Assembly (NCBI RefSeq): GCF_020386635.1 | Contig: NZ_CP081942.1 | Location: forward strand, 310,001-374,000 | Reading direction: 5' to 3' | Source: Pseudomonas sp. MM211 | GTDB taxonomy: Bacteria; Pseudomonadota; Gammaproteobacteria; Pseudomonadales; Pseudomonadaceae | Length of the DNA: 64,000 nucleotides | Part shown: one piece after another, positions 1 through 64,000 of the stretch | Numbering within the stretch: the first letter of the stretch is position 1 | Layout of the letters: every line of letters starts with the position of its first letter | Translations under genes and position numbers: made by a program | Notes under the pieces: model-generated | The model's input: the letters and a program-made list of their open reading frames with translations, nothing else | Told to the model about the DNA's origin: nothing | Database searches by the model: none

Positions 1-84
1 CCAGAGGCCAGTAACTACGGGGCATCTAGAGAAAAACAAAAACTGGCACGCCATCTGCAATGGTACAGATAACCCAGTTTCGGG

Positions 85-253
85 ACCTTGGTACAGGCAG
101 GCCGGGGATTCCCCTCTTTCTTTGGGAGCCTCGGTACAGGCAGGCCGAGAACTCCCTTCTTTCTTCGGGGACTCTGGTACAGGCAGATCAGAGAATCCCC
201 CTTTTCTTCGGGAGCCTTGGTACAGGCAGGCTGAGTGCTCCCTCTTTTCTTGA
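85..253. repeat. 43-bp tandem repeat array (about 4 copies)
   Basis: The motif GGTACAGGCAG recurs at 90, 133, 176 and 219, exactly 43 bp apart. Each unit continues with a purine-rich then CT-rich stretch (CCCTCTTTCTT-like) and a GGGAGCCT-type junction. A shorter degenerate copy begins at 62. Units differ at several positions, so the array is not a recent perfect duplication. The last unit ends at the stop codon of the neighbouring leftward gene. There are no spacers, so it is not a CRISPR. Function unknown; the array may extend left of the window. Confidence 0.85.
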
Positions 254-694
254 CTACCGCAGCGCCAGACGAATCGTCAGGCGCCAGCGACCATCGACTT
301 CCTCGGCATTCAATTCAGCCCGCAATGGGCGAGCCGCCAGGATACGAACCTCAAGCTCTCGTCCATCACGCATCACGCGCCAATTGGCGGCTCGCCCAGC
401 GACCTGCAACTGGCCCTGCTGCTCACGTCCCAACCCCTCAAAACGCAGCACGAACGCGCCCTGAAAGTCGCTGACCTGCACCTGTGGCTCAACGTTGAAC
501 CACAGCACCAGTTGATCAGGTGCGGCATCTACGGCTTTCAGGTGCATCGCGTCGGGATGAAATAGGCGGCCGATCATTAACCCGATCAAAAAGCCGAAGA
601 TAGCCAGCGAGCAGATGACCCGAAGCCACGGACGCGGTCTTGACGACTTATCAGGCGTAGAATGCGCACCGTCTTCTGGCTCGGAGCCGTGCAT
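254..694 (-). CDS. Conserved hypothetical single-pass membrane protein
   Basis: A 146-residue protein with a short hydrophilic N-terminus (about 1-23), one hydrophobic segment (about 24-43) and a C-terminal region of alternating charged and hydrophobic residues that looks like a small beta-rich periplasmic domain. I do not recognise a named family. From memory, a conserved hypothetical gene sits at this position next to trmL in other pseudomonads. Its ATG overlaps the divergent trmL ATG by two bases, so each promoter must lie inside the other gene. The ribosome-binding site is weak, but no later in-frame start precedes the membrane segment. The stop codon abuts the 43-bp repeat array. Confidence 0.7.
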
Positions 695-1160
695 GTTTCA
701 TGTAATCCTTTTTCAACCGGAAATCCCGCCCAACACCGGCAACATTATCAGGCTCTGTGCCAACAGTGGCTGTCACCTGCACCTGATCGAGCCGCTCGGC
801 TTCGACCTGGATGACAAGCGCCTGCGCCGCGCTGGGCTGGATTACCACGAATACGCCACGCTGCAGCGCTACGCCAGCCTGGAAGCTTGCCTGGAAAGCC
901 TCGGCCAACCACGGGTATTCGCCTTCACCACCAAGGGCTCGCAGCCTTTCCACGAAGTCGCCTATCAGCCGGGCGACGCTTTCCTGTTCGGCCCAGAAAG
1001 CCGCGGCCTGCCCGCGGATATCCGTGACGCCCTGCCAGAAGAGCAGCGTGTGCGCCTGCCGATGCGCGAGGGTTGTCGCAGCCTCAACCTGTCCAATACG
1101 GTAGCGGTGGCCGTCTATGAAGCATGGCGGCAGCACGGTTTCAGCATGGGCAACGATTAA
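693..1160 (+). CDS. trmL: tRNA (cytidine(34)-2'-O)-methyltransferase TrmL
   Basis: A 155-residue SPOUT-class methyltransferase. TrmL methylates the 2'-O of the wobble nucleotide C34/cmnm5U34 in tRNA-Leu isoacceptors, using S-adenosylmethionine. The sequence has the family's N-terminal [15 protein letters not shown] block (residues 12-26), the knot motif [11 protein letters not shown] and the C-terminal [14 protein letters not shown] loop. Length matches the family. The start at 693 is preceded by GGAG at 683-686, which decides against longer versions of the frame. It is followed by a strong bidirectional terminator and stands alone on the plus strand. Confidence 0.95.
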
Positions 1161-1209
1161 AAATAGAGAACCTCAAAGCTTGATACGCAGCTTTGTAGCC
1201 TGGCCCCAT

Positions 1210-1236
1210 AAAAAAACGCCCCGAAGGGCGTTTTTT
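1210..1236. terminator. Bidirectional terminator between trmL and secB
   Basis: A perfect stem AAAAAACGCC / GGCGTTTTTT with a CCGAAG-type loop. A-run and T-run flank both sides, so it can end trmL rightward and secB leftward. Confidence 0.9.
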
Positions 1237-1253
1237 CTGCAGCAGCCGATAAC

Positions 1254-1721
1254 TCAGTTGGCAGCTTCTTGCTGACGCTGCAGCTCTTGAGCATACAGAG
1301 CATCGAAGTTCACCGGAGCCAGCATCAGCGCTGGGAACGAACCGCGTACCACAAGGCTGTCCAGGGTTTCGCGCGCGTATGGGAACAGAATGTTCGGGCA
1401 GAACGCGCCCAGCGTGTGGCTCATGGAGCCGGCATCCAGCCCCTTGATCAGGAAGATACCCGCCTGCTGCACTTCGGCGATGAACGCGGTTTCTTCACCG
1501 TTCTTCACGGTCACCGAGAGGGTCAGCACCACTTCGTGGAAGTCGCCTTCCAGAGCTTTCTGACGGGTGTTGAGATCCATCGCGACGCTCGGGGTCCACT
1601 CCTGACGGAAGATCTCAGGGCTCTTCGGCGCTTCGAAAGACAGGTCACGCACGTAAATGCGCTGCAGGGAGAACTGGGGATTCTGCTCGCCTTGGGCGGC
1701 ACCGGTAACTTGTTCGGTCAT
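1254..1721 (-). CDS. secB: Protein-export chaperone SecB
   Basis: A 155-residue acidic protein. SecB holds precursor proteins unfolded in the cytoplasm and delivers them to SecA. It shows the family blocks [13 protein letters not shown] near the N-terminus, [13 protein letters not shown] and [27 protein letters not shown] (split here as FPYARETLD and [10 protein letters not shown]) near the C-terminus. The ATG at 1721 gives the usual length; a longer frame upstream overlaps grxC and is not needed. It is the last gene of a leftward yibN-grxC-secB set, the same order as in enterobacteria. Confidence 0.96.
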
Positions 1722-1768
1722 GGGCAAAGCCTTCTGCTGTATGGACTTAAAGAAAGGTTCTGGGTCTA

Positions 1769-2023
1769 TCAGGCACGGAGCAGTGCATCGAGCTTGCCTG
1801 CCCGTTCCAGGGCATACAGGTCGTCGCAACCACCCACATGGGTCTCACCGATCCATATCTGCGGCACCGAAGTGCGACCGGCCTTGCGAGTCATTTCTGC
1901 CCGCAGATCCGGTTTGCCGTCGACGCGGATCTCGTCGAACGCCACGCTTTTGTTGGTCAACAGCTGCTTGGCGCGAATGCAGTACGGGCACCAATCACTG
2001 GAGTAGACGACGACCTTGGCCAT
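1769..2023 (-). CDS. grxC: Glutaredoxin 3
   Basis: An 84-residue glutaredoxin with the dithiol active site CPYC (residues 12-15), the cis-Pro segment TSVPQIWIG and the [10 protein letters not shown] glutathione-binding helix start. It reduces protein disulfides and mixed glutathione disulfides, and serves ribonucleotide reductase and other clients. It lies between yibN and secB with short gaps and is probably cotranscribed with them. Confidence 0.95.
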
Positions 2024-2024
2024 C

Positions 2025-2438
2025 TCACTTCACCACAGGCAGGTTGTCGCTGCGCCAGGTAGCGATGCCGCCACCCAGACGCGCCGCAGTGAAGCCGGCC
2101 TTTTTCAGTTCGCGTGCGGCGGTGCCAGCTTGCTGGCCCAGGGCATCGACGATGATCAGGGTCTTGGCCTTGTGCTTTTCGAGCTCAGAGATGCGCGAAG
2201 TCAGCTTGTCGTTGGGGATGTTCAGGGCGCCAACGATATGGCCGCTGGCGAAGTCCTTCTTGTTGCGGATGTCGATCACCACGCCTTCGTCGCGATTGAT
2301 CAGCGCGGTGACTTCGCGGCTGCTCAGGCTCTGACCACCCTTTTGCAGCTCAGTGAAGATCAGCAGCGAGAGGATGATCACGAACAGACCGCTGAGGATG
2401 AAGTGGGTCGTGGCGAATTCAATCAGGTTGGCAAGCAT
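2025..2438 (-). CDS. YibN-like membrane-anchored rhodanese-domain protein (no catalytic Cys)
   Basis: A 137-residue protein with an N-terminal membrane segment (about 8-28) and a single rhodanese domain (about 40-135; VVIDIRNKKDF, GHIVGALNIP and the GGIATW end). The loop that should hold the catalytic cysteine reads VDALGQQ, so Asp is where Cys is expected and sulfurtransferase activity is unlikely. E. coli YibN, upstream of grxC-secB in the same order, likewise has VDGSG there as I recall it. The stop is one base before the grxC start, consistent with coupled translation. A membrane or translocon-associated role is an inference from YibN. Confidence 0.88.
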   Translation of the reverse strand: MLANLIEFATTHFILSGLFVIILSLLIFTELQKGGQSLSSREVTALINRDEGVVIDIRNKKDFASGHIVGALNIPNDKLTSRISELEKHKAKTLIIVDALGQQAGTAARELKKAGFTAARLGGGIATWRSDNLPVVK

Positions 2439-2649
2439 CACGCGTTTCCGGGGCTGTAAAATGCCGGCCAGTATACACAGGCCCGTAGGTCCACCAAAGG
2501 CCGTACGGCGGTGACGGGATCTTTCCTTGGCCGTAGAATGTCTGATCTTTTTTGGTGTATCGCCATCTGGCGAACATCCTCCGGATCGTCGCGGGCGACG
2601 TAAAATCGCTTCCGGCAATCTTTTGGTCCTCAAGCAGAGCGAGCCCAGT

Positions 2650-4185
2650 ATGAGCGCAACGCCCAAACCCTTGGTTCTGGTCATTCTCGACGGCTTCGGC
2701 CACAGCGACACACCCGAGCACAACGCAATCTTCGCCGCCAACACGCCGGTCTACGACCGCCTGCGTGCCACCCAGCCCCACGGGCTGATTTCCGGCAGCG
2801 GTATGGACGTTGGCCTGCCGGACGGGCAGATGGGCAACTCCGAGGTCGGCCACATGAACCTGGGTGCCGGCCGTGTGGTGTATCAGGACTTCACTCGCGT
2901 GACCAAAGCGATACGCGATGGCGAGTTCTTCGAGAACCCGGCTATCACCGGCGCGGTGGACAAGGCCGTTGGCGCCGGCAAAGCCGTGCACATCCTTGGC
3001 CTGCTGTCGGACGGCGGCGTGCATAGCCATCAGGATCACCTGGTGGCGATGGCAGAACTGGCAGCCCGCCGCGGCGCCGAGAAGATTTACCTGCACGCTT
3101 TCCTCGACGGCCGCGACACCGCGCCGAAAAGCGCCCAGGGCTCCATCGAACTGCTCGACGCCACTTTCGCCAAACTCGGCAAGGGTCGCATTGCCTCGTT
3201 GATCGGCCGCTACTTCGCCATGGATCGCGACAATCGCTGGGATCGCGTCGCCCAGGCCTACAACCTGATCGCCGCCGGGCAGAGCCAGTTCAGCGCCGAC
3301 ACCGCCGTGGCCGGCCTGGAAGCCGCCTACGCCCGTGGCGAGAGCGACGAGTTCGTCAAGGCCACCAGCATCGGCGACGCGGTCAGCGTCGAAGACGGCG
3401 ACGCCGTGGTGTTCATGAACTTCCGTGCCGACCGCGCCCGCGAACTGACCCGCGCCTTCGTCGAGCCGGGCTTCGATGCCTTCGAACGCGCCCGCGTGCC
3501 GCAGACCGCCGGGTTCATAATGCTCACGCAGTATGCGGCGAGCATCGACACGCCGAGCGCTTACAAGCCGGCCCCGCTGGTCAACGTGCTAGGCGAGTAC
3601 CTGGCCAACAACGGTAAGACTCAACTGCGCATCGCCGAGACCGAGAAGTACGCCCACGTGACCTTCTTCTTCTCCGGTGGCCGTGAAGAGCCCTTCGCCG
3701 GCGAAGAACGCATCCTCATCCCGTCGCCCAACGTTGCTACTTACGATCTGCAGCCACAGATGAATGCTCCCGAAGTCACCGACAAGATCGTCGATGCCAT
3801 CGAGAACCAGCGTTACGACGTGATCGTGGTCAATTACGCCAACGGTGACATGGTTGGCCACACTGGCGTGTTCGAAGCCGCCGTGGCCGCCGTCGAGTGC
3901 CTGGATACTTGCGTCGGGCGCATCGTCGAAGCCCTCGACAAGGTCGGCGGCGAAGCACTTGTCACCGCTGACCACGGCAACGTCGAGCAGATGCAGGACG
4001 AGTGCACTGGCCAGGCGCACACCGCCCACACCTGCGAGCCGGTGCCGTTCATCTATGTCGGCAAGCGCGACGTCAGCATCCGCGAAGGCGGTGTGTTGGC
4101 CGACGTGGCGCCAACCCTGCTGACGCTGATGGGCATGCCGATTCCAGAGGAAATGACCGGCACCAGCATCGTCACCTTCAACTGA
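2650..4185 (+). CDS. gpmI: 2,3-bisphosphoglycerate-independent phosphoglycerate mutase
   Basis: A 511-residue alkaline-phosphatase-superfamily enzyme that interconverts 3- and 2-phosphoglycerate using two Mn ions. The N-terminal metal-binding LVILDGFG (Asp14) and the nucleophile block [17 protein letters not shown] (Ser64) are present. Later metal ligands sit in [26 protein letters not shown] and [10 protein letters not shown]. The length equals the family norm. The ATG at 2650 begins [15 protein letters not shown] and fits the family start; the extra 41 upstream in-frame residues look non-coding. It is divergent from yibN and upstream of envC. Confidence 0.97.
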
Positions 4186-4306
4186 CCGACATCGGCCATC
4201 GGTCGACAGCGCCGCGCCTTGGGTCGCAATCCGCGATCCGGGGCGTTCTTTTTAACCCGCACCACGGGCATACTAGGCCCGTTCCCCGCCAGGTACCGCC
4301 TGCCCC

Positions 4307-5555
4307 ATGTTTCGTGCCCTCATCCTTATCTTCCTGACCAGCCTGCTGGTGCCAGCTTTCGCCGACCAGAAAGCTGACACGCAAAAGCAGCTGGACGCCG
4401 CACGCGCCGACGTCGGTGAGTTGAAGAAACTGCTCGAGCAGCTGCAGCAGGAAAAATCCGGCGTGCAGAAGCAGCTCAAGTCCACCGAAACCGAAATGGG
4501 CGATCTGGAAAACCAGGTCAAGAGCCTGCGCGATGAGCTGCAGGAGAGCGAAGAGGAACTCAAGCGTCTCGATCAGGAGAAAAAAACTCCAGGACGCGCG
4601 TATTGAACAGCAACGACTGATCGGTATTCAGGCTCGAGCCGCCTATCAGGGTGGCCGCCAGGAGTACATCAAGCTGCTGCTCAACCAGCAGAACCCGGAG
4701 AAATTCTCCCGCACCCTGACCTACTACGATTACCTGGCTGAAGCCCGCATGGAACAACTGACGGCCTTCAACGAAACGCTGCGCCAGCTAGCCAACGTCG
4801 AGAAAGACATCGGCCACCACCAGGCTCAGTTACAGGAACAGAAAACGCAGCTAGATACGCGCAGCAACGAGCTGGCAGCCGTGCGCAAGGAGCGTCAGCT
4901 CGCCCTGGCCAAGCTGAACAAGGATTACGCCGCCCGCGGTGAGCGCCTCAAGGCCCGCGAGCAGGAACAGGCCGAGCTCGGCCGGGTACTCAAAACCATC
5001 GAGGAAACCCTCGCCCGCCAGGCCCGCGAGGCCGAGCAGGAACGCCAACGCGCGCTCACCGCTGCTCGTGAAAAGCCCGCAGCACCTGCCGCTGCCGCCA
5101 AGGCACCCGCAGATGGCCCGCTGGTCAGCTCCGGCGCCAGCTATGGCGGCCCTTTCGCCAATGCCAGGGGCAAGCTGCCGTGGCCGGTGAACGGTCGTCT
5201 GGTGGCGAGATATGGAACCCCTCGCGGCGAAGACGCTCGGACTAAGTGGGACGGCGTACTGATCGGCGCCGCCGCCGGTAGTCAGGTACGCGCTGTGCAT
5301 GGTGGTCGGGTGGTCTTCGCAGATTGGTTGCGCGGATCCGGGCTTCTGGTCATCCTCGACCATGGCAACGGTTACCTGACCCTCTACGGGCATAACCAGA
5401 GCCTGCTCAAGGACGCCGGAGATATCGTCAAGGCCGGCGACCCCATCGCCACCGTTGGTACCAGCGGCGGGCAGGATACGCCGGCCCTGTATTTCGCGAT
5501 TCGCCAGCAGGGCCGCGCCAGCGATCCGGCCCAATGGTGTCGGGCGCAAGGATAA
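4307..5555 (+). pseudogene. envC: Murein hydrolase activator EnvC, frameshifted
   Basis: Two overlapping frames together give one EnvC/NlpD-type protein of about 415 residues. The first has a signal peptide (1-20) and the start of a long coiled coil. The second continues the coiled coil and ends in a LytM (M23-like) domain at about 300-415. The break is in a run of seven A's at 4580-4586. With six A's the reading continues EKKLQDARIEQQ without interruption; as given, the first frame stops at 4606. The LytM domain lacks the M23 zinc ligands (KWDG instead of HxGxD, LYFAI instead of HVH). That is normal for EnvC, which activates periplasmic amidases at the septum instead of cutting peptidoglycan. 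Located between gpmI and ctpA. Confidence 0.9.
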
Positions 5556-5587
5556 GCGCCATCTCATTGTCGTAGGAGTTAGTTCGA

Positions 5588-6901
5588 ATGCCGCAACTGT
5601 CTCGCCTCACCTCCCTGGCCCTGGCGATTGCCCTGCTCGTTGGCGCACCTGTGCTGCATGCCGACCAGGCGCCGATCAGCCCTGCGCCGACCGCCGACGA
5701 AAACGTAGCGCCGCTGCCGCTCGACGAGCTGCGCACCTTCGCCGAGGTGATGGATCGCATCAAAGCTGCCTACGTGGAGCCCGTCACCGACAAGGAACTG
5801 CTGGAGAATGCCATCAAAGGCATGCTCAGCAACCTCGACCCGCATTCGGCATACCTCGATCCCAAAGCCTTCGCTGAACTGCAGGAAAGCACCAGCGGCG
5901 AGTTCGGCGGTTTAGGCATCGAGGTCGGCACCGAAGACGGCTTCATCAAAGTGGTCTCGCCGATCGACGACACCCCAGCCTCCAAAGCCGGCATCCACCC
6001 CGGTGACCTGATCATCAAGATCAATGGTCAGCCGACCAAGGGCCTGTCGATGATGGAAGCCGTGGAGAAGATGCGCGGCAAGGCCGGCAGCAAGATTCTC
6101 CTGACTCTGGTGCGTGAAGGTGGCAAGCCGTTCGACGTGGAGCTGACCCGCGCGGTGATCAAGGTCACCAGCGTGCGTAGCCAGATGATCGACCCGGGCT
6201 ATGGTTACATCCGCGTCACTCAGTTCCAGGTCAACACTGGCGAGGAAGTGGGCAAAGCGCTGAACAAACTGCGCAAGGAGAATGGCAAGAAACTCAGCGG
6301 CCTGGTACTCGATCTGCGCAACAACCCAGGCGGCGTGCTGCAGTCTGCTGTCGAGGTAGCGGATCACTTCCTCAAGAAGGGCCTGATCGTCTACACCAAA
6401 GGCCGTATCGCTAACTCGGAGCTACGCTTCTCCGCCGACCCGCTCGACGCCAGCGAAGGCGTTCCGCTGGTGGTGCTGATCAACGGTGGCAGTGCCTCGG
6501 CCTCGGAAATCGTCGCCGGCGCCCTGCAGGATCACAAGCGCGGCGTGGTGATGGGTACCGACAGCTTCGGCAAGGGCTCGGTGCAGACCGTGTTGCCACT
6601 GAACAACGACCGCGCGCTGAAGATCACCACAGCGCTGTACTTTACCCCCAACGGCCGCTCCATTCAGGCCCAAGGTATCGTCCCGGACGTCGAAGTAGCA
6701 CGCGCCAAGCTGACCCGCGAAAGCGACGACCCGAGCCTCAAAGAAGCCGATCTGCAGGGCCACCTGGGCAACGGTAATGGCGGCGCCGACCGGCCAAGCC
6801 AGGGCAGTGCCGGCAAGCCGGCTCGCCCGCAAGATGACGACTACCAACTGAGCCAGGCGCTGAACCTGCTCAAGGGCTTGAACGTCACCCGCGCCGACTA
6901 A
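5588..6901 (+). CDS. ctpA: Carboxyl-terminal processing protease, S41 family (CtpA)
   Basis: A 437-residue periplasmic serine protease. It has a signal peptide (about 1-25), a PDZ domain (about 100-185; GGLGIEV, GIHPGDLIIKING) and the S41 catalytic core with NGGSASASE (299-307) and the lysine of FGKGSVQT (K329). A low-complexity Gly/Pro-rich tail precedes the last 25 residues. In pseudomonads CtpA degrades peptidoglycan cross-link hydrolases with a lipoprotein partner (established for P. aeruginosa). A good AGGAG lies 8 bases before the ATG. It lies 32 bp after envC, so the two are probably cotranscribed. Confidence 0.95.
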   Translation: MPQLSRLTSLALAIALLVGAPVLHADQAPISPAPTADENVAPLPLDELRTFAEVMDRIKAAYVEPVTDKELLENAIKGMLSNLDPHSAYLDPKAFAELQESTSGEFGGLGIEVGTEDGFIKVVSPIDDTPASKAGIHPGDLIIKINGQPTKGLSMMEAVEKMRGKAGSKILLTLVREGGKPFDVELTRAVIKVTSVRSQMIDPGYGYIRVTQFQVNTGEEVGKALNKLRKENGKKLSGLVLDLRNNPGGVLQSAVEVADHFLKKGLIVYTKGRIANSELRFSADPLDASEGVPLVVLINGGSASASEIVAGALQDHKRGVVMGTDSFGKGSVQTVLPLNNDRALKITTALYFTPNGRSIQAQGIVPDVEVARAKLTRESDDPSLKEADLQGHLGNGNGGADRPSQGSAGKPARPQDDDYQLSQALNLLKGLNVTRAD

Positions 6902-6915
6902 GCCTAAGACGCAAC

Positions 6916-6955
6916 AAAAAGCCCCATTGCAGGCAACTGCAATGGGGCTTTTTGT
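6916..6955 (+). terminator. Rho-independent terminator of ctpA
   Basis: A perfect 12-bp stem GCCCCATTGCAG / CTGCAATGGGGC with GCAA loop, preceded by five A's and followed by TTTTTG. Confidence 0.92.
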
Positions 6956-7054
6956 TGTTGGCCGACGATGGCCGGCCGAAGCGCCAAGCGGCTCAGACGA
7001 TCGACGTACACAGCGCCTGCCACTGAACGACTGCCTACATACATCGTGTGCTGC

Positions 7055-7094
7055 AAAAAAGCCCGGCACAGCGCACTGCTGTACCGGGCTTTCT
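7055..7094 (-). terminator. Terminator of the leftward binding-protein gene
   Basis: Stem AGCCCGG-ACAGC / GCTGT-CCGGGCT. The minus strand runs into six T's (A-run at 7055-7060), just past the stop at 7106. Confidence 0.85.
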
Positions 7095-7105
7095 AGACCA
7101 CAGCC

Positions 7106-7858
7106 TTACAAGTAGCTGTTGGTCATCTCGTCGATAAAGCCTTCGTTGCGCAGTTCGTCGAGCGCTTTCTGCAAACGCTGCACGACTTCGTCCGGGGTGT
7201 CCTTGTTCAGCGCCAGGTATAGCTCGGCTTCGTTGAAACGCAGCACGGTATTCAGGCCGCTGACGCCTTCCTGCTTGGCCAGATAGCGGCCGACCGGGTC
7301 GGTGGTGGCCCACAGATCGATCTTGCCACTGGTGAGCTTTTTCACGTTCTCCTGGTCACGCAAGGCGTTGACCGGAGCCAGGCCCTGGCTTTCCAGGTGT
7401 TGACTCACGGCATCGTTCTTGTAGGCGCCAATGGTGTACTGACTGGCCTCCTTCAAGCTGTTGACGGTCAGGTTATTGCCAGGCGCGGCAAGCAATACCC
7501 AGCCGGTCTTGGCCAGCGGGCCGACCCACTTGAACAGCGGCTGGCGCTCAGGCGTGAAGGTTGTGGAGAACAAGCCGTAGTTGGGTTTGTCGAGGGTCAG
7601 CTTGTAGAGGCGATCCCAGGGGAAGCGCAAGGTCAGGGTGTACTCAATGCCGGCACGTTTGAACATCGCACGAACGATTTCGGCGCTGATGCCGTCAATG
7701 CCATCGTCACGGGCAAAGTTCTTGTCGTCGACCGCCATGTTGAACGGCGGGAAATTCTCGGTCAGCAACACCATCTTGTAGTCAGGTGGCAGCTCGGCCC
7801 TGGCGGCAAATGCCGCGAACGTGAGCAATAGCACAAGCGCTTTCAAAGTGTTCAACAT
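7106..7858 (-). CDS. Periplasmic solute-binding protein, family 3 (paralogue A)
   Basis: A 250-residue protein with a signal peptide (MLNTLKALVLLLTFAAFAARA) and an SBP_bac_3 fold: YKMVLLTENFPPFNM at the start, RFPWDRLYKLTLDKPNYGLFSTT and a conserved DLWATTDPVGRYLAKQ. Such proteins bind amino acids or similar ligands in the periplasm for ABC import or sensing. No permease or ATPase gene is adjacent, so the ligand and partner are unknown. The ATG at 7858 is chosen because it opens the signal peptide. It is about 60-65% similar by eye to the next gene upstream, a tandem duplication. Confidence 0.88.
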   Translation of the reverse strand: MLNTLKALVLLLTFAAFAARAELPPDYKMVLLTENFPPFNMAVDDKNFARDDGIDGISAEIVRAMFKRAGIEYTLTLRFPWDRLYKLTLDKPNYGLFSTTFTPERQPLFKWVGPLAKTGWVLLAAPGNNLTVNSLKEASQYTIGAYKNDAVSQHLESQGLAPVNALRDQENVKKLTSGKIDLWATTDPVGRYLAKQEGVSGLNTVLRFNEAELYLALNKDTPDEVVQRLQKALDELRNEGFIDEMTNSYL

Positions 7859-8045
7859 CAGTCGTCCCCGCCGCGTGGTTATGATTATGATTGGCGGCTT
7901 CCTGCCGAATCCCCGCACCACCACCTTCCATGGCAATGACTACCGCGTGCCAAAGGCACGCTGCATGCAGCATGAACGCCAGATCTTGACCACGCGAGCG
8001 CCCCCTCTGTAGCGCTCGCGATGTGCAGCTAAATGACCTTCATGC

Positions 8046-8801
8046 CTAAAGATAACTGTTGAGGATTTTGTCGACGTAACCCTCAGCGCGCATCTTGTCC
8101 AATTCCGACTGCAGCTTCTGTACCACCTCGTGCGGCACTTCCTTGTTAAGGGCCAGATAGAGTTGCGCACTGTTGAAACGCAGCACGGTTTTCAGGCCGC
8201 TGATACCTTCCTGGCGCGCCAGATAACGACCAGCAGGATCACCGGTAGCCCACAGGTCGATCTGACCATTCTCGAGCTTTTTGGCATTTTCCTGATCGCG
8301 CAACGAAGTGACCGGCTGCAGCCCCTCTTTCTCGAGGTGCTCGGCGATGGCATCACCCTTGTAGGCGCCAATACGGTATTGCTTGGCCTGCTGCAGGTTG
8401 TTGACCACCAGCGTGCTGTCGCTGCGCGCCAACATTATCCAGTCGTCCGGGCCGATGGGGCCAACCCATTTGAACAAGTCCTCGCGCTCAGGCAAGCGCG
8501 CGGTCACGAACACGCCGTAGCCGGGTTTTTCCAGTGCAAGTTTATAGATGCGATCCCAGGGAAACCGCAGGGTGAGGGTGTAGGACACGCCAGCACGTTT
8601 GAACATCTCGCGCACCACATCGGCGGCGATACCGTCGATATTGTCTTCCTGCGCAAAGTTCTTGCCATTGATCGCCATGTTGTACGGCGGGAAGTTTTCC
8701 GTCAGCAACACCACGTTGTAGTTCGGGTCGATTTCGGCGCGTGCTGCCGATGTCATCAAAAGCAGGGCACCCGCCGCTGCCAACCACAGACGTTTCCACA
8801 T
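8046..8801 (-). CDS. Periplasmic solute-binding protein, family 3 (paralogue B)
   Basis: A 251-residue paralogue of the neighbouring gene, colinear along its whole length: YNVVLLTENFPPYNM, RFPWDRIYKLALEKPGYG and DLWATGDPAGRYLARQ. The signal peptide is MWKRLWLAAAGALLLMTSAARA. The 187-bp gap between the two contains a GC-rich hairpin (CGCGAGCGC / GCGCTCGCG at 7993-8021) without a T-run. Without transport genes nearby the pair may use permeases elsewhere, or act as extracytoplasmic ligand binders. The substrate is not predictable from sequence. Confidence 0.87.
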   Translation of the reverse strand: MWKRLWLAAAGALLLMTSAARAEIDPNYNVVLLTENFPPYNMAINGKNFAQEDNIDGIAADVVREMFKRAGVSYTLTLRFPWDRIYKLALEKPGYGVFVTARLPEREDLFKWVGPIGPDDWIMLARSDSTLVVNNLQQAKQYRIGAYKGDAIAEHLEKEGLQPVTSLRDQENAKKLENGQIDLWATGDPAGRYLARQEGISGLKTVLRFNSAQLYLALNKEVPHEVVQKLQSELDKMRAEGYVDKILNSYL

Positions 8802-9014
8802 GTACTCGACTACCTGTCAATTCAAAGCGTTGACGGGCGGCCAGAAAGGTCACGCCCGGAGCGACCAGACGATTCAATCGGAAATACCGGGCTAGACGCC
8901 CTGGCTCGACCAATCCCTGTCACACGGGTGCTAGCTTAGCGCCATTAGCGGGCATCCAAAAGCGCAAATGCACCAAACTGGACGCATGACACATCCAGCT
9001 GGCGCATGAGGCGC

Positions 9015-9785
9015 TCAACGCATCACGATACCGCGGCTGGCCATGTAGGCCTTGGCTTCGGGCACGGTGTATTCACCGAAGTGGAAGATGCTCGCTGCCA
9101 ATACCGCAGCAGCCTTGCCTTCGATGATGCCATCGGCCAGGTGCTGCAGGTTACCGACGCCGCCGGAAGCGATCACCGGAATGCCCACGGCTTCGCTGAT
9201 GGCACGGGTCACGCCCAGGTCGTAACCACTCTTCACGCCGTCCTGATCCATGCTGGTCAGGAGGATCTCGCCAGCGCCCAGGCCTTCCATCTTCTGTGCC
9301 CAGGCCACCGCATCGAGGCCAGTGGGCTTGCGACCACCGTGGGTGAAGATTTCCCAGCGTGGCGTTTCGCCCGGGCCGGAGACCTTCTTGGCATCGATGG
9401 CGACAACGATGCACTGCGAGCCAAAGCGCGAGGCAGCCTCGCCAACGAACTCGGGCGTGAATACCGCGGCGGTGTTGATCGAGACCTTGTCGGCACCGGC
9501 ATTGAGCAGGTTACGAATGTCCATCACGGTACGCACGCCGCCGCCCACGGTCAGCGGGATGAACACCTGGCTGGCCATGCGCTCGACGGTGTGCAGCGTG
9601 GTGTCACGGCCATCGACGCTGGCGGTGATATCGAGAAAGGTAATCTCGTCGGCACCCTGCTCGTCATAACGACGGGCGATCTCCACCGGGTCGCCGGCAT
9701 CGCGAATATTCTCGAACTTGACGCCCTTGACCACACGGCCGTTGTCCACGTCGAGGCAGGGGATGATGCGTTTGGCCAATGCCAT
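9015..9785 (-). CDS. hisF: Imidazole glycerol phosphate synthase, cyclase subunit HisF
   Basis: A 256-residue TIM barrel. HisF uses ammonia made by HisH to convert PRFAR to imidazole-glycerol phosphate and AICAR. The start [21 protein letters not shown] contains the catalytic Asp; [23 protein letters not shown] and the C-terminal [14 protein letters not shown] phosphate-binding loops are intact. GGAG lies upstream of the ATG. It is the last gene of the leftward his operon. Confidence 0.97.
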
Positions 9786-9807
9786 GGTGTTTCTCCGGAA
9801 TACGACG

Positions 9808-10104
9808 TCAGGCGGATGGATTCAAGCCGGCGTGCTCGGTCAATTCGGTCTCGATGAAAGCAGCGATCATGGCCCGGTAGACGTGCTCGATAACCTCGGG
9901 AGAGGCCCCCGAGTCACGCGCCAGCTCTCTGACCTTGGCCACCACCTCTTCGACCCGCTGCGGCGCACGCACGGCATCGCTGTCAGCTTTGAACTGAGCG
10001 GCCTGACGAACATAGCCACCGCGCTCAGCCAGCAACTGGACGATCTGCCGATCAAGGGCATCGATCTGCGTACGCACTTCATCGATTGAATGGCATTCGA
10101 TCAT
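9808..10104 (-). CDS. Chorismate mutase type II family protein
   Basis: A 98-residue all-helical AroQ/PchB-like domain: [31 protein letters not shown] and [16 protein letters not shown]. Members either convert chorismate to prephenate or, as in PchB, act as isochorismate pyruvate lyase. The single-domain size and the RVEEVV/helix-3 pattern look closest to PchB-like stand-alone enzymes, but the sequence does not decide the reaction. An AAGGAA site precedes the ATG at 10104. It is embedded in the his operon between hisA and hisF, which is unusual. Confidence 0.85.
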
Positions 10105-10147
10105 TGCAAGTTCCTTGTACCGAGCCAGGCTGTCGCCTGAGGTAACG

Positions 10148-10885
10148 TCAAGCCTTGAAGGAGTCGCAGAAGGCCTGAGCCTCGGCGACATCCAGGGTGC
10201 CTTCGTAGATAGCGCGGCCGGTGATGGCGCCGATGATGCCTGGCGAACGGGCCAGCAGCAGCTTCTCGATATCACCCAGGTTGTGGATGCCGCCCGAGGC
10301 GATCACCGGAATACGGCTGGCGGCAGCCAGGGCCGCGGTGGCCTCGACGTTGCAGCCTTGCATCATGCCGTCCTTGGCGATGTCGGTGTAGACGATCGCC
10401 GAGACGCCATCGGCCTCGAAGCGACGAGCCAGATCGGTAGCCTGTACGGTGCTGACTTCAGCCCAGCCGTCGGTGGCGACGAAACCGTCCTTGGCGTCCA
10501 GGCCAACGATGACCTTGCCCGGGAAGGCCTTGCACGCATCGGTCACGAACTGCGGATCTTTTACCGCCTTGGTGCCGATGATCACGTAGCTGACGCCGGC
10601 CTTGACGTAATGCTCGATGGTTTCCAGCGAGCGGATACCACCGCCGATCTGGATCGGCAGGTTGGGGTAGCGCTTGGCGATGGCAGTGACCACGTCGCCG
10701 TTGACCGGCTTGCCTTCGAACGCGCCGTTGAGGTCGACCAGATGCAGACGGCGGCAACCGCCCTCGACCCACTTGGCAGCCATGCTCACCGGATCATCGG
10801 AGAACACCGTGGAGTCTTCCATACGGCCCTGACGCAGACGCACACAGGCGCCGTCCTTGAGGTCGATAGCGGGGATAATCAGCAT
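10148..10885 (-). CDS. hisA: ProFAR isomerase HisA
   Basis: A 245-residue TIM barrel that isomerises ProFAR to PRFAR. It starts [20 protein letters not shown] with the catalytic Asp8 and has [16 protein letters not shown], the second catalytic Asp in [12 protein letters not shown] and [15 protein letters not shown] two codons upstream (10891) is possible, but the ATG at 10885 has the better-spaced AAGG and the family length. Confidence 0.96.
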
Positions 10886-10923
10886 CTGCACACCTTGTTC
10901 AGTTCAATCAGCGTTGGCTGGAA

Positions 10924-11178
10924 TCAATCTTTCTCGAGCGCCCACAGGTCGACTTCGAGACTTTCGAAGCGCTCGCGCAGCAGGCCGTGCGCGTCGTTGA
11001 CCGCCCGGTTGTAGTAATGCGGCGCCACTTCGCGGCCAAACAGTTCGAGCAGCTCCAGCACCTCGAAGGAACCCAGCTCCAGCTCGTAGCGGTCAGCCAG
11101 GAAGCGCTGCAACTTGTGCACCGCATCGCTTTCCTGCTCGGGCGTGAGCGTGAGGATCGGGCTCTTGAGCCTGGCCAT
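10924..11178 (-). CDS. DUF2164 family protein
   Basis: An 84-residue acidic cytoplasmic protein matching DUF2164 in length and pattern: an LxPEQ opening, a central FLADRYELELGSFEVLELLELFG block and an HYYNRAVNDA segment. Function unknown. Its ATG overlaps the hisH stop by one base (TAATG), so translation is probably coupled to hisH. The same gene sits beside hisH in other pseudomonads as far as I recall, which hints at a link to histidine metabolism but does not prove one. Confidence 0.85.
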   Translation of the reverse strand: MARLKSPILTLTPEQESDAVHKLQRFLADRYELELGSFEVLELLELFGREVAPHYYNRAVNDAHGLLRERFESLEVDLWALEKD

Positions 11179-11816
11179 TACCAGCGACCATCCCAGGCGG
11201 CGAAGTTCTGCAGCAGTTGCAGGCCGTGGGTGTGGCTCTTCTCGGGGTGGAACTGCACGGCGAAGCGCGAACCATCGGCCAGGGCAGCAGCGAAATCCTT
11301 GCCGTAATGCCCACGGCCAACGACCTGCTGCGCCTTGCCGGCTTCGATGTAATAGCTGTGCACGAAGTAGAAGCGCGCCAGATCCGGAATGCTGTGCCAC
11401 AGCGGGTGATTGACCGCCTGGCTCACTTCGTTCCAGCCCATATGCGGAACCTTGAGCGGCTCGCCGTCTTCAACCATGTTCTTGCCGAAGAAACGCACCT
11501 GACCGGGGAACAGGCCGATGCAGTCGACGCCATCGTTCTCTTCGCTGCGCTCGAGCAACGCCTGCATGCCTACGCAGATGCCCAGGAACGGGCGATCCTG
11601 GCTGACTTCACGCACCAGCTCATCGAAGCCCAGGCGGCGGATCTCGGCCATGCAGTCGCGGATCGCACCAACACCGGGGAACACCACGCGGTCAGCTTCA
11701 CGAATCACTTGCGCGTCGCTGGTCACCAATACCCGGCCAGCACCGACGTGCTCCAGGGCCTTGGCCACCGAGTGCAGGTTGCCCATGCCATAGTCGATGA
11801 CTGCAACCGTCTGCAT
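11178..11816 (-). CDS. hisH: Imidazole glycerol phosphate synthase, glutaminase subunit HisH
   Basis: A 212-residue class-I glutamine amidotransferase. The start [17 protein letters not shown], the nucleophile elbow LGICVGMQ (Cys81), the oxyanion-strand region [10 protein letters not shown] and the catalytic His-Glu of VQFHPEKSH are all present. It supplies ammonia to HisF. The ATG overlaps the hisB TGA (ATGA). Confidence 0.97.
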
Positions 11817-12409
11817 CAGAGCACGCCCTTGGTCGATGGCATTTGCCCGGCCATGCGCGGGTCAAGTTCCACGGCCATGCGCAGCGCGCGCCCGAAGGCC
11901 TTGAACACGGTTTCGATCTGGTGGTGGGTATTCACGCCACGCAGGTTGTCGATGTGCAGGCTGACCTGGGCATGGTTGACGAAGCCCTGGAAGAATTCCT
12001 GGAACAGGTCGACATCGAAGCCACCGACCACGGCACGGGTGAACGGCACGTGCATCTGCAGGCCCGGGCGACCGGAAAAATCGATGACCACGCGCGACAG
12101 CGCTTCATCCAGCGGCACGTAGGAATGCCCGTAACGGGTCATGCCCTTCTTGTCGCCGACGGCTTTGGCGAAGGCCTGGCCGAGGGTGATACCGACGTCT
12201 TCGACGGTGTGGTGATCGTCGATCTCAAGGTCACCCTTGCAGAAGATGTCGAGGTCGATCAAGCCATGGCGGGCGATCTGGTCAAGCATGTGCTCGAAAA
12301 ACGGCACACCGGTATCGAACTTGGACTTACCGGTACCATCCAGATTGATCGAGACCTTGATCTGGGTCTCCAGGGTATTGCGCTCGACGGATGCCGTACG
12401 TTCGGCCAT
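11816..12409 (-). CDS. hisB: Imidazoleglycerol-phosphate dehydratase HisB
   Basis: A 197-residue monofunctional dehydratase (no phosphatase domain, as usual in Pseudomonas). The Mn-binding histidine motifs are visible: [30 protein letters not shown] and NTHHQIE. The ATG at 12409 ([12 protein letters not shown]) gives the family length. It is the first gene of the leftward set hisB-hisH-DUF2164-hisA-chorismate mutase-hisF. Confidence 0.97.
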
Positions 12410-12536
12410 CACCTGCTCCACAAAATCGTTGGGCGAAAGGGCCGCCATTATAGGCTGATAAGCAGCGAACCTATAAAGCCACACGGCAAAAATGGACGAA
12501 AAACGCTCGAGGCCCGGCGGCCAAAAAGCACCAGAC

Positions 12537-12576
12537 ATAAAAAATCCCGCTGGCGCACGGGGCGCCAGCGGGATTT
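12537..12576 (-). terminator. Terminator of the OFA transporter gene
   Basis: A perfect 14-bp stem AATCCCGCTGGCGC / GCGCCAGCGGGATT at 12543-12575. On the minus strand it is followed by TTTTTT, ending leftward transcription from 12726. Confidence 0.9.
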
Positions 12577-12725
12577 CTGTAAACAGCTCACGATCTCGCG
12601 AGCTAGAGCCCTGCAAGGCCTAGGCGGCCCCACGAAAACAGGCGAGGAAGCGGAATTTACGAGCTGTAAATGAGCATTCCGAGCCTGTTTTCAACGCCGC
12701 AGGGCCGACGCGCAGCAGATCGTGC

Positions 12726-14384
12726 TTATTGGAACAGAACGACGGTCTTCTGCAGGGTTACCCACACACCCCACGCCAGCGGCAGACCTACGGCCAGCCA
12801 GGCAGCGATCACCAGCGGCTTGCTCGACGGATCGGCAGCCCACTCCAGCTCTGCGGCACTCGGCGCGGACTTCTCGCCATGGGCACGCTCAGCAGCCAGC
12901 TCTTCTTCGGTCATGAAGTACTTGGCATCCACCGGGCGAACCAGCAGGTTGCAGACGAAGCCCACAACCAGCAGGCCGGCGAGAATGTACAGGGTGATGT
13001 CATAGGCAGCAGCGCGCTCGACGCCGATGCTCAGTTGATACTCACGCAGGTAGTTCACCAGTACTGGACCCAGCACGCCAGCGAAGGCCCAAGCGGTCAG
13101 CAGACGACCGTGGATGGCGCCAACCATCTGAGTACCGAACAGATCCGCCAGGTAGGCCGGAACGGTTGCAAAACCACCGCCGTACATGGACAGGATCAGG
13201 CAGAAGGCGAACACGAACAGCGCGATGCTGCCCAGGTGACCGGTCCACGGAACCAGCGCGTACAGGGTGAAACCCAGCGCGAAGAACACGAAGTAGGTCG
13301 CTTTACGGCCAATCAGGTCGGAGAACGATGCCCAGAAGAAACGGCCACCGATGTTGAACAGGCTCAGCAGGCCAGTGAAGCCGGCAGCGATTGCCGCGAT
13401 CTGCATCAGCTGCTCTTTGCTCAGCTCACTGAAAGGCACGTTCACGCCGATCAGCTTGCCGCCGAAGACTTCCTGCAGCATGGGCGAAGCCATGCCGATG
13501 ATGCCGATACCAGCGGATACGTTCAGGCACAGAACAGCCCAGACCAGCCAGAATTGCGGGGTTTTCCACGCGGTGTTCACGTGTACGTGGCCCTTGGTGA
13601 TCATGGCGTTGTTGGCCTTGGCTGCCGGAGCAACCCAGCCAGCCGGCTTCCAGCCAGTCGGCGGAACGCGGTAGGACAGAGCACCACCAACCATGAAGAC
13701 GAAGTAGATCACCGCCATCACCACGAAGCTCTGCCATACACCGACGTCAGTTTCGCTGGAGAAGTGGCCCATCAGCGCTGCAGCCAGAGGTGCACCGACC
13801 ATCGCACCGCCACCGAAGCCCATGATGGCCATACCGGTCGCCATGCCGCGCTTGTCCGGGAACCACTTGATCAGGGTCGATACCGGGGAGATGTAGCCCA
13901 GGCCCAGACCGATACCACCGATCACGCCGGAACCCACCCACATCAACCAGATCTGGTGCGTATAGATGCCGAACGCGGAGATCAGCAGACCGCCACACCA
14001 GCATACTGCCGAAACCAGGCCAGCCTTACGCGGGCCAGCGTGTTCCAGCCAGCCGCCCCACACGGCAGCCGCACAACCCAGGAAAACGAAGAACAGGGTG
14101 TAGATCCAACCGAGCATGGAGATCTGCCAATCGCAGTTGCTGGCGAAGATCTGCTCGAAGAAACCGATATCCGGCGCACAGGCGACGGCAGTATCGATAC
14201 CGATGGCTTTCGACAGCGGCAGCCAGAATACGGAAAAACCGTAGGCCATGCCGATGCACAGGTGGATGGCGAGGGCAGCTGGCGGAACCAGCCAGCGGTT
14301 GAAACCGGGCTTAGCGATGATGCGCGCCTTGGAAAGGAACGCAGGGGTCGCTGAAGCACCGTTTTGCACGATGGCATCAGTCAT
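12726..14384 (-). CDS. OFA-family MFS transporter (oxalate/formate antiporter type)
   Basis: A 552-residue inner-membrane protein with about 12 hydrophobic segments. It carries typical oxalate:formate antiporter family features: GMAYGFSVFWLPLS in the first helix, a large periplasmic loop with cysteines (VACAPDIGFF, FASNCDW), GxGLGYISPVSTLIKWFPDKRGMATG between helices 4 and 5, and NIGGRFFWASFSDLIGRKATYF before helix 8. The family exchanges small carboxylates, but the substrate cannot be read from sequence. It is monocistronic, with a leader of about 240 bp at 14395-14634 and its own terminator. Confidence 0.88.
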   Translation of the reverse strand: MTDAIVQNGASATPAFLSKARIIAKPGFNRWLVPPAALAIHLCIGMAYGFSVFWLPLSKAIGIDTAVACAPDIGFFEQIFASNCDWQISMLGWIYTLFFVFLGCAAAVWGGWLEHAGPRKAGLVSAVCWCGGLLISAFGIYTHQIWLMWVGSGVIGGIGLGLGYISPVSTLIKWFPDKRGMATGMAIMGFGGGAMVGAPLAAALMGHFSSETDVGVWQSFVVMAVIYFVFMVGGALSYRVPPTGWKPAGWVAPAAKANNAMITKGHVHVNTAWKTPQFWLVWAVLCLNVSAGIGIIGMASPMLQEVFGGKLIGVNVPFSELSKEQLMQIAAIAAGFTGLLSLFNIGGRFFWASFSDLIGRKATYFVFFALGFTLYALVPWTGHLGSIALFVFAFCLILSMYGGGFATVPAYLADLFGTQMVGAIHGRLLTAWAFAGVLGPVLVNYLREYQLSIGVERAAAYDITLYILAGLLVVGFVCNLLVRPVDAKYFMTEEELAAERAHGEKSAPSAAELEWAADPSSKPLVIAAWLAVGLPLAWGVWVTLQKTVVLFQ

Positions 14385-14596
14385 TTTTTTCTTCTCTGAT
14401 TTAGGTTGGCAAACAGACGATTACTTGTGAGGCCCGGAATAGAGGCCTCACTACACAGCAAATATATTTCAGCGAGTCATTCGCAGCTAGCAGATTGCTA
14501 GAGTTCCCGCGGCATTGTGTCACATAGCCATAGCGCTTGTGCAGCCACCAAAACAGCACTTTTCCACGTCTGAGACGCCTTTCTCAGGCTTCCCGA

Positions 14597-14626
14597 CAGT
14601 CGACAGCTCCCTAGAGCTGTCGACTG
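14597..14626. terminator. Perfect hairpin after the Roadblock operon
   Basis: A 12-bp perfect inverted repeat CAGTCGACAGCT / AGCTGTCGACTG around a 6-base loop, 9 bases past the stop of the leftward gene at 14635. There is no T-run on either strand, so it may stabilise the mRNA end or act as a weak terminator. Confidence 0.5.
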
Positions 14627-14634
14627 ATCGGAAA

Positions 14635-14994
14635 TCAGATGGCGATCTGACCTTCGACGGCCTGAAGCTTGCGACGCGCCAGTGCCAGATTCGCCTTGGA
14701 ACGATCCAATACGTAGTACATGAACAGCTCCTGAGTGCTGGCCAGCGGGCGGATCAGGTGGTACTGGGTACCCAGGGTGATCAGGATGTCCTCGATGTTT
14801 TCATTGAGGCCCAACATCTTCATGGTCTTCAGCTTGGCGCGTACCACTTCGGTGTTGCCACCGGCGGCGATATCCAGGTCGATTCCCTGCCCGACCGAGC
14901 CCAGCAGCATGCCGCTGGAGTAGTCCACAACGGCAGCAGCGAGTGCGCCATCGATTTCGAGCAACTGGTTGAGATTTTCAGTAATGCTGGCCAC
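14635..14994 (-). CDS. Roadblock/LC7-like protein
   Basis: A 119-residue cytoplasmic alpha/beta protein. The central ALAAAVVDYSSGMLLGSVG and later LITLGTQYHLIRPL strands followed by a helix fit the Roadblock/longin fold of MglB/LC7-type regulators, which bind small GTPases. Similarity is to the fold pattern only, so the family call is moderate. It is the last gene of a leftward operon with a second Roadblock protein (3-bp gap) and a GTPase. Confidence 0.72.
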   Translation of the reverse strand: MASITENLNQLLEIDGALAAAVVDYSSGMLLGSVGQGIDLDIAAGGNTEVVRAKLKTMKMLGLNENIEDILITLGTQYHLIRPLASTQELFMYYVLDRSKANLALARRKLQAVEGQIAI

Positions 14995-14997
14995 AGG

Positions 14998-15438
14998 TTA
15001 TTCCTTGATGCTGGTGAGTGAAGCTGCGACGCCAACTTCGATGGACGCCTGCAGTGAAGTGGCCATGGCTCTGGCCGCGTTCTTGATTGCCCAGAGGGCG
15101 TGTCCGTATGTCACGTCCTTGCTCATGACCATGAGCAGAACCAGGTTGCGCTTGGGCGTGTGCACCTGCCGACAGAGCACTAGGCCCGAATCGCACTCCA
15201 GTACCGTGCCCTCCAGGCCGCCCAGAGCGAACTCCTTGGCGATCGATTTGCTCAGGCCATCCAGCGCTGCCGCCATGGCAGTCGCCTTGCGCCCCAACTG
15301 CGGCTCGGCGCCGAGTAGCGCGATGGGGAAACCATCGGCAGAAGACACCGCCGCCATCACCAGGTGCTCCGTGCCTTCCTTCAGTTCCTGAAGATGCTGC
15401 AGGCAGAGGCTGCGCAGCGTGGGCGTATCCTGAGACAT
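14998..15438 (-). CDS. Roadblock/LC7 domain protein
   Basis: A 146-residue protein. An N-terminal helix is followed by the Roadblock signature strand-turn MAAVSSADGFPIALLG, the MAAALDGLSKSIAKEF helix and the ECDSGLVLCR / NLVLLMVMS strands. Roadblock proteins form dimers that act as GAPs or scaffolds for Ras-like GTPases such as MglA. It starts 2 bases after the GTPase stop, so translational coupling is likely. Confidence 0.8.
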   Translation of the reverse strand: MSQDTPTLRSLCLQHLQELKEGTEHLVMAAVSSADGFPIALLGAEPQLGRKATAMAAALDGLSKSIAKEFALGGLEGTVLECDSGLVLCRQVHTPKRNLVLLMVMSKDVTYGHALWAIKNAARAMATSLQASIEVGVAASLTSIKE

Positions 15439-15440
15439 GG

Positions 15441-15977
15441 TCAGAGGTTCTCCATCAGTTGATTGACTTCGGCATTGGCGATCAGTGACTCGATGAGCAG
15501 CAGCACATTGCTGCGCTCACGTACGTCGGTGAGAAACAGCGGCAGTGCCAGGCCGCGCTGGAGCAATAACTGCTGGTAAGGGCCTAGCACTTCGGCCGCG
15601 GACAGACGCGTGTGGCCGATACCGATGACCAGCGCGCCGCGCTCGGCCAGCTCGGTGAAGGCATCCAGGTAGATGGCCAGTTGGCCGCAGGCATTCTCGT
15701 CACCGTGATCGAGCAGCAACACCGCGCCCATCGCACCTTCGGCCAGGATCGTCCACATGAAATCGAAGCGCGCCTGCCCGGGAATGCCGTACAGGGCGAC
15801 GGTTTCGCCATCGCTCAGGTGAATTTCGCCGTAGTCCATGGCCACGGTAGTGGTCGCCTTGGCATTGACCTCCAGGTCATTGTTCTCGGCCTCGGTGGAA
15901 ACCGTGACGATATCGCTGACAGCGTTGATAGCAGTCGTCTTACCCGAGCCCATGGGGCCGATAAAAAGGATCTTCAT
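15441..15977 (-). CDS. Small Ras-like GTPase (MglA/CvnD type)
   Basis: A 178-residue P-loop GTPase. The Walker A motif is GPMGSGKTT (residues 7-15), and a Thr-rich switch I region (KATTTVAMDYGEI) follows at about 42-54. The G3 motif is GIPGQARFDFMW in place of DxxGQ, as in the CvnD-like prokaryotic group. The NKxD motif is degenerate: the expected position reads IGIGHTR, so nucleotide specificity is uncertain. The ATG overlaps the stop of the upstream gene (ATGA). Prokaryotic GTPases encoded beside Roadblock proteins act as switches in polarity or signal relay (MglA/MglB, Cvn systems). The role here is an inference from that context. Confidence 0.82.
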   Translation of the reverse strand: MKILFIGPMGSGKTTAINAVSDIVTVSTEAENNDLEVNAKATTTVAMDYGEIHLSDGETVALYGIPGQARFDFMWTILAEGAMGAVLLLDHGDENACGQLAIYLDAFTELAERGALVIGIGHTRLSAAEVLGPYQQLLLQRGLALPLFLTDVRERSNVLLLIESLIANAEVNQLMENL

Positions 15978-16864
15978 GCCTGCCTCGATTTCCCGTAGCC
16001 CAACCCGAGACGCAGGCGCAGGCGTTGCAATAATGTTTTTTCAGCGGGAGCGGCTACGGGAACAGCCTGCCGCTCAACCTGGGCTTCGAGGCCAATGCCG
16101 CAACATTTGCAGGCGAACAGAAAAGCCTGCACCTGCTCTCTGCTTGCGCCCGAGAACGCCACGCCGCGCTCGATGCTCGCGAACTGCCTGGTATACAGAG
16201 CCGCCAGGCGCAACAAGGGCGGCGAACTCTGCCATTCGCTCAACAGTGGCCAGGCACCCAGTCGGAAGGTCGCATCGGTAGCGCGCAAATCGCCGCCAAC
16301 CCGCTCACCACGCACCAGCGCCAATGACCAGAGCAGGCTCTTGAAGGAAAATCGCTGTGGAAATTGCGAGAGCTCGCCAAGCGGAACAAGCACCTCTGGC
16401 TTTAGGTCGGCGCCAGCCGCAGCCAGGCACTGCAGGGCCGCATCGAAGTCAGCGTGCCGAGTCAACACCAAGTCATCCCTGGGCACGATGATCAGAGTGT
16501 CGCTAATGCGGTAGAGACTCTCGGCGGACAAACCTGCCAATTGCTCGCAGAGCTCGACGACAGCTGCCTCGCCCAACTGCGGCTGTTTTTCGTATTCGAC
16601 CAGCAATTCAAGAAGGCCGAAGAGCCGCAACGGCCACTCGATGGAGCGCGCGGGTTCCAGCTGGGCGCCAACGCGCTGATGCACCTGTGCACGCTCGTCA
16701 TGCTCATCACGGCTGCGCACGATCAGCAACTCCGCTTGATCGCTTTCGCCCACGTAGACCCAAGGCTGCGCCGTACGCCCCTTGAGCATTTTGAGTTGTT
16801 GAGTAAGCAATCCCTGCTCGTGAGATGTCAGCCCTTTACAGGCAATTCGCAGTGCAGCAGGCAT
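15974..16864 (-). CDS. Unrecognised protein, first gene of the GTPase/Roadblock operon
   Basis: A 296-residue protein (start MPAALRIACKG at 16864). It is cytoplasmic by composition, with no membrane segment and mixed alpha/beta predicted pattern. A basic amphipathic tail (LLQRLRLRLGLGYGKSRQA) could bind membrane or nucleic acid. I do not recognise a domain. A 37-residue N-terminal extension in the same frame is hydrophobic and lacks a better start. It overlaps the GTPase gene by 4 bp, so it is likely part of the same complex or pathway, for example as effector, exchange factor or scaffold. Nothing in the sequence decides which. Confidence 0.7.
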   Translation of the reverse strand: MPAALRIACKGLTSHEQGLLTQQLKMLKGRTAQPWVYVGESDQAELLIVRSRDEHDERAQVHQRVGAQLEPARSIEWPLRLFGLLELLVEYEKQPQLGEAAVVELCEQLAGLSAESLYRISDTLIIVPRDDLVLTRHADFDAALQCLAAAGADLKPEVLVPLGELSQFPQRFSFKSLLWSLALVRGERVGGDLRATDATFRLGAWPLLSEWQSSPPLLRLAALYTRQFASIERGVAFSGASREQVQAFLFACKCCGIGLEAQVERQAVPVAAPAEKTLLQRLRLRLGLGYGKSRQA

Positions 16865-17099
16865 GGAGATTTTTCTGAGAAGGTGGTGAAGGCCGATGAC
16901 CCGCGCTAAACCCAATGACGTAGCGAACAGAAAGACAGCCCAAAAGGAGGATGCTAAATGGCCATCACACAACAACCTTGATCAAAACATGACGATGGCA
17001 ATTTGGAACCAAGTTCTCTGCTCGCCAATCAATAGTGCGCTAAATATTACCCACCACTGCGGAGCGCCCCCCAGCCGCCTGACAACTTGAGCCGTATCG

Positions 17100-18386
17100 A
17101 TGTCTATTGCCCCAACACGCACGCCTGAGAAAACCGGACTGACGGTCGCCATGAATGGCGATGTCTGCCTACATGGCACGCCATTGCAACTGCCACCCAA
17201 GGAATGCGGCGTACTGCGCCTGCTGCTGCGCAATTGGCCGGCACAGGTTTCCAAGCAGGACTTCGACCTGCATCTCTGGCGTGGCGGCATGACCGACGAG
17301 GGGTTGGCCAGAGCGGTGGCTAACCTGCGGCGCCTGCTGACCCCGATAGCGGGGCTGGGCATACGCTCCGTCTACGGCCGCGGCTATCAACTGATCATTG
17401 AGGCGCAGCCTTCGAGCGCCAAGCAGCAGACAGGCACCAACGTCGCCCTGCTGGAAACCCTCGATTACGCCCGCCAGCGCATGCAGCTCGGCAGCGAGGC
17501 TTCGCTGGCCAAGGCCGACGGGCTGATCCGTGAAGTGATGCTAAACGCCCCAAGCCTGCAGGAAGCCAAGGTCGCCCATGCTCAGTGCCTGGCGGACATG
17601 GTCGCGGGTGGCCGCGATCTGTCGCCGGAGGAACTGGATCGGGCTATCGAATTGCTTGACGAAGTCGGCCGCGAGTCGCCCGATCTGACAGGTATCGATA
17701 CCCTGAAAGCGCACCTGCTCGACTGTGCCTGGCGATTCGACGAGGCACGCCCCCTGCACCTGCTAGCCGTAGAGAACAGTCCCGAGAATGCAAAAGGCCA
17801 CTTTCACCACGGCTGGCACCTGATCGCCTGCGGTGAAATAGAACCTGCCATGCAAGTGCTCGAACGTGCTCAGGCGCTGGCACCGTACTCCCTGCAGATC
17901 ACCCTGTTGCTAGCCCATGCCAGCTTGATTGCCAACGATCAGCCGCAGTTCAGCCAATGGGTGGACAAAGCCCATCGCGATCATCCGGAAAACCCCAAGG
18001 CCGCCATCTGGCGCCTGAGCCGCGATGCCATTCAGTCACCGCATGCGGGTCTGGTGGAGCAAGTACGCAAGATCACGCCAGACGAACAAACCTGGACGTT
18101 CACCACCGCCTCCCTGTCCTTTGTGCTGGCAAGCTGTGGTGCCGATGACGAAGCGCGCCAGTTGATCGAACGCCATGCAACAGTGGACAGCAGCCTGCAG
18201 GCATTGCTGGCCTCAACTTACCTGTTGCTCAATGAGCCTGAAGAAGCCATGTTCGTGGTACAGCAAGCGGCCCATGCGAACTGCGGCTTTCTACCGCTCC
18301 TTCTGCGCACACCCACCCTTTCGGGCCTGCATCGCATGGCCGAATACCCGGCATTGCAACAACGTGTTTTCGCCAGGCTGCCGTGA
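17100..18386 (+). CDS. OmpR-type winged-helix regulator with C-terminal TPR region
   Basis: A 428-residue protein. Residues about 10-100 form a Trans_reg_C winged helix (PLQLPPKECGVLRLLLR, DEGLARAVANLRRLL and the C-terminal SVYGRGYQL hairpin) with no receiver domain in front. The rest is helical TPR-like repeats (ENAKGHFHHGWHLIACGEIEPAMQVLERAQAL and similar). There is no membrane segment, so it resembles HilA in layout more than CadC. It is divergent from the GTPase/Roadblock operon across 235 bp, a usual sign that it controls that operon or itself. The ribosome-binding site is weak. Signal unknown. Confidence 0.83.
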   Translation: MSIAPTRTPEKTGLTVAMNGDVCLHGTPLQLPPKECGVLRLLLRNWPAQVSKQDFDLHLWRGGMTDEGLARAVANLRRLLTPIAGLGIRSVYGRGYQLIIEAQPSSAKQQTGTNVALLETLDYARQRMQLGSEASLAKADGLIREVMLNAPSLQEAKVAHAQCLADMVAGGRDLSPEELDRAIELLDEVGRESPDLTGIDTLKAHLLDCAWRFDEARPLHLLAVENSPENAKGHFHHGWHLIACGEIEPAMQVLERAQALAPYSLQITLLLAHASLIANDQPQFSQWVDKAHRDHPENPKAAIWRLSRDAIQSPHAGLVEQVRKITPDEQTWTFTTASLSFVLASCGADDEARQLIERHATVDSSLQALLASTYLLLNEPEEAMFVVQQAAHANCGFLPLLLRTPTLSGLHRMAEYPALQQRVFARLP

Positions 18387-18444
18387 CGCTTCAACTTCAC
18401 GGCAGCTCGCTACGCTCAGCACCTCATCCGACCGGACGGTAGCC

Positions 18445-19551
18445 ATGGACAGCATCGACACTCTGATAATCGGCGCCGGCGTGCTTGGTCTCGCCTGCGC
18501 CGCGCGCCTGGCAGAGCCGGGACGCAGCATGCTGATCATCGAACAGGAAGCGCTGGTAGGTAGCCACACCTCCAGCCGCAATTCGGAAGTCATCCACGCC
18601 GGTATCTACTACCCGCCGGGCTCACTGAAAGCCGAACTGTGCCTGGAAGGCCGCGAGCGCCTGTATGCCTGGTGCAAGCAATGGCAGGTGCCCTACCGAC
18701 GTCTGGGCAAACTACTGGTGGCAGTGAGCGATCAGGAGCGCGGCAAGCTCGATGCCCTGGCCAACAATGCCCTGGCCAGTGGCGTGGACGAGCTGCAGGA
18801 CATCGACAGTGCTCGCCTCAGCGTCCTGGAGCCCGCAGTGCGGGCCGTTGCCGCCCTGCTCTCACCCAATACCGGCATCATCGACAGCCACGCCTATCTG
18901 CAATCGCTACTCGCCTGCGCCGAACGCCAAGGTGCCGAACTGGTATTGCAGACCCGCGTCGACAGCCTCACCCATGACGGTGATGGCTGGATCGCCAGCG
19001 GCACCAGCGCTGGCGAGCCGTTCAGCCTGAAAGCCCAGCGCGTGATCAATGCTGCCGGCCTGTTCGCCCAGCAATTAGCGTTGTGCACTCAAGGCTTGGC
19101 GCCACAACAAATTCCGCCGCTGCACATGTGTCAGGGCAACTACTTCAACTACAACGGCAAATCGCCGTTCAGCCATTTGGTCTACCCAATGCCGGAGGCC
19201 AACACCAGCGGTCTTGGCGTGCACGCTACCCTGGATCTGGCAGGCCAACTGCGCTTCGGCCCCGATACGCGCTATATAAGCAGCATCGATTACCGCGTCG
19301 ACGAAACCTTGCGCGACGCCTTCGCCAGCGCTATCAGCCGCTACTTTCCGATGCTAGACAGCACGCGCCTGGTGCCCGGCTACGCCGGAATACGACCAAA
19401 ACTGAGCGGGCCTGGCACTACGGCGGAAGATTTCATGCTGCAAATGCCGGCAGATCATGGTCTACCAGGGCTGGTGAATCTGTTTGGTATCGAATCGCCT
19501 GGTCTGACTGCCAGCCTGGCCATCGCCGAACGCATCGCCCACAGGCTTTAG
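18445..19551 (+). CDS. FAD-dependent oxidoreductase, LhgO-like (DAO family)
   Basis: A 368-residue protein. It begins with a dinucleotide-binding motif (IIGAGVLGLACAARLAE, residues 8-24) and the SHTSSRNSEVIHAGIYYPPGSLKAELC block typical of L-2-hydroxyglutarate dehydrogenase/oxidase LhgO relatives. The C-terminus has VPGYAGIRPKLSGPG and GIESPGLTASLAIAE, which close the FAD site. The likely reaction is flavin-dependent oxidation of a 2-hydroxy acid, with the substrate not fixed. It follows the TPR regulator by 58 bp and may be cotranscribed with it. Confidence 0.85.
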   Translation: MDSIDTLIIGAGVLGLACAARLAEPGRSMLIIEQEALVGSHTSSRNSEVIHAGIYYPPGSLKAELCLEGRERLYAWCKQWQVPYRRLGKLLVAVSDQERGKLDALANNALASGVDELQDIDSARLSVLEPAVRAVAALLSPNTGIIDSHAYLQSLLACAERQGAELVLQTRVDSLTHDGDGWIASGTSAGEPFSLKAQRVINAAGLFAQQLALCTQGLAPQQIPPLHMCQGNYFNYNGKSPFSHLVYPMPEANTSGLGVHATLDLAGQLRFGPDTRYISSIDYRVDETLRDAFASAISRYFPMLDSTRLVPGYAGIRPKLSGPGTTAEDFMLQMPADHGLPGLVNLFGIESPGLTASLAIAERIAHRL

Positions 19552-19618
19552 CCCTAGCCAGGCCGTCGCGCGTTATACTCGCGGCTTCAAATTTCTCGTC
19601 ACTGCAAAGGACTCGTCC

Positions 19619-21850
19619 ATGAAAGCGCTCGGCAAAATCCTGGGTCTGTTCTTCCTCGGACTGCTGCTGATCATCGTGGCATTGGGCTTTGCCCTGACTC
19701 ATCTATTCGATCCCAACGATTACAAGGATGAAATCCGCCAACTGGCGCGGGACAAGGCCAACCTCGAATTGACCCTCAACGGCGATATCGGCTGGAGCCT
19801 GTTCCCCTGGCTGGGCCTGGAGCTGACCGACGCCACCCTGGCCAGCGCCAGCACGCCGGACAAACCATTCGCCAACCTGCGCCTGCTCGGTCTGTCAGTG
19901 CGTGTGCTACCGCTGCTGCACAAAGAAGTACAGATGAGCGATATCCGCGTCGACGGCCTCAACCTCGACCTGCAGCGCGACGAAAATGGCCACGGCAACT
20001 GGGAAGACGTTGGCCGCCCAGCAGACAAGCCGGGCGAAACCCAGACTCAGCAGACCGCTGCCAATGACCCGCAGCAACCAGAATCCGAGCCCGCACAGGG
20101 AAGTAACGCTCAGCCGATCAAGCTCGACATCGACAGCCTGATCGTCAATGGCGCCCGCGTGGATTACCGCGACGCCCAGAAGGGCCAGCAATTCAGCGCC
20201 GAAAGCATCCAGCTCACCACCGGCGCGATTCGCGAAGGCGCTGGCGTGCCGATCAAACTCAGTGCCTTCTTCGGCAGTAACCAGCCAGTGATGCGCGCGC
20301 GCACCGAGCTACAAGGCGAGCTGCGCTTTGACCGTGCGCTCAAGCGCTACCAGCTCGAAGACGCGCGCCTGTCCGGTGAAGCCTCCGGCGAGCCGTTCAA
20401 CGGCCAGACCCTGACCTACGCCGCCCAGGGCCAACTACTGGTCGATCTGGCGGCGCAGGTTGCCGAGTGGAATGGCCTGAAACTCTCGGCCAACCAACTG
20501 CGCGCACTGGGCGAGCTAAAAGTCCGTGACTTGGAAAGCGCGCCGAAACTCTCCGGCGGCCTGTCCATCGCACCGGTCAACCTGCGCGAATTCCTCACCA
20601 GCCTCGGCCAGAAACTGCCACCGATGAGCGACGAGAAGACCCTGTCGCAGTTCGAACTGGTGACCCAGCTCGGTGGCACGCCAAGCAGCCTGTCGCTGGA
20701 TGAGCTGACCCTCAAGCTCGACGAAAGCACCTTTACCGGCAAAATAGCCATCGCCGATTTCGCCAAGCAGGCGCTGCGCGTGCAGCTCAAGGGCGACAAG
20801 CTGAACCTCGACCGCTACCTGCCACCGGCTAGCAAGGACAAGAAGGACAGCGACAGCGCGCGCAAGGCCGAAGTGCGTGAAACCGTCGCCAACGCCGGGC
20901 AGGCCGGCAGTACGCCGGTGCCCAATTCGCCGACCCAGCAGGCCTGGAGCTCCAGCGAAGTGCTGCCGATCCCCACGCTGCGCAAACTCGACCTGCAAGC
21001 CACGCTGAATCTCGACCAACTGACATTCCAAAAACAGTCGTTCGACAAGCTCAGCCTCAAGGCTCGCAGCCAAGGTGGCGCACTGAATCTGGAAGAACTG
21101 CGTGGCAATCTCGGCAACGGCAACTTCACCCTCAAGGCCGATGCCGACGTGCGCCCGGCCGTGCCGGTGCTCAGCCTGCATACGCAACTGAACGGCATTC
21201 CGGTCGAGCCATTCCTCAAGGATGAACAGCGCCCCTCGCCGCTCAAGGGGCTGCTCGATCTGAAAAGCGACCTGACCACCAGTGGCAACAGCCAAAAAGC
21301 CTGGATCGACGCGCTCAACGGCACCGCCAGCTTCCTGCTCAAAGACGGCGTACTGGTCGACGCCAACCTCGAACAGCAACTGTGCCGCGGCATCGCCACC
21401 CTCAACCGCAAAACGCTGAGCAGCGATCCGCGCAGTAAAGACACGCCATTCGAGCGCTTGCAGGGCAGCCTCAACATCCGCAATGGCGTAGCAAGCAACC
21501 CGGATTTGCAAGCGCGCATACCCGGCCTCAGCGTTACAGGCGAAGGCGACCTCGACATGCGCGTACTGGGCCTGGATTACCGCGCCGGCATCACCATCGA
21601 AGGCGACCAACGCGAAATGCCCGACCCGGCCTGCGAGGTCAATCGCCGCTATGTGGGTGTCGCCTGGCCACTGCACTGCCGAGGCCCGCTGGAACTCGGC
21701 GCCAAGGCTTGCCGCCTGGATCAGGAAGGCCTGGGTAAGGTCGCCGCCAAACTGGCCGGTGATCGCATCAACGAGAAACTCGAAGAGAAGCTTGGCGACA
21801 AGGTCAGCCCTGAATTGAAAGACGCACTCAAGGGCCTGTTCAACCGATGA
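19619..21850 (+). CDS. asmA: AsmA family protein
   Basis: A 743-residue protein with one N-terminal membrane anchor (about 7-27) followed by the AsmA N-terminal domain ([39 protein letters not shown]). The rest is a long beta-rich periplasmic groove and the conserved C-terminal AsmA_2 segment (LDGTA-like [25 protein letters not shown]). AsmA-like proteins are bridge-type lipid transporters or outer-membrane biogenesis factors. AAGGA precedes the ATG. The stop overlaps the mutY start (ATGA), so it is in an operon with mutY and yggX. Confidence 0.92.
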
Positions 21851-22914
21851 CACCCGAGCAATTCTCCAACGCGGTACTGCGTTGGTACGACACGCACGGA
21901 CGCAAGGACTTGCCCTGGCAGCAGGGCATCACGCCCTACCGCGTGTGGGTCTCGGAAATCATGCTGCAGCAGACCCAGGTCAGCACCGTACTCGGCTACT
22001 TCGACCGTTTCATGAGCGCACTGCCCACCGTGCGCGACCTGGCCGAAGCGCCCGAAGACGAAGTGCTGCACCTGTGCACCGGCCTGGGTTACTACACCCG
22101 CGCCCGCAACCTGCAGAAGACCGCACAGATCGTCATGCGCGAGCACGGCGGCGAATTCCCCCGCGATGTCGAAACGCTTGTCGAGCTGCCCGGCATCGGC
22201 CGCTCTACGGCCGGCGCCATCGCCAGCCTGAGCATGGGCCTGCGGGCGCCGATTCTCGACGGCAACGTAAAACGCGTGCTGGCCCGCTACGTGGCCCAGG
22301 AAGGCTATCCGGGCGAGCCCAAGGTAGCCAAGCAGCTGTGGGCCGTGGCCGAACGCTTCCTGCCCGAGGAGCGCGTCAATCATTACACCCAAGCGATGAT
22401 GGATCTGGGTGCCACGCTGTGCACACGCAGCAAGCCCACCTGCCTGCTCTGCCCGGTGCAGAGCGGCTGCGAAGCGCACATGCTCGGCCTGGAGATTCGC
22501 TACCCGATTGCCAAGCCGCGCAAGGAGTTGCCGCAGAAACGCACGTTGATGCCGATCCTGGCCAGCCGCGATGGCGCCATCCTGCTCTACCGGCGCCCTT
22601 CGACCGGCCTCTGGGGCGGCTTGTGGAGCCTCCCGGAGCTCGAAGACCTCGAGGCCCTGGCACCACTCGCCGATCAGCACCAGTTGCGCCTGGGTGAACG
22701 CCGCCAGCTCGACGGCCTGACCCACACCTTCAGCCACTTCCAGTTGGCCATCGAACCCTGGCTGATCGAAGTCGACGGCGTTCCCGGTTACGTGGCCGAG
22801 GCCGACTGGCTCTGGTATAACCTCGCCACCCCGCCGCGCCTGGGGCTCGCCGCCCCGGTGAAGAAATTGCTCAAACGCGCGGCCGACGCACTGAATACAG
22901 GAGAAATGGCATGA
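21847..22914 (+). CDS. mutY: A/G-specific adenine glycosylase MutY
   Basis: A 355-residue base-excision repair enzyme that removes adenine mispaired with 8-oxoguanine. Visible are the catalytic Glu region ([14 protein letters not shown]), the helix-hairpin-helix with GPD-type loop ([17 protein letters not shown]), the catalytic Asp of [12 protein letters not shown] and the 4Fe-4S cluster ligands spaced C-x6-C-x2-C-x5-C. A C-terminal NUDIX-like 8-oxoG recognition domain starts at about 230. Overlaps both neighbours by 4 bp. Confidence 0.97.
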
Positions 22915-23183
22915 CCCGCACCGTACTGTGCCGCAAGCACAAACAACAACTACCCGGCCTGGATCGCGCGCCCTACCCTGGCGCCAAAGGCGAAGACATC
23001 TATCAAAACGTCTCCAAGCAGGCCTGGGATGAGTGGCAAAAGCACCAAACCCTGCTGATCAACGAACGGCGCCTGAACATGATGAATGGCGAAGATCGCA
23101 AATTCCTGCAAACCGAGATGGACAAGTTCCTCTCTGGTGAAGACTACGCACAAGCGGAAGGCTACGTTCCCCCTAGCGAATGA
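22911..23183 (+). CDS. yggX: Fe(2+)-trafficking / oxidative damage protection protein YggX
   Basis: A 90-residue protein with the conserved start [19 protein letters not shown] (Cys7) and the [15 protein letters not shown] and [12 protein letters not shown] segments of the family. YggX protects iron-sulfur proteins such as MutY from oxidative damage, which fits its coupling to mutY (ATGA overlap). Confidence 0.96.
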
Positions 23184-23233
23184 GGCCTGAGAACGTAACC
23201 ACCCGGAATATTTAAATATTTTCCAAAAAAAGT

Positions 23234-23262
23234 TTGACAGCAAAAGGTGAAAACCGTCTAAT
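23234..23262 (+). promoter_or_regulatory. Promoter of tRNA-Phe
   Basis: A -35 TTGACA (23234-23239), a 17-base spacer and a -10 TCTAAT (23257-23262). A GC-rich discriminator (ACGCCCCG) runs up to the tRNA, typical of stringently controlled stable-RNA promoters. Confidence 0.85.
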
Positions 23263-23272
23263 ACGCCCCGTT

Positions 23273-23348
23273 GCCCAGGTAGCTCAGTCGGTAGAGCAGG
23301 GGATTGAAAATCCCCGTGTCGGCGGTTCGATTCCGTCCCTGGGCACCA
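23273..23348 (+). tRNA. tRNA-Phe (GAA)
   Basis: 76 nt with CCA encoded. The acceptor stem GCCCAGG / CCTGGGC, the D arm AGCTCAGTCGGTAGAGC, the anticodon arm GGGGATTGAAAATCCCC (anticodon GAA) and the T arm GGCGGTTCGATTCCGTC all pair well. Confidence 0.97.
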
Positions 23349-23391
23349 CCTTTCGTTTTCAGGTGGTGTCAAAGCCAAACTGAAAGCAAAC

Positions 23392-23418
23392 AAAAAGCCC
23401 GCCTCGTGCGGGCTTTTT
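23392..23418 (+). terminator. Terminator after tRNA-Phe
   Basis: Stem AGCCCGC / GCGGGCT with CTCGT loop, flanked by AAAAA and TTTTT. Confidence 0.9.
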
Positions 23419-23594
23419 GTTGTCTGTGATTGGGACGGCTTCATCTCTGGTTTTCGGTTCAGGCGGCCGGGACTGCCGCTGGCAATAGAGAGCTGGCTTG
23501 CCATTGCCGCCCGTCGAAGGCTTGGCACTTCGCTGCTCGGTGGGTTTCCAGATTTATAGGCGCGGATTTTCTGCGCTGCCACCGGAGACCTGCC

Positions 23595-23834
23595 ATGACA
23601 GTTGAAGACAACAATGGGCCCGAAGCCCCCTATCAAGGGCCATCCCGCAAAAATATCGACGCTGGGCAGGGCCATGACTCCGGGCTCGATGATACCGAGT
23701 CAGAGCCGAAGCAAGGCGCTGATGATGCAGAAGCCAAGAAGGAGCGTGTCGACTGGACTCCTCCCCCTGGCAACCCAGGCTCTGATCAGGACGCACTGAC
23801 GGATCGGGAAGAAGGCAGCGCGAAGACGGAGTGA
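23595..23834 (+). CDS. Small acidic, probably disordered protein
   Basis: A 79-residue protein rich in Asp, Glu, Pro and Gly, with no hydrophobic core and hardly any aromatic residues. It probably does not fold alone. A CCGGAG site 6 bases before the ATG and a terminator right after the stop support a real single-gene unit. Function unknown; no family recognised. Confidence 0.65.
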   Translation: MTVEDNNGPEAPYQGPSRKNIDAGQGHDSGLDDTESEPKQGADDAEAKKERVDWTPPPGNPGSDQDALTDREEGSAKTE

Positions 23835-23853
23835 CGGCTGATCGATAGCCCAG

Positions 23854-23881
23854 AAAAGCCCGGATAATTCCGGGCTTTTTG
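23854..23881 (+). terminator. Terminator of the small acidic protein gene
   Basis: Stem AGCCCGGA / TCCGGGCT with TAAT loop, followed by TTTTT. Confidence 0.88.
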
Positions 23882-24107
23882 CTGCAAAGCGACTTACTTC
23901 TGGTCGCGAGCCTGGGCGCGAAGCGCTTTGATCTGATCCTGGTTACGCAGCCCGCTGAGGTATTGCTTCTGGATCACAGCGCATAGGTTCGCCGCGATGA
24001 GGGAACTACCGTCCAGCCGACAGCCTGAACACGCCACAGCCCCGCCTCCTCCAAATGCACAGACCTCGCGCCTTATGTGCCGAGCCTGAACGCAGCCGGA
24101 GCCAGCC

Positions 24108-24293
24108 ATGCACCTCAATATCGCCCTGAATGCCGCCAACGATCCGAAGCTCCCCCCAGCCGACCCTCATGAAGAGCCGATCAACGATCCGGGTAACGAA
24201 GACCCCGGCTCCATCGTCGACGACCCGGATAGCCCCTTCAGCCCGCAGCGGCCGATCAAGGAACCTGGGAAGCCTGCTCCGGAAAAGCGCTGA
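24108..24293 (+). CDS. Small proline-rich acidic protein
   Basis: A 61-residue protein with repeated D-P / E-P pairs (EEPINDPGNEDPG, DDPDSPFSPQRP). It probably is disordered. CGGAGCCAGCC precedes the ATG, like the site of the 23595 gene, and the two share composition and placement. No family recognised. It could be spurious, but the strong compositional bias is confined to this frame. Confidence 0.5.
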   Translation: MHLNIALNAANDPKLPPADPHEEPINDPGNEDPGSIVDDPDSPFSPQRPIKEPGKPAPEKR

Positions 24294-24300
24294 ACGACAC

Positions 24301-24449
24301 GTAGCCCGAATTGAGCGAAGCGATACCCGGGGTTGGATTTATATAGGGAAGGGTGCGGGCATTCGTTGGAATGCTTGATGGGTCGCGGCGCGCGAAGATG
24401 TGCACAGGACATCAGATCGGGTAGCGCCTTCACCCATCCTACGGGCTAT
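24301..24449. repeat. Intergenic repeat element with inverted ends
   Basis: The element begins GTAGCCCGAATTGAGCGAAG and ends, inverted, with TCCTACGGGCTATC. Internal segments GAAGCGATACCC and GGGTAGCGCC are typical of dispersed intergenic repeats in some pseudomonads. It fills the space between the small-protein gene and the signalling cluster. No coding frame is seen in it. Confidence 0.6.
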
Positions 24450-24499
24450 CAGGCCGACCTGAGATGGGTTTGTGGGAGCGGGCGGGGACGCCTCGCCCC

Positions 24500-24874
24500 T
24501 CAATCAAGCAGATGGGCGATCTGTGTGCTCAGGGTTTCCAGCGTGAAGGGTTTGCTTAGCAGCGGCGCGGAGTCGAGCAGTGCGCTGCCGGTTTCGCGGA
24601 CTTCGGCGGGGTGGCCGCTAATGAAGATCACCTTGAGTTCCGGACGCAGCAGCAAGGCCGGTTCAGCGATACGCACACCAGAAACGCCGCCAGGCAGGCG
24701 GAAGTCAGTGATCAGCAGATCGAGGTGCGGCTTGGTGGCGAGGATGGCGAAGGCGTCGGTGGCGCAATCGGCTTTCAGCACGCTATAGCCCTCGCCCTGC
24801 AGGTATTCAGCCAGCAGCATGAGCAGGAGCGCATCGTCTTCGACGATCAGTACGGTTCGTGTGGGTTGGTTCAT
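24500..24874 (-). CDS. Single-domain response regulator
   Basis: A 124-residue CheY-like receiver. The acidic pair (VEDD), the phospho-acceptor Asp in LLITDFRLPGG (about residue 54), the conserved Ser/Thr in VIFISGHP and the Lys in LLSKPFTLE are all present. With no output domain it probably passes phosphate to or from the adjacent kinases. Last gene of the leftward signalling cluster. Confidence 0.9.
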   Translation of the reverse strand: MNQPTRTVLIVEDDALLLMLLAEYLQGEGYSVLKADCATDAFAILATKPHLDLLITDFRLPGGVSGVRIAEPALLLRPELKVIFISGHPAEVRETGSALLDSAPLLSKPFTLETLSTQIAHLLD

Positions 24875-24931
24875 TGCCCTGCTCCTGGCTCTCTTTTACT
24901 CCTTCGCTTCGACCTTGCCGGCGGAGTGAGT

Positions 24932-26134
24932 TCAACCTATATCTGCGCGCTTGGCCTGCGGCAACCACACGCTGAATAGCGAGCCCTGCCCCAGACTGCT
25001 CTGCACCTCGATACGCCCGCCATGCGCCTTGACGATCTGGTCGGAGATGAATAGTCCCAGGCCCAAGCCCGCCACCGACTCACTGCTCACTGCACGCTCG
25101 AACTGCTGGAAGATGCGCCGTTGGTTTTCCAGGGAGATACCAATACCGTGGTCGCGCACCTCGACCAGCACGCCGCCCTCGTCGGAGCGCGCACGCACTT
25201 CGATGGGGCGACCCGAGCCGTAACGCAGGGCATTGCTGAGCAGGTTGCTGATCACCTGCTCGACCCTGAACTGATCCCAGCTGCCGCGTAGCACTTCATC
25301 GCTGTCGAGCTGCAGGTCGCAGCCAGCCACGGCCATCTGCTGGGCGAAGTTCTCGGCCACGTTACGCACGGTTTGCGCCAGGTCGAACTCCACCGGGCGA
25401 ATCGACAGCTTGCCAGTGCGAATGCGCGACACATCGAGCATGTCTTCGATCAGACGGATCAGGCTATGGATCTGCCGCTCATCGCGGTCGAACATGGCGC
25501 CGAGTTTGTCTTCGCTGAAGGCAGTCATGTTGCCTTTGGCGAGGTGCATCTTGCGCAGCTGCGTATCGAGGATCAGACCGTTGAGCGGTGTGCGCAGCTC
25601 GTGGGAGACGATGGACATGAAGTCATCACGCATGCGCACCGCATGCTGCAGTTCACCCTGAGTAGAGCGCAGCTCGGCGAGCAGCGCGTCCTGCTCCTTG
25701 CGCGAGCGCTCCAGCGCGTCGAGTTGCTGCGCCATGACCTTGCGCTGGCGATAGAGGTCGACGAACACCGCCACCTTGCTCTGCACCGCCTGGATATCCA
25801 GCGGCTTGTAGAGAAAGTCGACGGCGCCGCTCTCGTAGCCTTTGAACGCGTAGTTCATTTCACGCCCGGCAGCGCTGACGAAGACGATGGGAATGTGCTT
25901 GGTCTTTTCCGTGCCACGCATCAGCTCGGCCAGCTCGAAGCCGTTCATGCCTGGCATCTGTACATCAAGAATGGCCAGGGCAAACTCGTGCTCGAGCAAC
26001 AGCACCAGCGCATCGTCGGCGCATTGCGCCTGGAATACTTCCCGATCATCGCGGCGAATCAGCGCATCCAGTGCCAGCAGGTTTTCCGGCAGGTCATCGA
26101 CGATCAGTAGTTTGCATCCGGTGCTACTCAACAT
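24932..26134 (-). CDS. Receiver-histidine kinase protein
   Basis: 400 residues, no membrane segment. An N-terminal receiver (1-125; LIVDDLPENL, LAILDVQMPGMNG with the acceptor Asp, and LYKPLD) is joined by a coiled coil (about 130-165) to HisKA (H-box SIVSHELRTPLNG) and HATPase_c (NLLSNALRYGSG, DHGIGIS, GLGLGLFISDQIV). This receiver-first layout suggests a kinase controlled by upstream phosphorelay, probably from the large hybrid kinase of the same cluster. Its start overlaps the cheB-like gene by 7 bp. Confidence 0.9.
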   Translation of the reverse strand: MLSSTGCKLLIVDDLPENLLALDALIRRDDREVFQAQCADDALVLLLEHEFALAILDVQMPGMNGFELAELMRGTEKTKHIPIVFVSAAGREMNYAFKGYESGAVDFLYKPLDIQAVQSKVAVFVDLYRQRKVMAQQLDALERSRKEQDALLAELRSTQGELQHAVRMRDDFMSIVSHELRTPLNGLILDTQLRKMHLAKGNMTAFSEDKLGAMFDRDERQIHSLIRLIEDMLDVSRIRTGKLSIRPVEFDLAQTVRNVAENFAQQMAVAGCDLQLDSDEVLRGSWDQFRVEQVISNLLSNALRYGSGRPIEVRARSDEGGVLVEVRDHGIGISLENQRRIFQQFERAVSSESVAGLGLGLFISDQIVKAHGGRIEVQSSLGQGSLFSVWLPQAKRADIG

Positions 26135-26715
26135 GCGCGTGAGTCCAGTTCGGCTAGCAATGCGAGAATCCCCCGCAGAGAAAGAATGTAATCAGGACGA
26201 TGCAGTGCCAGCGCCGCTTCGGGCATGGTCGGAACCTGCGCCTCCAGTGGATCCTGCACCACGGTCACACCGCCCCGCTGTTTTATTGTATTCAGGCCAG
26301 CAGCGCCATCCTGGTTGGCACCGGTCAGCAGTATGCCCATCACGTTGGCGCCATAGGTATCGGCGGCCGACTCGAAGAGATAATCGATCGACGGCCGCGA
26401 ATAGTGCAGTGGTTCATCGCGGCTGTAGGAAAAACGTCGATCCGCCTCAACGCACAGATGGTAACCGGGCGCCGAGAAGTACAGCGTTCCAGGCTGCAAC
26501 AGCTCTTTGTCTTGCGCCTCTTTCACCCGCAGCGCCAGGCGCCGAGCAAATAGATCAGGCAGCAAGCTTTCACGGTTGTCAGGTAGGTGTAGCACCACCA
26601 CCAACGGCAAACCGTAGTCGGCAGGCAGCCCCTCGAACAGCATCAACAGCGCCTCGACACCACCTGCCGAGGCACCGACGACCACCGCCTCCAGTTCACG
26701 CAGATTCGCGCTCAT
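26128..26715 (-). CDS. CheB-type methylesterase catalytic domain, stand-alone
   Basis: A 195-residue protein that corresponds to the CheB C-terminal esterase alone, without the receiver. The catalytic triad is recognisable: Ser16 (GASAGG), His43 (LHLPDN) and the Asp of LLTGANQDGAAG. CheB removes methyl groups or deamidates Gln on chemoreceptors. Without its receiver the activity must be regulated some other way. It overlaps the CheR gene by 4 bp. Such CheB/CheR pairs beside hybrid kinases are found in non-motility signalling systems. Confidence 0.9.
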   Translation of the reverse strand: MSANLRELEAVVVGASAGGVEALLMLFEGLPADYGLPLVVVLHLPDNRESLLPDLFARRLALRVKEAQDKELLQPGTLYFSAPGYHLCVEADRRFSYSRDEPLHYSRPSIDYLFESAADTYGANVMGILLTGANQDGAAGLNTIKQRGGVTVVQDPLEAQVPTMPEAALALHRPDYILSLRGILALLAELDSRAC

Positions 26716-27530
26716 AGCTTGCGAAACACCCGTTCTTGCTTATTCAACGCCTCGAAGCGCCCGGCATACGCCGAGAAGTCCAGGCTCTCCTTGCTGCCCA
26801 GGCCAAGAAACCCACGGTGGCCGAGAGACTCGTGAAACAGCCCGAAAGCGCGATCCTGCAGGGCCTTATTAAAATAGATCAGCACATTGCGGCAGGAGAT
26901 GAACTGAGTCTCCGAGAACACACTGTCAGTGGCCAGGCTATGGTCGGCGAACGTTACATTGGCACACAGAAAACGCTCGAACAGCGCGCCATCGTAGGCC
27001 GCCGTGTAGTAATCGGAGAGCGAGCCCTTGCCGCCAGAGCGCTGATAGTTCTCGCTGTACAGGCGCATGTTGTCGATGGCGAAAATGCCCTTCTTGGCCT
27101 TTTCCAGCGAGTACGGATTGATGTCCGTGGCGTAGATGATCGAGCGTTCCAGCAGCCCTTCCTCGTGCAGCAAAATGGCCAGGGAATACACCTCCTCGCC
27201 GGTGCTGCAACCCGCCACCCACAGTTTGAGCGACGGATAGGTACGCAAGAACGGCACCACTTCCTGGCGCAAGGCCAGAAAGTAGGACGGGTCGCGAAAC
27301 ATCTCGCTGACCGGGATGGTGAGAAATTGCAGCAGCTGCATGAAAGCCGCAGGGTCATGGATGATTCGCGCCTGCAAGGCCGAGATGCTTGAGCAGTCGA
27401 ACTGGCGCATGGCGTGAACCATGCGGCGCTTCAGCGACGAGCCGGAGTAGTCGCGAAAGTCGTAGCTGTACTGCAGGTAGATCGCCTCGATCAGCAGACG
27501 CAGCTCGATATCCTGCGTACGGTCGGACAT
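26712..27530 (-). CDS. CheR-type protein-glutamate methyltransferase
   Basis: 272 residues. A helical N-terminal domain (to about 75) precedes the SAM-binding domain with WVAGCSTGEEVYSLAILLHEEG, the ATDINPYSLEKAKKGIF segment and ISCRNVLIYFN. The protein methylates glutamates using SAM. The ATG at 27530 is chosen over an 11-residue extension because it opens the conserved N-terminal helix and sits 1 base from the preceding stop. Confidence 0.92.
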   Translation of the reverse strand: MSDRTQDIELRLLIEAIYLQYSYDFRDYSGSSLKRRMVHAMRQFDCSSISALQARIIHDPAAFMQLLQFLTIPVSEMFRDPSYFLALRQEVVPFLRTYPSLKLWVAGCSTGEEVYSLAILLHEEGLLERSIIYATDINPYSLEKAKKGIFAIDNMRLYSENYQRSGGKGSLSDYYTAAYDGALFERFLCANVTFADHSLATDSVFSETQFISCRNVLIYFNKALQDRAFGLFHESLGHRGFLGLGSKESLDFSAYAGRFEALNKQERVFRKL

Positions 27531-27531
27531 G

Positions 27532-30500
27532 TCAGATGCGCTCCAGCTTCGGCAGCCAGACACGGATCAGCGAGAACAGGCGATCCAGGTCGATGGGCTT
27601 GGCCAGATAATCATTGGCGCCAGCCTTCATGCACAGATCCTGGTCGTCCTTCATCGCTTTGGCGGTCACCGAGATGATCGGCAGTTTGCGCCAGCGCGGA
27701 TTCTCGCGGATACGCCGAGTGGCTTCGTAGCCATCCATCACCGGCATCATCACATCCATCAGTACCAGATCGATATCGCCCACCGCATCCAGCTTTTCAA
27801 TGGCTTCGAGACCATTGCGCGCCACCTCGACCTGGGCGCCCTTTTGCTCGAGAGCGCTGGTGAGGGCGAAGATATTGCGCACGTCATCATCGACCAACAG
27901 GATGCGCCGGCCCTCGAACACCTTGTCGCGGCTGCGCGCAGTCTTGAGCATGCTCTGCCGCTCGCTGGACAGCTCCGACTCGACCATGTGCAGGAACAGG
28001 GTGACCTCGTCGAGCAGCCGCTCAGGCGAGCGCGCGCCCTTGATGATGATCGAGCGCGAGTACTTGAGCAGCTCGGCTTCTTCGGCGCGGGTCAGGTTAC
28101 GCCCTGTGTAGACGATCACTGGCGGGAAGCTGCGGATGTTCTCGCTGCCCATGCGCGCCAACAGCTCATCACCCTGCATGTCCGGCAGTTTTAGGTCGAT
28201 GATCATGCAATCGAAGATGTGATGGCGCAGTTGCTCCAGCGCCTGCTCACCAAACTCGACGGCGACGATTTCGATATCGTCGTCGCCGATCAGTCGGGCA
28301 ATGCTGTCGCGTTGCAATTTGTCGTCTTCGACCACCAGCACGCGCTTCATCTTCTGCGTCAGGCGTGCTTCCAGCTTGCTGAATACGCCCTTGAGCTGGT
28401 CGCGCGTAGCCGGCTTCTGTGCATACCCCACAGCGCCCATGTGCAGCGCGGCTTCGGCCATATCCTCGACGGAAATCACGTGCACCGGAATGTGCCGGGT
28501 ACCCGGGTTCTCCTTGAGGCGTTGCAGCACCGACAGACCGGAAACGTCCGGCAGGCGCATGTCCAGCAGGATGGCGTCAGGGTGATGGGTGGTTGCCAGG
28601 TTGAGGCCATCTTCGGCGCAATGGGCAACCAGGCAGCGGTAATCCAGCTCATGGGCCAGGTCGTAGAGGATATGAGCGAACTGTGGTTCGTCTTCGATCA
28701 CCAGCACGCTGCGGCCACCAAGTACCGACATGCCGCGATCGTCCGGGAAGGTCGGCACGGCGCTTGTCACTACCGCGTCACTCACAGGCTTCACCGGCTC
28801 GACCGCACGCGGCACATGGCTTCGCGCGAAGGCCGCCGGCGCGGCTGGCAAGTCGTCGGTGTCGGCCTCCAGAGGCAAATAGCTCTGTGGCAGCACCAGA
28901 GTGAATTCGCTGCCCTCGCCCGGCACGCTGGAAACGCTGATCGAGCCGCCCAGCAGCACGGCCAGATCGCGGGAAATCGACAGGCCCAGACCGGTACCGC
29001 CGAAGCGTCGGTTGGTGGTGCCATCGGCCTGGCGGAAAGCCTCGAAAATATAGTCTTGCTGATCGCCGCGAATCCCAATACCGCTGTCGCGCACGGCGAA
29101 GGCCACGCCCTCGTCGACCCGGCTGACACTCAGGCTGACCGAGCCCTGCTCGGTGAACTTGACGGCATTGGAAAGCAGATTCTTGAGGATCTGCTCGACA
29201 CGCAGCCGATCCGTGTACAACGAGCGCGGCACGTCGTCGGCGACTTGCACGCTGAAGGCCAGCTGCTTCTCCCCGGCCAACGGCTGGAAAGTGCTCTCCA
29301 GGCTTTGCGCGAGGCGCACCACATTGGCGTTCTCGGGGCGCAGGTCGAGCTTGCCAGCTTCGACCTTGGAGATATCGAGAATGTCGTTGATCAGGTTGAG
29401 CAGATCGTTACCGGCCGAATAGATCGAATCCGCGAACTTGACCTGCTCGGCGTCGAGATTGCCCTTGGGATTATCGGACAACAGCTTGGCCAGGATCAGC
29501 GAGCTGTTCAACGGCGTGCGCAGCTCGTGGGACATGTTGGCGAGGAATTCGGACTTGTAACGGCTGGCGCGCTGCAGCTCTTCGGCGCGCTCTTCCAGCT
29601 GCTGCTGAGCAACGCGCAGGGCGCTGTTGCGGTCATCTAGGGCGTCACGCTGCGAGGACAACTGCTCGTTGGTCTGTTCCAGCTCCGCCTGTTGAGTTTC
29701 CAGATGCGCCTGGGACTCCTTGAGCGCCCGGGACTGTTCTTCCAGTTCCTCGTTGGCGGTTTTCAGTTCTTCCTGCTGTACCTGCAGCTCTTCGTTGAGC
29801 TGCTGGGTTTCGGCAAGGATCTCCTGCAGGCGATGACGATAGCGGGCAGCCTCGACCGAAGCACCAACGCTGGAGGCGATCTGCCTGAGGAACTCACCGT
29901 CGCGCTCGGTCAGCGGGCGCAGGAAGCCCAACTCGATCACCCCGTTGACTTCACCATCATTGTCGGTAGGCAACAACGCCACGGTCAGCGGCGCGCCGCT
30001 GCCCAGCCCGGAACTAACCTTGAGGTAGTCGGCGGGCAATTGATCGAGGGTCAACAGGCGGCGGCTTTGCGCCACTTGCCCAACCAGGCCTTCGGCGCTG
30101 TAGAACGACTGCTCGGCATTCTCCTGCTCGCGGGAAAACCCGTAGGACGCGACACGGCGCAAACCGCCGTGCTCCTCGCGCACATAAAGAGCACCAACCG
30201 CGGCATCCAGATGACTGGCCAGAAACTCCAGCATGTTGCGGCCCAGCACCGGCAACGCCTGCTGGCCGATCAGCCGTTCAGACATTTCGGTCTGGCCGTT
30301 GCGCAGCCAGGCCTGGGCCTGCAAGCGCTCGTTGTGCTCATCCTGCTTTTTGAGGATGGCGCCATAGGTGTTGGTCAGGCTCAGCAGTTCGCGACGCCCG
30401 AACAGCGCCAGCGAGCCGCTGAACAACAGCGTGAAGAGCAGAAACAGGCCGATGGTAACGGTCGCCGTGCTGCTGGCCGAGTCGTTGCGCTCCTTGCGCA

Positions 30501-31014
30501 GGCGTTGCTCGTGGGCGACGAAATCTGCGTATTCGGCGCGGATGGCGTCGGTCAGTTGCTTGCCACGACCGTCGCGCACCGGATCGATGAAATTGCCGCC
30601 CTCGCGCTTGGCGGTGATCGCCGTCTGCGCGAAATTATTCCACTCGTCCTGCAAAGCGGCGATTGCGCGCAGGCGGTCGACCTGCACCGGGTTGTCGGCG
30701 ACCAGCTCGGAGAGAATTTCCATCTCCGCTTTGATTCGGGGCTTGGCGACTTCAAACGGCTGCAGGAAACGCACATCGCCAGACAACAGATAACCGCGGA
30801 AACCCGTCTCCTGGTCAATAGACAGCTTCAAGCCTTCATTGGCGTTGTTGAGCACCCGGTCGGTGTGCTGCACCCAGCCAAGTACATTGAGCAGGTAGCC
30901 AATCAGCACCACGAAGAAGATCGCGCTGACCACCCCGACGCCAAGCGGCAAGGCAACGTTGCGCCTGAGAATGCGCTTGAAGCTGCTCTCATCGATAGAG
31001 GAGGTGTTGGTCAT
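27532..31014 (-). CDS. CHASE3-GAF hybrid sensor kinase with three receivers
   Basis: 1160 residues. The order is: membrane segment (about 22-44), periplasmic CHASE3 (about 45-180), second membrane segment (about 184-206), GAF (about 250-390), a long Gln/Glu/Leu-rich coiled coil (about 395-490), HisKA (NMSHELRTPLNS), HATPase_c (NLLSNAVKFTEQG, DSGIGIRGDQ, GTGLGLSISRDLA) and three receivers with acceptor Asp in LLDMRLPDVSG, IIDLKLPDMQG and LMDVMMPVMDG. It is the first gene of the leftward cluster and the probable sensor. The start at 31014 is chosen because it opens a normal cytoplasmic N-terminus before the first membrane segment. Confidence 0.92.
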   Translation of the reverse strand: MTNTSSIDESSFKRILRRNVALPLGVGVVSAIFFVVLIGYLLNVLGWVQHTDRVLNNANEGLKLSIDQETGFRGYLLSGDVRFLQPFEVAKPRIKAEMEILSELVADNPVQVDRLRAIAALQDEWNNFAQTAITAKREGGNFIDPVRDGRGKQLTDAIRAEYADFVAHEQRLRKERNDSASSTATVTIGLFLLFTLLFSGSLALFGRRELLSLTNTYGAILKKQDEHNERLQAQAWLRNGQTEMSERLIGQQALPVLGRNMLEFLASHLDAAVGALYVREEHGGLRRVASYGFSREQENAEQSFYSAEGLVGQVAQSRRLLTLDQLPADYLKVSSGLGSGAPLTVALLPTDNDGEVNGVIELGFLRPLTERDGEFLRQIASSVGASVEAARYRHRLQEILAETQQLNEELQVQQEELKTANEELEEQSRALKESQAHLETQQAELEQTNEQLSSQRDALDDRNSALRVAQQQLEERAEELQRASRYKSEFLANMSHELRTPLNSSLILAKLLSDNPKGNLDAEQVKFADSIYSAGNDLLNLINDILDISKVEAGKLDLRPENANVVRLAQSLESTFQPLAGEKQLAFSVQVADDVPRSLYTDRLRVEQILKNLLSNAVKFTEQGSVSLSVSRVDEGVAFAVRDSGIGIRGDQQDYIFEAFRQADGTTNRRFGGTGLGLSISRDLAVLLGGSISVSSVPGEGSEFTLVLPQSYLPLEADTDDLPAAPAAFARSHVPRAVEPVKPVSDAVVTSAVPTFPDDRGMSVLGGRSVLVIEDEPQFAHILYDLAHELDYRCLVAHCAEDGLNLATTHHPDAILLDMRLPDVSGLSVLQRLKENPGTRHIPVHVISVEDMAEAALHMGAVGYAQKPATRDQLKGVFSKLEARLTQKMKRVLVVEDDKLQRDSIARLIGDDDIEIVAVEFGEQALEQLRHHIFDCMIIDLKLPDMQGDELLARMGSENIRSFPPVIVYTGRNLTRAEEAELLKYSRSIIIKGARSPERLLDEVTLFLHMVESELSSERQSMLKTARSRDKVFEGRRILLVDDDVRNIFALTSALEQKGAQVEVARNGLEAIEKLDAVGDIDLVLMDVMMPVMDGYEATRRIRENPRWRKLPIISVTAKAMKDDQDLCMKAGANDYLAKPIDLDRLFSLIRVWLPKLERI

Positions 31015-31389
31015 CGGAAATCCCTGGCGACGATTGGAAAATGCATGCAACTGCATGGTTATTCGGTAAACGGCCGATGTTAATGCGCTGGCTGAACTTT
31101 ATCCAACAGTCCGCGCTCGGTGGCACCGCGCGATTGGATAGTGCCCCTTGGTTCAGGGTTCGACTTATTTTTAGCCGAGACGGGGCAAATACCCCGCCAC
31201 CCACCAAGGCCCTGATGTTCATAGGGTAATTTTCAGCCCAGCGGCACTTTCTCGGTGCAGATCAGGCACCTGATTCGTGCCATGCTAGGCGGCCTGCCGT
31301 CCCCCGCGGCGTCGAAACGCGATCGAACACCGGGCCAACCGCCCCGCACCTCGATACGCAGTTTCACCACCCTTTATCGAGGTAACGCC
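31015..31389. other. Divergent intergenic region between signalling genes
   Basis: 375 bp between the hybrid kinase and the divergent receiver gene. I see no gene, repeat or clear operator. It must hold both promoters. A frame that extends the receiver leftward from 31255 lacks a ribosome-binding site. Confidence 0.5.
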
Positions 31390-31785
31390 GTGTCAGACCT
31401 AGCTCCCAACACATCGCCTACCGGCCAGCGCATCCTGTTGGTGGAAGACTCCGATGTGGTGCGCATGCTCACCGTGGAAGTGCTCGAAGAACTCGACTAC
31501 CACGTGAGCGAAGCCGCCGAGGCGCAGCGGGCTCTGGAGATACTGCGCAGCGATGAGCACATCGACCTGCTGATGACCGACATCGGCCTGCCTGGTATGA
31601 ACGGCCAAGAGCTTGCCGTCGCGGCACGCCAACTGCGCCCGAATCTTAAAGTGCTGTTCGCCAGCGGCTATGCGGAAAGCGTCGAAATCGACAAAAACGA
31701 GCCGGCCACCCGTACCGACATCATCGGTAAACCTTTTTCTCTCGATGCCCTGCGCGACAAGGTGCAGGACATGCTCGGCAACTGA
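31390..31785 (+). CDS. Single-domain response regulator
   Basis: A 131-residue CheY-like receiver: ILLVEDSDVVRML, acceptor Asp in LLMTDIGLPGMNG, VLFASGYAES and the Lys of IIGKPFSLDAL. GTG start at 31390, chosen because GAGG lies 9 bases upstream. It is divergent from the hybrid-kinase cluster and probably receives phosphate from it. Confidence 0.88.
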   Translation: MSDLAPNTSPTGQRILLVEDSDVVRMLTVEVLEELDYHVSEAAEAQRALEILRSDEHIDLLMTDIGLPGMNGQELAVAARQLRPNLKVLFASGYAESVEIDKNEPATRTDIIGKPFSLDALRDKVQDMLGN

Positions 31786-31937
31786 CAGCCCAGGCCCCAG
31801 ATCGGCCAAAGCGCCTTTTGGCACTGGAATTGCGAAGCGGATATGAGTAGGGTTCGCGTCTTTTTGAAAACGTAGTCTGCATCTCCCCGTTTTTACGGCC
31901 CGCACGCCCTGTCGGCCACCGTCATTCACGACCTCAG

Positions 31938-31959
31938 AACGACTCCCGGTCGTTTTTTG
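31938..31959 (+). terminator. Weak terminator downstream of the receiver gene
   Basis: A 6-bp stem AACGAC / GTCGTT with TCCCG loop, followed by TTTT. It lies 150 bp past the stop in an otherwise empty 337-bp gap (31786-32122). Confidence 0.5.
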
Positions 31960-32122
31960 CGGCGGGGCGACAAGAGACTGCACTGATGCGACACCCCCGT
32001 GACCGTAGCGGCAGCGGGCCAGCAGTACCCTTGGCGCCCCCCGGTGCCTATGCTAGGTTTGCTGCCCACAGCCCTGCCGCACACGGATCTTATCCGCACA
32101 AGAATTAAGAGAGGACTGCTCG

Positions 32123-32896
32123 ATGGCTGAGGCCGCGCCCGCCCTGGAAATCCGCAATCTGCACAAACGCTATGGCGACCTCGACGTGCTCAAGGGCATT
32201 TCCCTGACGGCCCGCGATGGCGACGTGATTTCCATCCTTGGCTCTTCGGGCTCGGGCAAGTCGACCTTCCTGCGCTGCATCAACCTGCTGGAAAATCCCC
32301 ATCAGGGCCAGATCATCGTGGCCGGCGAAGAGCTCAAGCTGAAACCCCAGAAGAATGGCGAACTGGTCGCCGCTGACAGCCGGCAGATCAATCGCCTGCG
32401 CAGCGAAATCGGCTTCGTGTTCCAGAACTTCAACCTGTGGCCGCACATGACCGTGCTGGACAACATCATCGAGGCGCCACGCCGCGTGCTCGGCAAGAGC
32501 AAGGCCGAAGCCACCGAAATCGCCGAAGCGCTACTGGCCAAGGTCGGCATCGCCGACAAGCGCCACGCCTACCCCAACCAGCTTTCCGGCGGCCAGCAGC
32601 AACGCGCGGCCATCGCTCGCACCCTGGCCATGCAGCCGAAGGTGATCCTGTTCGACGAACCGACTTCGGCACTCGACCCAGAAATGGTACAAGAAGTGCT
32701 TAATGTGATCCGCGCGCTCGCCGACGAAGGTCGCACCATGCTGTTGGTGACCCACGAGATGAACTTCGCCCGCCAGGTTTCCAGTGAAGTGGTTTTCCTG
32801 CATCAGGGCTTGGTGGAGGAACAGGGGGCGCCGCAACAGGTGTTCGACAACCCCGTATCGGCGCGCTGCAAACAATTCATGTCCAGCAATCGTTAA
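32123..32896 (+). CDS. Polar amino-acid ABC transporter, ATP-binding protein
   Basis: A 257-residue HisP/GlnQ-type ATPase: Walker A GSSGSGKST, LSGGQQQRAAIAR signature, Walker B VILFDEPTSALDPE and the H-loop VTHEMNFAR. An insertion around residues 65-90 (LKLKPQKNGELVAADSR) is typical of the His/Lys/Arg/Orn subfamily. First gene of a four-gene importer operon. Confidence 0.94.
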   Translation: MAEAAPALEIRNLHKRYGDLDVLKGISLTARDGDVISILGSSGSGKSTFLRCINLLENPHQGQIIVAGEELKLKPQKNGELVAADSRQINRLRSEIGFVFQNFNLWPHMTVLDNIIEAPRRVLGKSKAEATEIAEALLAKVGIADKRHAYPNQLSGGQQQRAAIARTLAMQPKVILFDEPTSALDPEMVQEVLNVIRALADEGRTMLLVTHEMNFARQVSSEVVFLHQGLVEEQGAPQQVFDNPVSARCKQFMSSNR

Positions 32897-32914
32897 AACA
32901 CGGAGCAATCACGC

Positions 32915-33667
32915 ATGCATAGCTATAAAAAGATTCTGCTGGCAGCTGCCGCCACTCTGGCTTTCGGCACCAGTGCCGTCGCTGCCGACAAACTGAAGAT
33001 CGGTACCGAAGGCGCCTACCCGCCCTTCAACCTCATCGACGCCAGCGGCCAGGTCGGCGGCTTCGACGTGGAAATCGCCCAGGCCCTGTGCGCCAAGATG
33101 AAGGCCGAGTGCGAAGTGGTCACCTCCGACTGGGACGGCATCATCCCGGCCCTGAACGCCAAGAAGTTCGACTTCCTGGTCGCCTCCATGTCGATCACCG
33201 AAGAGCGTCAGCAAGCGGTCGATTTCACCGACCCGTACTACACCAACAAACTGCAGTTCATCGCCCCGAAGAGCAGCGACTTCAAGAGCGATAAAGCCAG
33301 CCTGAAAGGCAAGGTGATCGGTGCCCAGCGCGCGACCATCGCCGGTACTTGGCTGGAAGACAACCTGGACGGAGTGGTTGACGTGAAACTCTACGACACC
33401 CAGGAAAATGCCTATCTCGACCTGGCCTCCGGCCGCGTTGATGGCGTGCTGGCTGATACCTTCGTGAACTGGGAATGGCTGAAGAGCGATGCCGGCAAGA
33501 GCTTCGAGTTCAAGGGCGACCCGGTATTCGACAACGACAAGATCGGTATTGCCGTGCGCAAGGGTGATGCCCTGCGCGAGCGCCTGAACAAGGCGCTGGC
33601 AGAAGTGGTTGCCGACGGCACCTACAAGAAGATCAACGACAAGTACTTCCCCTTCAGCATCTACTAA
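32915..33667 (+). CDS. Polar (basic) amino-acid binding protein
   Basis: A 250-residue periplasmic binding protein of the HisJ/ArgT/ArtJ group. It has a signal peptide (cleavage near AVAA-D, residue 24), GTEGAYPPFNLIDASGQVGGFDVEIAQALC with the Cys pair found in lysine/arginine/ornithine binders, the substrate-site DGIIPALNAKKFDFLVASMSIT and the C-terminal DGTYKKINDKYFP. Likely ligands are arginine, lysine, ornithine or histidine. Confidence 0.93.
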   Translation: MHSYKKILLAAAATLAFGTSAVAADKLKIGTEGAYPPFNLIDASGQVGGFDVEIAQALCAKMKAECEVVTSDWDGIIPALNAKKFDFLVASMSITEERQQAVDFTDPYYTNKLQFIAPKSSDFKSDKASLKGKVIGAQRATIAGTWLEDNLDGVVDVKLYDTQENAYLDLASGRVDGVLADTFVNWEWLKSDAGKSFEFKGDPVFDNDKIGIAVRKGDALRERLNKALAEVVADGTYKKINDKYFPFSIY

Positions 33668-33713
33668 GCAGCCTGCCCGCGTCGCCAATGGCGGCGCGGG
33701 CGCTTGAGTTTCC

Positions 33714-34409
33714 ATGAATTTCGATCTTTCCGGATTCGGCCCAGCCCTGGCAGCCGGCACCCTGATGACCGTCCAGCTCGCGCTCAGCGCACTGTGCCTC
33801 GGTTTGGTGCTTGGCCTGCTTGGCGCCTTAGCCAAGACTTCTCCGTACAAGCCCCTGCAATGGCTTGGCGGCACCTACTCGACCATCGTGCGCGGCGTTC
33901 CCGAACTGCTGTGGGTGATGCTCATCTACTTCAGCACCGTGAACGTACTGCGCGAGCTGGGCGAAAGCCTGGGCGTCGGCAGCCTGGAGCTGAGCCCCTT
34001 CGCCGCAGGCGTTATCGCGCTTGGCCTGTGCTTCGGTGCATATTCCACCGAAGTGTTTCGCGGCGCTCTTCTGGCGATCCCCAAGGGCCATAGCGAAGCC
34101 GGCCAGGCGCTGGGGCTGTCCAAGACCCGCATTCTATGGCGTGTGACCATGCCGCAAATGTGGCGTATAGCGATGCCAGGGCTGGGCAACCTGTTCATGA
34201 TCTTGATGAAGGACACTGCGCTGGTTTCGGTCATCGGCCTAACTGAAATCATGCGTCAGTCGCAGATCGCCGTCACCGCAACCAAGGAAGCCATGACCTT
34301 CTACCTGGTAGCCGCCATCATCTACCTGAGCCTGACCATCATCTCCATGATCGGCCTGCACCTTCTAGAGAAGAGAGTCTCGCGCGGCTTCGTAAGGAGC
34401 ACGCAATGA
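33714..34409 (+). CDS. Amino-acid ABC transporter permease (HisQ-like)
   Basis: A 231-residue inner-membrane permease with about five membrane segments and the EAA loop (SEAGQALGLSKTRILWRVTMPQ). It pairs with the next gene to form the membrane heterodimer. The stop overlaps the next ATG by 4 bp. Confidence 0.92.
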   Translation: MNFDLSGFGPALAAGTLMTVQLALSALCLGLVLGLLGALAKTSPYKPLQWLGGTYSTIVRGVPELLWVMLIYFSTVNVLRELGESLGVGSLELSPFAAGVIALGLCFGAYSTEVFRGALLAIPKGHSEAGQALGLSKTRILWRVTMPQMWRIAMPGLGNLFMILMKDTALVSVIGLTEIMRQSQIAVTATKEAMTFYLVAAIIYLSLTIISMIGLHLLEKRVSRGFVRSTQ

Positions 34410-35096
34410 ATTGGGAATTGATCCTCAAACACCTGCCGAAAATGGCTGAAGGTGCGCTGCTGACCCTCGAGCTGCTCGCTGTGGCAGTCATCGCTGGTCT
34501 TATCCTTGCGCTGCCCATGGGCATCGCCCGCGCCTCGCGCCTGTGGTACGTGCGCGCCGTGCCCTACGGTTACATCTTCTTCTTCCGTGGCACACCGATG
34601 CTGGTGCAACTGTTCCTCATCTATTACGGCCTGGCGCAGTTCGAATCCGTGCGCCGGGGTCCGCTGTGGCCTTACCTGCGCGACCCATACTGGTGCGCGG
34701 TGATCACCATGACCTTGCACACCACCGCTTATATCGCCGAGATCCTGCGCGGCGCTATCCAGGCCGTGCCACCGGGCGAGATCGAAGCGGCAAGGGCTCT
34801 TGGCATGTCACGTGCGCAGTCGATGCTGCATATCATCCTGCCACGCGCTGCACGCATCGGCCTGCCGGCCTACAGCAACGAAGTCATCCTGATGCTCAAA
34901 GCCAGTGCACTGGCCAGTACCGTAACCCTGCTGGATTTGACGGGCATGGCACGCACGCTAAACGCGCGCGACCTATGTGAACATGGAGTTCTTCTTCACC
35001 GCCGCCGTGTTCTATCTGGTGATCACCTTCGTGCTGATCAACGTCTTCAAACTGCTGGAACGCTGGCTGCGCGTCGACGCCTGCCAGGGCCGCTGA
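34406..35096 (+). pseudogene. Amino-acid ABC transporter permease (HisM-like), frameshifted near the 3' end
   Basis: The frame reads as a normal permease (EAA loop EIEAARALGMSRAQSMLHIILPR) to about residue 188. It then leaves the family pattern at the GCGCGCGACC run (34963-34972). Removing one G restores ARTYVNMEFFFTAAVFYLVI and a final membrane helix ending at the TGA at 35094-35096. As given, the protein has an unrelated hydrophilic tail to 35101 and lacks its last membrane segment. The rest of the operon is intact, so either the importer is inactive in this strain or a base was added in assembly. Confidence 0.88.
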
Positions 35097-35129
35097 AGTG
35101 ACGGGGCTCACGCCCCGCCACCCTTCATC

Positions 35130-36359
35130 ATGAGCGAATCCCAATCTCTCCAGCCACTCGGTGGCGATGCTCTGCTCCAGCGCTTCCAGGCGCTGGACGC
35201 ATTTCTCTGCGCGCACCAGGCGCTATGGAAACCACGCCCCTTCACCCATCGGCTATTGCCTTGGGAGAACCGACACGCCGAGCTCGGCAACTGGCTGCGC
35301 AGTCGCACGCTTGAACAGGCCGAAGCAGCCCATAATCAGCCGACCGCATTGCAGGCCGCTCCTGCGCCCTTTCCCGAGCTGGCCGCCGAGGCGGCATGGC
35401 TGAATGAAATTGGCGACCTGCCCCAGCGTGCGCCTCACGAGCTGCCGTCACGCTTCTCGGTAGATGTACCAGGCCGCAAGTGGCAGCAGGTACGCGCCTT
35501 CAGCGACAGCCTGCAATTCAATCGCCCGCCGCAGCATTGGTTGGATTGGTGCGCGGGCAAAGGCCACCTGGGCCGCGTGCTCGCTCATGGCGGCCAGGCG
35601 TTGACCTGCCTGGAGTACGATCCCGCCCTGGTCGTCAGCGGCAGCGACCTTAGCCAGCGCCTGGGGATAACTGCACAGCACATCGAACAGGATGTGCTCG
35701 CCAGCACTGCCAGCGAACGAGTCCTCGCCACGCACAGCCCCGTCGCCCTGCATGCCTGTGGCGACCTGCACGTGCGCCTGATGCACCTGGCCAGCGCGGC
35801 AGGCTGCCAGCAATTGGCGATCGCTCCGTGCTGCTACAACCGCACCGCTGCGAGCAGCTACCAGGCGTTATCCACAGCGGCGCAGGAATCGACACTCGAC
35901 CTGTCGCTGGACGACTTGGCCCTGCCCATGAGCGAAACCGTCACCGCCGGCAACCGTGTGCGCCAGCAGCGCGATCAGTCCATGGCCTGGCGTCTGGCCT
36001 TCGACCTGCTGCAGCGCGAATTGCGCGGCGTGGACGACTACCTGCCCACCCCTTCACTGCCCCCCGCCTGGCTGAAGAAAGGCTTCGCTGCTTACTGCCG
36101 CGACCTGGCCGAACTGAAGGGGCTGCCACCGCCCGAAGAGCGCGATTGGCAGGCTCTCGAAGCAGCCGGCTGGCAGCGCCTGGCCGAAGTGCGCAATCTG
36201 GAATTGCTGCGCGGCCTGTTCCGTCGCCCACTGGAACTCTGGCTGGTACTCGACCGCGCGCTGTATCTGCAGGAACAGGGCTATGCCGTACGCCTCGGCC
36301 AGTTTTGCCCCACGCACCTCACGCCACGCAACCTGCTACTGCTCGCCGAACGCGCCTGA
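35130..36359 (+). CDS. SAM-dependent methyltransferase (Methyltransf_32 type)
   Basis: A 409-residue cytoplasmic protein. The central Rossmann methyltransferase has WLDWCAGKGHLGRVLA (motif I), TCLEYDPAL (motif II) and HSPVALHACGDLHVRLM, followed by APCCYN. This ACGDLH/PCCY pairing is typical of the Methyltransf_32 family. The substrate is unknown; RNA is a reasonable guess. It lies 33 bp after the permease and may be expressed from the same transcript. Confidence 0.8.
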   Translation: MSESQSLQPLGGDALLQRFQALDAFLCAHQALWKPRPFTHRLLPWENRHAELGNWLRSRTLEQAEAAHNQPTALQAAPAPFPELAAEAAWLNEIGDLPQRAPHELPSRFSVDVPGRKWQQVRAFSDSLQFNRPPQHWLDWCAGKGHLGRVLAHGGQALTCLEYDPALVVSGSDLSQRLGITAQHIEQDVLASTASERVLATHSPVALHACGDLHVRLMHLASAAGCQQLAIAPCCYNRTAASSYQALSTAAQESTLDLSLDDLALPMSETVTAGNRVRQQRDQSMAWRLAFDLLQRELRGVDDYLPTPSLPPAWLKKGFAAYCRDLAELKGLPPPEERDWQALEAAGWQRLAEVRNLELLRGLFRRPLELWLVLDRALYLQEQGYAVRLGQFCPTHLTPRNLLLLAERA

Positions 36360-36629
36360 GTTGCGCACACAATCTGTGGATAACTCTGTTCACAAATTCT
36401 GAGCAACAGCCGCCAAGCCACCTTGTACAAGCCTCAATCAAAGCTGATCATTTTTTGACCATAAGAAAAATCTATATAAAACAATCTCTTGTAAAATCGG
36501 TTTAACGCTGCGTAAGAGATCGCCAAAACGATCTACCCGCCCCGCATTTGTGCATAAGCCGCGCCAGGGCGCCAAAAAAAGAGCAGCAAAAACCTGCCGC
36601 AAGCGTCTTTACTCATGCAAACGAATGGA

Positions 36630-36635
36630 TATAAT
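36630..36635 (+). promoter_or_regulatory. -10 box of tRNA-Thr
   Basis: A perfect TATAAT 14 bases before the tRNA, at the end of an AT-rich 290-bp gap (36360-36649) that holds no gene. The -35 is poorly conserved (GTCTTT region near 36605-36610). Confidence 0.7.
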
Positions 36636-36649
36636 GGCGACCCTCAAAT

Positions 36650-36711
<62 letters not shown>

Positions 36712-36725
<14 letters not shown>

Positions 36726-36803
36726 TACAACACAAGGCCTCGCAGAAATGCGGGGCCTTGTCGTTTCTGGCGGTTGCTTATGCAGCACCCACAAGATGCC
36801 CAC
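36712..36803. repeat. Left direct repeat A (tRNA-Thr 3' end and terminator)
   Basis: The last 14 bases of tRNA-Thr plus the following ~78 bp are repeated in the same orientation at 43904-43993 with about a dozen differences. The shared part includes the tRNA-end GGTGCCG-CACCA, the hairpin and TTGTCGTTTCTGGC. This looks like an attL-type junction of an island. Confidence 0.8.
36732..36765 (+). terminator. Terminator of tRNA-Thr
   Basis: Stem ACAAGGCCTCGCA / TGCGGGGCCTTGT with GAAA tetraloop and one G-T pair, followed by a weak T-rich stretch (CGTTTC). Confidence 0.75.
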
Positions 36804-36915
36804 GAAGCAACCCTCACCACACTTGCCAATGACTCAAGCATGAGCGCAGTTGCTGATCAGGACTAAGGTTACCGGGTGAAAACGAAACCTGGCGCCTGCC
36901 TGCAAGGGACATCAA

Positions 36916-37254
36916 GTGGACATCTCAACCGCACAAAGCATCAAGCTCGCTATCGTCTCGGCAACCGGGCTGTCGAAGGACGCACTGCATATTTATGTGG
37001 GCATGGCGGTGTATTTGGCGCTGATCGCCTTCACACGACGACTCAGGCCATACATTGCCTGGCTGGGTGTTCTCATCATCGCCTGTGCTGGCGAGTGGGT
37101 GGACAGGCGAGACGATATAGAAAGCCTCGGATACTGGCGCTGGCAGGCCAGCATTCACGACATCATCAACACGCTGTTCTGGCCGACGGCGCTCACACTT
37201 TTTTGGCTTTTGAAGTGCGGCAGAAAAACAGGCGTACCCCCTCGCCTCGAATGA
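36916..37254 (+). CDS. Small membrane protein, three predicted helices
   Basis: 112 residues with hydrophobic segments at about 27-40, 46-60 and 82-99, and a charged loop EWVDRRDDIES between the second and third. GTG start, with an AAGGGA stretch about 10 bases upstream. No family recognised. The gene lies in a ~450-bp stretch present only at the left copy of the duplicated tRNA/chemotaxis flank. The right copy lacks it, so it was inserted there or lost on the right. Confidence 0.6.
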   Translation: MDISTAQSIKLAIVSATGLSKDALHIYVGMAVYLALIAFTRRLRPYIAWLGVLIIACAGEWVDRRDDIESLGYWRWQASIHDIINTLFWPTALTLFWLLKCGRKTGVPPRLE

Positions 37255-37302
37255 CTCAAGGCGAGGTTCAGGCCAAGCGAGGCTTGATGTTTTAAATCGG
37301 CC

Positions 37303-37404
37303 ACTCGATGAGAGCCGCAGGCCCACACCGAGCGCTTTGCGTCAGCTCGAGACCTGGCTGGAGAACTGGCTTACGGCAGCGACGACGCACTCTGCGTCCT
37401 TCTG
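37303..37404. repeat. Left direct repeat B (3' fragment of chemotaxis gene)
   Basis: 102 bp about 88-90% identical by eye to 44056-44159, the 3' end and downstream flank of the methyl-accepting chemotaxis gene. On the minus strand it encodes the gene's last ~20 codons (KDAECVVAAVSQFSSQVSS, stop at 37342-37344). The homology ends abruptly at 37404, where the palindromic repeat begins. It is a boundary duplication, not a gene. Confidence 0.82.
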
Positions 37405-37420
37405 AGGCAGAAAAGGGGAC

Positions 37421-37490
37421 GGCAGAAAAGGGACAGATTTATTTTTCGGCGCTGGTTGATGTGCCATTAAATAAATCTGTCCCCTTTTTC
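37421..37490. repeat. Palindromic ~68-bp repeat, copy 1
   Basis: Arms AAAAGGGACAGATTTATTT / AAATAAATCTGTCCCCTTTT around the loop TTCGGCGCTGGTTGATG-TGCCATT. Copies 2 and 3 lie at 38698 and 39192. An extra partial arm (GCAGAAAAGGGGAC) precedes it at 37408-37420. REP-like; in other bacteria such AAAAGGGGACAG-type palindromes are associated with REP/RAYT transposases, but none is encoded here. Confidence 0.8.
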
Positions 37491-37518
37491 CCCCAATCAA
37501 TATCACATAGGAATTGGC

Positions 37519-38338
37519 ATGAATACCGAAGAATTTCTCTCCGCAGCATCTCAAATCAAAGATGTCATCGCCTTCATTATCCCGATAACAATATCGATAT
37601 TTGCCTTTCTATATGTCCGAGCCCGAGCTGGATCCGCAGGATTTATTCACGATCGTCTCTGGCGATTACTTGGTGGAAAGAAAGACTATCAGAACACGAT
37701 GCTTCAAAATGAATATAGCCAATTAAGCGATCATGAGAAATTCAATTACAGCACGGGCATTAGATTCCCAAGCCAAAGGAAGATCACAGAGGCATTGGTT
37801 TGGCTTCATGAGCGTGGGATCGGGTTAGAAGAAGTTGTTAGGGTCAGGAGGTTTTTTAATCCGAGCCTCATTTCATTTGATAAGCCATGTCTACTCGGCT
37901 ATAGGCTCAGCCACTGAACTACTATGTCATTTCTCATCGGGGCAACGATAATTTTTATTTTATCTTTTCTGCCTGCCGCGCTCTTGACCATAAAGAAAAC
38001 AGACACTGTAATCTGGGCTTCTACCTCCATGGTCACAGATTGGAATGGCTACGGCTGGCAAATAAAAGGAGGAGGACTGCATTGACGGGAAGATTGAGAA
38101 AATTAAGTTAGATCCCCATGACGAAATGGTCATTTGTGACATCCTCACTAAAGAAGAAAATGCGAAGCATCTACAGTCATCTATGCTGACTCAGAAAATC
38201 TTTGGGGGTATGTTTTGGGCTATTTTCAGTTTTTTAGCGTTTGTGTCTGTACGGGCACTGGTGATTGCTAAACAGGCAAATGCGCTCTTTGAGCGAGCTC
38301 TAGCTCATCAACCACTTCAAGAACAGCTTCCTTTCTAA
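37519..38338 (+). pseudogene. Decayed membrane protein gene (nonsense + frameshift)
   Basis: Three pieces read as one ~272-residue protein. 37519-37917 encodes an N-terminal membrane helix and a soluble part ending RLSH before a TGA (37915-37917). The same frame resumes immediately as TTMSFLIGATIIFIL, so TGG to TGA at that codon would explain the break. At 38062-38068 the frame is lost again; dropping one A from the AAAA run joins WQIK to EEDCIDGKIEKIKL and to the piece ending at 38338, which has a third helix. It is reminiscent of DUF6216-type membrane proteins, but I am not sure. Visibly AT-rich compared with the flanking core genes. Confidence 0.65.
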
Positions 38339-38436
38339 GTAAAAGACTAAGCTCTCGTTCGAATGGATATGCGCTAATCTGGATCATCGAGATAAACCGT
38401 CTCAGGAACAGTTAAATCAACCTTCTCGCAGCGTCA

Positions 38437-38471
38437 GAAAAAATGTCCGCTTGTGATTGGGAAGCGGACAT
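38437..38471 (-). terminator. Terminator for a leftward transcript
   Basis: A perfect 10-bp stem ATGTCCGCTT / AAGCGGACAT (38443-38471), which on the minus strand runs into TTTTTT. It lies 20 bp past the stop of the truncated gene at 38491. Confidence 0.8.
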
Positions 38472-38490
38472 GCCGGTGAGGATGTAGCAT

Positions 38491-38693
38491 TTAGCTACCC
38501 CGAAGTGGAATTTCGCGTTTCTCATAAATATAATCAACGCGCTCACATCCTACGATCCAGCGTCCAGCCATATTGATGGTCATTGAATTAGTTGCGCCCA
38601 CCTCCTCTTTGGAGAGAAATCTGGTGCTGAAAGGGGGGTATAGGATTCTTTTGCCCATACACTTCATTTCGGCAGGTGCAAGCAGTATGGCAA
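38491..38693 (-). pseudogene. Truncated small gene remnant
   Basis: An open minus-strand frame ends at a TAA (38491-38493) and reads LAILLAPAEMKCMGKRILYP at its upstream side, like the end of a signal peptide. It continues to a C-terminal WIVGCERVDYIYEKREIPL. It has its own terminator downstream but no start: the frame runs straight into palindromic repeat copy 2 at 38698. An internal ATG would give about 57 residues. I read it as a gene cut by arrival of the repeat. The rest of 38339-38928 shows nothing else. Confidence 0.4.
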
Positions 38694-38697
38694 GCTG

Positions 38698-38761
38698 CAG
38701 AAAAGGGGACAGATTTATTTTTCGGCGCTGGTTGATGTGCCATTAAATAAATCTGCCCCCT
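38698..38761. repeat. Palindromic repeat, copy 2
   Basis: Near-identical to copy 1 (CAGAAAAGGGGACAGATTTATTTTT ... arm split here as AAATAAATCTGCCCCC). It ends the open frame of the truncated gene at 38491-38693. Confidence 0.82.
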
Positions 38762-38928
38762 CCTCTAAGTTACCTACAACAAAAAGAAGAAGAAGCAGGG
38801 ATTAACGCCCCCGACTGAAACTTTTAAAAATTACGCCAAACAACGATAAAGGCTAAATAACCAAAACCACCACTCTCCACACTGACCTGAAAACATCAAA
38901 GACTCATAACTAGCCAAGTGCCATATAT

Positions 38929-39165
38929 CTACAGAGACGGAAAATAACCCGCATTGATATTCAACCATTGACTAAACTGAACTAGAGCCCCAGGAATACA
39001 AAACTTGACACCTCTAAAGTAAAGCCCACCACCCTTCCCACCAAATAAATCTAGGGCGAGCGAAACAACCATCAGGGCAACCCCGGAGCAGGCAAGAACA
39101 AATGAAATCAAATTAAAAGTAGTCCAACATAAATAAATAAAACATTCAAAACTAAAGACAATCAT
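38929..39165 (-). CDS. Possible small membrane protein
   Basis: 78 residues with two hydrophobic segments (about 5-24 and 26-45) and a Gly-rich turn (GGKGGGLYF). It is flanked by palindromic repeat copies 2 and 3. AT-rich codon use matches hamAB, and no family is recognised. The ribosome-binding site is poor, so it may be spurious. Confidence 0.4.
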   Translation of the reverse strand: MIVFSFECFIYLCWTTFNLISFVLACSGVALMVVSLALDLFGGKGGGLYFRGVKFCIPGALVQFSQWLNINAGYFPSL

Positions 39166-39191
39166 ATACCGTAATTACCGTACCTGAATCA

Positions 39192-39260
39192 CAGAAAAGG
39201 GGATCGATTTATTTTTCGGCGCTGGTTGATGTGCCATTAAATAAATCTGCCCCCTTTTTC
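39192..39260. repeat. Palindromic repeat, copy 3
   Basis: Same ~68-bp element (one arm GGGGATCGATTTATTT, other arm AAATAAATCTGCCCCC), 66 bp past the hamB stop. In the leftward direction the hairpin ends in TTTT, so it may also terminate hamAB. Confidence 0.82.
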
Positions 39261-39326
39261 TATTGCTATTTCCTCCCACAAACGAGGAATTTTCTGCTAC
39301 CAAGAGCTCCTACTCTTCATCTAAAA

Positions 39327-41948
39327 TTAACTAGAAGCCAAGGTATCAATAGTTCTCAAGGTAAAAATAACTTTATCGATTTCTGCCAAAATTACAGGGC
39401 TAAGTTTGAAGGGTGACGAGTCAAACTTTAAAAGCTTTTCTCTTGCGGCTGCCACATCAAGATTGCTATCAGGGATGATTCTTTGAAGCTCAGAAGCAGC
39501 AATGCGAGAGAGTCCCAACTCCAGAAATGCGCGCCCTGTATTCGTGCTGATGCCCAGTTCCAGAGCCAGCGCGAAGTCAAAAATTTCGGGAACCCTGTGA
39601 GTCAGGCCATTATCATTAAATACATGGATCAATATATCAGTATAGGCCTTACCCATCTGCACAAGCTGAAACCGAATGACGTCTTCAATGGTTTCAAACG
39701 CGCTCTTGATGACCTTACTCGGATTAGCATCTGCGATAACCTTAGCCTTGTAGCCTGGAATGGTATTAAAATTAAGCTTCTCTAGGTTACGTTTCTTGTT
39801 AATCCGACGTCTTTCGCTTATCACCTCATACTTTAAAATTACTGGATAGGGCTTTCCCTCCATCCACTTAACTGCAATACGGGCTACGTAGCCACCGAAA
39901 TTTTTATCAAACCCTTTTATATACCTGAAAAGTATATTGAATATTTCCTTGTAATGAGCAAAGGCTTTCTTACCTAAATCCGCTGGATTTTTAGGTACCA
40001 CTTCGTCGATAGTGCCATCCTTCAGCCGCTTGATGAGGTGAGCCATCAACCTATCCAGAGCGAACAAATCTAATGTCCAGTTCCCTTCTATAACGTGCTG
40101 GGGTAGCTTGAGGTCGTTAGAAGCTTCATCAGCTGCATTTTGAAGATCCTGCAACTCAAAGTAATTTAAGTCCGGCGCGATCCTATCAAGATATTCCTTA
40201 ACTATTCCTTGTCGAGATTTACTAACAAGAATACCGGCTGAAGCAACTGCATTACGGGAATACTCATCTCTAGGTTTGGATTCAAGCTTCCCTTTACTTA
40301 GCACTGTAACAACATCCTTGTAGTTTTCAGTTACAAACTCAGAAAGCGCAGACTTGATAGTAAACTTATAAAAAATGTCCATTGGCTGAGCACTCCAATC
40401 ATCATAATCGATGAGGAATACGTTCCCGACGATATCTTTGGCCATGCGCCCGGCTCTACCGGCAAAATTCCAAAGCAGAGCTGGATCCAGCATCACGCTA
40501 TGACCGCGCCCTCTGGCAGGCGTACTTATAAATACATTTCGAGCTGGAAGATTGATACCCTGAAACAGGGTTGTAGTGCACACAAGGAATTTGATCGTGC
40601 CGGCACGAAACGCGGACTCAATGGCTTCACGCAGCAGGGATGGCATCTGCCCATAATGGAATGCCACCCCTTTTTTAACCATTCCTATTAAGTGATACTC
40701 GGGGTGTATATGTTCCTTGATAAAGGTGGCGAGTTCATTATTGTCAACATGATCTAAACCTATGGCAATTGAACCGGCAATAGTTGCGGCCTCAGTAGGC
40801 GTTTTTGCATATATCAAAGATCCACCGCCGCGCCCCAACTCTAGTGCTACAGCAGCGAGCCTGCTTTCAACCAAGTCAAGGCCAACGCTGCACGGCATAC
40901 TTCCTATATGAGAGCCTCCATGAGAGTTGAGTAACTTAAAGTCTAGCTGATTTAGAGCTGGTGTTTTTGATACCACGATACGGTTTTGCAGGACGGGGGA
41001 CACAGAGGTGCTGACTTCTGAAACTCCAGATATCCCCAAACTATCTAATGCAGTTTCAAAACCTTGAGCCCCGGGTGCGAGCAGAACCACATGCGTTTTC
41101 TGATCACGGGAGTAGCACTGTTCAATGCAATCCTGCAGTATCATCCCTCGGGCCCCATCTGATAAATTTTGGGCCTCGTCTACGACTACAAGTTTTATTG
41201 GGGATGAGGTTATCGAAAGAAGGGCTTTGAACCGCTCCTGGGTAAGCACGAAGACTTGCCGCGGCAAGTTCTCAAAAGTAGGAATATCTGTAACACGAAT
41301 AGCCAAATCGCTTGAAAGCCGCTCTTTTACTTTCAGTTGAACTTCAGACAATAGGGCGCGCGTAGGCGCAATGTAGACGAACACGTAAGATGGAAGCGTC
41401 AAGGCATCTCTACAAAGATGCTCAATTACCAAGAATGACTTTCCAGCGGAGGTAGGTGCAGAAATAGCTAAAGACTTCCCACTCTGGAGAGAGCCCCACA
41501 CCTTCCGCTGATAATCGGTTAGTGCAATGGCCGCCCCTGCTACTTCAACTGTATTTAGCTGCTCGACAACATTCCTCTGGATCATTCCTAATAAGGTTGA
41601 GGGCTTCGTAGAGAACCGCTCCTCAGCATAAATTAAACTAGGAAAATTCCCAATTTCAGTCAGTATCGCCGCACACCGTTCAAGCACCCCCGGTTCCTGC
41701 GATATTAACATGGCATTAAAAGCTATCGTTTGAGCCAAGCTGATATGCGACTCAACCCCAGATTGTGCAAATACTGATGCGCAATAAAGCATTTTTCCGA
41801 TTGCGTCATTATCAGGCAATCCATGGGGTTGTATAATTGAGTCAGGTAGTACACTGGCCGCACCACAAGCTTGGAGATGGCTTAGTGCAAACTTAAACTT
41901 CTCATTCGTTGCAAACCTCGACGAGAGTTCTGCTGCAAAAGTACTCAT
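39327..41948 (-). CDS. hamB: Hachiman defence helicase HamB
   Basis: An 873-residue superfamily-2 helicase of the Ski2/Hel308 type. Motif I is APTSAGKS (164-171), motif II DEAQ (257-260), followed by IV/V-like FLVCTTTLFQGINLPA (454-469) and motif VI NFAGRAGR (494-501). A long C-terminal part (about 520-873) has no motif I recognise. HamB is paired with the nuclease HamA in Hachiman, an anti-phage system in which the complex senses damaged or altered DNA and degrades DNA indiscriminately (established for other Hachiman systems). The ATG overlaps the hamA stop (ATGA). Codon use is AT-rich, unlike the flanking core genes, pointing to horizontal transfer. Confidence 0.9.
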   Translation of the reverse strand: MSTFAAELSSRFATNEKFKFALSHLQACGAASVLPDSIIQPHGLPDNDAIGKMLYCASVFAQSGVESHISLAQTIAFNAMLISQEPGVLERCAAILTEIGNFPSLIYAEERFSTKPSTLLGMIQRNVVEQLNTVEVAGAAIALTDYQRKVWGSLQSGKSLAISAPTSAGKSFLVIEHLCRDALTLPSYVFVYIAPTRALLSEVQLKVKERLSSDLAIRVTDIPTFENLPRQVFVLTQERFKALLSITSSPIKLVVVDEAQNLSDGARGMILQDCIEQCYSRDQKTHVVLLAPGAQGFETALDSLGISGVSEVSTSVSPVLQNRIVVSKTPALNQLDFKLLNSHGGSHIGSMPCSVGLDLVESRLAAVALELGRGGGSLIYAKTPTEAATIAGSIAIGLDHVDNNELATFIKEHIHPEYHLIGMVKKGVAFHYGQMPSLLREAIESAFRAGTIKFLVCTTTLFQGINLPARNVFISTPARGRGHSVMLDPALLWNFAGRAGRMAKDIVGNVFLIDYDDWSAQPMDIFYKFTIKSALSEFVTENYKDVVTVLSKGKLESKPRDEYSRNAVASAGILVSKSRQGIVKEYLDRIAPDLNYFELQDLQNAADEASNDLKLPQHVIEGNWTLDLFALDRLMAHLIKRLKDGTIDEVVPKNPADLGKKAFAHYKEIFNILFRYIKGFDKNFGGYVARIAVKWMEGKPYPVILKYEVISERRRINKKRNLEKLNFNTIPGYKAKVIADANPSKVIKSAFETIEDVIRFQLVQMGKAYTDILIHVFNDNGLTHRVPEIFDFALALELGISTNTGRAFLELGLSRIAASELQRIIPDSNLDVAAAREKLLKFDSSPFKLSPVILAEIDKVIFTLRTIDTLASS

Positions 41949-42991
41949 ATTTTTCCACCCTTAATTGCTGAGGGCGAAGTTAGAGGGACATCAGAATCCA
42001 AACTCGCTATCCCTATCGACTCGTAAAACATTTCTCTTAGCTCATCGACATCAGGTACAGCCACCAAATAAACCATGCATTTATTTGGATCGACTCCCTT
42101 AACACCTAGCTGGTTATCGAGGTTAGTAAAATGTCTGTTTAAGTCTCCTTTATACAGTTCCCCGAAATAATCCTCATGCTTGGATAACGGGCCGTCATCG
42201 ACTTCAAGCTTGTTCGCAAAATGCTTGACCTCTGAATAACAGACTACCCCGACAGATCGCTCACGCTTGGGAGCATTGGGATTACCAAATACGTCCAGAT
42301 AATTTAGCATCAGATCTTTATCAGCTGGATCCAGTACATCAAGATTTCCTAAGCTGGTTACCAGCCCGTACTCATGCTCATATTGCCCGTCATCTTTGAG
42401 AAAGCCAGAAACGGAGTCTGCATAGTCAGCAGTACCACTGGCGGCGGTACCTGCGAGCTTGGACTCAAGAAAGAAAACATTCAGCTCACCGTTGACTACG
42501 GATGCGTGAATACCATCGAGGCCATAAACAGGCATGTTATTGGAGGTTTTCAAGGCCATCTTGGCAATTAGTTGAGAGGCCTGAAGGTGGTGTACGGCGA
42601 CGCAGTATGCGAGTACTTCACCCACCTCGCTGGCTCTAGATGGGTTAGCCTGTCGAAACTCAATGAATGCCTTTCTAACAGCCCGGCTGAGTTCTTGCGC
42701 AGCTGACACATCGCCGTTTTGCGCTGATGCCATCTGAGCTTGGTATGCATCTCGGCGTCGACGACTCAGTGCATAATTCGCCGCTTGATTTCCAAGGAAG
42801 TCGGAAAAAGCTCTTATACTGGGAATATCTTCCTTGAATCGTACATGCAGAAGTGCGACCCGTGGAGCCTTATAGGGAGGAACGCTCGTTAAATCCACGA
42901 CACACTTAACAAAACGATCCAATGGTGATTTATCCAAGAGTTTCTGGATAACACTACTGAGCGACGGCGGACTATCTGCAGGTGACGACAC
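41945..42991 (-). CDS. hamA: Hachiman defence nuclease HamA (DUF1837)
   Basis: A 348-residue DUF1837 protein. A PD-(D/E)xK-like site is visible: Asp159 in YGLDGIHAS and Glu176-x-Lys178 in FFLESKL, with a preceding helix carrying GEVLAY (Glu125). These agree with HamA being the effector nuclease held in check by HamB. It begins with GTG at 42991; an ATG alternative is not near. It is upstream of and coupled to hamB, the standard Hachiman order. The helicase neighbour and ESK motif make the call secure; the specific phages targeted cannot be read from sequence. Confidence 0.88.
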   Translation of the reverse strand: MSSPADSPPSLSSVIQKLLDKSPLDRFVKCVVDLTSVPPYKAPRVALLHVRFKEDIPSIRAFSDFLGNQAANYALSRRRRDAYQAQMASAQNGDVSAAQELSRAVRKAFIEFRQANPSRASEVGEVLAYCVAVHHLQASQLIAKMALKTSNNMPVYGLDGIHASVVNGELNVFFLESKLAGTAASGTADYADSVSGFLKDDGQYEHEYGLVTSLGNLDVLDPADKDLMLNYLDVFGNPNAPKRERSVGVVCYSEVKHFANKLEVDDGPLSKHEDYFGELYKGDLNRHFTNLDNQLGVKGVDPNKCMVYLVAVPDVDELREMFYESIGIASLDSDVPLTSPSAIKGGKI

Positions 42992-43342
42992 TGATCCGAT
43001 CCTTGGTTTTGCCTAAGGCATAGGCTGGCACTGTTTGACGCGCTTGCACAAACACAGGTCTGATCATGACTCGAAAAGAGTCAATTTGCCACTATCCTTA
43101 CGACGCCCGTCGAGCTACTCGGTAAGCATTCATGACGTGCTTCGCTCGATCAGTGGGCCACTGCATGGATAGAAGTGGTCGATGGGACTTGGTAAGCGTG
43201 GTGGATTTCTCCAGAGCGGTATGGTGGAGAACGATTGCCAGTGAACCTTCCTGTCCACTCAGGAAAAGCCTGTATTCGAAACAAGGCGATTGCCGTGACC
43301 AACCGGCTCTAGGTCTGTTGCCGTTTCAACCCGAGCCGCGTT

Positions 43343-43459
43343 GTTGCGAGAAATCTCGCCAGGCTAGGCAGCTATCCACTAGGTGGGGGAATGGACTGGC
43401 CGTCCGCGTTTTCCCTTGCCAAGTCCTCCAACGACGCCTGGCGAGATTTCTCGCACAAC
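43343..43459. repeat. BIME-like pair of inverted palindromes upstream of hamA
   Basis: Two arms, GTTGCGAGAAATCTCGCCAGGC (43343-43364, written in two parts GTTGCGAGAAAT and CTCGCCAGGC) and its inverse at 43436-43459, are 71 bp apart. Each arm is itself a hairpin (GCGAG-AAAT-CTCGC). The rest of 42992-43496 contains no convincing gene. TGACTC-GAAAA-GAGTCA at 43067-43083 is a small palindrome that could be an operator for hamA. Confidence 0.75.
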
Positions 43460-43496
43460 CCGCAGGGCCGCAGCCGTAACATACTAATCATCAACG

Positions 43497-43691
43497 TCAC
43501 TTAGGCCCCACGTTCAGAGAGCTAACATAGCCACGCAGGTGGGTCATCGCAGCTGACTCAGGAGTGAGGCCTCGTAGAATCGTGGTGCGCTGAGTTCCGT
43601 CTGGAAGCAGCACCAGTATTTCGTCGCCTAAGTCTGTGTAGGACGCGGCATAAACGACGCCGTCATGTACCAAGATGATTTCTTCTTCCAT
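43497..43691 (-). CDS. Small hypothetical protein
   Basis: 64 residues, alternating hydrophobic and charged (IILVHDGVVYAASYTDLGDEILVLLPDG), a compact beta-like pattern without membrane segment. The frame lacks the AT-rich codon use of hamAB. The ribosome-binding site is weak (AGAGA) and no family is recognised. It lies inside the island near its right end. The following 43692-43903 is AT-rich and holds no gene I can see. Confidence 0.5.
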   Translation of the reverse strand: MEEEIILVHDGVVYAASYTDLGDEILVLLPDGTQRTTILRGLTPESAAMTHLRGYVSSLNVGPK

Positions 43692-43903
43692 TAATAATCT
43701 CTAAATCGTGTTTTGAGCGTATCTGACGAAGTGAGTCAGCATGTCTACACCACACCCTAGTAAAGCAATCCAATACGCTCAGGCATAGCTAAACAGAACG
43801 CATTCGATCAGTGCCAGGATAAAGGATATTTGAAGGGATAAGACGATATAAACAACCATGAAAACTTCATTAAAATCAGACAGATAAAATAAATTTTAGC
43901 TCT

Positions 43904-43993
43904 TGGTGCCGCACCATACGACACAAGGCCCCGCAAAAATGCGTGGCCTTGTCGTTTCTGGCAGTTGCTTATGCAGCGCCCACGAGAAGTCCA
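43904..43993. repeat. Right direct repeat A (tRNA-Thr 3' end and terminator)
   Basis: Starts TTGGTGCCGCACCATACGAC, the last bases of tRNA-Thr with one G missing, and continues through the same hairpin (ACAAGGCC-CCGCA / TGCG-GGCCTTGT) as 36732-36761. No tRNA body precedes it. It marks the right edge of the island. Confidence 0.8.
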
Positions 43994-44055
43994 CTAGAGC
44001 GAACGACTCAAGGCTGGGTCGGGTATTGCCAAGCTTGGCGGGCTCGATCAGAAGC

Positions 44056-44159
44056 GCTCGATGAGTCACCCGCAGGCCCTCACCGAGCGCTTTGCGTCAG
44101 TTCGAGACCTGGCTGGAGAACTGGCTCACGGCGGCGACGACGCACTCGGCGTCCTTCTG
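44056..44159. repeat. Right direct repeat B (3' end of chemotaxis gene)
   Basis: Homologous to 37303-37404. Here it is the true 3' end and downstream flank of the chemotaxis gene; the left copy is the detached fragment. Confidence 0.82.
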
Positions 44160-45489
44160 GATATCCTGGATCACGGTGTCGGAGTCGTTGGCCAGGGTCA
44201 GTGCTTCATCGGCCAGCTCGCGGCTGCGGTTGATCACGTCGACAGCATTGGAGGCGAGCTCCTGGTTCTGTTGCACCACGCCGACAATTTCCTGGGTGGC
44301 TTTCGAGGGCCCTTGAAGCGAGCTGACGGACTTCATCTGCCACCACGGCGAAACCACGGCCTTGCTCACCCGCACGTGCAGCTTCTATCGCGGCATTGAG
44401 CGCTAGCAGGTTGGTCTGGTCGGCGATGCCGCTGATGGCTTTGACGATGGCTTCGATCATCTGGCCCTGCTGATCCAGCGCCTGAATACCCTGGGTGGCG
44501 TTCTCCATCGAGCTGGCCAGGCGATGCAGCACTTCGACCGTATTACGGATGACCTCACGGCCCTTGCTGGCGCTGGTGTCCGTCTGCAGCGATGTGCTGT
44601 AGGCCAGGTTGGCGGCCTGGGCGACGGCTTTTTCCAGGTTCACCTGCTCGGTGATCACGGTGGCGAACTTCACCACCTTGTAGAGCTTGCCGTGAATATC
44701 GGTGATGGGGTTGTAGGAGGCTTCCAGCCAGACGTCTCGACCGCTGCTGTCGATGCGGCGGAAGCGCGCGACGACGAATTCACCGCGGCGCAAGCGCTCC
44801 CAGAACTGACGATAGCCCTCCGAGGCACTCTCCTCGGCGGTGCAGAACATGCGGTGGTGCTTGCCCACAACCTGCGCGAGGTTGTAGCCCATGCCGCGCA
44901 GGAAGGAATCGTTGGCGGTGATGACCGTACCGTCCAGGCTGAATTCGATTACCGCCGTCGAGCGCAGCAGCGCCTTGACCAGGCTCTCGTTCTCCAGCGA
45001 CGCCTCGATGGTGCGCGTCAGGTTGCTGGAGTGGATGACCACCTGCTTTGTGCCACTCAAATGATCGCTCATGGGAATGACCACAGAACGCAGCCATACG
45101 TGCTGGCCATCCTTGCCCAGCAAGCGCAAGGCACCGTTGAAATGGCGACGCTCCTTGATCGCGGAGAGCGCGCGCAACTGGTGCGGGTCACGGGCCAGTT
45201 CCGACGGCGATAGCTGGGTCAGGTACTGCCCCTCGACTTCCCCGGCCCGGTAGCCGAGTTCGTTCTGGAACAGCTCGTTGACACGCTCGATGCGGCCATC
45301 CGCGCTGAGCTGGATGATGATCATTTCCTTTTCGAGGTTCTCCCTTACCTCCTCCTGCATCGCTAAGCGAGCTTCCAGCTCACTGTTGATTTGTTTGAGG
45401 CGAGAGTTGAACACGACAAGGACTCCAGAGTAGGTATCACTGCATCGGCCCGAGGACGAGAATCTTGAAAAGTGAGTATTGCCGAACAT
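44097..45489 (-). pseudogene. PAS-domain chemotaxis transducer (BdlA-like), frameshifted
   Basis: About 463 residues when joined. It is soluble, with two PAS domains (about 45-155 and 165-280: [47 protein letters not shown]) and a short MCP signalling region with the hairpin [20 protein letters not shown]. This layout matches BdlA, the biofilm-dispersion transducer. In the GGGCCC run at 44307-44312 one extra base shifts the frame after VRQLASRA. Removing it gives [15 protein letters not shown], continuing to the stop at 44097. As given the product loses about 70 residues of its coiled coil. The start at 45489 ([10 protein letters not shown]) is preferred over a 44-residue leftward extension. 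Confidence 0.85.
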
Positions 45490-45728
45490 GGCCTTCTTGA
45501 GCACGGATCGCTCGCACGCCAGCGGCCAGGCACAGGGTTGCGCTTGCAATAAGCACTCAGCGAGTAAGGCTGGATTGTCGCTGCAGGCAACTATGCAGGG
45601 TTGGCGTCCTGGCAAGGGCAAGAAGCATCAGTCGCTATCGCGGTTTTAACGTGCCTGGCGGGCGACCACCCCTTGGAGGTGAGGCCTATGTGGGGATCTT
45701 CTGATTCGCCCCCTGCAAGGCTACATGA

Positions 45729-46340
45729 TCATGGCTTGGCGAGAAGGCCACTGCTCTGCTGCGTGAAACCGGCATTATGCCGACAGAGTAGCGAGCCAAT
45801 GCTGAGCATGCCGATATGTACACCCTCGCAGGCCAGCTCCTGCCGAAGGCCTTGCAGATAGCTGCACGCCGCGGTCGCTGGGTCTTTATCGCCAGGGTTC
45901 GGCGGTGTGGCCACTTCAGTGTCGTTGCGCTCGACCAGGATGGCGCCCGACTTGCGCGAGCGCATTTCTGGCAGCACTTCGTCCACCACGGCAGTCATGC
46001 TCAGGTAGGTAAGCGCGCATGTTTCGGTGGCGCTGTCCGGGTTCAATGCGGCGGCGTAGTCAGCTGTATTGAGCGGATCGAGGCCGTAGTACACCGCATC
46101 GATAGGGCCGACCGTGCTGCGGATGGATCTGATCATCGCCTTGGCGTGCTCGGGGCTGGAGACGTCGCCGGTGAAGGTTCGTGTCGAGATGCCTTCGCTT
46201 TCCAGCACGGTCGTCAGTGCGCGCACGCACTGCGCGTCATCGGCCACCAGCACCACGTCGTAGCCGTCATTGCCGTACTGGCGAGCGGCCAATGCACCTG
46301 CGCTGTTCTGCGCACCGAATACCACAAGAGTCCGACTCAT
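45729..46340 (-). CDS. SDR-family protein, degenerate
   Basis: 203 residues with a Rossmann start, but the cofactor motif is FGAQNSAGALAA in place of TGxxxGxG. The catalytic Tyr-x3-Lys is not apparent; the corresponding region reads DPATAACSYLQGLRQEL. It probably binds a nucleotide but may have no classical dehydrogenase activity. Divergent from the OmpR-type regulator at 46553. Confidence 0.65.
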   Translation of the reverse strand: MSRTLVVFGAQNSAGALAARQYGNDGYDVVLVADDAQCVRALTTVLESEGISTRTFTGDVSSPEHAKAMIRSIRSTVGPIDAVYYGLDPLNTADYAAALNPDSATETCALTYLSMTAVVDEVLPEMRSRKSGAILVERNDTEVATPPNPGDKDPATAACSYLQGLRQELACEGVHIGMLSIGSLLCRHNAGFTQQSSGLLAKP

Positions 46341-46552
46341 GATCAGCCCTACCTAACAGTTGCGGTGCTCTGCTGGCACAGATCTGCAGGTAGCACATGT
46401 CCCGGCAGGATCTGTGCACCGGCTAGGCAGAGAAAGCCGCTGCGACGCATGAAGCCCCGATCCCTGGGAGCAGTTGTCCTGGCATAGTCACCGCCGAACA
46501 TTGCCTGAACATTGCGTCGCAAACTTTTGCGCTCCGCTACTATGGCGCCTCG

Positions 46553-47251
46553 GTGAAACGGTGCGGTGAAGCGGCTTTGCGAATCCTTCTGGTCGAAGAT
46601 GACTTACCTATGGCCCAGGCCCTGCAGGCAGCGTTGGGGCGCCATGGCTTGATCGTGGACATGGTTCATTCGCTCGCCGCAGCGGCGATGACCTTGCGCC
46701 TGCATGTGCACGATCTGTTGCTCCTCGATCGCGGCCTGCCCGATGGCGATGGTCTCGACTTCATTACCACCGCCCGGCGCCTGTCGCCCGCCCTGCCGAT
46801 CGTGCTGCTGACCGCCCGCGGGGAAATCGCAGAACGGGTCGATGGCCTGAATGGTGGGGCGGACGATTACGTGGTCAAACCCGTTGCCGCCGACGAACTC
46901 CTGGCCCGCATAAGGGCCATCGCTCGGCGCCCGGCAACAGTCATTCTGCCTACCGCCACCCTTGGCGCGCTGTCTTTCGACTTCACCGCCAGTGAGGCCA
47001 TCGTCGATGGCCTGCCGCTTCATCTACCCCGGCGCCAGCTGCTGATTCTGGAGGCCCTGATCTATCGCCAAGGGCGAACCGTGCTGCGAGAAAACCTTCA
47101 TGAAGCGGTCTACGGCCTGGCCGACGAAATCCAGTCGAACGCGCTCGATGCCCATGTCTCGAAGCTGCGTCGCGCACTGAAGGAAGCCGACGCAGGGGTC
47201 GAGATCGCGGTGATTCGTGGCGTCGGCTATCTGCTCAAGGAAGGCCAATGA
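46553..47251 (+). CDS. OmpR-family response regulator
   Basis: 232 residues. A receiver (ILLVEDDLPM, acceptor Asp in LLLLDRGLPDGDG, LLTARGE, VVKPVAADELLARI) is followed by a Trans_reg_C winged helix (LPRRQLLILEAL, SNALDAHVSKLRRAL, VIRGVGYLL). GTG at 46553, or TTG at 46577 (which would start LRILLVEDD), are possible starts. The ATGA overlap with the kinase gene marks a two-component pair. Confidence 0.93.
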   Translation: MKRCGEAALRILLVEDDLPMAQALQAALGRHGLIVDMVHSLAAAAMTLRLHVHDLLLLDRGLPDGDGLDFITTARRLSPALPIVLLTARGEIAERVDGLNGGADDYVVKPVAADELLARIRAIARRPATVILPTATLGALSFDFTASEAIVDGLPLHLPRRQLLILEALIYRQGRTVLRENLHEAVYGLADEIQSNALDAHVSKLRRALKEADAGVEIAVIRGVGYLLKEGQ

Positions 47252-48588
47252 AAGTACTGCACAGCCCCTCACTGATCGGCCGCCTGCTCTGGTCGCTGTG
47301 CCTCATGCAGGTGGTGGTTCTGATGACCTCGATTGCGGGCACGCTGTACTACATCATCGACGACCGATTCACCTTCATGAACGACTCGGTCATCGACACC
47401 CTGGTAGGGGCCATTTCGGTACAACCACAGGGCCTGTCGTTCGAGCCCACCGCTGAGCTGCGTGACTTGCAGGCCGCCAACCCGGATCTCTGGGTCACCA
47501 TCCGCGATGCCAATGGCCATCGCCAGCAACTGGGCAGCGTCCCATCCGAGTATCAGGCCCTGGAACAGAGCCTGCCCTTGCTGGGTGTCTCGCAAATGCG
47601 TGCTCTGCCAGAGCAGCACAAACTGACGATGCGCATCGAGGTCAAGCCGATACAAGGGCAGCAGGTTCATATCATGGTTGGCGGAGTGGCGACCTCGAAC
47701 TTCATGAACCTGATCTTTCTCGCCACCGGCTTGCTCAGCCCCTACTTTCTGACGCCGCTGATCCTGTTCACGCTGCTCGCGACGCCCATCGTCGTGCTGC
47801 ACGCGACCCGAGGTGTGCGGAGGGTGACCAAAGAGGCCTCCGCCCTCGATATATCCACCCCGGATGCTCACCTGACGGAAGACTCCGTGCCCCGGGAGAT
47901 CCGCCCGCTGGTCAGCGCCTTCAATGCCGCCATGGAGCGGCTGAGCAAGGCCTACCACGCCCGTGACCGATTTCTGCGCGACGCCGCCCATGAGTTACGC
48001 ATGCCCATCGCCGTGCTCATGGCACGCATCGACGGTATGCCGTCGCACCCACTGAAGCCGGTTCTGCTCATCGACCTGAGCCGTCTGGCCACCGTCGCCG
48101 AACAGTTGCTGGATTTGCAGCGGTTGCAGTCCCCACAGGTCGAATTCGTCCGCGTCGATCTCGTCGCACTAGCCCGCGACATCGTTTCCGACATCGCCCC
48201 CGTGGCCCTGTCCCGTTGTGATGACCTGGTACTCAATGCGCCCGACCAGCCCGTTTGGGTACTTGGCCAGGCGAGTGCACTGAGCCGTGTGATAACCAAC
48301 CTGGTACAGAACGCCCTCGTGCATGGCGAAGCCACCGGCACCATCAGCATCACTGTAACGCCACGCGGCACCGTGGCTGTCACCGACCAGGGCAAAGGCG
48401 TAGCCAGCGAAGACCGCGAGCATATCTTCCACCCCTTCTACCGGGGCAAGACCGACAAACCCGGCCATGGCCTCGGGCTGCATCTGGTAGAGGAAATCGT
48501 GCGCGCTCACAGGGGCCGTATCACCGTGACAGACGCCGCTGCGGGAGGTGCCGTTTTCACGGTGTATCTGCCGGTGGTGTCGTCATAG
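47248..48588 (+). CDS. Sensor histidine kinase
   Basis: 446 residues. Two membrane segments (about 10-35 and 150-185) enclose a ~115-residue periplasmic domain. They are followed by a HAMP-like linker, HisKA with the H-box RDAAHELRMPIAVL, and HATPase_c (NLVQNALVHGEA, DQGKGVA, GHGLGLHLVEEIV). The phospho-accepting His and the ATP site are intact. Signal unknown. Confidence 0.92.
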   Translation: MKVLHSPSLIGRLLWSLCLMQVVVLMTSIAGTLYYIIDDRFTFMNDSVIDTLVGAISVQPQGLSFEPTAELRDLQAANPDLWVTIRDANGHRQQLGSVPSEYQALEQSLPLLGVSQMRALPEQHKLTMRIEVKPIQGQQVHIMVGGVATSNFMNLIFLATGLLSPYFLTPLILFTLLATPIVVLHATRGVRRVTKEASALDISTPDAHLTEDSVPREIRPLVSAFNAAMERLSKAYHARDRFLRDAAHELRMPIAVLMARIDGMPSHPLKPVLLIDLSRLATVAEQLLDLQRLQSPQVEFVRVDLVALARDIVSDIAPVALSRCDDLVLNAPDQPVWVLGQASALSRVITNLVQNALVHGEATGTISITVTPRGTVAVTDQGKGVASEDREHIFHPFYRGKTDKPGHGLGLHLVEEIVRAHRGRITVTDAAAGGAVFTVYLPVVSS

Positions 48589-48704
48589 GGTGATATTCGC
48601 CGGCCGTCTCCTGACGGCTGGCAGCTTCGAATGGATTCGGTTGGTGGTGTCATCTGATTCAAGCCGCCTGCGCAAGCAAGACCGATGAATTGCCTGGCTC
48701 CGAT

Positions 48705-49535
48705 TCAGGAGGCAACGTCCGCCGAGAGCGCGACGTCTCTCGTGCTTTCGAGCTCATCCAGTCTTTCCTGCAGACCCCGGCTGATAGAGGCATAGGCGGT
48801 ACTGCCCAGCGCCAGGCGCAGTGGCGGGGAAGGCAGGTCTGCGGCCATGATCATGGCATCGACGGTTCTGAGTGCGTCGCCCTTGATGACGAAGTCGCCT
48901 GACGCCAGGGCGCGGCGAACGTCGCCTGCCGGGGTCTGCTCGTAGCAGGCCATGATCTCGGTGCGATCCAGCCCCTGCGCGAAGTTGGTGGCGGTGGGCC
49001 CCGGCTCGGCGATGATGAAGTCGATGCCAAAGGGCGCGACCTCCTTGGCCACAGACTCGACGAAGCCTTCGATCCCCCATTTGGTGGCGTGGTACAGGCT
49101 GAAGCTCGGGTAAGTGATCTGGCCACCCTCCGACGATACCTGGACGACACGGCCGCCGCCCTGCCCGCGCAAATGCGGCAGCACCGCGCGGATAAGCTGG
49201 ATCGAGCCGAGCATATTGGTCGCAATCTGCCGCTCGACCTGTTCGTCGCTGGCTTCTTCCGCCGCCCCGAACAGCCCATAACCGGCGTTGCTGACCACAA
49301 CATCAATGCGTCCAGCGGACTCGAACGCCTCGGCGACCACTGCCCTTATCGCCGCAGTATCGGTCACGTCGAGCGTCAGCACCTGCAGACGATCGGCGTG
49401 CAGCGCCAGCAGATCATCCAGCGCTCCCGGTCGGCGCAATGTGGCGAGCACACGGTCGCCACGCGCCAGCAGACGTTCGGTGAGCAGGCGGCCGAGGCCG
49501 GTCGATGTACCTGTGATGAGCCATGTCTTGGCCAT
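48705..49535 (-). CDS. Short-chain dehydrogenase/reductase
   Basis: 276 residues, classical SDR: TGTSTGLGRLLTERL (TGxxxGxG), NAG of VVVSNAGYGLFG, catalytic Ser of VVQVSSEGGQI and Tyr-x3-Lys in YHATKWG. Length and the EPGPTATNF segment fit SDRs that act on small ketones or aldehydes. Divergent from a LysR gene across 100 bp, so regulation by it is likely. Confidence 0.9.
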   Translation of the reverse strand: MAKTWLITGTSTGLGRLLTERLLARGDRVLATLRRPGALDDLLALHADRLQVLTLDVTDTAAIRAVVAEAFESAGRIDVVVSNAGYGLFGAAEEASDEQVERQIATNMLGSIQLIRAVLPHLRGQGGGRVVQVSSEGGQITYPSFSLYHATKWGIEGFVESVAKEVAPFGIDFIIAEPGPTATNFAQGLDRTEIMACYEQTPAGDVRRALASGDFVIKGDALRTVDAMIMAADLPSPPLRLALGSTAYASISRGLQERLDELESTRDVALSADVAS

Positions 49536-49635
49536 GAGAAACCTCCTGAAGCAAAGCGAGTGGCTAATAAGAAGGCTCAGGCTATGGCACTATTATTATT
49601 GTGTGAATAACCACCAAATAGCATGAAGAGGTGAA

Positions 49636-50535
49636 ATGAAATCACCAATTAGCAAACCAACCCTCACTGATCTGCGCGCTTTCCAGGCGGTGGCCGAACA
49701 CCGCAGCTTCCGCCGTGCAGCGGATCTACTGGGCGTCACCCGTTCCTCGCTGAGCCATACGGTACGCAGCCTCGAGCAGCGGCTGGGCACTCGCCTGCTG
49801 CACCGCACCACGCGCAGTGTTTCGCTGACCGAGAGTGGCGAGCGTCTGCTCCTGCGTCTGGCCCCGCTGTTGAGTGATCTGGAGGCGGCGCTCGAAGATG
49901 TCGCCGGGCCACAGGGACGAATCCTCGGCAAGCTGCGCATCAATGGCAGCGAAGGTGCGATCAGATTGTTGCTGCAAACCGTGGTGCCGGAATTTCTCGC
50001 CCGGCATGACGGCGTCGAACTCGACCTCGTGGCCGAAGGGCGCCTCGTCGATATCGTCGAACAGGGCTTCGATGCCGGGATCAGGTTAAGGGAAGCGGTG
50101 CCGCTGGATATGGTCGCGATTCCTGTAGGCAGCGACCTGCGCTTTCTCGCCGTGGCCTCGCCCGATTACCTGCGCGCCCGGCCCGCGCCGCAAACGCCGG
50201 ATGACCTTGGCCAGCACCAATGCATCCGCCAGCGTCTGCCCAGCGGCAAACTGTATCGCTGGGAATTCCACAGGCAGGGCCGGGATGTGGCAGTCGATGT
50301 GCCTGGCGTTCTGACCCTGGACAACAGTCAGCTGATGGTCGAGGCCGCAGCCGACGGCCTGGGTATCGCTTACGTGCCGGAGCCTTTCGCACGAGCCTAC
50401 CTGGATGACGGCAGGCTGACCTGCGTGCTGGAAGACTGGTGCCCGCCGATCCCCGGCCTGTTTCTCTACTACCCCAACAACCGCCACGTGCCAGCAGGCC
50501 TGCGCGCGTTCATAGAGATACTGCGAGAGTCGTAA
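49636..50535 (+). CDS. LysR-family transcriptional regulator
   Basis: 299 residues: N-terminal winged helix (LRAFQAVAEHRSFRRAADLLGVTRSSLSHTVRSLEQRLG, residues 11-49) and a substrate-binding domain with DAGIRL and GLGIAYVPEPFA. GAGG lies 10 bases before the ATG. Probable regulator of the divergent SDR. Confidence 0.93.
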   Translation: MKSPISKPTLTDLRAFQAVAEHRSFRRAADLLGVTRSSLSHTVRSLEQRLGTRLLHRTTRSVSLTESGERLLLRLAPLLSDLEAALEDVAGPQGRILGKLRINGSEGAIRLLLQTVVPEFLARHDGVELDLVAEGRLVDIVEQGFDAGIRLREAVPLDMVAIPVGSDLRFLAVASPDYLRARPAPQTPDDLGQHQCIRQRLPSGKLYRWEFHRQGRDVAVDVPGVLTLDNSQLMVEAAADGLGIAYVPEPFARAYLDDGRLTCVLEDWCPPIPGLFLYYPNNRHVPAGLRAFIEILRES

Positions 50536-50744
50536 GGCAGCCGTGGAATAGGATCCGGGTTCTCCTTCTATCCACCCCTTACGCATGCGGCGTGAAGACT
50601 CTGGCCGGATCGGAACCCACCCGACCCCTAGCGTCAGAAAGACGCCGATGACGGCGCCCATTGAGTTGTATACGGCTCTGCAATCGACCACCAGGCCACT
50701 TACCGATGCAGGCGGCTTTGCGCATCGACAGCCGTTGCGCCAGC

Positions 50745-51776
50745 TTACGGTTCGCCGACCTGAACGATCGTCTTGCCGAAATTGCGGCCCTTGAGCTGGT
50801 CGATCAAGGCTTGCGGTGCCGTGTGCAGACCATGGGTAACCTGCTCGCGATAGCTCAATTTGCCGTCAGCAACCCACTGCCCCGCCTCCTGAAGAAAATC
50901 GGCCATTTGCTCTTCGGCGTATTCCGTCTGGATGAAACCACGCAGAGTCAGGCTCTTGCCCATGATCTGAGCCATGGTGTTGGGCAGGCGATCGGTGACT
51001 TCCTGTGCACCGGAGGGCTTCTCGTACTGGGAGATAACGCCGCAGACAGGCACGCGGGCGTAAGTATTCAGCAGCGGCAGTACTGCATCCCAAATCTTTC
51101 CACCGACGCTCTCGAAGTACACATCGATGCCATCCGGGCAGGCTTTCGCCAATTGTTCGGCGAAGTCCGGCGCGTTGTAATCAACCACCGCATCGAAATG
51201 CAGTTCGTCCTTCGTGTAGGAGAGCTTGTGCGCTCCGGTGGTAATGCCAACTGCCCGGGCGCCACGCAAGCGGGCGATTTGTCCGACCATGGAGCCGACC
51301 GCCCCGCTCGCCGCGGCGACCACCACGGTCTCGCCGGGTTTCGGTTTGCCGATGTTGCGCAGCCCCGCATAAGCCGTGAAACCGGTCATGCCGAGCACAC
51401 CCAGGGCGGTGGAAGGCGGTGCCAGGTTCGGATCGAGGCGACGCAGGTCGCTTCCATCCGAGAGGGCAAAGCGTTTCCAGCCGGAGAAGGCCAGCACCCA
51501 ATCACCCGCCTGCCAGTCGGGATGCCGGGACTCCCTGACACGCGATACCGTCGCCCCGACGATGACCTGATCGATCTCGATAGGGTCGTTATAAGATTTC
51601 TCGGCCCTCATCCACCAGCGCATGTAGGGATCGATCGACAAGTAAATGGTTTCCAGCAGCAGCTCGCCCTCCCCTGGAATTGGCACTGCCACATCCTCCA
51701 GACGCAAGTCCGTTAGTTGCAAATCTCCATCTGGACGCGCGGCCAGCACGACCTGCTGATTCGATGCCATGTTCAT
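50745..51776 (-). CDS. NADP-dependent medium-chain oxidoreductase (CurA/leukotriene-B4-dehydrogenase type)
   Basis: 343 residues. MDR fold of the prostaglandin-reductase group: DPYMRWWM near the N-terminus, GMTGFTAYAGL, the NADP-binding AASGAVGSMVGQIARLRGAR and VYFESVGGKIWDAV. Members reduce the C=C bond of enones. The ATG at 51776 has a GGAG 10 bases upstream. Divergent from and probably repressed by the adjacent TetR gene. Confidence 0.9.
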   Translation of the reverse strand: MNMASNQQVVLAARPDGDLQLTDLRLEDVAVPIPGEGELLLETIYLSIDPYMRWWMRAEKSYNDPIEIDQVIVGATVSRVRESRHPDWQAGDWVLAFSGWKRFALSDGSDLRRLDPNLAPPSTALGVLGMTGFTAYAGLRNIGKPKPGETVVVAAASGAVGSMVGQIARLRGARAVGITTGAHKLSYTKDELHFDAVVDYNAPDFAEQLAKACPDGIDVYFESVGGKIWDAVLPLLNTYARVPVCGVISQYEKPSGAQEVTDRLPNTMAQIMGKSLTLRGFIQTEYAEEQMADFLQEAGQWVADGKLSYREQVTHGLHTAPQALIDQLKGRNFGKTIVQVGEP

Positions 51777-51835
51777 TTCGTTCTCCTGCTCAGGGTTGAT
51801 CACGTTACCGATTGAGCGGCTTGTCGCCACACTCA

Positions 51836-51880
51836 CATACACAATGTATGCAATTAATGTATTAACATACACACTGCATG
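51836..51880. promoter_or_regulatory. Paired TetR-type operator
   Basis: Two 15-bp sites of the form CATACA-N3-TGYATG: CATACA-CAA-TGTATG (51836-51850, perfect palindrome) and CATACA-CAC-TGCATG (51866-51880, one mismatch). Their centres are 30 bp apart, about three helix turns. They lie between the divergent oxidoreductase and TetR genes, 30 bp from the TetR ATG. Confidence 0.8.
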
Positions 51881-51909
51881 TCAATGCACCGATCGATAAG
51901 GAGAGCGCA

Positions 51910-52497
51910 ATGGCGCGGCAAAAACGTGCGGATATGATCGCGGCAACCCGCAGCAAGCTGATCGCTGCCGGGCGCAAGGCCTTTGCCGAGAAGGGCTACG
52001 CCGATACGGCCATGGAAGATCTGACTGCCGATGTCGAACTGACGCGCGGCGCGCTGTACCACCATTTCGGTGGCAAGAAAGGCCTGCTGGAAGCCGTCAT
52101 CGCCCAGATCGACGAAGAATCATCTGCGCGGCTGCGAGCGGTCGTGGAGCAGGCGAGCTCGCCTTGGGAAGGCTTCGTCGAGGAGAGTGTCGAGTGGATC
52201 AGGCTGGCGCTCGAGCCGGAAATTCGACGCATCGTGCTGCTCGATGGCCCGGCCGTTCTTGGCGAACCGGCGCGGGCGGCCAGCCACAGCGCGTGCCTGA
52301 TAAGCACCATGCAGAGCATTGAGGCGTTGATCGAGCAGAACGTCATCAAGCCGGTGGATGCGCGGGCGACCGCCTACCTCGTCAACGGCGCAGCACTGAA
52401 TGCGTCACTGTGGATTGCCGGTGCGGACGATCCACAGCAGGCGTCGGCAGACGCGATCGCCAGCTTTCGTGAGCTGCTATCCGGCTTGCGGCGCTGA
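51910..52497 (+). CDS. TetR-family repressor
   Basis: 195 residues. The N-terminal HTH (AGRKAFAEKGYADTAMEDLTADVELTRGALYHHFGGKKGLLEAV) is followed by a helical ligand domain. The start at 51910 follows GGAGAGC and puts the HTH at residues 15-58, as usual. The two CATACA-type palindromes just upstream are its likely operators, controlling itself and the divergent oxidoreductase. Confidence 0.93.
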   Translation: MARQKRADMIAATRSKLIAAGRKAFAEKGYADTAMEDLTADVELTRGALYHHFGGKKGLLEAVIAQIDEESSARLRAVVEQASSPWEGFVEESVEWIRLALEPEIRRIVLLDGPAVLGEPARAASHSACLISTMQSIEALIEQNVIKPVDARATAYLVNGAALNASLWIAGADDPQQASADAIASFRELLSGLRR

Positions 52498-52543
52498 GCC
52501 TGTCATGACGGGCAAGCGGCACATGTCGCAGCCCCCGCACCAA

Positions 52544-52565
52544 AGGCGCAGCCCTGGCTGCGCCT
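52544..52565. terminator. Hairpin between convergent tetR and arsC-like genes
   Basis: A perfect 10-bp inverted repeat AGGCGCAGCC / GGCTGCGCCT with 2-base spacing. Only a short TTTG follows on the minus strand. Confidence 0.45.
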
Positions 52566-52589
52566 CCCCTGCCACACCCAACACGTCAG

Positions 52590-53012
52590 CTAGGCGTTGA
52601 CGACCTTGTTCTTCAACAGGGTAAACATGCGCACGCGCTCGCTGATTTCCTGAAAGGTGTGGCGAAAGGCGTCGTCGTGCTCGTCAGCTGTGGGATCGGC
52701 GAAATTCCACACCAGCGCTTCCTTGGACGATGGCAACAACAGCGGCTCGTCCGAGGATTTGTCGCACAGGTCGATCAGGTAGTCGAAGTGCTGCCCGGCA
52801 AACTCGTCTATCGACTTGCTGCGCAGCCCTTCGGAGCTTACACCTGCGTGCTCCAGCGTCGTGATGACCCGTGGATCGAGCTGCCCCGGTTGGGTGCCGG
52901 CACTGTGCGCCTCGAAGTGCTCGCTCTCCAGGTGACGTAACAACGCTTCGGCCATGGGCGAGCGTGCATCGTTGGCCACGCAGACGAACAAGACCCGTAA
53001 TTTTTCGCTCAT
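52590..53012 (-). CDS. Low-molecular-weight protein tyrosine phosphatase / ArsC-type arsenate reductase
   Basis: 140 residues with the P-loop CVANDARS (CX5R, Cys near residue 11) and the acidic C-terminal WNFADPTADE loop carrying the general acid Asp. The DPTADEHDDAFRHTFQEI segment is typical of the arsenate reductase branch. No other ars genes adjoin it, so phosphatase and arsenate roles are both possible. Preceded by GGAAAATG. Confidence 0.85.
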   Translation of the reverse strand: MSEKLRVLFVCVANDARSPMAEALLRHLESEHFEAHSAGTQPGQLDPRVITTLEHAGVSSEGLRSKSIDEFAGQHFDYLIDLCDKSSDEPLLLPSSKEALVWNFADPTADEHDDAFRHTFQEISERVRMFTLLKNKVVNA

Positions 53013-53184
53013 TTTCCATCCTCCCGTGCTCACATCAGTGATTCGACCGACAGGCATCGAAAACGACCATGCCTGGCATGCTCTCGAGCCCAGTAGACCG
53101 CTCGTGAGCCGAGACCTATCCATATGTCACGAAAACGTCATCAGATAGTATTAATTTGCCACCACTGATTGAGTGGGATGAACA

Positions 53185-55503
53185 GTGGTGATCCGTCGTT
53201 TTGTGTCATCCCTGAGCTTCTTGCAGCTAATGCTCCTGGCCTTATGCGCCATCACCCTCGCCTTTCTGTGGGGCCTGTATCTGCAGCAGAAAGACACCTC
53301 ACAGCAAGAAGCGCTCGCCGCCAAGGCCGCCGAACACCTGAACCTGTCGACCATGGCTGCGGAAAATCTCAGCCAACTGGTGGATCGCGCTCAGGCCATT
53401 GGCCGAGTCGCGCAGATCGATCTACGTGACCAGAGACAGAGCCATTGGAACCTGGTGCGCATGCTCGCCGAAGACCCGGTGCTCAAGCGCATGAGCCTCT
53501 ACGACAGCAGGGGTCGAGCGCTTTCTTCCAGCCACACCGACGAGCCACCGCAACTGCCGGAAGAATGGTTGACGCTCCTGAACGCGCATATCGCTCGCCA
53601 TGGCTTCAAACCGCTTTTGCCTCTCTTGAAAAGCGAATCGCAGCTTACTTGGCGCTTGCCCTTCCTACTGCCTCTTACCGATCCGACGACACGCTCACTC
53701 GAGGGTATTCTGCTGGTGCAGCTGGATATCGGTTATCTGGCCGTGCTGCTGCAGAACATCGACCTCGGCGGCAGCGGCCTGATGCGCCTGCTAGACAGCG
53801 CCGGACGGGAGCGCCTGCGCATCAGCAGCAGTGGCGTGGTGGTGGACGGTGCAGCGCTGACCCCTGACTTGCCAGACAGCGACGAGCTATCGGGGCGGCA
53901 CCGCCAGTTCAGTGCTGACGGTGAATACCAGAGCCTTTACCGACGCGTACCGCAACGCGGCTTCACGGTAACGATGAGCCAGCGCAAGGAGGAAATCCTC
54001 GCCCCATCGCGGCTCACCTATGATCGCCAGTTCTGGCTGAACGTGAGCATGACACTGCTGATCCTCACCGGGCTGCTCTGGACCTGGCGCGTGCTGGGCA
54101 AGCGTCAGGAGGCGTTTATCGCCTTGGAGCACGCCCAGCAGATCAACCAGCAACTGATCAACCGCCTTGAGGAAGAGCACCGACATAGCAGCCACGCCGC
54201 GGCCACGGATCACCTCAGCGGCCTGCACAACCGTCGCCAGTTCATGGAAGTGGCGGCTCGGGCGCTCACCGAACAGCGCGGCAAACGTCAGTTGATGGCA
54301 ACGTTGTTCATCGACATGGATCGCTTCAAGTCGATCAACGATTCCTTGGGCCACAAAGTCGGCGACCTGCTGTTACAGGCGGTGGCAGGCCGTATCAGTC
54401 GCGCCCTCGAGCCGGGCGACGAGGCCGCACGGTTTGGCGGCGACGAGTTCGTCGTCCTGCTGGCCGGCGAGCGTAGCGAGGAGCAGATCGGCGCCTGGGT
54501 ACGAACCCTGGTGAAGAAGCTCTCGGAAACCTACTCGCTGGACGAACACGAGCTGAACACCAGCCCCAGCATTGGCGTGAGCATCTGCCCCCGTGACGGC
54601 CAGGTCGTGGACGAGCTGATCCGCTGTGCCGACGCCGCGATGTACTCCGCCAAACAAGCTGGGCGCGGCCAGTACCGCTTCTTCGATCCCTCATTGAACA
54701 AGGTCGATATCGAGGAGTTCTCGCTGGAACAGGCCTTTGGCCTGGCGCTGAAGGAGCGTCAGTTCGTCCTTCACTACCAACCGCAGATTCGCCTCGACTC
54801 AATGCGCGTGGAAGGCTACGAAGCATTGGTGCGCTGGCAGCATCCGGAGTTCGGCCTGCTCTACCCGGACCGTTTCATCACCCTGGCCGAACGCAGCGGT
54901 TTCATCGTCGCCCTGGGCTGGGAGGTGCTGCGCCTGGCCTATGAAGAACTGGCTCGTTGGCAAGCGTTAGGGGTGCAAGCGTGGCTGGCGGTCAACGTCT
55001 CGCCGCTGCAATTGCGCCAGGCAGATTTCAGCGAGCGCCTGCTGGGCGAGCTGCAGCGCTACGGCATCCCGCAGGGCAGCCTGGAACTGGAAATCACTGA
55101 AACTGCGGTGCTGGATCAGGAAGGCCAGGCCATCGAGAACCTCAGTCGACTGCGCGATGCCGGCCTGAGCATCAGCCTCGACGATTTCGGACAGGGCTAC
55201 GCCGGCTTCTCGCACTTGCAGTCGTTGCCGCTCAACCGATTGAAGATCGACCGAACGATGATCGCCCAGCTCTCCAATAGCCATGACGACAGCCCCATCG
55301 TCACGTCCACCATCATCCTCGCCAAACGCCTTGGGCTGGAGGTCGTGGCCGAGGGCGTGGAAACCCGCGAGCAACTGGTATGCCTGCGCCTGGCTGGCTG
55401 TGATCTCGCTCAGGGATACCATTTCAGCCGCCCGATGACGGCGGCACAACTGCGCGAATACGCCCCTTTCATCAACGCTGCGGAGCCCCCATGCGAACAA
55501 TAA
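53185..55503 (+). CDS. GGDEF-EAL c-di-GMP enzyme with periplasmic sensor
   Basis: 772 residues. A membrane segment (about 12-34), periplasmic domain (about 35-280) and second segment (about 285-305) are followed by GGDEF (ARFGGDEFVVLL) and EAL (VEGYEALVRWQH, LELEITETAVL, DDFGQGYAG). Both catalytic signatures are intact, so it may both make and break c-di-GMP. The inhibitory RxxD site is absent (EPGD at that position). GTG start at 53185. It overlaps the next gene by 13 bp. Confidence 0.92.
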   Translation: MVIRRFVSSLSFLQLMLLALCAITLAFLWGLYLQQKDTSQQEALAAKAAEHLNLSTMAAENLSQLVDRAQAIGRVAQIDLRDQRQSHWNLVRMLAEDPVLKRMSLYDSRGRALSSSHTDEPPQLPEEWLTLLNAHIARHGFKPLLPLLKSESQLTWRLPFLLPLTDPTTRSLEGILLVQLDIGYLAVLLQNIDLGGSGLMRLLDSAGRERLRISSSGVVVDGAALTPDLPDSDELSGRHRQFSADGEYQSLYRRVPQRGFTVTMSQRKEEILAPSRLTYDRQFWLNVSMTLLILTGLLWTWRVLGKRQEAFIALEHAQQINQQLINRLEEEHRHSSHAAATDHLSGLHNRRQFMEVAARALTEQRGKRQLMATLFIDMDRFKSINDSLGHKVGDLLLQAVAGRISRALEPGDEAARFGGDEFVVLLAGERSEEQIGAWVRTLVKKLSETYSLDEHELNTSPSIGVSICPRDGQVVDELIRCADAAMYSAKQAGRGQYRFFDPSLNKVDIEEFSLEQAFGLALKERQFVLHYQPQIRLDSMRVEGYEALVRWQHPEFGLLYPDRFITLAERSGFIVALGWEVLRLAYEELARWQALGVQAWLAVNVSPLQLRQADFSERLLGELQRYGIPQGSLELEITETAVLDQEGQAIENLSRLRDAGLSISLDDFGQGYAGFSHLQSLPLNRLKIDRTMIAQLSNSHDDSPIVTSTIILAKRLGLEVVAEGVETREQLVCLRLAGCDLAQGYHFSRPMTAAQLREYAPFINAAEPPCEQ

Positions 55504-56363
55504 AGTACATGGTCGGCCTGCTGCTGGCGTTAGCGCTGACCACTCATGCCCAGGCCAACTGTTCGCAGCAAAGCCTGCGCATCGGGGTGATCCCCAAAAA
55601 GAGCATGGAAGTGCTGATGAAGGAGCATCAGCCACTGCTCGATCGCCTGAGCGACGTGGTGGCCATGCCAGTAGAGATCGTTGCGGCGTCGTCCTACGAA
55701 AGCGTGGTCGACGCCATCGTTTCGGGTGGTGTGGACATCGCCTGGCTCGGCCCGGCTTCCTACGTACTGGCCCACCAGCGCGATCCACGCATCGAACCCT
55801 TCGCCAGCCTGACCATAAAAACCGGCTACTTCACCCCCGCCGGCCACCACTACCAGGCATTGCTGCTGACACGTCGTGAAACCGCCACAGACCTGCCAGA
55901 ACTGCGCGGCAAACGGGTGGCCCTGAGCGATCCGGCCAGCACCTCCGGCAGCGTGGTGCCCAATGCCGAGTTCTCGGCGCAGCAAGGCGTGCCGCTATCG
56001 ACGTTCTTTGGCTCGGTGGTCTACACCGGCTCCCATGACAAATCCCTGGACGCGCTGCTGGACGGCAGGGTCGATGCCGCTTTCGTCGCCAGCGTGCGCG
56101 CCGATGACTACCTGAACAGCGGAAAAATCCAGCGCGACACCTTCAACGTACTGTGGCGTTCGGATGACATCTACTACGACCCTTACGTCTTCAGTGCGAA
56201 CCTGTGCCCAGCGCTCAAGGCCCTCATCCGCACCGCCATGCTCACCCAGCTGGATGGCCTGGCGACCTTCCTCGCCTCCCAGGATGCATCAGGGATAACC
56301 CCCGTCAGCCACGCCGAATACGCACCGCTGATACGCATGATGCAGATGGCGCCCGCGCCCTGA
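55491..56363 (+). CDS. PhnD-like periplasmic binding protein
   Basis: 290 residues with a signal peptide (cleavage near AQA-N, about 23) and a PhnD/SsuA-type fold: LRIGVIPKKSMEVLM, SSYESVVDAIVSGGVDIAWLGPASYVLA and SDPASTSGSVVPNAEF, with the LDALLDGRVDAAFVAS hinge. Such proteins bind phosphonates, phosphite or sulfonates. Here there is no ABC transporter; it is coupled to the GGDEF-EAL gene, which suggests it acts as the ligand-binding input for that enzyme's periplasmic domain. Confidence 0.85.
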   Translation: MRTIKYMVGLLLALALTTHAQANCSQQSLRIGVIPKKSMEVLMKEHQPLLDRLSDVVAMPVEIVAASSYESVVDAIVSGGVDIAWLGPASYVLAHQRDPRIEPFASLTIKTGYFTPAGHHYQALLLTRRETATDLPELRGKRVALSDPASTSGSVVPNAEFSAQQGVPLSTFFGSVVYTGSHDKSLDALLDGRVDAAFVASVRADDYLNSGKIQRDTFNVLWRSDDIYYDPYVFSANLCPALKALIRTAMLTQLDGLATFLASQDASGITPVSHAEYAPLIRMMQMAPAP

Positions 56364-56381
56364 TCACGGCAGCGCCTGTGA

Positions 56382-56795
56382 TCAGGAAACAATCCTCCAG
56401 ACGCACATCGCAACCGCCCAGGCCAGAAACAGGGCAGTCAACACAACCACCGTGCGCGCCAGTATCGTCCAGGCGAACCAGCGGGTATTGCGGCCACAAC
56501 GCCAGACCACCACCAGGCTGAAGCAGGCATATATCAACAGCGGCGGCAGCGCGATGAGCGCAAACACGTACCAACCTGCCCTGCCCAAAAACTGCGCGTC
56601 CCAGCGTTGCACCAGCTCAAGGATCGGTACGGCGAAGTGCTCCAGCACACCGAAACGAAGAACCACATAGACGAGCACAAGCCCAAGGAAATGTACCAAC
56701 CAGAATGCTTTCCAGAGCGGCTTGCCGCCCTTCAGGTAGCCGGCTGGCTCAATGTAGGGATCCGTACCCGGTGACTGATAAGGGGACGACGTCAT
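56382..56795 (-). CDS. Integral membrane protein, unknown
   Basis: 137 residues with three hydrophobic segments (about 28-47, 75-97 and 110-135) and a hydrophilic N-terminal Pro/Tyr-rich stretch (SSPYQSPGTDPYIEPAGYL). No family recognised. It is convergent with the PhnD-like gene (18 bp between stops). Confidence 0.65.
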   Translation of the reverse strand: MTSSPYQSPGTDPYIEPAGYLKGGKPLWKAFWLVHFLGLVLVYVVLRFGVLEHFAVPILELVQRWDAQFLGRAGWYVFALIALPPLLIYACFSLVVVWRCGRNTRWFAWTILARTVVVLTALFLAWAVAMCVWRIVS

Positions 56796-56905
56796 GCTGA
56801 CTCCTGCAGCGAGTGAAACCGCTTGATATCCTAGCCCATCGGCTCGAAACGATAGTAAGCCTCGCCATGCAGCGGGCAGCGTGTCAGCAACCTGGGGAAA
56901 ATACG

Positions 56906-57391
56906 ATGAAGACGTTACAGCGCGGATCCGGCCATGTGTTCAGCCTGATGGTCATCGCGCTCATTGGCTGGGGTGCTTACGTCACCCTCTACGTGCCCTA
57001 CGAGCACAAAAAATCGATGGACGCGTTTCGCAGCCAACCGCCAACAGTGAGCCAGGCGAAGATGGACATCGTCGACACCTACAAGGCCAAGCCGACGCCC
57101 GAGCAACTACCGCAGGGGCTGTACACCGGCAAGGCCGAACAGGACGGCTACCCGATGACCATCAGCTTCGATTTTGGCGACAACCAGGTCATCACCAAGA
57201 AGGCTCATATCAAAAATTACGAGTTCAAGGGCTCAGCGGCTTATGACTTCGTGGGCTCGGTGATGACCTTCGGCAAGGTGCAAGGCGACGCCGTGCTGTT
57301 TCCCGGAACCGGCGAACCCATCGAGGTGATCAGCGCGACCGAGATCCAGGTGCCGGGGCCTGGGACGACGCTGGTGTTGAAGCAGAAGTAA
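56906..57391 (+). CDS. Membrane-anchored hypothetical protein
   Basis: 161 residues with one N-terminal membrane segment (about 10-30) and a periplasmic beta-rich domain (LYTGKAEQDGYPMTISFDF and VMTFGKVQGDAVLFPGTGEPIEV). The start at 56906 follows GGGGAAA by 6 bases, preferred over a longer frame. Unknown function. Convergent with the TonB receptor gene. Confidence 0.65.
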   Translation: MKTLQRGSGHVFSLMVIALIGWGAYVTLYVPYEHKKSMDAFRSQPPTVSQAKMDIVDTYKAKPTPEQLPQGLYTGKAEQDGYPMTISFDFGDNQVITKKAHIKNYEFKGSAAYDFVGSVMTFGKVQGDAVLFPGTGEPIEVISATEIQVPGPGTTLVLKQK

Positions 57392-57423
57392 AAGCCCTGC
57401 GGCCAAGTGGGCCGCAGGGCTAG
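57391..57423. terminator. Bidirectional terminator between convergent genes
   Basis: A perfect 12-bp stem AGCCCTGCGGCC / GGCCGCAGGGCT. The minus strand ends in TTTT, fitting the receptor gene whose stop is 10 bp away. Confidence 0.85.
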
Positions 57424-57430
57424 GGCTGCA

Positions 57431-59665
57431 TCAGAAGCGATACTTGGCCGATGCGGTCAGACTGCGTGGGGCGCCGTAGGTCAGAGCACCGAAGGAATCG
57501 AAAACGTCGAAGTACTTCTCGTCGGTCAGGTTGTCGGCATTGAGCTGCGCCGACAGGTTGTCAGTGATGTCGTAACGCGCCATCACATTGACCAGAGCAT
57601 AGGCGTCCTGGGTGATTTTCTCGGAGTTGCCCTGAGGGTTGGGCGCATAGGTATAGATGGAGTCCTGCCAGTTCACGCCACCACCAATAGTCAGCTTGTT
57701 AAACACACCCGGCAGGCGGTAGGTGGTGAATGTACGCAACAGCTTGGTCGGGTAAATGGTGTTGGCCGCTTTACCATCGGCGTCTCTAACTTTGAACTGG
57801 GTATAGCCTACGGTTGCGTTCCAGCCCTCAGCCACTTCGCCGGAGACTTCAAGCTCGAAGCCTTCGCTGGTGACATCCGTTCCCTCGTAAGCGAACTCGT
57901 TAGGCGTGACGTTGGGAATGTATAAGCCGGTGCTTTGTGCCAGGTTGTCCTGCTTAATCTTGAAGATAGCAGCAGAGGCATTCAGACGACCGTCGAGGAA
58001 CTCGGCCTTCAGACCGGTTTCGTAGCTCTCACCGATGATCGGAGCTAGCTGTTTCCGATCACTGTCGCGCTGCGATTGCGGCAGAAAAATCTCTGTGTAG
58101 CTGGCGTATGCCGAGAGATTCTCGGTCAGATCGTAAATAACGCCTGCATAGGGCGTCAGCTCATTCTTGGCCTCCAATTTGGAGCCCAACTGATCCTTCT
58201 CGTAATTGCTGTTTCGAGCCCCAAGGATGACTTTCAGGTCATCAGCAACGTTCAGGCGTGTAGCCGCAAAAACACCGTCCTGCGTCGTCTTGCTGGAGTC
58301 GCTGTCGGTCAGGCCGCCCCAGGCCGGCTCAGGGATCGAGTGGCCGAAATCGCTGTTGAAGTCAAAATCTGTGCCGAGGCCGATGTAGCCGCGGGTATCA
58401 GCATCGAATTTCTGCCTGCTGCGGTTGTAACCGAACGCCAGATCATGGCTACGTCCAAAAGCCTGAAACTGGCCATCGAGCTGCGCGAAATAATCGTACT
58501 GGGTGGTCTTCACCTTGTAGGCGCCACCAGAGTAAGCGGCGAACGCGCCCTCCAGCTCACCGGTAGTACGGTTCGGGAATCCATTCGGATACAGCAGATA
58601 GGAGTCGGCATTACGCTCGCTGTAGCTGTAACCAACCTTGGCATGCCAGTCATTGGCAAAGGTGTGCTCGAGGTTGGCAAAGTATGTGTCAGTGCCGGTG
58701 TCCCACTTGCTCCAGTCGGCCGAAATGGACTTGGAACGACTCCAGTCGGTACGCCCACCATCGGAGTACCAGATCGGCAGCGCACCCCAGGTTGGCGACT
58801 TGGCTTTGTTGTCCTGCTGGCTGAGGCCGAACCACAGGGTGGTATCGGGCGTCAGGTCGATATCCATAGTGCCGTAGAAGGTCTGACGCTTGTTGCCCTT
58901 CATGTCCATCCAGCTGTTGCCGTCCTCCACCTCCCCCACCAGGCGCGCACGTACGGTGCCCGCCTCGTTCAGTGCCATGGAGATATCGCCCATGGTGCCG
59001 TAGGTATCCCAGCTACCTGCACTGGCTTCGACAGAGCCCGTCAGTTCACGACTGCTGGCGCGCTTGCGCACCATGTTCAGCGAAGCGGAGGGATCGCCCG
59101 CACCGGTCATCAAGCCGTTGGCGCCACGTACCACTTCAACCCGATCATACATGGCCAGGCTGCTGAAGATCTCACCCGAGCTCCAGGGCTGTTCCCAGAT
59201 GGTGGAGACGCCGTCGATCATCAGGGAGTTGAGCTGGAAGCCCCGGGCGTTGATCTGGCCACGGTCAGACTCATAACGGTTCATGGACACGCCGACAGTG
59301 TTGTTGACCACGTCGTTGATAGTGCGCATGTCCTGATCTTCCATACGCTGACGGGTAACCACACTCACCGACTGCGGCGTTTCACGCAGCGACATGTTAA
59401 GCGGCGTAGCGGTGCGTGCCGAGCGCGTGGTGTAGGACTGGGTGCCTTCGGTCACGGCTGCGTCATCACGGCTGACGGTTTCGGTGATAGCGGTTGCGTC
59501 GAGCTCCACCGGAGCGCTCTGCTCGGCCTGCTGAGCATAAGCAACGGGAGCACCGAATAGCACACCGGCAACCACCAGGCGTACGGCCAGCGCCAGGGAG
59601 CAGACATTCATGCACGAAGCGCTGGCACCGGCATCCTGCTGACGAGAAGTTTTGTTATGGGACAT
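57431..59665 (-). CDS. TonB-dependent siderophore receptor (FhuE/FoxA-like)
   Basis: 744 residues. A signal peptide is followed directly by a plug domain (ETPQSVSVVTRQRMEDQ, GFQLNSLMIDGVSTIWEQPW, VEVVRGANGLMTGAGDPSASLNMVRKRA) and a 22-strand barrel ending in the aromatic terminus TASAKYRF. There is no STN domain, so it is not one of the sigma-factor-signalling receptors. The plug block is closest to FhuE-like receptors for hydroxamate siderophores. Upstream (59845-59885) is AT-rich, as expected for an iron-regulated promoter, but I see no convincing Fur box. Start at 59665 is supported by GGAG 6 bases upstream. Confidence 0.9.
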   Translation of the reverse strand: MSHNKTSRQQDAGASASCMNVCSLALAVRLVVAGVLFGAPVAYAQQAEQSAPVELDATAITETVSRDDAAVTEGTQSYTTRSARTATPLNMSLRETPQSVSVVTRQRMEDQDMRTINDVVNNTVGVSMNRYESDRGQINARGFQLNSLMIDGVSTIWEQPWSSGEIFSSLAMYDRVEVVRGANGLMTGAGDPSASLNMVRKRASSRELTGSVEASAGSWDTYGTMGDISMALNEAGTVRARLVGEVEDGNSWMDMKGNKRQTFYGTMDIDLTPDTTLWFGLSQQDNKAKSPTWGALPIWYSDGGRTDWSRSKSISADWSKWDTGTDTYFANLEHTFANDWHAKVGYSYSERNADSYLLYPNGFPNRTTGELEGAFAAYSGGAYKVKTTQYDYFAQLDGQFQAFGRSHDLAFGYNRSRQKFDADTRGYIGLGTDFDFNSDFGHSIPEPAWGGLTDSDSSKTTQDGVFAATRLNVADDLKVILGARNSNYEKDQLGSKLEAKNELTPYAGVIYDLTENLSAYASYTEIFLPQSQRDSDRKQLAPIIGESYETGLKAEFLDGRLNASAAIFKIKQDNLAQSTGLYIPNVTPNEFAYEGTDVTSEGFELEVSGEVAEGWNATVGYTQFKVRDADGKAANTIYPTKLLRTFTTYRLPGVFNKLTIGGGVNWQDSIYTYAPNPQGNSEKITQDAYALVNVMARYDITDNLSAQLNADNLTDEKYFDVFDSFGALTYGAPRSLTASAKYRF

Positions 59666-59981
59666 GAGAGGCTCCGACAACAGCGCTTCGGGCATCACCG
59701 CTCTCTTCCTTGAAACATGTGCGGGATTCGCTGGCAGACAAGGTTTTGTCTGGGCAGGCATCACCGCATCCGGTCTGCTATCCGTACCGGAACGATCAAG
59801 CTCACGCTGGGCATGAACCGAGGTCGGGATGACATCGGCAAAATCCGCGCGAGACTATGTAAATGAGTTATATTTGTAAATAGCAATTCATCGCAAAGGC
59901 GATGCATTGCCATTCTTGCGTATCAACTCTCGATTTCTGCTCAAGAAAGGGCCTCTCCACCTTGAACAAATCGAGGCTAAA

Positions 59982-60425
59982 TCAACGCGACCGCTGATAG
60001 TGAAGGTAGCCCTGAGCGTTGGCACCGACATGGACGAAGCCTGCGCGCTCGTAGAGGATGACCGCAGGGTTGTCTGGGCGCACATGCAGACCTAACCGGG
60101 TGAAACCCTGTGCCGCTGCCGAAGCCATATACGCCTCAAGCAGTGCCCGGCCAATACCGTTTCGCCGGTAAGCCTCGCTGACACTGATCGTGCAGAGCTT
60201 GGCTTGATCCTGCTCGGGCATCCACAGCGAATAGCCGGCGAACATGCCGTCCACCTCGGCGACCGTGAGGCGGTCGATGTTCTCCACCCAACTGGTGAGA
60301 TGCCGCTCCATCTGCAGCCGCCAGGCATCTTCATGGGCAGGCTCCCAAGTCTGAATGTAGGACTGCTCTCCCCGGTAAACCAGAGGAAGATCGGTGATGC
60401 AGCCTGGTCGGAGAGTGAGCGCCAT
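59982..60425 (-). CDS. GNAT-family N-acetyltransferase
   Basis: 147 residues. The acetyl-CoA-binding motif A is TISVSEAYRRNGIGRALLEAYM, followed by the LGLHVRPDNPAVILYERAGF motif B. The ATG at 60425 gives the domain's usual length. A longer upstream frame has no ribosome-binding site. Substrate unknown. Confidence 0.87.
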   Translation of the reverse strand: MALTLRPGCITDLPLVYRGEQSYIQTWEPAHEDAWRLQMERHLTSWVENIDRLTVAEVDGMFAGYSLWMPEQDQAKLCTISVSEAYRRNGIGRALLEAYMASAAAQGFTRLGLHVRPDNPAVILYERAGFVHVGANAQGYLHYQRSR

Positions 60426-60623
60426 CCGAACCTCCGGGGTGATGTGCGGGAGGTCATGATAGAGCGCACGGCCCAGGGGATTCCAGATTCGAAGCGGCCT
60501 GAAGTAGACGCCAGCTTCCACACCTGAGCACAGGCCCAAGCTCGGTGCCGAACGCCAGGTACAGCTTGTGATCGGGCTCGGTGCAAGGACGCGCCGTGCA
60601 ATCAGCTAACCAACCTCACTCGT

Positions 60624-61532
60624 TCACTCAATAGCTCGCCAGCCACGAAGCAGTTGGGCGAAATGCTGCGCCGCGCCCGAGAGCGGGCGATCGGTAGGCG
60701 TGGTCAGGCCAACCGGCGCGCGTAACAGCGGGCTGGCGAACGGCAGTGGGCTGACGATACCGAGGCGTAAATCCAGATCGACCACGCCGCGCTGCACGAA
60801 CCACACGGCGTCGTAGTCCTGCACGTAGACGCGCGAGAAGGTTTCGCTGAGCGATTCGAAAATCTGGAAGCCCTCGCCTGCATCCTCGGACAGCAGGAAG
60901 TTGTCCACGCTGGTACGTACCAGCGTGCCTTGCGGTGATGCGAGTAACACGTAGGGCCGCAAATCATCGAGCAGCAGGTGCTCGCGCCCGGCGAGCGGGT
61001 GATCCTTGCGCACCACCATGAGCAGGTCTTCTTCGTAGAGCGCCTCGAACACCACGCCGAGCATGTCCCTGCCGATCAGGCGACCAACGATCAGGTCGAT
61101 GTCGTGGGTGCGCAGCTTACCCACCAGGTATTCGTAAACACCGGACAGCACCTGAACCCGCACCTGAGGGTAGCGCTCGCGCATTTGCGCGATCACCGGT
61201 GCGAGCATGTAACCGGCCGCTGTCGGCAATGCACCGATACGCAGCAGCTCGGGCGCTTCGGCAGAGCGCTGGGCCTGGTCCATCGCCTGGCTAAAGCTCG
61301 CCAGCGTTTGCGCCGCATGCTTGTGGAAGGTTTCTCCGGCCTGAGTCAGTTGCATGCCCTTGCGGCCGCGAATAACCAATTGCACACCTAGTTCCTGCTC
61401 CAGCTCCTTGAGGCTCTTGGAGACGGCGGAGAGCGTGATATGCAGAAGTTTTGCGGCGGTGGCGAGGCTGCCCGAGCTGACGACAGCCAAGAAGACCCGC
61501 AAGTGACGAAGGCTGATGGTGGATTGGCTCAC
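60624..61532 (-). CDS. LysR-family regulator of the adjacent catabolic operon
   Basis: 302 residues. HTH SLATAAKLLHITLSAVSKSLKELEQELG and a GltC/CbnR-type effector domain (LRIGALPTAAGYMLAPVIAQM). GTG start at 61532 opens SQSTISLRHLRVFLAV, the usual start position relative to the HTH. Divergent from the operon at 61659 with a 16-bp quasi-palindrome between. Confidence 0.9.
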   Translation of the reverse strand: MSQSTISLRHLRVFLAVVSSGSLATAAKLLHITLSAVSKSLKELEQELGVQLVIRGRKGMQLTQAGETFHKHAAQTLASFSQAMDQAQRSAEAPELLRIGALPTAAGYMLAPVIAQMRERYPQVRVQVLSGVYEYLVGKLRTHDIDLIVGRLIGRDMLGVVFEALYEEDLLMVVRKDHPLAGREHLLLDDLRPYVLLASPQGTLVRTSVDNFLLSEDAGEGFQIFESLSETFSRVYVQDYDAVWFVQRGVVDLDLRLGIVSPLPFASPLLRAPVGLTTPTDRPLSGAAQHFAQLLRGWRAIE

Positions 61533-61552
61533 GGTAGTTGGCCAGCAGATGG

Positions 61553-61568
61553 TTGACCTACAGGTTAA
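61553..61568. promoter_or_regulatory. Candidate LysR binding site
   Basis: TTGACCT-AC-AGGTTAA, 6 of 7 positions symmetrical, in the 126-bp divergent gap. Spacing does not match the strict T-N11-A rule, so this is a suggestion. Confidence 0.45.
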
Positions 61569-61658
61569 TTTCAACGGGATTTTTTATCAATTTAATCAAC
61601 CTGAAGCATGACTTAGCATCATCCACAGGTTTCCAATAACGATAATCAGGACTCACTC

Positions 61659-62564
61659 ATGATGCAGCCCACTCCACGCCTCGGGGCCTCCAGTGCATCG
61701 CTGCCCAGCCTCAGCCCTGAGGACCTGGCAGATGAACTCGCCCGCCTGGGCTATCAGGGCGTCGAATGGCGAGTCGCCGATGTCGGTCATCTCGACCCGG
61801 CCCATCCCTGGGACGCCCGCCAGAACAATCGCTGCACCATCGCTCCCACTGAAGCCGCCGTCATACGCATCCAGCGTCATTGCCAGGCGCTTGGGCTGCA
61901 GATCATCGGCCTCAGCCCGTACCTTACGGTGGGCGACTTGGAGCAGGCCAGCCGCCTGATCGACCTGGCAGCCCTCGCCGGCCAGGCGCGGCTGAGGCTC
62001 TGGGCTCCGAACTATGGCAGCGAGCGCTACGCCGAAGCCTATGGGCGCATGCGCAGGTTCCTCGACCAGATCCTGCCGCGTGCCGAGGCGCAAGGCGTGC
62101 AACTGGTACTGGAAGTTCATCAGCGCACCATCTGCTCGAGCCCTTCCCTGGCCATGCGCGTGGCTGAGCATTACCCAGCCAGCAGCCTTGGCATCATCTA
62201 CGACATCGGCAACCTCGCCATCGAAGGCCGGGAAGACGTGCAGCTGTCCCTCGATCTGATGGGCCCGCACCTCGCCCACGTGCAAGTCAAGAACGTGTCC
62301 TACAGCCCGCTTGGCCCTGGTCTGGGCTGGCAGTGGGACTGGTGCCCGCCGGACGAAGGCGTACTACCGTTGGCCGCCATGTTGAAAACCCTCGGCGCAA
62401 GCGGCTTCGCCGACTGGATATCGATCGAGGACTTCTCCACGACCTACGGCGACCTGCAGAAGCTATCCCGTAATCGTGACTTGGTTCGCCACTACCTGGG
62501 GCTCGACTCCGAACCTGATCTGCACTCCGCCACGAGGCACACTGCCAATGAACACTGCCATTAA
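61659..62564 (+). CDS. Sugar phosphate isomerase/epimerase (xylose-isomerase-like TIM barrel)
   Basis: 301 residues of the AP-endonuclease-2/IolE barrel family: GYQGVEWRV, LRLWAPNYG, VQLVLEVHQRTICSSP, the metal-binding GIIYDIGNLAIEG and HVQVKNVSY. These usually isomerise or epimerise polyols or keto sugars with a divalent metal. First gene of a three-gene operon (17-bp overlap with the SDR). Confidence 0.85.
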   Translation: MMQPTPRLGASSASLPSLSPEDLADELARLGYQGVEWRVADVGHLDPAHPWDARQNNRCTIAPTEAAVIRIQRHCQALGLQIIGLSPYLTVGDLEQASRLIDLAALAGQARLRLWAPNYGSERYAEAYGRMRRFLDQILPRAEAQGVQLVLEVHQRTICSSPSLAMRVAEHYPASSLGIIYDIGNLAIEGREDVQLSLDLMGPHLAHVQVKNVSYSPLGPGLGWQWDWCPPDEGVLPLAAMLKTLGASGFADWISIEDFSTTYGDLQKLSRNRDLVRHYLGLDSEPDLHSATRHTANEHCH

Positions 62565-63324
62565 ACGCCCCGTCGCGCTGGTCACCGGCGCAGCTGGCGA
62601 GCTGGGTCGCGCCATCTGCATGCGCCTGTGCCGCGACGGCATGCATGTCATCGCCGTCGACCTTGACCTGCCGGCCGCCCAGACGCTGGTGGACAGCATG
62701 GACTGCCAGGCGGATCAACGCGCCATCGCCTTGCATGCCGACATGGGCGACAAGAATTCCATCGATGCCATGGTCGAGCAGGCTGGCGCCGCATTCGCAC
62801 GCATCGACGTGGTGGTGAACAACGCGGCAGTCAACCACCGCGGTTCGCTGTTCGACTTCGATCCCGCCAAGTGGGATCACATGATGGCCGTGAATCTGCG
62901 CGGCCCGGCACTGCTGTGCCAGAAGGTAGCGCCTTACTGGCAGGCCCAGGGCAGTGGTCGGGTGATCAACATGGTGTCGCGCTGCTGGGTCGCGGGTGGC
63001 CCGCCCGCCTACGTCGCCTGCAAGGCCGGGCTGGTTGGCCTGACGCGCTCCATGGCCCGTGAACTGGCGCCTTATCAGGTCACGGTCAACGCCATCGCTC
63101 CTGGCCTGCTGCCCTCGGCTTTCACCTTGGACGGGCGTGATGCCGAGAGCTTCGAGCGGATGGCCCAAGGCTCTATCAACAGCACGCCACTGAAACGCCT
63201 GACAACGCCGGAAGACATCGCCAACACCACGGCCTTCCTGGCCTCCGCCGACGCCGCGTTCATCACCGCAGAGGTGATCCACGTGTGCGGCGGCAGTCAG
63301 TTAGCGCCCTTCGGTAGCGGCTGA
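62548..63324 (+). CDS. Short-chain dehydrogenase
   Basis: 258 residues, classical SDR: TGAAGELGRAICMRL, DVVVNNAAVNHRGSLFDF, the catalytic Ser in NMVSRCWVAGG and Tyr-x3-Lys in YVACKAG. The insertion between Ser and Tyr is longer than the commonest spacing. The start at 62548 overlaps the TIM-barrel stop. Probably oxidises the product or substrate of the isomerase. Confidence 0.9.
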   Translation: MNTAIKRPVALVTGAAGELGRAICMRLCRDGMHVIAVDLDLPAAQTLVDSMDCQADQRAIALHADMGDKNSIDAMVEQAGAAFARIDVVVNNAAVNHRGSLFDFDPAKWDHMMAVNLRGPALLCQKVAPYWQAQGSGRVINMVSRCWVAGGPPAYVACKAGLVGLTRSMARELAPYQVTVNAIAPGLLPSAFTLDGRDAESFERMAQGSINSTPLKRLTTPEDIANTTAFLASADAAFITAEVIHVCGGSQLAPFGSG

Positions 63325-63374
63325 CGACCACGCCCCCGCTCTTCAACCATCACAAAGACAATAAAGGTTGCCCC

Positions 63375-64000
63375 ATGAATACCCACCCCGTTAAAGACCG
63401 GCGCATGGCGCGCAAGGCTGCCTTTGGCAGCTTCCTCGGCAGCGTCGTCGAGTACTACGATTTCTTCATCTACGGCTCGGCAGCGGCGCTGGTGTTCAGC
63501 ACGCTGTTCTTTCCGTCCAGCGACCCCATGGCGGGCACACTCGCCGCGCTGGCCACCTTCGGGGTCGGCTACATTGCCCGGCCTGTCGGTGCATTGCTGT
63601 TCGGGCACCTGGGCGACCGCATCGGTCGCAAGAAGGTGTTGATGATGACCTTGCTGCTGATGGGCCTCGCCACCACCATCATCGGCCTGCTGCCGACCTA
63701 CGCCACCATCGGTGCCTGGGCACCCGGTTTGCTGGTCGCCTGCCGCCTGCTGCAAGGCCTGTCAGCCGGCGGCGAACAGGTCGGCGCCAGCCTGCTGACC
63801 ATGGAACATGCACCCGGAACGAAAAAGGCGTTTTACACGAGTTGGTTGATCAACGGAGCGTCGATGGGTTCGATCCTGGCGACCTCGGTGTTCATCCCGC
63901 TGTCGATGCTCAACGAAGAACAACTGCTGTCGTGGGGCTGGCGCATTCCGTTCCTGCTCAGCGCCCTGATGGTCATCGTGACCCTGATCATCCGCGCCGG
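63375..64000 (+). CDS. MHS-family MFS transporter (partial)
   Basis: At least 208 residues, cut by the window edge. It has the metabolite:H+ symporter start FGSFLGSVVEYYDFFIYGSA, GYIARPVGALLFGHLGDRIGRKK and the CRLLQGLSAGGEQVGAS block, as in KgtP, ShiA and relatives. Third gene of the LysR-controlled operon, likely bringing in the substrate for the isomerase and dehydrogenase. Confidence 0.9.
   Translation, partial: MNTHPVKDRRMARKAAFGSFLGSVVEYYDFFIYGSAAALVFSTLFFPSSDPMAGTLAALATFGVGYIARPVGALLFGHLGDRIGRKKVLMMTLLLMGLATTIIGLLPTYATIGAWAPGLLVACRLLQGLSAGGEQVGASLLTMEHAPGTKKAFYTSWLINGASMGSILATSVFIPLSMLNEEQLLSWGWRIPFLLSALMVIVTLIIRA

Follow-up and report, generated by a model that had tools for sequence, protein, structure and literature searches.

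The stretch of Pseudomonas sp. MM211 DNA analysed here (the window, 64,000 nucleotides) very probably carries a complete, canonical two-gene Hachiman system, which would act by a mechanism like that of E. coli ECOR31 Hachiman and forms the cargo of an integrative element, now decayed, at a tRNA-Thr gene. Both genes lie on the minus strand: hamA (41945–42991, GTG start) encodes a 348-aa DUF1837/HamA protein, the predicted effector nuclease, and hamB (39327–41948, ATG start) an 873-aa Ski2/Hel308-like SF2 helicase, the putative sensor; they share an ATGA overlap of 4 bases (41945–41948, minus strand), which suggests translational coupling. Reading frames, overlap and helicase length are exactly as given in an initial annotation made from the letters alone, and its call of a complete Hachiman pair is borne out by the PADLOC Hachiman models, HamA1 (PDLC00172) matching residues 12–329 of HamA with 2.7e-126 and HamB1 (PDLC00187) residues 1–859 of HamB with 2.3e-299 and 993.5 bits, as well as by the DUF1837 profile (Pfam PF08878), found at residues 62–311 of HamA (3.6e-32; 112.5 bits, cut-off 25). 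The 5.28-Mb genome holds one hamA, whose start is shared with a relative at 95% (P0001). The closest relatives that share the pair (L002, L003 and L004; HamA 87–88% and HamB 80–81% identical) also have an overlap of 4 bases between the two genes; in L005 it is 8 bases.

The residues proposed earlier for the nuclease site of HamA, D159 (codon 42515–42517, minus strand), the putative metal-binding aspartate, and E176 and K178 of the E176-S177-K178 triplet (ExK, 42458–42466, minus strand), were numbered correctly and are invariant in all 39 aligned HamAs and also in 22/22 full-length HamAs of Pseudomonas. The ExK is the counterpart of the D-E(X)K motif described for Hachiman (PMC12278908), the canonical spelling of which is given as D-GEXK (PMC12799240). 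HamA departs from this spelling in reading LESK, with L in place of G before E176; among the 22 Pseudomonas proteins, this residue is L in 10 and G in 12. Since the catalytic letters are kept, LESK is regarded as a clade trait and gives no ground for exclusion from Hachiman.

HamB does not fall into a different defence family: among the best 25 of 27 matching PADLOC models, HamB models take the first 12 places, and the highest-scoring model of another kind, PDC-M23B, reaches 119.8 bits vs 993.5. Helicase motifs I (Walker A, APTSAGKS, residues 164–171, 41436–41459), II (DEAQ, residues 257–260, 41169–41180), V (GINLP) and VI (GRAGR, residues 497–501, 40446–40460), of which I, II and VI were mapped on the minus strand, are intact as had been claimed; across 33/33 aligned HamBs, a count that includes the window's own protein, their core residues do not vary (A164, P165, T166, A168, G169, K170 and S171 in motif I; D257, E258 and Q260 in motif II; all of GRAGR). 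The roughly 140 residues ahead of RecA1 are present, covered by the PADLOC profile and partly conserved; in ECOR31, HamB is described as binding HamA through the corresponding N-terminal region (PMC12278908). As to the C-terminal ~350 residues, said in the initial annotation to show no known motif, this holds for Pfam, in which DEAD and Helicase_C are the only families above cut-off. Yet the C-terminal third is no orphan, being conserved at sequence level in the family and matched by PADLOC to residue 859 and by a solved chain to residue 823. By sequence, the relatives of HamB in the PDB are Hel308, Pol theta, Ski2 and Brr2 chains, and the HamB family profile aligns from 138 to 823, i.e., helicase core plus C-terminal part, to a solved helicase chain. 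Best among the solved relatives is chain B (853 aa) of 9wh1/9whk/9whu, deposited as "DNA polymerase theta (Helicase domain only)"; our guess is that this chain is a HamB despite bearing another protein's name.

The AT-rich codon use noted before is confirmed by GC3 values of 0.44 (hamA) and 0.43 (hamB) vs 0.63–0.81 for seven neighbouring ORFs, and the whole segment from about 37 to 44 kb has a GC content of 0.41–0.51 per kilobase vs 0.55–0.66 in the remaining window. Between 37327 and 44096, no further ORF of at least 80 aa lies on the strand of hamAB; the nearest upstream neighbour is a divergent 115-aa ORF (43132–43479) without Pfam family.

The island setting proposed for the pair is confirmed and can be given more precisely: the island appears to be an immobile relic left by an integrative element at tRNA-Thr. 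The tRNA-Thr(TGT) gene (36650–36725, plus strand; ARAGORN), integration target of this island family, is also found at 19 relatives' sites (L075–L093), which were selected by their match to this very region. A left, attL-like direct repeat of tRNA 3' end and terminator (36720–36803, plus strand) is 89% identical over 84 bp to a right, attR-like one (43911–43994, plus strand), so that hamAB sits between 84-bp repeats spaced 7.2 kb. The right repeat is the sole other strong match of the left one in the window (97.6 bits; next 26.3), and islands in seven other genomes have, at their far end, a repeat that matches the left one. A single island gene was recognised in the window, a homologue (36907–37254, plus strand) of the 117-aa p117, which has no Pfam family; the homologue is 78.6–79% identical to p117 of L082 and L076, and in L082, p117 directly follows the integrase. 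Further inward lies a 132-aa ORF (37519–37917, plus strand), probably a truncated remnant, which matches PF19723 (DUF6216; 7.2e-22) over profile positions 7–112 of 270 and downstream of which the frames look broken. On its right the island is flanked by a chemoreceptor gene, whose 3' end region (44070–44159) recurs as a copy at 37315–37404 (94% over 90 bp). Three hairpin repeats are inserted in the island. Both island ends thus bear a direct repeat with the tRNA 3' end, and inside no tyrosine integrase was found: a search of positions 35001–46600 of the window gave no match to the 440-aa integrase or the 326-aa recombinase of the family at E up to 1e-3, and the 326-aa recombinase is absent from the whole genome at E up to 1e-60. 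A possible integrase stub upstream of p117, plausible on visual inspection, was dismissed as unsupported, the 31-nt similarity having a score reached in 21/500 shuffles. We therefore speak of a relic rather than an intact member of the family, and with integrase and second recombinase lost, self-excision of the island is probably no longer possible. Among 57 genomes searched, the one with the most similar flanks (G001) has no island at this place. The hamAB pair itself is not tied to this element, since the flanks of L002, L003 and L004 (at most 10 kb examined) are free of island genes.

Small islands also occupy this site in seven relatives that were studied; they encode a tyrosine integrase and a second recombinase-like protein, and their cargo varies, Gabija and a distant Hachiman being among it. 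In a PADLOC control, 2 of 10 window neighbours (a sensor kinase and an ATPase-like protein) also had matches at E up to 1e-5; as firm cargo we therefore count only systems that are complete or consist of a single gene (Gabija, Hachiman, AbiD). The full layout is seen in a counterpart in genome G188, running tRNA-Thr(CGT), integrase, p123, second recombinase, p91, HamA, HamB. It illustrates layout only, not intactness, because its integrase match falls into two overlapping pieces in different frames, its recombinase match contains one TAG, and the 19 kb of the locus showed no second copy of the tRNA-Thr(CGT) 3' end. As a tentative and rather doubtful proposal, the window's island could be the wreck of an undescribed family of small two-recombinase defence elements at Pseudomonas tRNA-Thr (integrase, 123-aa gene, PF12835-type recombinase, 91-aa gene and exchangeable defence cargo) that repeatedly took up unrelated Hachimans, and the second recombinase, matched in 167/398 genomes, might serve to exchange the cargo. 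Judged from titles and abstract openings, no publication on such a tRNA-Thr element was found; the sources seen in part describe hotspots at tRNA-Pro and ssrA sites (PMC10250203), the PAPI, PAGI and LESGI islands (PMC12629846) and tRNA-Thr among the known island sites of P. aeruginosa (PMC8373256). In genome G325, the two halves of hamA lie in opposite orientation. Phase inversion was considered and rejected, an insertion element plus mis-scaffolding being the plainer explanation: the second half starts beside a run of N, contig bases 2–19 recur inverted once in the 14 kb examined, and 9 scanned ORFs of 24 gave no match to a recombinase family.

Both genes, their motifs, catalytic residues, overlap and selection are established from the sequence; for the mechanism we draw on the characterised E. 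coli ECOR31 Hachiman (PMC12278908), a distant relative with weak sequence similarity (39.4 bits for HamB; no match of HamA to PDB chains, as sequence or as profile, at E up to 1). By this analogy, HamB would restrain the HamA nuclease on intact DNA and would be triggered by free 3' single-stranded ends arising from phage replication or host-genome damage. ATP hydrolysis would then activate HamA, whose D159/E176/K178 site would cut down phage and host DNA, and the infected cell would die before phage release.

Other readings of the pair were weighed. That hamAB is a dead relic, kept by chance, is quite improbable even in an island otherwise as decayed as this one (its DUF6216 ORF truncated, the integrase missing, three hairpin repeats inserted), as both frames are full length and dN/dS vs L002, L003 and L004 is 0.06–0.10 for hamA and hamB, values that are averaged over all time since the split, with dS near saturation (0.96–1.86). 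A housekeeping or stress-related role of the helicase and nuclease in DNA repair, outside phage defence, would agree with the similarity of HamB to Hel308 and Pol theta helicases and with the reported reaction of Hachiman to DNA-damaging agents (PMC12278908); the patchy distribution (24/398 genomes of the genus), the island location, the foreign composition and the finding of other Hachimans on islands of a kind that elsewhere contains Gabija or AbiD make it very improbable.

We give hardly any credence to a variant of the AbpAB type, in which the HamA-like protein would lack nuclease activity of its own and serve as adaptor for another effector, although HamB has AbpB (8zue_B) as its second-best sequence match in the PDB and AbpAB is regarded as a Hachiman variant (PMC12278908). 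Against it, D, E and K are all present in HamA, whereas AbpA and virtually all protease–HamA fusions are described as having lost the site; the 348-aa protein shows no Pfam domain besides PF08878 at E up to 0.01; and between 37327 and 44096 there is no further co-oriented ORF of at least 80 aa, nor does the divergent upstream one have a Pfam family.

Taken alone, the genes are one more Hachiman, and both Hachiman and integrase-driven defence islands of Pseudomonas are already published, as are defence elements of such kind at other tRNA-like sites. A HamA clade with LESK for GEXK, far from the E. coli pair, could show whether genome-integrity sensing holds family-wide. The setting suggests how a mobile defence system may end up as a fixed chromosomal pair after its element lost the integrase, and a widespread core of recombinase plus 91-aa gene offers a handle for finding more defence cargo in Pseudomonas.

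Among known elements, the tmRNA-site intY elements I23, I44 and I55 of Pseudomonas (PMC12595487) are likewise direct-repeat-flanked islands beside a tRNA-like gene, with a tyrosine integrase, phage-defence cargo and no recognised transfer genes. Their site is tmRNA instead of tRNA-Thr; the family described here combines an integrase, a PF12835-type recombinase and a 91-aa gene, and the window's copy has neither recombinase. Of the systems themselves, AbpAB (8zue) has a helicase related to HamB and a HamA-like domain in AbpA, which however joins an N-terminal Cap4-like nuclease to an inactive HamA site (PMC12278908), while the site residues are intact here. The nuclease-protease Hachiman HamMAB of P. 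fluorescens (PMC12799240) comes from the same genus and has the same kind of sensor helicase; in its HamA, which is fused to a protease, the motif is lost, and HamM is a separate nuclease, whereas in the window HamA shows a single Pfam domain and no third ORF runs in the same direction. ECOR31 HamAB (PDB 8VX9, 8VXA, 8VXC, 8VXY; PMC12278908) differs in a HamB chain of 1174 aa vs 873 aa, in GEXK vs LESK and in a HamA without detectable sequence similarity, and is alike in its two genes, a DUF1837 nuclease with D-E(X)K and a Ski2-like helicase with an extra N-terminal region; the PADLOC models HamA1 and HamB1 are matched at near full length by both genes.

The two genes hamA (41945-42991, minus strand, GTG start, 348 aa) and hamB (39327-41948, minus strand, 873 aa) are joined by an ATGA overlap, in agreement with the positions and overlap reported in the initial annotation. 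The assignment to Hachiman made there also held in the checks run: the hamA product contains the Pfam HamA domain PF08878 (112.5 bits; cut-off 25) and matches the PADLOC HamA models (best PDLC00172, 2.7e-126, residues 12-329), and the hamB product matches the PADLOC HamB models (best PDLC00187, 993.5 bits, residues 1-859) and carries both DEAD and Helicase_C domains. The AT-rich coding noticed earlier is reflected in GC3 values of 0.44 for hamA and 0.43 for hamB versus 0.63–0.81 in seven neighbouring ORFs. In comparison with three Pseudomonas pairs (L002, L003 and L004, sharing 87–88% identity in HamA and 80–81% in HamB), dN/dS, with dS near saturation, amounted to 0.061–0.087 for hamA and 0.070–0.098 for hamB; for a fourth pair (L005), dS was not computable. 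The pair is an ordinary, well-preserved Hachiman system. Of 398 genomes of the genus, 24 have a HamA match (E up to 0.001), among them the own 5,281,862-bp genome with its single hamA. None of 50,697 phage records matched at E up to 1e-5; 26 of 72,556 plasmid records did, every one below 60% identity.

The pair lies in an island at a tRNA-Thr(TGT) gene (36650-36725). A repeat comprising the tRNA 3′ end and terminator (36720-36803) recurs at 43911-43994 with 89% identity over 84 bp, and the low-GC stretch occupies the space between both copies; the window holds no other close copy of the left repeat (next match 26.3 bits versus 97.6). The genome with the most similar flanks among 57 searched (G001, site L075; flank alignment 80–83%) has no island at this site. 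It features a histidine-kinase-like gene there which does not align to the window, and the locus is therefore not an exact empty site. In at least 9 of 36 genomes of the genus, the own one included, the tRNA flank occurs twice on one contig, the copies no more than 15 kb apart. We fetched 19 tRNA-Thr sites (L075-L093) and studied seven with a second repeat (L076-L082), an eighth (L083) being left out. A full tyrosine integrase of 440–488 aa stands beside the tRNA in six of these seven islands; in L076 nothing more than a 58-codon stretch from near the gene end is found. Six of the seven also contain a recombinase gene of about 326–342 aa followed by a relative of the 91-aa gene p91 (PF12835 was found in the one recombinase scanned, from L077, and the others were assigned by 66–82% identity), the 123-aa gene is present in all seven, in some as pieces, and p117, a 117-aa gene, in two. 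At L077:3851-5103 and in relatives, the 91-aa gene, which has no Pfam or NCBIfam family, directly follows the recombinase gene. The recombinase has matches (E up to 1e-60) in 167 of the 398 genomes of the genus, several times near defence genes.

Measured against this element type, the window's island looks like a decayed relic. A p117 homologue (36907-37254, 78–79% identical) is retained; p117 has matches (E up to 1e-20) in 14 of the 398 genomes and in L082 comes directly after the integrase. Neither the 440-aa nor the 326-aa recombinase matched within 35001-46600, and the latter had no match across the whole own genome at E up to 1e-60. A DUF6216 ORF (37519-37917) ends once the first part of its family profile has been covered, and the frames downstream look broken. 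A candidate integrase 3′-end remnant just upstream of p117 was rejected as not significant, its score being reached by 21 of 500 shuffles.

Behind p117, in the left part of the island, a segment at 37315-37404 is 94% identical to 44070-44159, the 3′ end region of the chemoreceptor gene bordering the island on the right. Such a copy is not predicted by a simple, single integration; it would be by tandem integration with a subsequent deletion or by crossing over in the flank. Furthermore, three 64-bp hairpin repeats (37422-37485, 38698-38761 and 39192-39255), of which two share 91 and 97% identity with the third and whose ends resemble AAAAGGGGACAGATTTATTT, have the appearance of REP elements mobilised by a RAYT-type transposase, since the same genome has 12 related matches elsewhere, 10 of which cluster at 2.443–2.448 Mb around two Y1_Tnp (IS200-like) genes.

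Hachiman is found near such elements repeatedly: at least five genomes (G002, G090, G188, G367 and G046, the latter two judged from coordinates alone) have HamA no more than about 7 kb from an element core gene, which in G002 is the integrase (sites L079, L098 and L099 for the first three). The G188 locus reads tRNA-Thr(CGT), integrase, 123-aa gene, 326-aa recombinase, 91-aa gene, HamA and HamB, which may represent the former layout of the window's island; the G188 element is not called intact, as the match to its integrase is spread over two frames and that to its recombinase includes one stop. On the HamA tree of 22 rows, six, the window counted, are labelled as lying in such an element, with wide flanks read for part of the 22. 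This label needs five changes, at least four of them forced by well-supported branches, and these may be gains or losses; it shows no clustering beyond chance (242 of 500 shuffles needed no more changes). The nearest HamAB relatives (L002-L004) are not part of such elements, as far as the fetched flanks (10 kb or less) reach.

A PADLOC scan of 20 of about 69 island ORFs revealed complete or single-gene systems in three islands, namely Gabija in L078, a distant Hachiman in L079, whose HamA was recognised by Pfam, and AbiD in L076. Hits at the partial or domain level comprised CARF, PRTase and methyltransferase in L076, PRTase in L081, UvrD- and kinase-like proteins in L080 and weak hits in L077; the three ORFs scanned in L082 gave none. 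Because 2 of 10 window neighbours run as controls also gave hits, the domain-level hits are weak evidence. The operon-like set at L076:1463-6824 encodes a CARF6 protein, an ORC-CDC6-like ATPase (PF24389), a PRTase and a type II methyltransferase-like protein, possibly a conflict system.

The active-site residues D159, E176 and K178 proposed for HamA are indeed present and unchanged in all 39 aligned sequences (the window and 38 relatives, drawn from 120 listed of 194 found by protein search), and they are retained in 22/22 full-length HamAs of the genus (25 matches in 24 genomes, leaving out the G058 fragment and both halves of a split G325 gene). In the latter (L094), the halves are in opposite orientation, the second adjoining a run of N, with an AAA_21 (AbiEii-like) ATPase and further genes of no family nearby, probably reflecting an insertion element plus mis-scaffolding. 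The LESK motif represents clade-level variation at one non-catalytic position, since the canonical motif is published as D-GEXK (PMC12799240) and, among the 22, E is preceded by L in 10 (those of the window's clade and two more) and by G in the other 12. Neither protein nor profile query matched a solved HamA structure at E up to 1, so that this clade stands, at the sequence level, far from HamA of E. coli ECOR31, whose E138/K140 were tested (PMC12278908).

Helicase motifs I, II, V and VI of HamB, described earlier as intact, are complete, with core residues invariant in 33/33 aligned HamBs (the window and 32 of 120 listed relatives; 1972 were found among 8000 candidates scored). The closest solved chains by sequence are 9wh1_B (119.7 bits) and AbpB of the related AbpAB system (8zue_B, 83.8 bits), followed by Hel308, Pol theta, Ski2, Brr2 and ECOR31 HamB. 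The 853-aa chain 9wh1_B, whose deposited name is ‘DNA polymerase theta (Helicase domain only)’, is possibly a HamB filed under a different name. The C-terminal part of HamB had been considered blank; the family profile aligns to 9wh1_B over residues 138-823 and covers most of it. By analogy with ECOR31 HamB (PMC12278908, section 6), this part is predicted to contain a degenerate winged helix followed by its C-terminal helical region. If the mechanism outlined in the passages of PMC12278908 on ECOR31 HamAB applies, HamB would survey DNA and load at a free 3′ end, its ATP hydrolysis would switch on HamA, and active HamA would then destroy phage and host DNA. At the sequence level, the window's HamB and its characterised ECOR31 counterpart (8vx9_B) share a similarity of 39.4 bits.
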